A stretch of DNA of 26,121 nucleotides from a virus: IMG/VR virus record IMGVR_UViG_3300030104_005833, positions 1 to 26,121 of that record; one strand, 5' to 3'. The position numbers and the translations under genes were made by a program. The notes beneath the pieces are model-generated. The model ran no database searches and had not been told where the DNA came from. It was given only the letters and a program-made list of their open reading frames with translations. This document shows, one piece after another, positions 1 to 26,121 of the stretch; position 1 is the stretch's first letter, and each line of letters opens with the position of its first letter.

Positions 1-613
1 CAGGTGCTTCAATATACAACTCATTATGTACTTCAAGTTCACTATCAGAATTAAGCTGTAATAGCTCACATATTTCTGGATCTGCTTTTAATACACGTAC
101 ACTTTCAGTTGCTTGATTAACTATGTCATTATCAACTATTGTTTTACCTTGTTTTTCTTTTAAAAATTTGAAGTATGACTCATTTTGATCTGATAAGATT
201 TTTTTAAGTCTTTGCTCATCTGTTTTTAAAGATTGATGTAAGTTGATTTCTTCAAGATAAGATATAATCTCATCTTTAAAATCTTCTAAGTTTAAATCTT
301 CACTATGGTTTGAAGTATAAACTTTAAAGATTTGATCTACAATATTTTTATTGTTTCCTGATGGTAAACTTGTAGGTATTACCATGAATTCTTTATCAAA
401 GTTTTCTGGTTCCAATAATAGACAGTGCACGACCCTCCCTGCAAGCAGGTGAGAGTCAGTACTATCTTCCCTTTCATTCAATATATAATGTGAATAAAAG
501 AGACTTGGAGAGAACAGTAGCTTGTTTATGCCTGAATAACTAAAGGCAAAAGGTTTGCTATAAAACTTTTCAAGTTCTTCATTACCTACTAGTGAATTTG
601 TTTCTATACTCAT
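1..613 (-). CDS. PD-(D/E)XK (DUF3799/RecE-like) exonuclease, 3' part cut off by window edge
   Basis: The frame opens with ATG at 613 and runs off the left edge, so about 204 N-terminal residues are visible. Residues around 53-65 read LAGRVVHCLLLEPENF, the G-x-x-x-H-x-x-LLEPE-x-F signature of the PDDEXK-like family that includes RecE/exonuclease VIII-type and Cas4-like nucleases. The catalytic D/E-x-K residues would lie beyond the edge. Such enzymes resect duplex ends to give single strands for annealing recombinases. It is the last gene of the visible leftward block, 6 bases after the 440-residue gene, and would work with the Sak4-like and SSB-like proteins encoded at 5.9-7.4 kb. The family call rests on one N-terminal motif, so it is good but not certain. 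Confidence 0.7.
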   Translation of the reverse strand, partial: MSIETNSLVGNEELEKFYSKPFAFSYSGINKLLFSPSLFYSHYILNEREDSTDSHLLAGRVVHCLLLEPENFDKEFMVIPTSLPSGNNKNIVDQIFKVYTSNHSEDLNLEDFKDEIISYLEEINLHQSLKTDEQRLKKILSDQNESYFKFLKEKQGKTIVDNDIVNQATESVRVLKADPEICELLQLNSDSELEVHNELYIEAP

Positions 614-619
614 ATAATT

Positions 620-1942
620 TTAATCAAGAGTAAATTGTTCTTCTTCTATTTCTTCTTCAGCAGTTTCATCTTTAGGTATATAATCATCCTGCGTAGTGTA
701 AATATAGTTAAAATTTAATTTATTTAAACATTCTTCATTTAAAGTTATAGATTTAATACTAAAATAACTACTGGTAGAATTAAGTAATTGATTAAGTTTA
801 TCCATATGTGTTTCTAACATAAAGTTAATATTCTCTGGAGTAAACATACCAAACTTTTCTAAAACTTTCATTGAATGATCAAAACCTCTATCATATTTCA
901 TGTCATAGGTATCAGCTCTATCAACTAAACTTCTTAGATTCTTAAAGTTTACGTGATTAGCTTTTCCGGTATTCCACATTTTGTAAGCATAATCAAGAAA
1001 TAACTTCTCAATGTACAGAAGACTATCTTTAAAATGACAGTTAGCCATAATCTCCATAGCAATTATATGATTATCTTGATCATGACTCTTAAACATTGTG
1101 TCTAAAGATTCATACTGTTCTTGATCAAGAACAACTTTGTCTAAGTGTTTATCAATAACTTTAGATAATAAATCAGTATCAACTAATCTCTCAGATATAT
1201 TATCTTTCTGAAATTCAAGAAGAGTTTTATAATCATTTTCATCAACTAGATTATGATACCTACTTGTACCACTACATTCATTTACAGTAAGTTGAAGAAG
1301 GGCCTCATCTTGTGCGGTTAAGTAACCTTTTCTTCCATTAGTAACTTCATACTTGTGTTCATTTAGTAAATTGTGTAATGCATGACGCACACGATTTAGA
1401 TCTTTATAGTCAAGTTCAAACATATGATCTTTATCAACATTATCTAGAATTTCTTGTTTATAACATTCACTTACCCGGTCCTTATACATTGGTATAAAGT
1501 CTTCATTAAGAAAATATAAAACATTAAACATTGTTGAACCTTTTATTACTCCATGTTTCCATTTTTGTTGAACTGTTCTGGTTGTCATATTATTATCAAT
1601 TATAATATAATCCGCCTTACTTACATCTCTTATAGATTTAACTCCATGAGCTTGTTGTAGTTCTTTAAATTGTTGTCTTGGAAATTTAACACCAGGAGTA
1701 AAATGAAATTTAGTTCCTTTCTTAACTACTACTGTACCTACATTATTCTGGTTTTTGTTCCATTTAAGATCGCTATATAAATCTTCTATTGATTCATAGA
1801 CAATCATTGGTGGTGTAGCATCTATACTAAACGTATATGTATACTCATGAGCATTAGCTTTATCTACCCAACAATGTGGATGATCACCATTTGCATCTAA
1901 TGTTTTAACATTTAATTGAATTATTTTTTGCATATCTTCCAT
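620..1942 (-). CDS. Hypothetical protein, 440 aa
   Basis: I do not recognise this protein. It is soluble, without signal peptide or membrane segments, rich in Asp/Glu/Lys/Asn, and ends in a strongly acidic tail (DETAEEEIEEEQFTLD). The middle (about residues 150-330) looks helical. It is the first gene after the terminator at 1962-1983 and precedes the exonuclease gene by 6 bases, so it should be co-transcribed with it. The start at 1942 is taken because the next Met is only three codons later; either is possible. A role in replication or recombination is suggested only by its neighbours. Confidence 0.8.
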   Translation of the reverse strand: MEDMQKIIQLNVKTLDANGDHPHCWVDKANAHEYTYTFSIDATPPMIVYESIEDLYSDLKWNKNQNNVGTVVVKKGTKFHFTPGVKFPRQQFKELQQAHGVKSIRDVSKADYIIIDNNMTTRTVQQKWKHGVIKGSTMFNVLYFLNEDFIPMYKDRVSECYKQEILDNVDKDHMFELDYKDLNRVRHALHNLLNEHKYEVTNGRKGYLTAQDEALLQLTVNECSGTSRYHNLVDENDYKTLLEFQKDNISERLVDTDLLSKVIDKHLDKVVLDQEQYESLDTMFKSHDQDNHIIAMEIMANCHFKDSLLYIEKLFLDYAYKMWNTGKANHVNFKNLRSLVDRADTYDMKYDRGFDHSMKVLEKFGMFTPENINFMLETHMDKLNQLLNSTSSYFSIKSITLNEECLNKLNFNYIYTTQDDYIPKDETAEEEIEEEQFTLD

Positions 1943-1961
1943 ATAGCTTTTTTAAAATAAA

Positions 1962-1983
1962 AAAGGGATCCTGAGACCCCTTT
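1962..1983 (-). terminator. Rho-independent terminator after the MoxR ATPase gene
   Basis: The minus strand forms a nine-position stem (one A-C mismatch) closed by a four-base loop, with AAAGGG pairing CCCTTT at the base, followed by TTTTATTTT. It lies about 50 bases after the stop at 2036 and separates that gene from the 440-residue gene. Confidence 0.8.
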
Positions 1984-2035
1984 AATGTGTGAATAAATTT
2001 ATTTAATTTTCCTTTGTTGGGAAACTGTTTAAGTT

Positions 2036-3211
2036 TTACTTAACTGCCATTTTAACGACATCCTTGTGCATAAGAAGTTTAGCAAACTTAATTTTGTTTC
2101 CGTTAACTATTTCCTTAATGATATAATATTTAAGATCATTAGTGAAAGACTCACAGTCAGTAGAAAGATAAATTAATCTATCAATTAATTCTTTCTTAAC
2201 TGGATTTGTTTCCGCATAATGTAAAGCGTAGTTGACAGTTCTTGTAGCAATAATGCTGCTAATGTCTGCTCTAAATTCTGTTCCACCTTGTGTAGTAGCT
2301 GCTTTTAATTGACCTGTAATGTAATCTTGGTTTGTATTAAATAAAACATCTTTAGGAGAAACGATTTTATCAAGTCTATTATTGATAAACATAGTAAACA
2401 TACTTGAGAATTCAGATCCAACTGAGCCTTCACCAATCATTTGAATTAATGGTAGTTCTTCTTCAAATTTAGGTATTGAACTGATAGAATTAAAGAAGGT
2501 TGTGACGGACCGTGGATTAAGTTTTTGACTTATAAGTTCAGGATGCATTAATAAAAAGTTAATACATCTACCATCAATACCTTCAGCTTCTGCCCACTTA
2601 GCCCATACATCTACATCAAATTTTATATCAACAGATATAAATCTAGTTCTTTGAGCATCATCTAAAGAAGTAACATTGTAGTCTCCATTGTCTGGATTAG
2701 TAGTTAATACTATATGCCAGTTCTTAGGTAATGTCCAAGAGATATAAGTTTGTCTATCAATTAACTCCATACAAGCTTGCATGAATCTATGATCAGCTCT
2801 TGTATAATCATCAAGAACTAAGAAGCCACCTTCATCTTTACCTTGTATCCATTCTGGTACAGCGTGAGACATTCTTTTAGCTACAACCTTGTAACCTTTT
2901 TTAGTAGCTGTATTAATTTGAGGTTCAGTAATCCAAGTAGTTTTACCTTCTTTATTCTGTATTTGAAATTCTTTTACAGGAAATCCAACAAGATCACCTA
3001 TCTCTTCTATCTGTGATAAGTTAATCTTTACAACATGCATATCAAGTTCTTCACCTAACTGCATAATTGCAGAAGTCTTACCTAGACCTGCATCACCCTC
3101 TATGTTTACAGCTACAGGAATCTTTCCATCTTCCTGAATTTGTTTGTTGTTTTTTACAATATGTTTTAAAAAATCTTTTAGTTCATTAGTATTTAATTGA
3201 GTACCACTCAT
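2036..3211 (-). CDS. MoxR-type AAA+ ATPase
   Basis: The 391-residue protein carries a Walker A motif at residues 39-46 (GDAGLGKT), a Walker B at 131-135 (LVLDD), a sensor-1 asparagine in LTTNPD at 169-174 and candidate arginine-finger residues in QRTR near 187-190. This order is that of MoxR/dynein-related AAA+ proteins, which remodel or activate client proteins and are usually paired with a von Willebrand A protein. Exactly such a partner is encoded directly upstream in the same operon (3231-4424), 19 bases away. It ends before the terminator at 1962-1983. In phages such pairs are known but their client is generally unknown; I cannot tell whether this one acts on phage or host proteins. Confidence 0.87.
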   Translation of the reverse strand: MSGTQLNTNELKDFLKHIVKNNKQIQEDGKIPVAVNIEGDAGLGKTSAIMQLGEELDMHVVKINLSQIEEIGDLVGFPVKEFQIQNKEGKTTWITEPQINTATKKGYKVVAKRMSHAVPEWIQGKDEGGFLVLDDYTRADHRFMQACMELIDRQTYISWTLPKNWHIVLTTNPDNGDYNVTSLDDAQRTRFISVDIKFDVDVWAKWAEAEGIDGRCINFLLMHPELISQKLNPRSVTTFFNSISSIPKFEEELPLIQMIGEGSVGSEFSSMFTMFINNRLDKIVSPKDVLFNTNQDYITGQLKAATTQGGTEFRADISSIIATRTVNYALHYAETNPVKKELIDRLIYLSTDCESFTNDLKYYIIKEIVNGNKIKFAKLLMHKDVVKMAVK

Positions 3212-3230
3212 TTGCTTTATTTTTTTTTAA

Positions 3231-4424
3231 TTATAACTCTAATTTAATTACCTTTCCTGGTAGTTTATCATTCATGCTTGAGCATTCAGATAGTACCCAT
3301 AGCACAGGTGCTTGGGGTTTTACACTAGTGTAACATTCTCCATCAGTAAAATATATAAGACTTGTATAAGTTCTTAAGTTTGCATTAAAATAATCTAGAA
3401 CAGGATCAAACTCAGTTCCACCTCTTCCTTCAATATTTAATTCATTACTACCATTATATGGTTCTATCTTTCTTATGGAAGTATCACACTGAGCTAGTGT
3501 CATAGCCACTCCTGTTTTATGAATGTGTTTCATCTCACCCATAAATTCTTTCACCTCTTCATTAGATACAGAACCTGAAGTATCAATAGCTAGTAAGACA
3601 TGCTTCTTCATCTTAATTTTAAGACCAGGATTATCTTCAAACTTTCTATTCTCTTTCCTTCTAAGCTTTCTAGTAAATACTCTAGAAGAAGTTCCTGAGA
3701 AACGTCTTACATAATTCTTCCAATCAAACTTAGGTGGAAGTACTTCATCTACCTTAATAAGATCTTTGATCTCTCCAGGAGTACAACCTCTAGACTTTGA
3801 TTCAGCTATATCAGAAGCTTGAGTAAGAACTCTTTTTATTTGCTTCTCAATAAGTTTTTTCTCTGTCTCAGATAAATCTTGAAAGTCTTTCCACATATCA
3901 TGATTCTTAACCGGATCTTCTCCCCCATCAAGCTGATCACATAATCTATCAAACTCTTCACAACCACTTGTACCATTTTGTTCTTTCTCTTCTTTAGCTT
4001 CTTGAAGTTTTTTATAGTAATATTTACATCCTGCTTTATAATCTAATTCAAGATCTGCATAATTTTCAATAAATATACCATCTTCTGGTAACCATGTCTT
4101 ATCAATGTACTGATTGATCTCCATATCCATAGCAATATTTGCTAATCTTTTATCAGGAAAATAAAAATGAGTAAGATGATTAAATGCTACATGAAGTAAT
4201 TCATGTTTCAATATACCTAACTCTTTCTTTTTATCTAGTGAATCCCAGAAGTCTTCATTAATACATAACTGGTAATTGATACCATTCTTACAAACTCCTG
4301 CCGTAGGAACTTGTGTCTTTGTCCAAATTTTATTTAGCATAATTAGAAAGAACCCATAAAAAGGTTCTATCATCATTAACTCTTTACTAGCTTTTGCTAG
4401 AGAGTCAGATTTGTTTTTTGTCAT
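3231..4424 (-). CDS. VWA-domain protein with N-terminal HExxH metallopeptidase-like domain
   Basis: Of 397 residues, the N-terminal half carries HELLHVAFNH (HExxH at 74-78), with downstream MDMEIN at 99-104 as in the DUF2201 putative metallopeptidase family. A charged linker (about 135-215) follows. The C-terminal half opens with LLAIDTSGSVS (MIDAS D281-x-S-x-S) and ends as a VWA fold that binds a metal through D-x-S-x-S. VWA proteins of this kind partner with MoxR ATPases, and one is encoded next door. The start ATG overlaps the stop of the upstream nuclease gene as ATGA, so translation is probably coupled. Whether it is a true protease is not shown by sequence. Confidence 0.85.
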   Translation of the reverse strand: MTKNKSDSLAKASKELMMIEPFYGFFLIMLNKIWTKTQVPTAGVCKNGINYQLCINEDFWDSLDKKKELGILKHELLHVAFNHLTHFYFPDKRLANIAMDMEINQYIDKTWLPEDGIFIENYADLELDYKAGCKYYYKKLQEAKEEKEQNGTSGCEEFDRLCDQLDGGEDPVKNHDMWKDFQDLSETEKKLIEKQIKRVLTQASDIAESKSRGCTPGEIKDLIKVDEVLPPKFDWKNYVRRFSGTSSRVFTRKLRRKENRKFEDNPGLKIKMKKHVLLAIDTSGSVSNEEVKEFMGEMKHIHKTGVAMTLAQCDTSIRKIEPYNGSNELNIEGRGGTEFDPVLDYFNANLRTYTSLIYFTDGECYTSVKPQAPVLWVLSECSSMNDKLPGKVIKLEL

Positions 4425-4882
4425 ATTCTTCCTTTATAAAACTTACCTAAGATGTTACCGTTCAAATACTCATCTCTTATTAACACATCACATAAAAATT
4501 GTTGTCTTGCTTCCATATAAGATAGCTGAAGCTTTGAGTTACAAATACAAAGTATTTCTCTTTTAATTGGATAACCATCTTTTCTTGCTTTCTTTAATAC
4601 TTCATTACTACTAAAGTACTTATGATAGTTAAGCTTCTTTACTCTTTTATATGTCTTTTTTCTTTTATCAGTAGGCATATCTTTCTTACGCAATTTAGTT
4701 TTTACATTGCTATAAAAGTTTTTCTTACCTACATATTTAACAAACTTACCATTGAGTATTGTACTCATTTCATACACAAATCCTACAGCATTTTCTGGAA
4801 TCATATCATCAGTAAATTCTACACCTTGATACTTCCAACACTCTAAGTTGTGTTTAATTTGTGTCTTTAATTGTTCTTTCAT
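4421..4882 (-). CDS. GIY-YIG-type endonuclease (SegE-like)
   Basis: Residues about 33-56 (GFVYEMS...KYVGKKNFYS) match the degenerate GIY-YIG core in which the second motif reads YVGKK, as in phage SegE-type endonuclease domains. Basic residues and MEARQQF near 122-128 could supply the catalytic Glu. At 153 residues it is a single-domain nuclease. It overlaps the end of the primase gene by 29 bases and joins the VWA gene with ATGA. Possible roles are free-standing homing nuclease, host DNA degradation or branched-DNA processing; the context within a replication block does not decide between them. Confidence 0.6.
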   Translation of the reverse strand: MKEQLKTQIKHNLECWKYQGVEFTDDMIPENAVGFVYEMSTILNGKFVKYVGKKNFYSNVKTKLRKKDMPTDKRKKTYKRVKKLNYHKYFSSNEVLKKARKDGYPIKREILCICNSKLQLSYMEARQQFLCDVLIRDEYLNGNILGKFYKGRI

Positions 4883-5867
4883 TTGGTCTAAGTTGTTCTT
4901 TTAAAAGTTTAAAAAGAGTATCTCTTGTTTTATTAATACCATATTTTTTAACAGAGTCTGATATATCTTTTTCAAGATCTAAGATAGCATATTTAAAATT
5001 AAACTTATCTTGATACTTCTTCATAGATTTTATTCCTGCCTCATCATTATCAAATACAACACATACATCATTATATTTTTCACTAATTTTCTTTAATGCT
5101 GTTTCTGGTATTAAAGTATTCTCACTATCAGGTGCAATACATTCTCCATTAGTAATTTTAAGTTTATTAAATGCAAGCATATCTTTGAGAGACGAACATA
5201 TAATAAGAAACTCTTTATCATATTTAAGTTGTTCAGATCCCTGTATGTAGTTTCTTACTTTTATAAACTTTTTCTTCTTTACTTTAGGTTGATATATTTT
5301 ATACAGTGTGCCATCATCTTTGAAGTATCCGTAGATATTTCTACCTTCAATCTTAATTACTTTTTTCTTACCATCTTCTTCCTTACTCATTGTATAATAA
5401 GATAAAGGGGAAACATTATAAGCTTCTAGTAATCTAGAATTTATTTTATACATACTCCAGTAGTTCTGATCAAAATTAGTCCAATGTCTAATTTCATAAT
5501 CATCAACTTGATATCTATTATGTACTTTAAATTCTTTAAGAGGTGTATATTTAGTATTTAAAGTATATTCATTATAGTCTCTAATGATTTTTACTTTAGC
5601 TTTCCAATATGAAATATTAGAAAATAGCATTACTAATTTAACTGCATTACCTGCATTACCGCTTGAATAATCTTTAAAGAAATATTTATCTGTATCTGTA
5701 TCTCCTGGAAATAAAAACATTGATGGTGTTCTTTCTCTAGGATTAAACACTGATTTTATTTGAACAGTTTGTCCTGTTAGTTTTTCTTCTAGATTTAAAT
5801 AGTATTCAAATATCCACTCACTTGGAACTTCATCTATACGTGAAATTAAATTTTTAGTTGAGATCAT
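4854..5867 (-). CDS. DnaG-like primase with TOPRIM domain
   Basis: The 337-residue protein has an N-terminal region (about 35-80) with NPRERTPSMFLFP and FKDYSSGNAGNAVKLVM, which resembles the part of bacterial and phage primases that follows the zinc finger; no zinc-binding Cys/His cluster is present. The TOPRIM core appears at 219-232 (EFLIICSSLKDMLAF) and 268-280 (VCVVFDNDEAGIK), with D273 and D275 as metal ligands. The usual TOPRIM glutamate (EGxxD) is replaced by Ser/Cys. It should synthesise primers for lagging-strand replication together with the DnaB-type helicase encoded at 8.1-9.1 kb. It starts just after the terminator at 5887-5910, so it heads the 1.9-5.9 kb operon. Confidence 0.8.
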   Translation of the reverse strand: MISTKNLISRIDEVPSEWIFEYYLNLEEKLTGQTVQIKSVFNPRERTPSMFLFPGDTDTDKYFFKDYSSGNAGNAVKLVMLFSNISYWKAKVKIIRDYNEYTLNTKYTPLKEFKVHNRYQVDDYEIRHWTNFDQNYWSMYKINSRLLEAYNVSPLSYYTMSKEEDGKKKVIKIEGRNIYGYFKDDGTLYKIYQPKVKKKKFIKVRNYIQGSEQLKYDKEFLIICSSLKDMLAFNKLKITNGECIAPDSENTLIPETALKKISEKYNDVCVVFDNDEAGIKSMKKYQDKFNFKYAILDLEKDISDSVKKYGINKTRDTLFKLLKEQLRPNERTIKDTN

Positions 5868-5886
5868 AAATTAAATTTAATAAAAA

Positions 5887-5910
5887 AAGGAGCCATCCCC
5901 ATGACTCCTT
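5887..5910 (-). terminator. Rho-independent terminator after the SSB-like gene
   Basis: On the minus strand AAGGAG pairs CTCCTT in a ten-position stem with one mismatch and a GGGG loop, followed by an unbroken T-run (complement of 5882-5888). It lies 18 bases after the stop at 5928. Confidence 0.88.
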
Positions 5911-5927
5911 CTTAAATTATAGTTTAA

Positions 5928-6620
5928 TTAATCTAAACTAAAGTCATTAGATGTATTGTTTGGAATTGATATATCATCATCATCTCCAAAAGCTTCTACA
6001 TTTTTTACAGGTAGTTTTACAAGATGTGCTTCCTCATTATAATTGATTACCTTATCTCCAAAAGAGTACTCTCCTCTTGAAGCTCTAGGTAGAAACATGT
6101 CATAGTTAATGTAACCATTTCTATTTTCATATTCTTTTCCTGCAATACAGAAATTCATATAAACTTTTTCTCCTGATTTTATTTCAGTATTAAAAGCTTC
6201 AACAAATTCTTCAATTGTTTCATGTTCTCCATCTTGATCAGAAAACCATGTACTAAATCTATTTTCTCCTTCACTTACATCTAAAGACTTAGATAGGTTT
6301 TTAATAAACATTAATATAGATCTATCTCTGTTTACTTTAATTCCTGACTTTGTTTCTCCATCTGCAAAAGCATATTTACCAGCTTTTACTCTTCCTATTT
6401 GACCATTATAATTTCCCTTCTCAGGATTTTCAGGATCTAATAAAAATCCTTCAAAATCTTTAAGAGGTTCAGTTTCTAAATTTAACATAAGATGATAAGC
6501 ATCTTCTACAAATTTAAACTTTTCTAAATTTACACTATTAATTTTTAATGTATGATTTCCTGGTGCAATTGTTTTTCTGACCGATGCACTCCCTTGTAGG
6601 TCTTTTGTACTTAACGCCAT
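5928..6620 (-). CDS. Probable phage single-stranded DNA-binding protein
   Basis: The 230-residue protein ends in an acidic, flexible tail (about 210-230, FGDDDDISIPNNTSNDFSLD), the hallmark of phage and bacterial SSBs that recruit partners. The body is beta-rich with spaced aromatic residues (YHLMLNLE, YINYDMFLP) compatible with an OB fold. It lies directly after the Sak4-like recombinase gene and two genes before the nuclease, and SSB-like proteins of this length occupy this place in many Bacteroidota phages. No diagnostic motif exists for this family, so the call is from tail, composition and context. Confidence 0.6.
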   Translation of the reverse strand: MALSTKDLQGSASVRKTIAPGNHTLKINSVNLEKFKFVEDAYHLMLNLETEPLKDFEGFLLDPENPEKGNYNGQIGRVKAGKYAFADGETKSGIKVNRDRSILMFIKNLSKSLDVSEGENRFSTWFSDQDGEHETIEEFVEAFNTEIKSGEKVYMNFCIAGKEYENRNGYINYDMFLPRASRGEYSFGDKVINYNEEAHLVKLPVKNVEAFGDDDDISIPNNTSNDFSLD

Positions 6621-6643
6621 GTTACTTTTGTTTTTGTTATTAA

Positions 6644-7369
6644 TTAATCAATATATACTTTATTCCAGTGAGTCTTTATCTCACCCTTTTTATCCATCTC
6701 AGATATAACTACTTCTTGATTTCTTAAATGATCAGGTCTTGCACCGCAAGTAACTCCATCATTGTTATTAAAGTTAATTATTGTCTGATTATCTTTTCTA
6801 TACATGTAGCCAATTGCATCTGCATTAGCGCATATGAGAGACTTAATTTTACCTGTCAAATCTATATTAGCTGACATAACCATTGAGCCTTTATCATCTA
6901 CAACTTTATCCTTTATGTGTCCGGATAGTATAACATGTGGAGCTAAGGTATCTATAAAGTCTAAGACTTGAAAGAATGCTTGCCTCATATATAAATATCC
7001 TGCACCATTGGGTAAGGTTACTACATTATCTCCTTGATAACTTTTACCCATAGGAGTTTGTTTGTAAAGTTTTACAGCAAGAGGCATTACCATACTTTCT
7101 AATGCAGTTACTGTATCTACTGTAACATACTTATAAGGTTGTCCTTGCTTTTTGATTTCTTTACCTGTATCCAATAATTCTTGTAAATTATTTATTTTAA
7201 CTTTTAAAGCCTCAACATATTCAGAACCTTGCTCTAAGTCTAAAATAAGATTGTTTTCTAATCCTGCAAATGCAGTTGTCTTACCTGTTTTAGGCTTACT
7301 ATAAATTATTAATCTCTTAGGATTAACTCTTTGCTTTTTTACTTTTTTTGTTGGAAGTACTATACTCAT
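6644..7369 (-). CDS. Sak4-like / RAD51-like single-strand annealing ATPase
   Basis: The 241-residue protein has a single RecA fold. Walker A is at 24-32 (SKPKTGKTT) and is preceded by a basic tail. LILDLEQGSE follows at 41-50, and Walker B is YVTVDTVTAL at 81-90. This matches the AAA_24/Sak4 family, minimal RecA-core recombinases that promote single-strand annealing with a cognate SSB. The SSB-like gene is 23 bases downstream. Its start overlaps the stop of the preceding gene as ATGA, so expression is coupled. Confidence 0.82.
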   Translation of the reverse strand: MSIVLPTKKVKKQRVNPKRLIIYSKPKTGKTTAFAGLENNLILDLEQGSEYVEALKVKINNLQELLDTGKEIKKQGQPYKYVTVDTVTALESMVMPLAVKLYKQTPMGKSYQGDNVVTLPNGAGYLYMRQAFFQVLDFIDTLAPHVILSGHIKDKVVDDKGSMVMSANIDLTGKIKSLICANADAIGYMYRKDNQTIINFNNNDGVTCGARPDHLRNQEVVISEMDKKGEIKTHWNKVYID

Positions 7370-7908
7370 AAATCTTTAATTAAATTGTTTAACCATTTTT
7401 TATTACTAACAGGTTTCTTCCAAATAATTGAAGCAAAGTCTCTTACAGTCATCTGATTGATAGGATTATCTGAATCAGGATCTATAAATTCATTTACAAA
7501 GTTTGGGAAAGTTTCTGTTATATCTTCTTCTTTTTTATCTTCTTCTATTATTTTATCTTGATCAATTAATTCTGATACAGGAATAAGATATCTTACATGT
7601 CCCCTATCATTAGGTTCAGTGTGTTCATACTCTTCCTTATAATGTGGATTATGTCTCCACTTATACAATATTCTTTCTTTAGTTTCAGGCTCACATTCTT
7701 TACTACAGAATTCAGTGTAAATATCTTGTTCTTTTTCTATTTCACTAGGAAAAAAAGATATATGTAACTCATCACTACCATAAGGTCTATATGCACACTT
7801 AGGTATGAATAAAGGATCTTTAACATTTAATTTATTAAACTTATTTTCATGATGTTTAAGAACCTCTGCTGTAGCTTTTCTTCTATCAAATGGTTTTTTC
7901 TTAAGCAT
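7366..7908 (-). CDS. Hypothetical protein, 180 aa
   Basis: I do not recognise this protein. An ATG at 7938 would give 190 residues, but the ATG at 7908 overlaps the end of the upstream 54-residue gene by only 8 bases and begins with a basic stretch (MLKKKPFDRRK), so I prefer it. Cysteines in IPKCAYRP and FCSKECEPE could bind metal but form no clear finger. The middle is acidic (EEDKKEEDITE). It is ATGA-coupled to the Sak4-like gene, so it belongs to the replication/recombination operon. Confidence 0.75.
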   Translation of the reverse strand: MLKKKPFDRRKATAEVLKHHENKFNKLNVKDPLFIPKCAYRPYGSDELHISFFPSEIEKEQDIYTEFCSKECEPETKERILYKWRHNPHYKEEYEHTEPNDRGHVRYLIPVSELIDQDKIIEEDKKEEDITETFPNFVNEFIDPDSDNPINQMTVRDFASIIWKKPVSNKKWLNNLIKDL

Positions 7909-8065
7909 TTTTATCTTCTTTGTTATTAAAAAATTCATCTCTCATGTCAGAAATAACTTTATTAAATACTGCTTTTTCTGAATCAGAAAGTTTAGTATAC
8001 CATTTAGAAAAGTCTTCTAATTTTAAATCCATGTATTCCTTTCTAATAGTTTCTTTACTTTTCAT
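7901..8065 (-). CDS. Small hypothetical protein, 54 aa
   Basis: An ATG at 8065 opens a 54-codon frame ending in TAA at 7901-7903. It starts only 3 bases after the helicase gene ends and its 3' end overlaps the next gene, which is the packing seen throughout the operon. The product is charged and helical (KLEDFSKWYTKLSDSEKAVFN). No family is recognised. Confidence 0.7.
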   Translation of the reverse strand: MKSKETIRKEYMDLKLEDFSKWYTKLSDSEKAVFNKVISDMRDEFFNNKEDKNA

Positions 8066-8067
8066 AA

Positions 8068-9051
8068 TTATTTAGTTAAAGGTGTTAGCATTTCTTTAAT
8101 AGTCATCTTTTCAAACTCAGCTCTAAAGAAACTTAATCTATTATCACCATTTCTACATTTAAGAAAATGCATAACAAGAACTCTGTCACTATCTATGACA
8201 TATTTCTCTGGTCCATAATATCTTATTTTTTGTTTAGCTGGTCTATTAATACCTACTAGAGTATCTGCATGTTGTAATAAAGCATCTGCTCCAAAAAGAT
8301 CAGACTCTAAAATATAGTTACCATACTTACCATCTTCATTTCTTTCAGGCTTATCAATATTTCTATTTAACTGACTAAGTACAATAAAAGAAATAGGATA
8401 TAATCTTTTAAGATAAGTAAGAGCTTCTCCAAGCTTATTTAGCTGCTCAAGCTTATCTCTTTCTGATTTATCTTTTTTAAATAATAAAGAATGGTCAATA
8501 GTAATTAATGTTTTAGTATATATATCTTCCCCATCTCTTACTACTTTGTGATGCTTCATGTATTCATGAACTATTTTTTTAAACTCAACTACAGTACAAG
8601 GAGTTTCAACAATATCAATAGGATGTTTTACTTTTTGTTTAGCATAATCATAACATTTTTGTAATTCATCAGAAGTTAAATCTCCATCAGCACTACACAA
8701 ATGTTTATATGTTTGTCTAAGCACACTAGAATATTCTCTAATAGCACTTGTTCTAGCTAACATTTCAAATTGAAATTGTAAAACTCTAAAGTTTTCACCT
8801 GCATTTAATACAAAAGATTCTCTAACTATTTGGTCTACTATTAATGTCTTACCTGAACCAGGTCTTCCACCAATAACCGTAAGAGTATTCCACTCAATGC
8901 CATCCGTAGTAGCATCATTAAATTTATGCCATGGAGTTTTAAGACTCTTTATATTTCCATCCATTCTCCCTTTCATATAATGAAGGGCATCCAAGAAACC
9001 AGATTTTTGACTGCTCCATTTTTTAGAAGCTTCTACAGATAATATACTCAT
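8068..9051 (-). CDS. DnaB-family replicative helicase
   Basis: The 327-residue protein has Walker A at 61-69 (GGRPGSGKT), QFEM at 93-96, Walker B with TLITIDH at 181-187, and the DnaB motif 4 region FIVLSQLNR at 222-230. It ends with a motif-5-like stretch (LVMHFLKCRNGDNR). This is the RecA-like C-terminal domain of DnaB; the usual N-terminal domain is missing or reduced to about 40 residues, as in many phage helicases. It unwinds DNA ahead of the fork and would pair with the TOPRIM primase and perhaps the protein encoded at 9246-9833 as loader. Confidence 0.88.
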   Translation of the reverse strand: MSILSVEASKKWSSQKSGFLDALHYMKGRMDGNIKSLKTPWHKFNDATTDGIEWNTLTVIGGRPGSGKTLIVDQIVRESFVLNAGENFRVLQFQFEMLARTSAIREYSSVLRQTYKHLCSADGDLTSDELQKCYDYAKQKVKHPIDIVETPCTVVEFKKIVHEYMKHHKVVRDGEDIYTKTLITIDHSLLFKKDKSERDKLEQLNKLGEALTYLKRLYPISFIVLSQLNRNIDKPERNEDGKYGNYILESDLFGADALLQHADTLVGINRPAKQKIRYYGPEKYVIDSDRVLVMHFLKCRNGDNRLSFFRAEFEKMTIKEMLTPLTK

Positions 9052-9057
9052 AAGTTA

Positions 9058-9249
9058 TTATGCTTGAGGAATAAAGTCTTGTTTTGCTTTATTATACAAC
9101 ATATGTAATACAGTGATTATAATTTCAATTATAAAGTATTCAAATAAATTAATTTTAACTAATGCTAAATTAATTAATGCCCATGCTGATAGGCTTCCTA
9201 TAAGAGCTAATATGCCCAGTAATAATTTTGGTTTTTTTAATATATTCAT
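9058..9249 (-). CDS. Small membrane protein, 63 aa
   Basis: Two hydrophobic segments (about residues 10-30 and 37-54) are joined by a short loop, with a basic N-terminus (MNILKKPK), which suggests a hairpin membrane protein with both ends in the cytoplasm. It is ATGA-coupled to the preceding gene and 6 bases before the helicase gene. No family is recognised. Confidence 0.7.
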   Translation of the reverse strand: MNILKKPKLLLGILALIGSLSAWALINLALVKINLFEYFIIEIIITVLHMLYNKAKQDFIPQA

Positions 9250-9833
9250 ACGACTTTTTCTTTAAAGTGATTTTTTTGTTCTTCTACTCCATTTAGTATT
9301 GCTTCACAATAATCAGCAAGTGGAGATTCATATGACTTATCAGTCATTTGTTTTCTAACAAAGTATTGAGAAGTTCTCATATACTTATAATTATTCATTT
9401 CATATTCTTCTACATATATTTTTGTAGCTTTCAATATAGTTTCCCATTTATAATCAAAATTAGAAAAGAACCATCTAAATCCTGCTTCTAAAGTTTTGAT
9501 ATTTGTTCTGGCATATTTACCACTTGGGAGTTTAAATTTAGGAAAAATTTCTGAATATTCCTTAATTTTTTCAATACAATCTGGTCCCATAAGAACTGTT
9601 GATGTTCTTTTCTTTTGCACTTTAAAGAAAGACTCTACTTGTTCTACAACTAACATTGCTTTGTCAGTCATTTTATTATCCTCTTTTATCCATTTATCAT
9701 TCTTTAATCTCTTTAATTCTAATGAAATGTTTATAAAGTTTTCAGTCTTTATTTTATATTTCATACTATAAAGTAAATAGAATTGATTAGGTGTTAATTT
9801 ATATTTTTTTAATAAGTTAAATATATCAAGCAT
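9246..9833 (-). CDS. Putative replication-initiation or helicase-loader protein, 195 aa
   Basis: Residues 1-60 (LTPNQFYLLYSMKYK, then basic helices) look like a winged-helix domain. The C-terminal part (about 95-180) is helical with conserved-looking aromatic and acidic residues (FRWFFSNFDYKWETIL; SPLADYCEAI). Phages of this type often encode a winged-helix replisome organiser just before the DnaB helicase gene, which is the position here. I see no definite motif, so the function is a contextual inference. The stop overlaps the next start as ATGA. Confidence 0.55.
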   Translation of the reverse strand: MLDIFNLLKKYKLTPNQFYLLYSMKYKIKTENFINISLELKRLKNDKWIKEDNKMTDKAMLVVEQVESFFKVQKKRTSTVLMGPDCIEKIKEYSEIFPKFKLPSGKYARTNIKTLEAGFRWFFSNFDYKWETILKATKIYVEEYEMNNYKYMRTSQYFVRKQMTDKSYESPLADYCEAILNGVEEQKNHFKEKVV

Positions 9834-9834
9834 A

Positions 9835-10548
9835 TTACCAAGTTATTTTTTCTCCATAAAGTTTGTGCATAATTTTATTTGTATGATTAAATACATCATT
9901 ACATTCCCATTTTTGTTGTTTAGTATATGCAGCACTAGCAGGATGAGATACTATTAATTTATAGTTATTATCTGATACAGAATCTCTCCATTCTTCAGCT
10001 TTCTTTCCCATGTAAATATACACAATTCCTGAATTATGCCAATTTAACCAATCAAAAAGATATGCCGTAAAGGGTTGCCATATTTTAAAATGCTGACCAG
10101 ATTTACTAAGAGTGGTAGTAAGAGCAGTGTTTAATAATAATACTCCTTGATTGGCCCATCTTGTAAGATCTTTTTCAGAAGATGTAGCATTACCATCATA
10201 TACAGTATCATTAACAGCAGTAAGAATATATCTTATGCTTGGTTGTAAATTAGGTGTATTCTTACAAGAAAATGCAATACCATCAGCTACTCCTGGTGTA
10301 GGATAAGGATCTTGACCTACAATAACAACTTTAGTTTTATCATAAGGACATTCTTCAAATGCTCTAAATAAATCTTTAAGTGTTGGAGTAAATCTTTTAC
10401 CTTCACTAGCTTGTTTAGCTAACTCTTTAATAATATTTTCAAAATCACTGCTAAATATAAATGATTTTAGTATTCTACCCCATCCGGAGGGCTTTAGTTT
10501 ATTATACAATTTGTTTTTTATATCTTCAATATTGATAGTTGATTTCAT
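9835..10548 (-). CDS. ung: Family 1 uracil-DNA glycosylase
   Basis: The 237-residue protein carries motif A GQDPYP at 79-84, with Asp80 as the water-activating residue, followed by GVADGIAFS at 86-94. GVLLLNTALT is at 135-144. The motif B region is VSHPASAAY at 200-208, with His202. The length is typical of family 1 enzymes. It excises uracil from DNA. The motif B loop reads HPAS rather than the usual HPSP, a mild variant in the minor-groove intercalation loop. Its start is only 17 bases from the start of the divergent gene at 10566. Confidence 0.93.
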   Translation of the reverse strand: MKSTINIEDIKNKLYNKLKPSGWGRILKSFIFSSDFENIIKELAKQASEGKRFTPTLKDLFRAFEECPYDKTKVVIVGQDPYPTPGVADGIAFSCKNTPNLQPSIRYILTAVNDTVYDGNATSSEKDLTRWANQGVLLLNTALTTTLSKSGQHFKIWQPFTAYLFDWLNWHNSGIVYIYMGKKAEEWRDSVSDNNYKLIVSHPASAAYTKQQKWECNDVFNHTNKIMHKLYGEKITW

Positions 10549-10565
10549 TTTAGTATATTTGTTTT

Positions 10566-10880
10566 ATGATTAAAGTAAAAGAATTAAAAGAAGATGCAGT
10601 AATGGATGTTAAAGTTAACAAATCATTTTACCTAATGGCAAAAAATACTTTATACTATTTATTTACTGAACATTTACCTGCATCTGAGGAAGAAAGAGAA
10701 AAAACTCTTGCAAAAGTAATGACTAGTGAATATAAAGATTTGAATGATCTTGAAAGATCTTTTTATACTTTAACTTTATTACTTGCTGAAATTGAAACTC
10801 AAGCTAAACAAAATAATTTGTACGAAGAAAAAGAAATTCTTGAACCTACTGATGAAGGTTATGTACCTCCTACTGTGTAA
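10566..10880 (+). CDS. Hypothetical protein, 104 aa, the only complete plus-strand gene
   Basis: This frame opens with ATG at 10566. It encodes an acidic, helical protein (SEEEREKTLAKVMTSEY; LNDLERSFYTLTLLLAEIE) and ends in EPTDEGYVPPTV. Its codon use looks like that of a real gene, and the minus strand opposite has no long frame. Its start lies 17 bases from the UDG start. Its end overlaps the convergent gene at 10870-11241 by 11 bases, so it is wedged in without any intergenic space. Its transcription must come from a promoter inside or overlapping the UDG 5' end. Function unknown; a small regulator is possible. Confidence 0.72.
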   Translation: MIKVKELKEDAVMDVKVNKSFYLMAKNTLYYLFTEHLPASEEEREKTLAKVMTSEYKDLNDLERSFYTLTLLLAEIETQAKQNNLYEEKEILEPTDEGYVPPTV

Positions 10881-11241
10881 AGTCCATATTAAAATCTCTT
10901 CCTATTTCATTACAAACTTCTATTGCCATAGTTATTTCATCTTTAGTACAGTGAGCAAAAGACTTAAGGTCTTCTTCTCCTTCAATATATAGCCCTGCTT
11001 TTTCTTTAACAATGCTTTTCATTTCATCAAATGTGTATCCAGCTTCTCCAGCTAATAGTCTTATACATGTGTGGACTTTTGTGATCTGAGCTGTTGATGC
11101 TTTCTTTGAAACTACATCTACAAAAAATTCTAGATCCTGTCCTTCTTTAAGTTTATCTACAAACAAACGGTATCTTAATTTATCTGAATCATTCTTATAA
11201 ATTATTTTACCATTGTGCTTGGTCATCTTAAGTGTTAACAT
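10870..11241 (-). CDS. Hypothetical protein, 123 aa, weakly NinB-like
   Basis: The protein has a beta-strand-like N-terminus (GKIIYKNDSDKLRYRLFVDKL). SKKASTAQITKVHTCIRLLAGEAGYTFDEMKSIV follows in pieces around residues 45-80 and recalls the S-x-x-Q-x-x-x-x-H/W then helical layout of phage NinB-type recombination accessory proteins. A final helix (TKDEITMAIEVCNEIGRD) completes it. The resemblance is by layout only. It is tail-to-tail with the plus-strand gene, overlapping it by 11 bases. Confidence 0.55.
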   Translation of the reverse strand: MLTLKMTKHNGKIIYKNDSDKLRYRLFVDKLKEGQDLEFFVDVVSKKASTAQITKVHTCIRLLAGEAGYTFDEMKSIVKEKAGLYIEGEEDLKSFAHCTKDEITMAIEVCNEIGRDFNMDFTQ

Positions 11242-11245
11242 AAAT

Positions 11246-11509
11246 TTAGTTTTGCCAGGAAGTAATCATCTCTTTAAGAGCCTTAATATCTTCAGGATCT
11301 TTTATAGTACAGTTAGCCCAATGATAATGATATACAAACCATTCATCCTTACCACCTTTATCTTCTATTTGTTTACTATCTGTAGTTGTAAGATGTAATA
11401 CATTTCCTATTTTTAAATTATAGTAATAGTAATCAAACTCATTACCACTCATATGCTTTAAGACTTTAACTTTTTCAAAGCCTAAGTCTTTTAGTTCTTG
11501 TTCTGTCAT
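11246..11509 (-). CDS. Hypothetical protein, 87 aa
   Basis: Not recognised. It starts MTEQELKDLGFEKVKV and has a tyrosine-rich strand (FDYYYYNLKIGNVLHL), suggesting a small alpha/beta domain. It is ATGA-coupled to the upstream gene. Confidence 0.72.
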   Translation of the reverse strand: MTEQELKDLGFEKVKVLKHMSGNEFDYYYYNLKIGNVLHLTTTDSKQIEDKGGKDEWFVYHYHWANCTIKDPEDIKALKEMITSWQN

Positions 11510-11928
11510 CTTTCTCCAGTTAAAATTTTTAAATCATGAAAGGCATAGTTAGCTACTACTTTATCATAAGCAGTATTATACTGATTAAACTCTCCATGAT
11601 CTTTTATTCTTTGTGTTTTTAGAGTTTTTACAGTTAGAAATGCAACAAAATGATTATCTGTATCATCTGAATGTAACATTCTAATTATATTATCTGCTTC
11701 CTCATGACTTATGTAACCCATTTCTTTAAGAATACCTAGCTCTGCACAAAACATAAGCATATAAGCATCTTTAAGGTTATCTTTCTTTGTACCTGATGTA
11801 TACATATACCACAGGTAATTTAGATTTTCATTTACAGTGTATTTAGTTATTTCAAAATGTTCTTTGGCTATCTTTTTTAAGAAGTTAGATATCTTCCTTG
11901 TTACTTCCATTTTCATCTGATACTTCAA
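11506..11928 (-). CDS. Hypothetical protein, about 140 aa
   Basis: Not recognised. It is largely helical (ISNFLKKIAKEHFEITKY; EADNIIRMLHSDDTDNHFVAFL). The ATG at 11928 overlaps the upstream gene by 44 bases; in-frame ATGs at 11916 and 11910 would reduce this, so the start is uncertain by up to six residues. The stop overlaps the next start as ATGA. Confidence 0.7.
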   Translation of the reverse strand: MKYQMKMEVTRKISNFLKKIAKEHFEITKYTVNENLNYLWYMYTSGTKKDNLKDAYMLMFCAELGILKEMGYISHEEADNIIRMLHSDDTDNHFVAFLTVKTLKTQRIKDHGEFNQYNTAYDKVVANYAFHDLKILTGER

Positions 11929-12073
11929 ATAATTCTAAAAAATCATCTCTTGTTAATTGTTTCTGATTACAGAAGATTTCTATTGCTTCTTCTTTATCTT
12001 CACAACTAACAAGAGATATTGCTTCTTGACTTATATCTCCTTTGATATAAAATGTATACATTTTCTTTGACAT
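11885..12073 (-). CDS. Hypothetical acidic protein, 62 aa
   Basis: A small protein with a strand-helix-helix look (MYTFYIKGDISQEAISLVSCEDKEEAIEIF), typical of small phage domains of unknown role. It heads a short overlapping run with the 140-residue gene and follows the 202-residue gene by 16 bases. Confidence 0.68.
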   Translation of the reverse strand: MSKKMYTFYIKGDISQEAISLVSCEDKEEAIEIFCNQKQLTRDDFLELFEVSDENGSNKEDI

Positions 12074-12089
12074 GGTTTAAATTTAATGA

Positions 12090-12698
12090 TTAATGATCTA
12101 CGTAACTACCAGCTCTTTTAAAGCTGTAGTTTAATTTAGTAAAATTTTCTGGAACTTCCTCTAGAATACCAATTCTATATCCCTTCCAACTACCTACTAA
12201 ATCCATATCACTACCATGATAATCTCCACCACCGCTACCATTTCCATCTGCTAGCAATAATGGCATAGGATGTATTGTTATTTCTTCAGTATACCCATCA
12301 GTATATTTTGCAAACTCAGGAGCAGTTTCTTGTTTATCTACATACTGTTTTGTATCATAGTTAACGACATATCTATACTTATCTGGTATTACTCTAATTA
12401 AATCTTTAAGTTCAGTCCAGTCCTTAGCTTTATCTTCATAAAGTACTGACCATAATTCCATCTCTCCATAATCTCCACCCCAAACTATTCTATCTTTGTG
12501 CCATCTGCCTCCTTCTATAAGTAACATCTCTACAGAACTAACAGATTCATTATTTATGTAGCTATGCTCCATAAGTTTTAACCAATCCGGTTTTACAATT
12601 TCTCTTTTATCTAAATTAAATGCTTTAAAATATTGTCCCATTTGTCCTTTTACTAAATTATCAACAAACATACCAGGGCTATGATAATACCTTGCCAT
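12090..12698 (-). CDS. Hypothetical protein, 202 aa
   Basis: Not recognised. It is a soluble protein with many aromatic residues, a glycine-rich loop (ADGNGSGGGDYHGSD, about 150-164) and strand-rich stretches (RYVVNYDTKQYV; YTEEITIHPMPLLL). The start lies one base after the stop of the preceding 82-residue gene. Confidence 0.75.
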   Translation of the reverse strand: MARYYHSPGMFVDNLVKGQMGQYFKAFNLDKREIVKPDWLKLMEHSYINNESVSSVEMLLIEGGRWHKDRIVWGGDYGEMELWSVLYEDKAKDWTELKDLIRVIPDKYRYVVNYDTKQYVDKQETAPEFAKYTDGYTEEITIHPMPLLLADGNGSGGGDYHGSDMDLVGSWKGYRIGILEEVPENFTKLNYSFKRAGSYVDH

Positions 12699-12699
12699 A

Positions 12700-12948
12700 T
12701 CAGTCTTCTTGATTCTTTTTATATTCTTTTAATGCATCCAGCATTCCGAGATTAAATGCATAATCCCTATTATATTCAGGCATGTTTCTACTATACCCGA
12801 ACTCCTTTTCAAACTTTTCTACAACAGTTTTCTTAACACCAATTGCTACATCTAGAGTACCGTAAGTACTATTATCTAAGTGCTGTATTAATACTTTACC
12901 AGCCCATGTTCCTTCCATGTACTCAAAATCTTCTTCAATTGGTTTCAT
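12700..12948 (-). CDS. Hypothetical protein, 82 aa
   Basis: Not recognised. The product is soluble and mixed alpha/beta (GTWAGKVLIQHLDNSTYGTL, then a C-terminal helix ending LDALKEYKKNQED). It is coupled to the zinc-ribbon gene through ATGA and is the last link of the coupled chain that begins at 13719. Confidence 0.72.
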   Translation of the reverse strand: MKPIEEDFEYMEGTWAGKVLIQHLDNSTYGTLDVAIGVKKTVVEKFEKEFGYSRNMPEYNRDYAFNLGMLDALKEYKKNQED

Positions 12949-13154
12949 CTATCATTTTTTATAACTGTTTCTATTACTGTGCTTAAGCATTCAGGACACA
13001 CTTCATTTTCTTGATCATGTTTATATGACCAAGTTTTACTACAGTGCGTACAAAAATACTTAACAGAATTTAATTCTTCAGCATATTTCTTTACATAAGT
13101 GTTTACATCTCCCTCATACTCCTCTGCTCTCATTTGTATAAATACATCTTTCAT
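12945..13154 (-). CDS. Small zinc-ribbon protein, 69 aa
   Basis: CTHC and CPEC, separated by about 15 residues, form a four-cysteine zinc ribbon in the C-terminal half. The N-terminal half is a helix (FIQMRAEEYEGDVNTYVKKYAEELN). An ATG at 13163 is possible, but the one at 13154 makes an ATGA overlap with the upstream stop, the junction used by its neighbours, so I choose it. Small zinc ribbons may bind nucleic acid or another protein. Confidence 0.75.
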   Translation of the reverse strand: MKDVFIQMRAEEYEGDVNTYVKKYAEELNSVKYFCTHCSKTWSYKHDQENEVCPECLSTVIETVIKNDR

Positions 13155-13321
13155 TCTTCCCATACTTCATTATTTTTTACATCTTCTAAGCGTTTAACTA
13201 ACATATCTAAACCTTTACAAAGACCTTTATGTTCAGCAGCTGTTTGATTATCACATACCCATTTATCTTCAAATTTTAAATCAGATGCAACTTCTTTAAT
13301 TTGTTCTAGTGTTATTGTCAT
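13151..13321 (-). CDS. Small hypothetical protein, 56 aa
   Basis: An ATG at 13321 overlaps the previous stop as ATGA and the frame ends in a TGA that overlaps the next ATG in the same way. The helical product (MTITLEQIKEVASDLKFEDK; KGLDMLVKRLEDVKNNEVW) has no recognised family. Confidence 0.75.
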   Translation of the reverse strand: MTITLEQIKEVASDLKFEDKWVCDNQTAAEHKGLCKGLDMLVKRLEDVKNNEVWEE

Positions 13322-13524
13322 AATTCAAGTTCTAATATTTCTTTAATATAATCTGGTACTTCTTCTTTACTATCTTTAATATAGTTTTTAAGTACCCAAT
13401 ATGCTTTCTTATACATTTCTAATTCAGATTCTTTTTTATCTTTTCTGATTTCTAAAAGTTCTGTTCTCAAATTTTGAATCTGATCTTCCAATCCTTTTGT
13501 GTAAATCATACTGCCTTTCATCAT
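13318..13524 (-). CDS. Small coiled-coil protein, 68 aa
   Basis: Residues about 10-45 have regular Leu/Ile spacing among charged residues (LEDQIQNLRTELLEIRKDKK), giving a short coiled coil. The gene begins ATGATG, overlapping the stop of the 24-residue frame, and ends in an ATGA junction. Confidence 0.72.
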   Translation of the reverse strand: MMKGSMIYTKGLEDQIQNLRTELLEIRKDKKESELEMYKKAYWVLKNYIKDSKEEVPDYIKEILELEL

Positions 13525-13595
13525 CTTCTTCTTTTATAGATTCTTATTTTATAACAGAATATATTTAGTTTAAATATTCTTTTCCACTTACTCAT
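13521..13595 (-). CDS. Possible 24-residue basic peptide
   Basis: An ATG at 13595 overlaps the stop of the 43-residue gene and its TGA at 13521 overlaps the ATG of the next gene as ATGA. The peptide is very basic (MSKWKRIFKLNIF...YKRRR). The evidence is its exact fit into the chain of coupled genes; it is too short to prove. It may serve as a translational relay. Confidence 0.45.
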   Translation of the reverse strand: MSKWKRIFKLNIFCYKIRIYKRRR

Positions 13596-13719
13596 TTTTT
13601 TTATTAAGATTGTTTAAAAGTATTCTAATACTTATAATTAATTGTATTTGTTTATTAGGATGCTTACCTTCTCTTACTAAAATTTCTAATTCATTAAATA
13701 GTTTAAATATTGTCTCCAT
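13588..13719 (-). CDS. Small hypothetical protein, 43 aa
   Basis: An ATG at 13719, 4 bases after the regulator gene ends, opens 43 codons ending in TAA at 13588. The product is helical and leucine/isoleucine rich (ETIFKLFNELEILVREGK). It fills an otherwise empty space and starts the coupled chain 13719 to 12700. Confidence 0.65.
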   Translation of the reverse strand: METIFKLFNELEILVREGKHPNKQIQLIISIRILLNNLNKKNE

Positions 13720-13723
13720 TTGA

Positions 13724-14227
13724 TTATTTATCAATTTTCTTTTTAGTATCCCATAACACTTCAAATGTTATACTTTCTTTTTCAACTCTATCTAAACCTA
13801 GATCAATAAGTAATCTTAGTGCTGATCTATTATTATCAACGTGATACTTTTCTCTAAACAATTGTATTCTGTTAAGAGTAGCTGCATCTAAGAATATTGT
13901 CTTTGTTCTTTCTCTACCTTTTGCTATTGGCATATCATTATCTGGTACATCAAAAGGATACTTTTTTTGTAAGTGTATAGTATTCTGTTCAAATAAAGGA
14001 TCACCTGATTTAACTAAATATATAGGTTGTCTTTTAGAATGTGATACAGAACATCTTTTAATATCAAGGTTACTTGCAATATATTCTTCAGAACATTTAA
14101 ACTTATAATGTAATATACATATTAGATAGTTTCTCCTATCTAAATAAACTCTTTTTCTTGTTGCTTTACTTGGTACTAGTTTTCTTAACTCTTGTACTAC
14201 ATCAAGCATTGAATATTGTTGGCTCAT
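13724..14227 (-). CDS. DNA-binding protein with HTH (DnaA domain IV-like) and ribbon-helix-helix regions
   Basis: Residues about 30-66 (RRNYLICILHYKFKCSEEYIAS, then DIKRCSVSHSKRQ) resemble the DnaA domain IV/Trp-repressor-like helix-turn-helix, in which the second helix is followed by a V-x-H motif. The C-terminal part (about 108-150, RTKTIFLDAATLNRIQLF..., RSALRLLIDLGLD) has a beta-strand followed by two helices, as in ribbon-helix-helix regulators. A phage transcription regulator or origin-binding protein is likely; which it is cannot be decided. The start overlaps the upstream stop as ATGA. Confidence 0.62.
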   Translation of the reverse strand: MSQQYSMLDVVQELRKLVPSKATRKRVYLDRRNYLICILHYKFKCSEEYIASNLDIKRCSVSHSKRQPIYLVKSGDPLFEQNTIHLQKKYPFDVPDNDMPIAKGRERTKTIFLDAATLNRIQLFREKYHVDNNRSALRLLIDLGLDRVEKESITFEVLWDTKKKIDK

Positions 14228-14409
14228 ATAAAAAATGGAAATAATAATCCTTTGATTTCAGCTACTAAGCTACCGAATATTATTGAATTCCAAAAAGAAT
14301 GAGTGCTATAATATTCCCAAAAAAAATACAAAGCAAATATTTGTGTAAATAACAAATACATATAGCTAGCTATCATAAGATAACAGCCTAAATCATTAGA
14401 TTTTTTCAT
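14224..14409 (-). CDS. Small membrane protein, 61 aa
   Basis: Two hydrophobic aromatic-rich segments (about 8-32 and 38-60, ending KGLLFPFFI) predict an inner-membrane hairpin. It lies 8 bases after the 110-residue gene and is ATGA-coupled to the regulator gene. Function unknown. Confidence 0.7.
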   Translation of the reverse strand: MKKSNDLGCYLMIASYMYLLFTQIFALYFFWEYYSTHSFWNSIIFGSLVAEIKGLLFPFFI

Positions 14410-14417
14410 AAATAAAA

Positions 14418-14750
14418 TTAATTTAAACTTTCAAAGTTTGCTACTGCAGGTGTATCATCATCTTCATCTTCACCATTATCATCAGGATCATAATCTCTAA
14501 GATCTTCTAATACCATAGCAACACTAATGTCTAGTAAGAATATAAATCTATCTGCATCATAAAATTCATAGGGAAAACAAGATTCATCTAACTCTACTTC
14601 TTCAAATTTGTAACCAATCTTAAAGTTTTGAATCTCAAGTTTAGCTACTTCTTTAATTGTATAGATTTCATCTTGCTTTACCCACAAATCTTCCGGAATC
14701 TCCTCTGGTTTATTAGAGGCATCAATGCATATCACTCTTAATGGTTTCAT
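14418..14750 (-). CDS. Hypothetical acidic protein, 110 aa
   Basis: The N-terminus (MKPLRVICIDASNKPEEIP, then WVKQDEIYTIKEV) resembles a small phage protein type, in which a strand-rich domain opens with a CIDASNKP-like turn; no function is known to me. The C-terminal tail is acidic (DDNGEDEDDDTP). An ATG at 14759 is possible, but MKPLRV at 14750 gives the usual start of this type and less overlap with the upstream ClpS-like gene. Confidence 0.7.
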   Translation of the reverse strand: MKPLRVICIDASNKPEEIPEDLWVKQDEIYTIKEVAKLEIQNFKIGYKFEEVELDESCFPYEFYDADRFIFLLDISVAMVLEDLRDYDPDDNGEDEDDDTPAVANFESLN

Positions 14751-14982
14751 GAAGATCAACTTTGAGTCCTAAGTTATCTAATTCTAGCTTAGTTTCCAAG
14801 ACTTCATCAAAATTTCCACTAAAGACATCACATTTTCCAGTAGCATCAGTGATTAATACACACTGTTCTGCTTGTTTGATATCATGATCACAAAACTTTA
14901 TTAGTGAAGCCATTACGAATTCAAAACTATGATCATCATCATTATACAGTGTTACTTTATGTGTTCTTACCTTTTCTTCCAT
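14722..14982 (-). CDS. clpS: ClpS-like adaptor of the Clp protease
   Basis: The 86-residue protein follows the ClpS core closely. HKVTLYNDDDHSFEFV (8-23) contains the N-D-D motif that binds the N-degron, then come ASLIKFCDHD and QAEQCVLIT (37-45), GKCDVFSG (49-56) and a final helix. The QAEQC...GKC form is typical of Bacteroidota ClpS. The adaptor delivers proteins with destabilising N-terminal residues to ClpAP. The histidine that contacts the substrate alpha-amino group in host proteins (H66 in E. coli) aligns with Asp46 here. It lies 19 bases after the SF2 helicase gene. A phage copy could redirect host proteolysis; that is inference. Confidence 0.83.
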   Translation of the reverse strand: MEEKVRTHKVTLYNDDDHSFEFVMASLIKFCDHDIKQAEQCVLITDATGKCDVFSGNFDEVLETKLELDNLGLKVDLHETIKSDMH

Positions 14983-15001
14983 ACTATAATTTACGAAAAA
15001 T

Positions 15002-16117
15002 TTACCAGATTTTTATATTAAAATCCTTCCAAACTATTTTTTCTTTATCAAAGCCTTCTAAAGCAGATTCAACCCAACGCTCATCTATTGTGTTAATATA
15101 ACATAAGACATGAACAATGGATGTATCATCTGGATTTAATCTTAAAAGTCTACCAATTCTTTGGCTAGCTTTTCTTTCATTACCATATGCATGCATAATA
15201 ATTCCTTGTTTTAGATCAGGTATATTTACACCTTCACTTAACTGTAACACACAAGATAGTCTATCAATCTGACCTTCTTTAAACATATTTAAATTGTCTT
15301 TAGAATCTGGATTTTCACTATGATAACTATGTTTTGATAATTTGTCTGCTTGCTCTTGCGTATTGGCAAAAATTATACACTTGTCTTTTATAGAATCTGC
15401 AAGAAGCTTTGCATATTTTTCTTTAGTAGGAAAACTTTTTAATGATTTCATCCTTTGTATCCTTGCAATTTTAATACCTTTTGAATGATACTCAGAGTTA
15501 TCTATTCTCTTACTCCAATAATTATAGTTTTGTATTTCAGAATTGTAAAAAACTCCTCCAGTTTTAGTTTTTACTGGAACACATTTAACATTTGTAAGTT
15601 TAATTTTATGAACTACAATTTTGTAATCATTTAAAATACTATCTTCAATAGCCTCATCAGCTAAATATGTGTATACAACAGGACAGTACTCTTGTACCAT
15701 CCTTCCCTTTTCAGAATTTTTAAACTTAGGAGGTGTACCAGTTAATCCTAGAATTTTACCTGTATAATTAGATAAAAATTCTCTATGACTATCTAGTAAG
15801 CTATGACATTCATCTAAGTAAATCACATCATAATCTCTGGGATCTTGTTTATTTAAGCTTAAATATGTAGAAAAATTAGTATTACTAAGTACATTTTCTT
15901 TATCAAACTTAACACTTTGATCCTTCCATTCCTGTAGTATAGCTTTCTTAGGAGCTACTACTAAAAATTTCTTTAAAGGTGTATATTCTTTTTCCATATG
16001 TTTAAGACCAACTAAAGTCTTTCCTACACCTGTTGCTAAGCCAAGACTACATCTTTTATATTTTTGACAAGCTTTCAGGGCAATGGATTGGATATCATCT
16101 CTATTTACATTTTTCAT
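15002..16117 (-). CDS. SF2 DNA helicase (DECH box)
   Basis: The 371-residue protein carries the SF2 motifs in order: motif I ATGVGKT at 28-34, motif Ia VVAPKKAI at 53-60, motif II DECH at 102-105, motif III LTGTPP near 124-129, and motif VI QRIGRLLRL near 330-338. The compact form resembles UvsW/SSL2-type helicases that remodel branched DNA and forks. It starts with an ATGA overlap to the 31-residue membrane peptide gene, so it belongs to the HNH-led operon. Confidence 0.9.
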   Translation of the reverse strand: MKNVNRDDIQSIALKACQKYKRCSLGLATGVGKTLVGLKHMEKEYTPLKKFLVVAPKKAILQEWKDQSVKFDKENVLSNTNFSTYLSLNKQDPRDYDVIYLDECHSLLDSHREFLSNYTGKILGLTGTPPKFKNSEKGRMVQEYCPVVYTYLADEAIEDSILNDYKIVVHKIKLTNVKCVPVKTKTGGVFYNSEIQNYNYWSKRIDNSEYHSKGIKIARIQRMKSLKSFPTKEKYAKLLADSIKDKCIIFANTQEQADKLSKHSYHSENPDSKDNLNMFKEGQIDRLSCVLQLSEGVNIPDLKQGIIMHAYGNERKASQRIGRLLRLNPDDTSIVHVLCYINTIDERWVESALEGFDKEKIVWKDFNIKIW

Positions 16118-16209
16118 AAATTGTATCCACCATAAATTAATATAGCAGCTAATATGATTGTTCCCATAAGTAAAAAAGCTACTATTTCTCCGTTATTGTT
16201 TTTATTCAT
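16114..16209 (-). CDS. Single-span membrane microprotein, 31 aa
   Basis: The frame begins with an ATG overlapping the HNH gene stop (ATGA) and ends in a TGA overlapping the helicase ATG (ATGA). The product has a polar N-terminus (MNKNNNGE) and one hydrophobic span (IVAFLLMGTIILAAILIYGG). The two perfect junctions make it likely to be translated despite its size. Confidence 0.72.
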   Translation of the reverse strand: MNKNNNGEIVAFLLMGTIILAAILIYGGYNL

Positions 16210-16613
16210 TTTAAGTAATTTAATTTTCTTGATTCTTTAGGATTAGCATGTATCCAATTATGACAACTTCTACATACCGGAAGCCAAGTAGATTGTATTA
16301 AATAATACACATCTCTTTCACTACCACCTCTTGTATGGTGTACATCTGTTGCATGTATTGAGCATCCTTTTACTTTTACTTTACATAATGAATTCTCAGT
16401 TAAGTATCTCTTTCTTAACTTTAAATATTCATTATCTTTCTTTTGTCTTCTGGTAGAACTATGACGGATGGCTGATGCAGTTGGTTTGTTAACACCTTCT
16501 TTAGCCTTGTGGCAACTCCAGCATTGTTTACACCAGCGCATACCGCCATAATTTTTCCAGATATAAGTGAGTTCTTCACAAGAATCACACACTTTCTTTT
16601 TTTGTTTTATCAT
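16206..16613 (-). CDS. HNH endonuclease with N-terminal zinc ribbon
   Basis: The 135-residue protein has CDSC at 9-12 and CKQC at 28-31, a probable zinc ribbon, then a basic linker. The HNH core has C77 and C84, DVHHTRGG at 90-97 with the catalytic His pair, then LPVCRSCHNWIH at 111-122 with the structural Cys/His ligands. Free-standing HNH nucleases of this size nick or cut DNA and may act in recombination, packaging or homing. It is ATGA-coupled on both sides. Confidence 0.86.
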   Translation of the reverse strand: MIKQKKKVCDSCEELTYIWKNYGGMRWCKQCWSCHKAKEGVNKPTASAIRHSSTRRQKKDNEYLKLRKRYLTENSLCKVKVKGCSIHATDVHHTRGGSERDVYYLIQSTWLPVCRSCHNWIHANPKESRKLNYLK

Positions 16614-17125
16614 TTACATTGATACTTTAATCTTGGCAAATTACTAGGACTTTTTTCCAAGCTCATAAAATTTCTAGGTAATATACCTTCTTTTATAAAC
16701 TCTTCAACTATATCATCCTTAGTAATGTTTAGATCATTAAAGGTAAGAGTATTTTTAAACTTATCATCTGTGCTACTATTATTGATTAACCAATCAGTTA
16801 ATGGTGCATTTGGAAATAAAGTTTGAAAAATAAAGTTAGAGTACTTATTTGTACTTTCCTGTTTAAGTTTGTTAATGACTTTTTGTCCTCTTAAATAAAC
16901 TCTACTTATTCTTTTTCTTTTTTCCTTACCAGTTTTATCATACTCTTCTTTGCTTAATGACCGGAGTCCATGTAAAGCTCTTTTGTAAAGATAATTTTGA
17001 TAAGCAGTATATTTATCCTGCTCATATTTAACAAAGCTTTTTGGATTAGCTTCTAATTTTTGAAAGTCTGACAGCTTGCCTGCAAACTGATACTTTCCTT
17101 TACGGTTTGAAATTTGTTTTGACAT
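16610..17125 (-). CDS. Hypothetical basic protein, 171 aa
   Basis: Not recognised. It is rich in Lys/Arg/Tyr (YEQDKYTAYQNYLYKRAL; GKEKRKRISRVYLRGQ), which suggests nucleic-acid binding, and ends in a less basic domain (DDIVEEFIKEGILPRNF). It heads the operon of HNH nuclease, microprotein and helicase and starts just after the terminator at 17155-17181. Confidence 0.75.
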   Translation of the reverse strand: MSKQISNRKGKYQFAGKLSDFQKLEANPKSFVKYEQDKYTAYQNYLYKRALHGLRSLSKEEYDKTGKEKRKRISRVYLRGQKVINKLKQESTNKYSNFIFQTLFPNAPLTDWLINNSSTDDKFKNTLTFNDLNITKDDIVEEFIKEGILPRNFMSLEKSPSNLPRLKYQCK

Positions 17126-17154
17126 GTTATATACATTTGGGGATTAATAAAAAT

Positions 17155-17181
17155 AAAGGGGAAGCATTATACTCCCCCTTT
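17155..17181 (-). terminator. Rho-independent terminator after the 149-residue gene
   Basis: On the minus strand AAAGGGGGA pairs with TCCCCTTT across an 11-base loop, followed by ATTTTTATT. It lies about 20 bases after the stop at 17203. Confidence 0.88.
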
Positions 17182-17202
17182 TTAACTAAACTTACTATAC
17201 TA

Positions 17203-17652
17203 TTACAGATTGAAATCTTCAACAGTAACTTTCTGTGCATCAAATGCAGCTCTTAACTCTTCAACATTATCATGTTTGATAAGTGTATCTGAAGCATTGC
17301 TAGCATTTGAATAAACAGTTTTACGATATATTGGACTACCTTGTAGTGTACAAGGAATTCCTGTAGATCCTGCTACTTTAAGATCTGCTTGAGGATTATT
17401 AATATTAAAAGGTGTTAACGATTCTTTAATAACAATCTTACCTTCTAACTCAGCTCCTGCTTTTAGATTTAAAGATATTAAATCTTCCATTTTTCCTTGT
17501 AACAAAGCGCTCACTTCTTTCTTACGTAAAAATCCTGTATCATCAATAAGAGTTTTGTCTTGAACTAATCTTACATAACCGTACTCTGGATTCTTTGACT
17601 GACTGATTACATTACCCGCTTCATCAGCAGTCACTTTGACATTTGAATTCAT
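17203..17652 (-). CDS. Hypothetical protein, 149 aa
   Basis: Not recognised by function. Strand-rich middle (YGYVRLVQDKTLIDDTGFLR; GAELEGKIVIKESLTPF; IPCTLQGSPIYRKTVY) and a helical end suggest a small beta-barrel, possibly OB-like. It is a single-gene unit: the AATCAATT motif lies 32 bases before its start, and terminators lie on both sides. Confidence 0.75.
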   Translation of the reverse strand: MNSNVKVTADEAGNVISQSKNPEYGYVRLVQDKTLIDDTGFLRKKEVSALLQGKMEDLISLNLKAGAELEGKIVIKESLTPFNINNPQADLKVAGSTGIPCTLQGSPIYRKTVYSNASNASDTLIKHDNVEELRAAFDAQKVTVEDFNL

Positions 17653-17673
17653 AATTTAAATTTTAAATAAATA

Positions 17674-17684
17674 ATTAATTGATT
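17674..17684 (-). promoter_or_regulatory. Class 2 motif AATCAATTAAT upstream of the 149-residue gene
   Basis: The minus strand reads AATCAATTAAT and ends 22 bases before the ATG at 17652. The same element occurs before four other genes (18693, 19841, 20663, 21485). It immediately follows the hairpin at 17684-17715. A promoter or leader element is likely. Confidence 0.5.
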
Positions 17685-17715
17685 GAGCAGAACTTACTAT
17701 ACCCCTGACTGCTCA
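17684..17715 (-). terminator. Hairpin between the 87- and 149-residue genes
   Basis: Minus strand TGAGCAG pairs with CTGCTCA around an 18-base loop. The tail is A/T-rich but lacks a T-run, so it may be a processing or weak termination site rather than a full terminator. Confidence 0.5.
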
Positions 17716-17755
17716 CGTCAAGAGTAAGATTATAGTATAAACTATATATACAATA

Positions 17756-18019
17756 TTACTTTAAAAGATCTTCTATATCATCTAGATTATTGAGATCAAT
17801 ATCTCTAAGATCATCATCATCAATGTCTTTAATGATGTCATCATCATCTGTTGATAAACTTGGAATAGATTTTCTACCAATTGCAGAACCCTGAAAAGGG
17901 TTATTGACGTAGTCACCTGCATTCATTGCCATAAGATATTGGATGTCTTGATCTGTGAGGTTTAAAAACTCCTCAATACTCAAGTAAACAACCTTGCCAT
18001 TTGGTAACTGATACTGCAT
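17756..18019 (-). CDS. Hypothetical acidic protein, 87 aa
   Basis: The first half (VVYLSIEEFLNLTDQDIQYL, then MNAGDYVNNPFQGSAI) looks like a conserved small phage domain. The second half is almost all Asp/Leu/Ile (DDDDIIKDIDDDDLRD), a long acidic tail that may contact basic or DNA-binding proteins. No function known. The start is 12 bases after an A/T-rich leader. Confidence 0.75.
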   Translation of the reverse strand: MQYQLPNGKVVYLSIEEFLNLTDQDIQYLMAMNAGDYVNNPFQGSAIGRKSIPSLSTDDDDIIKDIDDDDLRDIDLNNLDDIEDLLK

Positions 18020-18107
18020 CTCATTATAGTAGACGTAAATATATTATATTTTAGGCTAAATTCTTAGTTTAAACATTAAATATTTGCTACTATATGGCTA
18101 ATAATAC

Positions 18108-18133
18108 TATAGGGGACTAAAAAATCCCCTATA
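18108..18133 (-). terminator. Terminator-like hairpin after the 58-residue gene
   Basis: TATAGGGGA pairs with TCCCCTATA in a perfect nine-base stem around an eight-base loop, followed on the minus strand by GTATTATT. The T-tail is imperfect. Confidence 0.65.
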
Positions 18134-18177
18134 TTGTATTCAGGAAAAGTACATTCTTGAGAACATACTGTTTTTAA

Positions 18178-18354
18178 TTAGGTATTTCTACGTCTGTAAT
18201 CTCTAATTTGTGCAAGCAAGCTTTCATTATAATGATCAAACCAATAAGGTCCTCTCTTATAATGCTTTCCTGGCATCATAAACTTTTTAGTTTTAGGCAT
18301 AGCTCCTAGTTTAAAACCTACAATAAATTGTTTTAACTTTTCTTTCTTTGCCAT
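18178..18354 (-). CDS. Small basic protein, 58 aa
   Basis: An ATG at 18354, 2 bases after the membrane-protein gene ends, opens 58 codons. The product is strongly basic (MAKKEKLKQFIVGFKLG; MPGKHYKRGPYWFDHY; RDYRRRNT), suggesting nucleic-acid binding. A terminator-like hairpin follows. Family unknown. Confidence 0.75.
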   Translation of the reverse strand: MAKKEKLKQFIVGFKLGAMPKTKKFMMPGKHYKRGPYWFDHYNESLLAQIRDYRRRNT

Positions 18355-18356
18355 GA

Positions 18357-18668
18357 TTAAAATATTAAAGAGATTAATAATATAATGTTAACTATTAATA
18401 CAAAGGTTATTATTCTTTTTCTTAGCCTAAATATTCTTGCTCTGCATAATAATTCTATATGATTAGCAATATGAAATTGTGCTTGTGCTTTAAGCATATC
18501 AAGAGTAGAAGCATCTGCTGTTCCTCTTTCAATATGCATTTGATAATAGTTATAATCAAACATTGCTAAATCATTCTCAAGTCTTCTTATCTTTTCCTGA
18601 AGATATTTGACATCCTTTTCTGGACTTGGAGCAAAGAATTTCCTTACCCTTTTAATTAAGTGTTTCAT
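18357..18668 (-). CDS. Tail-anchored membrane protein with coiled coil, 103 aa
   Basis: A basic amphipathic start (MKHLIKRVRKFF) is followed by a coiled-coil stretch (YLQEKIRRLENDLAMF), a helical middle and a C-terminal hydrophobic anchor (about 85-103, ITFVLIVNIILLISLIF). This is the layout of a protein held at the cytoplasmic face of the inner membrane. The class 2 motif lies 33 bases before its start, inside the end of the preceding gene. Confidence 0.72.
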   Translation of the reverse strand: MKHLIKRVRKFFAPSPEKDVKYLQEKIRRLENDLAMFDYNYYQMHIERGTADASTLDMLKAQAQFHIANHIELLCRARIFRLRKRIITFVLIVNIILLISLIF

Positions 18669-18688
18669 AAGTGTATAAATTAAGTGGT

Positions 18689-18883
18689 TTACAAATTGAT
18701 TGGACCAGGAAACATGTACTCTTTCTTATTAAAAGTATGTACTAAATATTTACTGGGAATGAACCATCCTTTATCTTCTACATAACAAGCTTCATCAGAA
18801 AACCAATCCTCATCCATATACTTACGTACTTGTTGTTCATCTACAAGTAAATAACTTAATTCTATGAGCTCAGTCTTGTTCAA
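18689..18883 (-). CDS. Small hypothetical protein, 64 aa
   Basis: The frame that best fits begins with TTG at 18883, overlapping the end of the upstream gene by 14 bases; no in-frame ATG exists before residue 24, so the start is uncertain. It has acidic and aromatic segments (LVDEQQVRKYMDEDWFSDE). The last codons also contain the class 2 motif of the next gene. Confidence 0.6.
   Translation of the reverse strand: MNKTELIELSYLLVDEQQVRKYMDEDWFSDEACYVEDKGWFIPSKYLVHTFNKKEYMFPGPINL
18693..18701 (-). promoter_or_regulatory. Class 2 motif AATCAATTT inside the 3' end of the 64-residue gene
   Basis: The minus strand reads AATCAATTT followed by GTAAACCACTTAA, matching the other class 2 leaders; it lies 33 bases before the ATG at 18668. 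It overlaps coding sequence, so the match could partly be chance. Confidence 0.4.
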
Positions 18884-19106
18884 CTTCTGTTACTTTATAG
18901 GTTGATGTACTGTCATAGTCTGGATGAGCCTCAATTCTATCAGCTTCTTCTAGAGGTTCAAAGTTAGGATCATTAACTTTATTTTCTATCTGTTCCAGAG
19001 CTTCTTCCTTATTGCTAGCATTAACAGAATATACAAAGTTAACCACTCCTTTTGTAATTTGAGTGACTTCATATTTTCCTTTCTTTGCTCTCTTAAAGTA
19101 TAACAT
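18870..19106 (-). CDS. Hypothetical protein, 78 aa
   Basis: Small alpha/beta protein (LYFKRAKKGKYEVTQITKGV, then ASNKEEALEQIENKV) with an acidic end, resembling the general layout of small phage strand-helix proteins. It follows the terminator at 19126-19149 and overlaps the next gene by 14 bases. Confidence 0.7.
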   Translation of the reverse strand: MLYFKRAKKGKYEVTQITKGVVNFVYSVNASNKEEALEQIENKVNDPNFEPLEEADRIEAHPDYDSTSTYKVTEVEQD

Positions 19107-19125
19107 GCTGTAAAGATAGTAAAAA

Positions 19126-19149
19126 AATACTTGTTCAGGTACAAGTATT
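19126..19149 (-). terminator. Strong rho-independent terminator after the glycine-rich membrane gene
   Basis: AATACTTGT pairs perfectly with ACAAGTATT around a six-base loop, followed on the minus strand by TTTTT. It lies 35 bases after the stop at 19185. Confidence 0.9.
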
Positions 19150-19184
19150 AAAACCTTCCTTGTTTAAAGCACAAGAATTGCTTA

Positions 19185-19460
19185 CTAGTTTTTAAAAAGT
19201 CTTTGTATAAATAAGATTATAGGTATGAATAACAGACCAATGATACAACCAAGTGCTGTACCATTAGCTAAACATAAGTTACCTGCTATTGCACCACCAA
19301 GCCAATCACTTGTAGCGTTACCTAAACCTGCACCAATGACTGTGCCTAATCCTTTTTGGAATTTTGAAGGGAGATACTTCTCCACTTCATATCCTGTCAT
19401 TGCTCCGACAATCATTACAAGATTATCTATAATACCGAATACTATAAATTCTAATGTCAT
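19185..19460 (-). CDS. Glycine-rich integral membrane protein, 91 aa
   Basis: Hydrophobic segments at about 3-21, 40-62 and 66-86 are rich in small residues (GLGTVIGAGLGNATSDWLGG; IAGNLCLANGTALGC), with a cytoplasmic-type loop EVEKYLPSKFQKG between the first two. The pattern suggests tightly packed helices. Proteins of this look are common in marine phages but of unknown role; a holin-like job is possible but nothing nearby indicates lysis genes. Confidence 0.72.
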   Translation of the reverse strand: MTLEFIVFGIIDNLVMIVGAMTGYEVEKYLPSKFQKGLGTVIGAGLGNATSDWLGGAIAGNLCLANGTALGCIIGLLFIPIILFIQRLFKN

Positions 19461-19465
19461 AATAA

Positions 19466-19819
19466 TTAGTTTGGATTAATATTATCAGGATATACTTCAT
19501 TGTATGAGAATTCCAGTGTCTGAATCCAATTTAATATCTCTCCTTTATAGCAGTGGTCATACATAAATGCTCTATCAGTATCAGATACAGTTTGTAACCG
19601 TAAGCCTTCATCAAGATATTTAAATGCGAATTCTTCTGTAGCACCTTCAGCACCCTCTTCTTGTAGATCAAGAATAGTTAATCCTATTCCATCAAAAGCT
19701 TCTGAGTTAGCATTAGGAAATACTACGTAAAGTTCTCTACCTTCATTGTCCTGATTCATAGGAACAACTACTCCGGCAGATAACATAAGTTTAAAAATAA
19801 GTAATGTAAGTGTTTTCAT
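19466..19819 (-). CDS. Hypothetical protein with N-terminal hydrophobic leader, 117 aa
   Basis: The first 20 residues (MKTLTLLIFKLMLSAGVVVP) look like a signal peptide or anchor; the remainder is acidic (EEGAEGATEEFAFKYLDEG), so export to the periplasm is plausible. It starts 32 bases after a class 2 motif and is 5 bases before the glycine-rich membrane gene. Confidence 0.68.
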   Translation of the reverse strand: MKTLTLLIFKLMLSAGVVVPMNQDNEGRELYVVFPNANSEAFDGIGLTILDLQEEGAEGATEEFAFKYLDEGLRLQTVSDTDRAFMYDHCYKGEILNWIQTLEFSYNEVYPDNINPN

Positions 19820-19840
19820 AAGTAATAGTTTAAGTGTTTA

Positions 19841-19851
19841 ATTAATTGATT
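19841..19851 (-). promoter_or_regulatory. Class 2 motif AATCAATTAAT upstream of the 117-residue gene
   Basis: The minus strand reads AATCAATTAATTAAACACTT, the motif lying 32 bases before the ATG at 19819 and directly after the terminator at 19867-19893. Confidence 0.5.
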
Positions 19852-19866
19852 TTGATTTGATAAAAA

Positions 19867-19893
19867 GGGGTAGTTTTTTTCACAGTCTACCCC
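19867..19893 (-). terminator. Rho-independent terminator
   Basis: GGGGTAG pairs with CTACCCC around a 13-base A-rich loop, followed on the minus strand by TTTTTAT. It ends the non-coding stretch that follows the phosphatase gene. Confidence 0.88.
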
Positions 19894-20170
19894 GTTCTTT
19901 TCACGGCTTATTTCCATACAGACATCAGCTAAATATCCAAGGTTTCATCTTTGCTCTCCGTGACTGGTTTCACCAGCTTTAAGTCCCATATTTTTTAAAG
20001 AGTAAATTTGGACTGTACGCCTCTATTAATCTGCTGTGTCAGAATAATACCTGACAGTTTTGTTACGCTGAGATTACTGCCAACTCCTATTATCTAAGGA
20101 AGAGAGTGAGTACGCAAATGTTTTACTCTCTATTATGTTGATACTGCCACGTCTGGACTTACACTCTTCA
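19867..20170 (-). ncRNA. Structured non-coding 3' region or RNA, about 300 nt
   Basis: No protein frame of note exists here. The minus strand contains several local hairpins: TGTCAG/CTGACA with an eight-base loop (about 20043-20062), CTGG/CCAG closed by TGAAA (about 19967-19979), CCGT/ACGG near 19892-19906, and a GAGAG/CTCTC pair near 20101-20130. It ends in the terminator at 19867-19893. It begins directly after the phosphatase stop, so it may be a long 3' untranslated region or a processed RNA. No promoter motif of class 1 precedes it. Not recognised as any known RNA. Confidence 0.5.
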
Positions 20171-20175
20171 ACACC

Positions 20176-20628
20176 TTAAAAATTTCCTGGTGCTACTTGT
20201 AACACCCGTAAACCTAATGACCTCCACATTTCAACAACCTGGTCTCTGTCATCAATGACAAACTTAACATCATACTTAGGTCTGATATGATCCATATAGA
20301 TCTCAGACTTAATGATGTTATCTTTTCTAAAGTCACCTGCTTTTCTGATATAGAAATCATCATAAGGTACTTCATGGTCTTTCAACCATTGTTTAGTTGC
20401 TTCTTCACAAACACCATCTCTACCTGTAGTAATGATAATTTTGTATTTGTGTTCAAAACCTATTTCTACATCATATTTTCTAGCTATTGCTAAATCTTTA
20501 ACAAGATCAATAACATCTTGATGAGGTCTATCAAGGTGGACTTTGTCCCACTCAAAAGGTCCTCTAATACCTCTCATATCTGCTAACGTCCCGTCAACAT
20601 CTACAATAATTGCTAATTCTTTTTTCAT
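20176..20628 (-). CDS. Stand-alone polynucleotide 3'-phosphatase (PNKP/PseT phosphatase domain, HAD family)
   Basis: The 150-residue protein begins with the HAD motif DVDGTLADM at 10-18 (nucleophile Asp10, general acid Asp12). ITTGRD follows at 66-71, GDFRKDN at 98-104 with the motif III Lys102, and FVIDDRDQVVEMWR at 123-136 with acidic metal ligands, and it ends in LQVAPGNF. The whole matches the C-terminal phosphatase domain of T4 PseT/Pnk, which removes 3'-phosphate or 2',3'-cyclic ends to make 3'-OH ends for ligation. No kinase domain is attached. Its monocistronic setting is between two structured non-coding stretches; the class 2 motif lies 45 bases before its start. Confidence 0.9.
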   Translation of the reverse strand: MKKELAIIVDVDGTLADMRGIRGPFEWDKVHLDRPHQDVIDLVKDLAIARKYDVEIGFEHKYKIIITTGRDGVCEEATKQWLKDHEVPYDDFYIRKAGDFRKDNIIKSEIYMDHIRPKYDVKFVIDDRDQVVEMWRSLGLRVLQVAPGNF

Positions 20629-20662
20629 AAGTTTAATTTTAAGTTGCTTAGATAAGTTGTTA

Positions 20663-20673
20663 ATAAATTGATT
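20663..20673 (-). promoter_or_regulatory. Class 2 motif AATCAATTTAT upstream of the phosphatase gene
   Basis: The minus strand reads AATCAATTTATTAACAACTT, 45 bases before the ATG at 20628 and just after the terminator at 20684-20706. Confidence 0.5.
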
Positions 20674-20683
20674 TATATAAAAT

Positions 20684-20706
20684 AAAACCTAGCACTACTC
20701 GGTTTT
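20684..20706 (-). terminator. Terminator closing the 0.6 kb non-coding RNA
   Basis: AAAACC pairs with GGTTTT around an 11-base loop, followed on the minus strand by ATTTTATAT. It gives a defined 3' end for the transcript that starts at about 21298. Confidence 0.7.
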
Positions 20707-21298
20707 ATTATCAATGACCTACACAAACTTAATATGTAGTTAGCACACGGGTAGAAATAACCCTTCATTGACTTTGCCATACTATGATTGACTGCATAGT
20801 AACAGAATAAGATATAGAAGTTCTACTCTTTCTCAACATCATTGGCCAATGACGCTTCAATTAAGTCTTGCTTCAATTATGCAGGCACATAACATTCACA
20901 AGCCCTTGCGGGATACACAAAGTATTTCTACTTTATGATTAGGCACTTCCAACTATACCATAAGCTTTAGGCATCACACCATTGTCCTGTTCTTTTTTTA
21001 GTTAGAACTTAGCATTTTACGTTTTTCTAGGATAATAGCTCAAATCCCTAAATTTATAAGCAACCACGTATAGCTTACAGACTATACTCTTTACTTATAA
21101 TACTGATAGTTTTAGAACCCTGTAAGGTCTTTGTCCTATCCGCACTTGTGTACAACTGCTCCCCTCACAAGAAAGGTACTGTTTGTACTGCGTTTTGTCT
21201 ATTTCTCACTATAGTTCAACATCTATAGTTTAAAGTCCCGACAACATGGGACTATCTCTAATCAATAGCCGAAGCATATTAATTAGAAATACAATAAC
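20684..21298 (-). ncRNA. Candidate structured non-coding RNA, about 615 nt
   Basis: This stretch has no protein frame above 60 residues. It begins at the predicted +1 of a class 1 promoter (G at 21298) and ends in a terminator at 20684-20706. On the minus strand it contains AGTCCC/GGGACT (21234-21253) and ACTATAG/CTATAGT (21208-21229), whose eight-base loops both begin AUGUUG. It also has CTTGTG/CACAAG (21145-21171) with GGGGAGCAG in the loop, GTATAG/CTATAC (21068-21087), AAAGTA/TACTTT with a GAAA tetraloop (20919-20934) and CCC/GGG with a GCAA tetraloop (20903-20912). The size and ornate folding recall large phage RNAs such as ROOL or GOLLD, but I see no sequence that identifies it as either. 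Confidence 0.65.
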
Positions 21299-21317
21299 AA
21301 AATAAATTAAAAGTAGA
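21298..21317 (-). promoter_or_regulatory. Class 1 phage promoter, variant TCTACTTT-N9-TTG
   Basis: Exact spacing is kept, with one change (T for A at the first base). The G of TTG at 21298 would be +1 of the 0.6 kb RNA. It is preceded by a small hairpin (GAAGC/GCTTC, three-base loop) that overlaps the stop of the 40-residue gene. Confidence 0.65.
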
Positions 21318-21328
21318 TTAAGACGAAG

Positions 21329-21451
21329 CTATGCTTCTTTATCAGAAGCACTTTTATGTTTTACCTTGCGGTAATACTTTTTCTTATTCCGTTGAACCCT
21401 ATGTTTCATAGCGTCCTGAATTTCTTTTTGGGTGACTGTAATTCTTTTCAT
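21329..21451 (-). CDS. Small basic protein, 40 aa
   Basis: The ATG at 21451 is chosen over one at 21514 because it carries the AAACTTATT leader seen at neighbouring starts and because the region before it holds the class 2 motif and leader. The product is strongly basic (QRNKKKYYRKVKHKSASD) and probably binds nucleic acid. Its TAG stop is in the loop of a small hairpin. Confidence 0.65.
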   Translation of the reverse strand: MKRITVTQKEIQDAMKHRVQRNKKKYYRKVKHKSASDKEA

Positions 21452-21484
21452 AATAAGTTTGATTAAGTGGTTAATAAGCATAAT

Positions 21485-21495
21485 ATAAATTGATT
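21485..21495 (-). promoter_or_regulatory. Class 2 motif AATCAATTTAT upstream of the 40-residue gene
   Basis: The minus-strand motif is 44 bases before the ATG at 21451 and is followed by TTATTAACCACTTAA, as in other class 2 leaders. Confidence 0.5.
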
Positions 21496-21514
21496 GGTTA
21501 AATAAATAATTCAA

Positions 21515-21538
21515 AAGTGGTTACTTATGCAACCACTT
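21515..21538 (-). terminator. Terminator overlapping the stop of the 84-residue gene
   Basis: AAGTGGTT pairs perfectly with AACCACTT around an eight-base loop that contains the TAA stop, followed on the minus strand by TTGAATT. Confidence 0.75.
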
Positions 21539-21779
21539 GTTTCTTGATAATACCTATTACAGTATCATATTGATGATTATGACTGCAACATACGTATCCA
21601 TTATCAGGGTCTGATGCACTACATAATACTTCAGAATCATGATGATGAATAACTAATCTACCTGATATAGACCAGCTATCATGTATGCATATTTCTAGAC
21701 CATCATCTTCTTCATATGGTAAAGAGTGTAGATACTTGATGTAATGTTCTGCTTTTTTCTTTGTATTAAATATTATCAT
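21525..21779 (-). CDS. Hypothetical protein, 84 aa
   Basis: Not recognised. It contains HHHDSEVLCSASDPDNGYVC and CSHNHQYD, giving clustered His/Cys residues that might bind a metal, and an N-terminal helix (TKKKAEHYIKYLHSLPYEED). The stop lies in a terminator loop. Its leader has ACTTAAAC but no clear class 1 promoter, so read-through from the large RNA upstream may matter. Confidence 0.7.
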   Translation of the reverse strand: MIIFNTKKKAEHYIKYLHSLPYEEDDGLEICIHDSWSISGRLVIHHHDSEVLCSASDPDNGYVCCSHNHQYDTVIGIIKKQVVA

Positions 21780-21818
21780 AAGTAGAAAGTTTAAGTTTAT
21801 TGTTTAAGTTAATTAAAG

Positions 21819-21854
21819 GTGGTGTTTTAGGCTGACCTGCCTTTCGCACACCAC
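21819..21854 (-). terminator. Compound hairpin closing the 0.96 kb non-coding region
   Basis: GTGGTGT pairs with ACACCAC; inside, AGGC pairs with GCCT, and the tail on the minus strand is CTTTAATT. It has the place of a terminator, although the T-run is short. Confidence 0.6.
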
Positions 21855-21901
21855 AAGCGAAATAGTTTTCATTCAGTTGGATAAACTATAACCTTTATAA
21901 T

Positions 21902-21965
21902 TACCGTCCCACCTGTCCTATGCTGCAGCATTATACAGGTTCCAACCATAGCCTCCGTCACGGTA
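21902..21965 (-). ncRNA. RNA domain A, related to RNA B
   Basis: A TACCGT/ACGGTA stem encloses 52 bases that contain CTATGGTTGG, then ACCTGT/ACAGGT around ATGCTGCAGCAT, and the sequence ATAGGACAGG. RNA B (24128-24205) has the same blocks in the same order, with TACTGCAGTA in place of TGCTGCAGCA, a compensatory change within the stem. Confidence 0.6.
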
Positions 21966-22059
21966 TTAATGCCCTCTACCTCAAGGACAAATTAAGTGGT
22001 AGTTTTTCAGGGTGGTCAACCCATGGTTCAAGATACTACCAAACCATCTATTATAATAG

Positions 22060-22169
22060 TTCTCTTACAAGGTTGCAACCCTTGCCTATATTTCTATAGT
22101 GCCAATGACTACCAAGCTTCTTTGTATAAGTTAATACCGCTATCAAGTACCTGCAATTGGATAAGAGAA
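22060..22169 (-). ncRNA. Four-helix RNA domain within the 0.96 kb region
   Basis: TTCTCTTA (5' side on the minus strand) pairs with TAAGAGAA to close 110 bases. Inside lie CCAAT/ATTGG (22102-22160), CTATA/TATAG with a GAAA tetraloop (22086-22099) and CAAGG/CCTTG with a seven-base loop (22068-22084). This nested arrangement is what a folded multi-branch RNA looks like. The seven-base loop reads GTTGCAA and is not a tRNA T-loop. Confidence 0.6.
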
Positions 22170-22189
22170 TAATACAATAATAATATAAC

Positions 22190-22212
22190 AGTGTGCAATC
22201 TATTGGCACACT
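22190..22212 (-). terminator. Internal terminator-like hairpin
   Basis: AGTGTGC pairs with GCACACT around a nine-base loop; the tail on the minus strand is GTTATATTATTATT. Weak T-run; it could end part of the transcripts from 22778. Confidence 0.5.
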
Positions 22213-22227
22213 AAATAAATAATTAAA

Positions 22228-22293
22228 AATATAGACGTTGTAAAAAGATGGATAGTCAATTTACATTAAGATAACGATATCAACGTCTATATT
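22228..22293 (-). ncRNA. RNA hairpin with 13-base terminal stem and U-run tail
   Basis: AATATAGACGTTG pairs perfectly with CAACGTCTATATT around 40 bases, and the minus strand continues TTTAATTATT. It behaves like a small RNA closed by its own terminator. Confidence 0.6.
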
Positions 22294-22379
22294 AATTGCG
22301 GTAAATGGGTATTAGCACTGTCTTCACTAACTTAATAGTGACCCATTAGTTAACCATACAATTTGTTTAATTCCGGTGA

Positions 22380-22452
22380 ATAAGTCTATGAAACTCTCCT
22401 ACTTACTGTAAGAGATAATAATACTAATGTACTATATAAGACATAGACTTAT
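22380..22452 (-). ncRNA. RNA hairpin with 11-base terminal stem
   Basis: ATAAGTCTATG pairs perfectly with CATAGACTTAT around 51 bases, in which CTCT/AGAG can pair. Chance of an 11-base perfect pairing this close is small even in A/T-rich DNA. Confidence 0.55.
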
Positions 22453-22777
22453 AATAACCTTTATATAGTGATTGGGCTAAAGGCCTTTATGGAATTTTTA
22501 GCCATATAATATATAGTATATATAGCTGTGTAATAATTTTGCATAAAGATTTAGACCAAAGAAAGTGGAATAGTGTTGCTGTGAAACTTTTAGATACACA
22601 CGTAAATGTTTTATATCTCTTTATTTACAAGGGTTTTACAACAAAACCAAACTAAAACCAGTTTAAGTTCCTTGCTTACTACAGAATCTTTTGTCTCCAC
22701 CGTGTGAGAGAAGTAGACTCATTGCTTGATTATCAAATAGTTACAAAATAATCTTTTGTAAAGAAAAACACACAACA

Positions 22778-22797
22778 CAATATCAAATAAAAGTAGT
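22778..22797 (-). promoter_or_regulatory. Class 1 phage promoter ACTACTTT-N9-TTG
   Basis: Perfect match with nine-base spacing. Predicted +1 is G at 22778, driving the 0.96 kb non-coding region. A six-base hairpin with a three-base loop lies eight bases upstream (22806-22820), as at the 23286 promoter. Confidence 0.75.
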
Positions 22798-22842
22798 CAA
22801 AAGACGTTTCTGAAAGAAACCTAAAATACAATAAAAATAAAA

Positions 22843-22866
22843 GACAAGATACCGAAGTACCTTGCC
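22843..22866 (-). terminator. Strong terminator with UUCG tetraloop
   Basis: GGCAAGGTAC pairs with GTATCTTGTC (two G-T pairs) around TTCG, followed on the minus strand by TTTTATTTTTATT. It ends the 123-residue gene. Confidence 0.93.
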
Positions 22867-22879
22867 TTTATGGTTAGCA

Positions 22880-23251
22880 TTAAACAGACATATCTGCTTT
22901 AGCTGTCTCCTCAACACCGCTATAATCAAAGTCATCATCAGATGCAGATATAGCAGAAGCTAAATGAGATACTTGTATGAAAGGAGTTTTACCATTTCTT
23001 TTCTGAACGGTAGCTCTATAAGAACCTCCTATCTCAACTCCCAACTGGAAATTGTTCTCATACATACAAGCCTGACGAGTTACTAATCCTTTAGCACTCT
23101 CAAACTCAATAGTACAACTTCTCCAAGAAGTACCATTCTCATTGAGTCTTGGCTCATCAGCAATCCATTTTAGCTTTGCACCATAAATAGTTGCTTCCTT
23201 TACTAACTCTCCGCTTGGTAGAGTCTTGTTTTCAAATTTTGAAACTGACAT
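22880..23251 (-). CDS. Hypothetical protein, 123 aa, possibly OB-fold
   Basis: The strand-rich body (IYGAKLKWIADEPRL; SCTIEFESAKGLVTRQACMY; GGSYRATVQKRNGKTPFIQV) and an acidic tail (SDDDFDYSGVEETAKAD) are compatible with a small single-strand DNA-binding or OB-fold protein, but no motif proves it. It is a monocistronic unit: a class 1 promoter variant at 23286-23305 and a strong terminator at 22843-22866. Confidence 0.72.
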   Translation of the reverse strand: MSVSKFENKTLPSGELVKEATIYGAKLKWIADEPRLNENGTSWRSCTIEFESAKGLVTRQACMYENNFQLGVEIGGSYRATVQKRNGKTPFIQVSHLASAISASDDDFDYSGVEETAKADMSV

Positions 23252-23285
23252 AATAAATTAAATTTTAAGTTGAACAATAAATTAT

Positions 23286-23305
23286 CCAACACAATTAAAA
23301 GTAGC
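23286..23305 (-). promoter_or_regulatory. Class 1 phage promoter, variant GCTACTTT-N9-TGG
   Basis: Two substitutions from the consensus with spacing kept. Predicted +1 near 23286-23287, 35 bases before the ATG at 23251. It is preceded at eight bases by GTTTAT/ATAAAC (23314-23328) and further by the palindromic hairpin GCTGAGC/GCTCAGC (about 23331-23348). Confidence 0.6.
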
Positions 23306-23386
23306 TAAAAGCCGTTTATGAAATAAACTTAGCTGAGCTTGCTCAGCGTTATACTAAACTATCTACCCCGGAGGTGTCAAAAAAAT

Positions 23387-23406
23387 AAGGGGAACTTAAT
23401 CCCCTT
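23387..23406 (-). terminator. Strong terminator after the 103-residue gene
   Basis: AAGGGGA pairs with TCCCCTT, followed on the minus strand by ATTTTTTT. The TAA stop of the gene sits at the base of the stem. Confidence 0.9.
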
Positions 23407-23716
23407 AAAAGCTTAGTATGACATCATGTCCATTCAATCCTGGATGGCTCTCAACTTGTTTTGCAAACTCATAGTTGTTAGTTGTTAAAATCACAATACC
23501 ATTATCTCCATAGTACTCATCCATATGTTCTTTAGCAGAAAACCAGTTATTAAACTTATATATTCTGCTTGAACCATAAACTTGAGTATCTACTTTATAG
23601 TTAAATCCATCCTTGACCTTAGAGATTTCTTTATGTAAATCCCATTGTTTCTTTTTTAAGTCTGTGATTTCTTTAACTAATTTTTCAAGCTCTTTTAGCT
23701 TTTCATACTTTTCCAT
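23405..23716 (-). CDS. Hypothetical protein with N-terminal coiled coil, 103 aa
   Basis: Residues 1-34 (KLKELEKLVKEITDLKKKQW) form a basic coiled coil; the rest is a mixed domain (SSRIYKFNNWFSAKEHMDEY; NGIVILTTNNYEFAKQVES). Its 5' leader carries structured RNA C (23747-23820) starting at the class 1 promoter +1. Function unknown. Confidence 0.72.
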   Translation of the reverse strand: MEKYEKLKELEKLVKEITDLKKKQWDLHKEISKVKDGFNYKVDTQVYGSSRIYKFNNWFSAKEHMDEYYGDNGIVILTTNNYEFAKQVESHPGLNGHDVILSF

Positions 23717-23746
23717 AATAAATAATTTAAGGTTAATAAAAATTGT

Positions 23747-23820
23747 GGGACAGATAGTAAGCAGGTAATTACTTCTGCTCCCCTATCTCTGTGCATGCCC
23801 TTTAGATAGTTAACTGTCCC
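23747..23820 (-). ncRNA. Structured leader RNA C, 74 nt
   Basis: GGGACAG pairs with CTGTCCC as a terminal stem; inside, CTATCT pairs with AGATAG and GCAG pairs with CTGC, forming a three-way junction. The first base of the stem (G at 23820) is the G of the TTG of the class 1 promoter, so the stem starts at +1. The 3' side continues ACAATTTTTATT and leads to the ATG at 23716. It could be an attenuator, a 5' end protector or a processed small RNA. Its length is tRNA-like but no T-loop or anticodon arm is found. Confidence 0.65.
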
Positions 23821-23839
23821 AATAAAAATAAAAAGTAGT
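23820..23839 (-). promoter_or_regulatory. Class 1 phage promoter ACTACTTT-N9-TTG
   Basis: Perfect match; predicted +1 G at 23820 coincides with the first base of the terminal stem of RNA C. Confidence 0.8.
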
Positions 23840-23859
23840 TAGGGTTAAAGAAGAAGAAA

Positions 23860-23874
23860 CCCGCATAATGCGGG
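23860..23874 (-). terminator. Terminator after the 62-residue gene
   Basis: CCCGCA pairs with TGCGGG around a three-base loop, followed on the minus strand by TTTCTTCTTCTTT, 6 bases after the stop. Confidence 0.75.
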
Positions 23875-23880
23875 CTAACC

Positions 23881-24069
23881 TTAATTCAATGAGGTCAAGA
23901 TATGTCCATTAGACAGAGCATCATTGATTAACAGATACTCATACTTGATTTCCTCAAGCTGACTTTCTGTACAATCTTCAAGCTCTTCTCTTGAAACTTT
24001 ACTTTCTTCTGTTACTGGTATTACTCTTTGAAGATCCAGTATATCTTCTATCAAATGCTTAACATACAT
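23881..24069 (-). CDS. Small hypothetical acidic protein, 62 aa
   Basis: Helical and acidic (VKHLIEDILDLQRVIPVTEE; SREELEDCTESQLEEIKYEY); not recognised. It starts 27 bases after the predicted +1 of its own class 1 promoter and ends in a terminator. Confidence 0.7.
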   Translation of the reverse strand: MYVKHLIEDILDLQRVIPVTEESKVSREELEDCTESQLEEIKYEYLLINDALSNGHILTSLN

Positions 24070-24095
24070 AGCTAATAAATTTAAAGGTTAATAAT

Positions 24096-24115
24096 CAAAA
24101 AAAATAAAAAGTAGT
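24096..24115 (-). promoter_or_regulatory. Class 1 phage promoter ACTACTTT-N9-TTG
   Basis: Perfect match; predicted +1 G at 24096, giving a 26-base leader to the ATG at 24069 that contains TTATTAACCTTTAAATT. Confidence 0.8.
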
Positions 24116-24127
24116 ATTGCAAAAAAA

Positions 24128-24205
24128 GTTATGCTGCATCGGCCCGTCCTATACTGCAGTACTTAACAGACTTCTGACCACACTCAACCATACCCGCAGC
24201 ATAAC
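24128..24205 (-). ncRNA. Structured RNA B, 78 nt, with own terminator
   Basis: GTTATGCTGC pairs perfectly with GCAGCATAAC as a 10-base terminal stem, followed by seven Ts on the minus strand (24121-24127). Inside are GTATGGTTG, TACTGCAGTA and TAGGACGGG, the same blocks as in RNA A. It follows RNA D directly, separated by five Ts, so both come from the promoter at 24367. Confidence 0.72.
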
Positions 24206-24210
24206 AAAAA

Positions 24211-24367
24211 GAGTAGTATCACAGGCGTACATTCCTGCTCCTATGTAACTGAAGATAACCCAGCCATTTAGTTATCATCCTTAAGGCTTTACTCAAAGAT
24301 ATTACATATGTCTCACAATTCCCCCCTCCTGCTAGCTAGGCATAGGTCAAGTGTTGGCATACTACTC
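24211..24367 (-). ncRNA. Structured RNA D, 157 nt, with own terminator
   Basis: GAGTAGTAT pairs perfectly with ATACTACTC as terminal stem, followed by TTTTT on the minus strand. The first G is +1 of the class 1 promoter. Inside, CCTATG pairs with CATAGG, GATAAC with GTTATC and CAGG with CCTG. A C-to-G biased patch (AGGAGGGGGG) lies in the 5' third. No coding frame fits. Not recognised as any known RNA. Confidence 0.72.
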
Positions 24368-24386
24368 AAAAAAAATAAAAAGTAGT
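24367..24386 (-). promoter_or_regulatory. Class 1 phage promoter ACTACTTT-N9-TTG
   Basis: Perfect match; predicted +1 G at 24367 is the first base of the terminal stem of RNA D. The unit it drives holds no protein gene before the next promoter at 24096. Confidence 0.82.
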
Positions 24387-24387
24387 A

Positions 24388-24409
24388 CTGCCCTACATTA
24401 GTAAGGCAG
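24388..24409 (-). terminator. Terminator hairpin overlapping the stop of the 53-residue gene
   Basis: CTGCCTTAC pairs with GTAGGGCAG (one G-T pair) around TAAT, which holds the TAA stop. The T-run comes six bases later and is shared with the next promoter. Confidence 0.7.
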
Positions 24410-24559
24410 CATAGATATAAGCAATTGATGCTCAATTTGCTTTAACACATCTATAGAATCCTTCTCAAGTTCCTCCCTTGTATAAGGTTCAGGAGAATCT
24501 ATAAGAAGAAAATTGTCTTTTTGTAACTCTAAAATTGAGTTGATTAGTTCTTGTTTCAT
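24398..24559 (-). CDS. Small hypothetical protein, 53 aa
   Basis: An ATG at 24559 opens 53 codons: two helices (MKQELINSILELQKDNFLL; TREELEKDSIDVLKQIEHQL) joined by SPEPY. It has its own class 1 promoter, a 65-base leader with an attenuator-like hairpin, the ATTAACCTTAAAT leader block and a stop inside a terminator loop, all as in its neighbours. Confidence 0.75.
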   Translation of the reverse strand: MKQELINSILELQKDNFLLIDSPEPYTREELEKDSIDVLKQIEHQLLISMLPY

Positions 24560-24583
24560 AATAAATTATTTAAGGTTAATATC

Positions 24584-24606
24584 AAAAAAATAAGCGAACC
24601 CACGCT
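24584..24606 (-). promoter_or_regulatory. Attenuator-like hairpin in the leader of the 53-residue gene
   Basis: On the minus strand AGCG pairs with CGCT around six bases, followed by TATTTTTTT, between +1 (24625) and the ATG (24559). The stem is short; an alternative pairing of AACC with GGTT further upstream would break it. Confidence 0.45.
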
Positions 24607-24624
24607 ATCATCTGCAGGTTGACT

Positions 24625-24644
24625 CAAGAAAAATAAAAAGTAGT
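24625..24644 (-). promoter_or_regulatory. Class 1 phage promoter ACTACTTT-N9-TTG
   Basis: Perfect match; predicted +1 G at 24625 for the 53-residue gene. Confidence 0.8.
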
Positions 24645-24666
24645 AAGCGGTTATACAAAAAATAAC

Positions 24667-24684
24667 GGGAATTATATTATTCCC
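24667..24684 (-). terminator. Terminator overlapping the stop of the 43-residue gene
   Basis: GGGAAT pairs with ATTCCC around AATATA, which carries the start of the TAA stop, followed on the minus strand by GTTATTTTTT. Confidence 0.82.
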
Positions 24685-24803
24685 ATTATTCCAAGTACAC
24701 ATGGTACTATTATACATAAGTCTATAACAGACGTTAATGTAGTAGCAAGTACTTTCTCTCCAGTGCTACCTCTGAAGTCCTTTAATAAATATATAGTTAA
24801 CAT
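24672..24803 (-). CDS. Small membrane protein, 43 aa
   Basis: An ATG at 24803 opens 43 codons; residues about 22-43 (TTLTSVIDLCIIVPCVLGIM) form one hydrophobic span at the C-terminus after a polar start (MLTIYLLKDFRGSTGEK). It has its own class 1 promoter at 24835 and a terminator that overlaps its stop. Confidence 0.7.
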   Translation of the reverse strand: MLTIYLLKDFRGSTGEKVLATTLTSVIDLCIIVPCVLGIMGII

Positions 24804-24834
24804 AGTTTTAGTTTTAAATTAATATTAAGGTTAT

Positions 24835-24854
24835 CAAGAAGAATATAAAGTAGT
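24835..24854 (-). promoter_or_regulatory. Class 1 phage promoter ACTACTTT-N9-TTG
   Basis: Perfect match; predicted +1 G at 24835, giving a 31-base leader with ATAACCTTAA before the ATG at 24803. Confidence 0.8.
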
Positions 24855-24873
24855 TGGGGTTATACAAAAAGAT

Positions 24874-24894
24874 ATATCAGAATTTATCTGATAT
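24874..24894 (-). terminator. Terminator overlapping the stop of the 112-residue gene
   Basis: ATATCAGA pairs with TCTGATAT around a five-base loop; the TGA stop is in the 3' arm. The minus strand continues ATCTTTTT. Confidence 0.82.
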
Positions 24895-25215
24895 AGTCTT
24901 TACTAAGTTATTCTGGTGTATTTTATTCCATACATCTTTGGATATTCCAAATCTGTATTTATAATGCCAGTTACCTGTATCTGATGTGTAGTCATATTCT
25001 ACAATCTTGAGGTTACCATGGTTAGATATAACTCTCATTTGAATATATCTTTCCATATCTCCCATATTTGACATGAAGTCATTATAGATTTCAACAACTT
25101 TATCATCATGAGATACATGTTGGATTACTTTAGGACCCCAACTACGTACTGTTGTGTGCATATCATTTGAGGTGTTAAGTTTTGTGCAATCAAATTGCGT
25201 GTAAAAATTTGTCAT
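24877..25215 (-). CDS. Hypothetical protein, 112 aa
   Basis: Not recognised. It is soluble with mixed strands (MERYIQMRVISNHGNLKIVE; DTGNWHYKYRFGISKDVW), suggesting a single alpha/beta domain. It has its own class 1 promoter (+1 at 25251) and ends in a terminator that contains its stop. Confidence 0.75.
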   Translation of the reverse strand: MTNFYTQFDCTKLNTSNDMHTTVRSWGPKVIQHVSHDDKVVEIYNDFMSNMGDMERYIQMRVISNHGNLKIVEYDYTSDTGNWHYKYRFGISKDVWNKIHQNNLVKTISDKF

Positions 25216-25250
25216 TATTTTAAATTTAAGGTTATGTGAATAATATTATT

Positions 25251-25270
25251 CAAAAGAGAAATAAAGTAGT
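25251..25270 (-). promoter_or_regulatory. Class 1 phage promoter ACTACTTT-N9-TTG
   Basis: Perfect match; predicted +1 G at 25251, 36 bases before the ATG at 25215, with ATAACCTTAAATT in the leader. Confidence 0.82.
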
Positions 25271-25282
25271 TATGAAAAAACA

Positions 25283-25299
25283 TAGAGACTTAGTCTCCA
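25283..25299 (-). terminator. Terminator with the stop codon as its loop
   Basis: TGGAGAC pairs with GTCTCTA (one G-T pair) around TAA, which is the stop of the 26-residue gene; TGTTTTTT follows on the minus strand. Confidence 0.8.
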
Positions 25300-25370
25300 T
25301 ATTTATTATTTAGTTTATACTGAAAGTATAATAGAATCATTACCAGAATTGTAGTAGCTATTGTATTCAT
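25290..25370 (-). CDS. Single-span membrane microprotein, 26 aa
   Basis: The ATG at 25370 overlaps the TGA of the upstream membrane gene as ATGA, and the TAA stop is the loop of a terminator. The product is one hydrophobic span (NTIATTILVMILLYFQYKL) with a polar end. The two junctions support translation despite its size. Confidence 0.68.
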   Translation of the reverse strand: MNTIATTILVMILLYFQYKLNNKYGD

Positions 25371-25585
25371 GACGTTACAATTTTATCTCTGCATGCCATT
25401 GCACCTCTGAATAATCCTACTGATAGGGTTACAAAGAATATGCATGCAAATGTTCCAGCCATCATACCATACTTAGGACCTAAAGAGATTAAGTCAAGTA
25501 TACCATATAAGCTTACTACTCCGGTTAATATAGCAAGTATCATATACGTATGATACATTACTGTTAATTGTGTTTTTCTTTTCAT
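25367..25585 (-). CDS. Small membrane protein with two spans, 72 aa
   Basis: Hydrophobic segments at about 9-31 (MYHTYMILAILTGVVSLYGI) and 42-60 (GTFACIFFVTLSVGLF) flank a short loop; both ends are basic. It is the first gene after the class 1 promoter at 25618 and is ATGA-coupled to the 26-residue microprotein. Early phage membrane proteins may alter the host envelope; unproven here. Confidence 0.72.
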   Translation of the reverse strand: MKRKTQLTVMYHTYMILAILTGVVSLYGILDLISLGPKYGMMAGTFACIFFVTLSVGLFRGAMACRDKIVTS

Positions 25586-25617
25586 TTTATTTGGTTTTAA
25601 TTAAACATTTATATTTT

Positions 25618-25637
25618 CAAGCTAGATATAAAGTAGT
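25618..25637 (-). promoter_or_regulatory. Class 1 phage promoter ACTACTTT-N9-TTG
   Basis: Perfect match; predicted +1 G at 25618 for the 72/26-residue membrane gene pair. Its ACTACTTT is also part of the 3' arm and tail of the terminator at 25632-25658. Confidence 0.8.
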
Positions 25638-25658
25638 TGTGATGATGAATGAACTACT
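25632..25658 (-). terminator. Terminator of the first leftward unit
   Basis: AGTAGTT pairs perfectly with AACTACT around 13 bases, followed on the minus strand by TTATAT. It overlaps the next promoter. Confidence 0.7.
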
Positions 25659-25766
25659 ATGTATATGTATATTAAACATACACACAGTAGAATCCACTCC
25701 AGTGACACCATGGTCACCATGTAACCAAACAAACTAAATCTTTCCAGCTATGAAAAAATTATTATC
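25632..25766 (-). ncRNA. First leftward transcript, about 135 nt, non-coding or encoding a micropeptide
   Basis: It runs from the class 1 +1 (G at 25766) to the terminator at 25632-25658. It contains a GTGAC/GTCAC hairpin near 25700-25715. A 32-codon frame from 25720 to 25622 would encode a hydrophobic peptide (SLEWILLCVCLIYIYIVV), but its end runs through the terminator and the next promoter, so I am not sure it is used. Confidence 0.5.
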
Positions 25767-25785
25767 AATAGCAAAAAAAAGTAGT
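25766..25785 (-). promoter_or_regulatory. Class 1 phage promoter ACTACTTT-N9-TTG, rightmost copy
   Basis: Perfect match; predicted +1 G at 25766. It is the outermost leftward promoter, 16 bases from the G-rich tract. Confidence 0.8.
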
Positions 25786-25801
25786 TTACTGTGTGTTGGT
25801 A

Positions 25802-25835
25802 GGGGGTAGGCCAGAGGGGTGGGGTGGGAGGGGGG
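25802..25835 (+). other. G-rich tract able to form a G-quadruplex
   Basis: Within 34 bases the plus strand has G-runs of 5, 4, 4, 3 and 6, the last four separated by single bases (GGGG-T-GGGG-T-GGG-A-GGGGGG). In a genome this poor in G+C it stands out at once. It lies in the 280-base gap between the leftward and rightward transcription units, which otherwise has no gene. Confidence 0.85.
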
Positions 25836-25889
25836 TCTAATATATAATACCCACTTCAACTTATTGCACATTATTTTTCCATATACCGT

Positions 25890-25917
25890 TGTATCTAAAA
25901 AAAGTTATTATATTTGT
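25890..25917 (+). promoter_or_regulatory. Plus-strand Bacteroidota-type promoter
   Basis: TTG near 25890 is followed after 17 bases by TATATTTG (about 25910-25917), matching the Bacteroidota -7 consensus TAnnTTTG with a -33 TTG. It points towards the rightward gene at 26061, with the +1 near 25923-25926. Confidence 0.5.
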
Positions 25918-25947
25918 GATGTTCAAATATATTTTCATATTCTTCCT

Positions 25948-25977
25948 GAAGGGCTGCTCTAGTTAGTGGCCCTTTTT
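25948..25977 (+). terminator. Terminator-like hairpin in the rightward leader (possible attenuator)
   Basis: AAGGGC pairs with GCCCTT around 14 bases and is followed by TTTTTC on the plus strand. It sits between the plus-strand promoter and the first rightward gene and faces rightwards only, so it would stop or regulate that transcript. The 85 bases after it are A/T-rich and may hold a second promoter. Confidence 0.7.
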
Positions 25978-26060
25978 CTATGGTAGTGTATGGGGCAATA
26001 TTAAAATTTTTTTTGTATATTAGTATATATACGTATTTTAATAACTAAAAAAAAGAAATT

Positions 26061-26121
26061 ATGCCAAGAGGTAAAGGAACATATGGATCTAAAGTAGGTA
26101 GACCATCCAAAAAAAAGAAAA
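26061..26121 (+). CDS. First rightward gene, cut off by window edge
   Basis: An ATG at 26061 opens a frame reading MPRGKGTYGSKVGRPSKKKK to the edge. The very basic Gly/Lys/Arg start resembles short conserved proteins of unknown function that open the other arm of some Bacteroidota and marine phages. Only 20 residues are visible, so the length and role cannot be judged. Confidence 0.65.
   Translation, partial: MPRGKGTYGSKVGRPSKKKK

Follow-up and report, generated by a model that had tools for sequence, protein, structure and literature searches.

The window analysed here is the whole 26 kb IMG/VR record (26,121 nt), a fragment of a crAss-like phage genome (the window phage), and the array of boxes, genes and RNAs described below lies on its minus strand. 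The motif ACTACTTT-N9-TTG occurs in the window nine times as an exact copy, on this strand only, with the G of TTG at 25766, 25618, 25251, 24835, 24625, 24367, 24096, 23820, and 22778, where 0.03 copies are expected by chance (sd 0.17, maximum 1, in 100 dinucleotide shuffles). Two near copies on the same strand, TCTACTTT...TTG at 21298 and GCTACTTT...TGG at 23286, bring the number to 11. Positions, strand and near matches are as given in the first-pass annotation, which had proposed a promoter family standing at the starts of genes and RNA units; this placement also holds, the copies preceding early genes or structured RNAs and none of the 11 lying within an ORF of at least 80 aa. A further CTACTTT at 26091–26097 lacks the TTG and is apparently coding DNA at the start of the opposite arm.

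The array opens with box 1 (25766–25785), behind which the first ORF of at least 35 aa begins 181 nt downstream. Box 2 (25618–25637) precedes an early gene of 72 aa (25367–25585; ATG at +33), box 3 (25251–25270) an early gene of 112 aa (24877–25215; ATG at +36), and box 4 (24835–24854) a 43 aa ORF (ATG at +32). The exact copy in box 5 (24625–24644) is followed by a small hairpin RNA or leader with a T-run (24580–24625) and an early gene of 53 aa (24398–24559). Box 6 (24367–24386) adjoins a terminator-like hairpin (24386–24411), and with the G of its TTG begins a structured RNA of 157 nt (24211–24367) having a perfect 9 bp terminal stem; a second structured RNA (24128–24205), with the terminal stem GTTATGCTGC...GCAGCATAAC, has no box of its own. 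Then come box 7 (24096–24115) with an early gene of 62 aa (23881–24069; ATG at +27) and a terminator-like hairpin with a T-rich tail (23858–23876), box 8 (23820–23839), again an exact copy, with a leader RNA (23746–23821) and an early gene of 103 aa (23405–23716), and box 9 (23286–23305), a near copy, with an early gene of 123 aa (22880–23251; ATG at +35). Box 10 (22778–22797) is followed by roughly 1 kb of RNA-like DNA that codes for no protein, and box 11 (21298–21317), the other near copy, opens a non-coding stretch.

The distance from the presumed start to the ATG is thus 27–36 nt in five units, and it is 66 and 104 nt in two units with structured leaders, while boxes 6, 10, and 11 are followed by RNA-like sequence with no ORF of at least 35 aa within 260 nt. 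Terminator-like sites number 10 over both strands of the region together (1.8 expected); six of the 10 are on the strand of the array, where such hairpins separate the units. Beside the early region, at 20176–20628, lies the gene of a polynucleotide kinase phosphatase-type HAD protein (PF25109, E 1.3e-46).

The RNA stems bear on where transcription would start. At 24367 the terminal stem GAGTAGTAT/ATACTACTC is 9 bp long and perfect, and its 5′ base is the G of TTG. The first-pass annotation had taken the probable +1 to be fixed in this way both here and at 23820; the first case stands, while at 23820 the stem GGGACAG/CTGTCCC reaches one base further upstream as the 8 bp stem TGGGACAG/CTGTCCCA and so starts at base 11–12 after the 8-mer, the G not being uniquely the first paired base. 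Base 12 after the 8-mer is the first base of the terminal stem in the RNA at 24367, in its homologue in the related genome G002 and in a different RNA of the relative G003, and these three genomes together support, without proving, the G of TTG as +1.

Some smaller sequence elements recur in the same non-coding DNA. CTGCAGYATAGGACRGG is common to several non-coding RNAs of the clade (window 24128–24205 and 21920–21950; G003 82683), and TTCACCGG, whose flanks are conserved, is repeated in non-coding DNA of the early region in the window and its close relatives (window about 22373–22385, G002 13553, G003 82310), three times in the relative G004 (75491, 75644, and 75930); it is possibly a processing or regulatory signal. 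No part of the window matched Rfam at the gathering threshold.

Relatives were found among viral contigs by their DnaB, which is 72–93% identical to that of the window (93% in G003). They comprise G003 (102 kb) and G004 (107 kb), both near-complete and about 90% identical over the replication genes, and the more distant G007–G014. Both G003 and G004 carry a terminase (phrog_6681), a portal (phrog_6547) and a major head protein (phrog_11589) of crAss type, by which they are crAss-like (Crassvirales-related) phages. The best named terminase matches are crAss-like phages at only about 26% identity, and the relatives are therefore distant from the named ones; terminase, portal and capsid are all of crAss-like type and far from named families. 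Their genomes are organized in two divergent arms, with the array at the head of the early/replication arm.

In the same early region the relatives have an equivalent array with another consensus, which is uniform within each genome: GACAACTTT in G002, GACCTCTCT or GACATCTCT in G003, G004, and G015, AACAGCTCA in G009, AACCATTTT in G010 and G011, and TTTTTACTAAYAATAAA in G013. De novo motif search of each relative's early region gave one dominant array on one strand, with scores above all eight dinucleotide-shuffled controls in seven of seven genomes (observed 105–225; best shuffled 79–116). An unanchored finder for wide motifs returned uninformative matches in coding DNA and was replaced. A matrix built for one lineage finds the sites of that lineage and hardly any others, the exception being a partial overlap between the window phage and G002. 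The commonest box of the window, searched for as an exact pattern in viral contigs, gave no matches, because the relatives use other boxes.

Equal scatter of the motif over the genome had been named beforehand as the observation that would speak against promoters. Genome-wide scans found six matches in G003, five in G004, 12 in G011 and 13 in G013, all early; in G010 there were 11 early matches and one weak match on the reverse strand, and in G009 weak extra matches, three on the forward and two on the reverse strand. In the five near-complete genomes (92–118 kb), essentially all strong matches lie on one strand in an early region of a few kb, where the boxes precede early genes or RNAs and nothing else. 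It should be noted that the same finder gave no clear array in G007 and only a weak one in G008, which we count against the explanation proposed below, that it was swamped by repeats in coding DNA in G006 and G007, and that it yielded no firm array in G016 and G017.

Orthologous units show most directly how the boxes differ. For example, the 62 aa gene and the 157 nt RNA match G002 at the DNA level, and in G002 each has that genome's own box, GACAACTTT in the case of the 62 aa gene; box 1 is orthologous to a G002 box reading AGACAGCTTTTTTTTGAGATTG. The hairpin RNA at 24625 has a counterpart in G003 (81382) with the same structure and compensating changes, again behind G003's own box. The genes for 112 and 123 aa, too, have counterparts behind own-genome boxes, matched by position and by eye: the former resembles the G004 ORF 74280–74588, which has a GGACCTCTCT box, and ORFs at the position of the latter lie behind GACATCTCT in G003 (81550) and behind GACATCTTT in G002. 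Since the box in front of an orthologous gene or RNA is the one specific to the genome in which it stands, the boxes change in concert, as would be expected of one coevolving reader.

When the window phage, G002, G003, G009, and G010 are aligned by geometry, the sites read R-A-C-N-N-Y-T-Y-W, N9 and then a purine as the start; as the alignment register was fixed by eye, the pooled AC-NN-YT core arises partly by construction. ACTACTTT is the version belonging to the window's lineage, and the common geometry is about [R]AC-NN-YTYW-N9-start. Between G003 (81243–81500) and G004 (74238–74600) whole units of box, gene or RNA, and terminator are replaced, which suggests cassette exchange.

A candidate for the reader is found in the relatives, which encode a giant protein (about 4000 aa) with the DxDxD motif. 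A profile of seven homologues of this ORF matches the virion RNA polymerase of phage phi14:2 (PDB 6VR4) with an E value of 6.9e-18, and the match covers the catalytic motif in the stretch K.GSDFDVDK, so that the relatives possess the giant DxDxD RNA polymerase of crAss-like phages. The phi14:2 enzyme transcribes early genes in a rifampicin-resistant manner (PMC10136315), and the RNA polymerases of crAss phages evolve unusually fast (PMC7886860). The giant polymerases are 95.7% identical in a pair of genomes with the same box and 32–52% identical between lineages with different boxes, whereas the DnaB of these genomes shares 72–93% with that of the window; the independent polymerase-box lineages are only a few, which counts against the explanation below. 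The gene is absent from the window, which is a fragment, and a search for the polymerase contig of the window phage itself returned only G003 and G004. If polymerase and boxes coevolve, the polymerases of the window phage and of G003 are predicted to have diverged in spite of the 93% identical DnaB, their boxes being different.

Our reading is that the 11 boxes serve a crAss-like phage as its early promoters and that they are read by its virion RNA polymerase. The array, its geometry and confinement, the joint lineage-specific change of the boxes and the polymerase gene of the relatives are seen in the sequences themselves; activity as promoters, the exact +1 and the reader are deduced. That they function as promoters at all is very probable; that the virion RNA polymerase is their reader we infer with a probability of roughly 0.7. 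The promoter would be an element of about 20 bp, consisting of a recognition box of 8–9 bp and nine A/T-rich bases, and transcription would begin around base 12 behind the 8-mer. Each element would drive a short unit for a single small protein or structured RNA, and most of these units would end in a hairpin terminator. As the most likely reader we propose the giant single-chain DxDxD RNA polymerase of the phage itself, which would be carried in the virion and be injected along with the DNA; since this polymerase evolves fast, the promoter consensus would drift, every promoter in the genome following the polymerase. The first-pass annotation had suggested a phage-encoded reader, and two findings speak for it: close relatives have different boxes and yet all copies change at once, and a homologue of the crAss-like virion RNA polymerase is encoded in the relatives.

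An unlikely alternative is that the host RNA polymerase is redirected by a coevolving phage factor, either sigma-like or sigma-appropriating, that has escaped recognition. Such a factor would likewise change all boxes in concert, and among some Crassvirales cr56_1 has an ECF-type sigma factor in its early arm. However, the Sigma70 region 2 and region 4 families (Sigma70_r2, r4_2) were absent from seven genomes of the clade in a search that found them in cr56_1 and whose positive control responded, although a divergent sigma-like factor may be present. Moreover, no second conserved, −35-like element was found upstream of the boxes, and a sigma-like factor serving the very first genes would itself have to be injected.

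It is improbable that the repeats are not promoters at all and serve instead as RNA-processing signals, U-tracts of terminators or DNA-binding sites for replication or packaging. The window box is T-rich, one copy abuts the hairpin at 24386–24411, and the structured RNA at 24128–24205 has no box of its own, so that processing or read-through must occur there. Nevertheless, the boxes stand on one strand only and at a fixed distance from the ATG and from the 5′ ends of RNA stems, the terminators are mostly upstream of the boxes and separate from them, and the boxes of G003, G009, and G010 are not T-runs. Ordinary primary-sigma promoters of Bacteroidota in an A/T-rich phage, which TACTTT calls to mind through its loose likeness to part of TAnnTTTG, are highly improbable, since the −7 element TAnnTTTG is found at none of 55 sites, TTTG at −33 is sporadic and the box differs by lineage in concert, in agreement with the earlier remark that the motif is not the Bacteroidota sigma consensus.

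If the preferred reading, recognition by the giant virion polymerase, is correct, the arrays are the recognition sequence of a widespread, poorly understood class of polymerases, whose promoter specificity becomes directly testable. In uncultured phages they would also allow immediate-early genes and small RNAs to be recognised by sequence, and they would supply a natural set of polymerases, each with its matching promoter. Beyond this, it seems somewhat more likely than not that we are dealing with the promoter class of crAss-like virion RNA polymerases in which the polymerase and all early promoters shift together between close relatives, giving private lineage codes, possibly helped by swaps of promoter-gene-terminator cassettes. 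None of the literature examined, the original phi14:2 paper being outside it, describes a promoter of a crAss-like virion RNA polymerase.

Among named crAss-like phages, cr56_1 and cr4_1 have only weak array candidates. TGWCAANNNTGTGGGGCKTA occurs only in the early arm and in few copies (NC_055893, cr4_1, 71988, 74393, and 74656, minus strand; NC_055890, cr56_1, 3849) and is possibly a counterpart array. In crAss001 the repeated GANTTACTTCA near the TROVE gene was considered as an array and dropped, its copies lying inside tRNA-like sequences and being read as structured inserts. Beside the same gene (MH675552, 96.1–96.8 kb, minus strand) a repeat of about 45 nt, GUUC-hairpin-...GANUUACUUCA, has the look of a structured insert or of an intron-like one; some of its copies are in tRNA-like sequences.

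Promoters of T7-type and other phage RNA polymerases are compact blocks of about 20 bp immediately before +1, and coevolution of reader and promoter is known for them. The boxes resemble them in being a single compact block of about 20 bp, but the genomes tested have no T7-type RNA polymerase gene (PF00940 absent in five genomes; T7 control at 9.9e-110). Phage N4 has few early promoters per genome, which are hairpin promoters read by an injected virion RNA polymerase. The number of early promoters and the proposed injected reader are alike here, whereas a conserved inverted repeat of N4 type is lacking, a 5 bp hairpin being present in only seven of 73 sites and at differing positions.

A closer likeness is that to the Thermus phage P23-45, in which the virion RNA polymerase gp96 is associated with an AT-rich motif in front of the pre-early genes, a motif absent from relatives without that polymerase (PMC10770324). 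The polymerase of P23-45 is fused to the tape measure protein (PMC10770324), and its motif is similar among the relatives of that phage, whereas here the boxes differ between lineages in concert. In phi14:2, although its virion RNA polymerase was studied, the same finder revealed no convincing comparable array, which counts against our explanation, and the polymerase has about 2200 aa there versus about 4000 aa in the relatives of the window phage. The likeness to phi14:2 consists in the homologous polymerase with its catalytic DxDxD motif encoded by these relatives and in the position of the array where the early/replication arm begins, on the opposite side from the structural arm.
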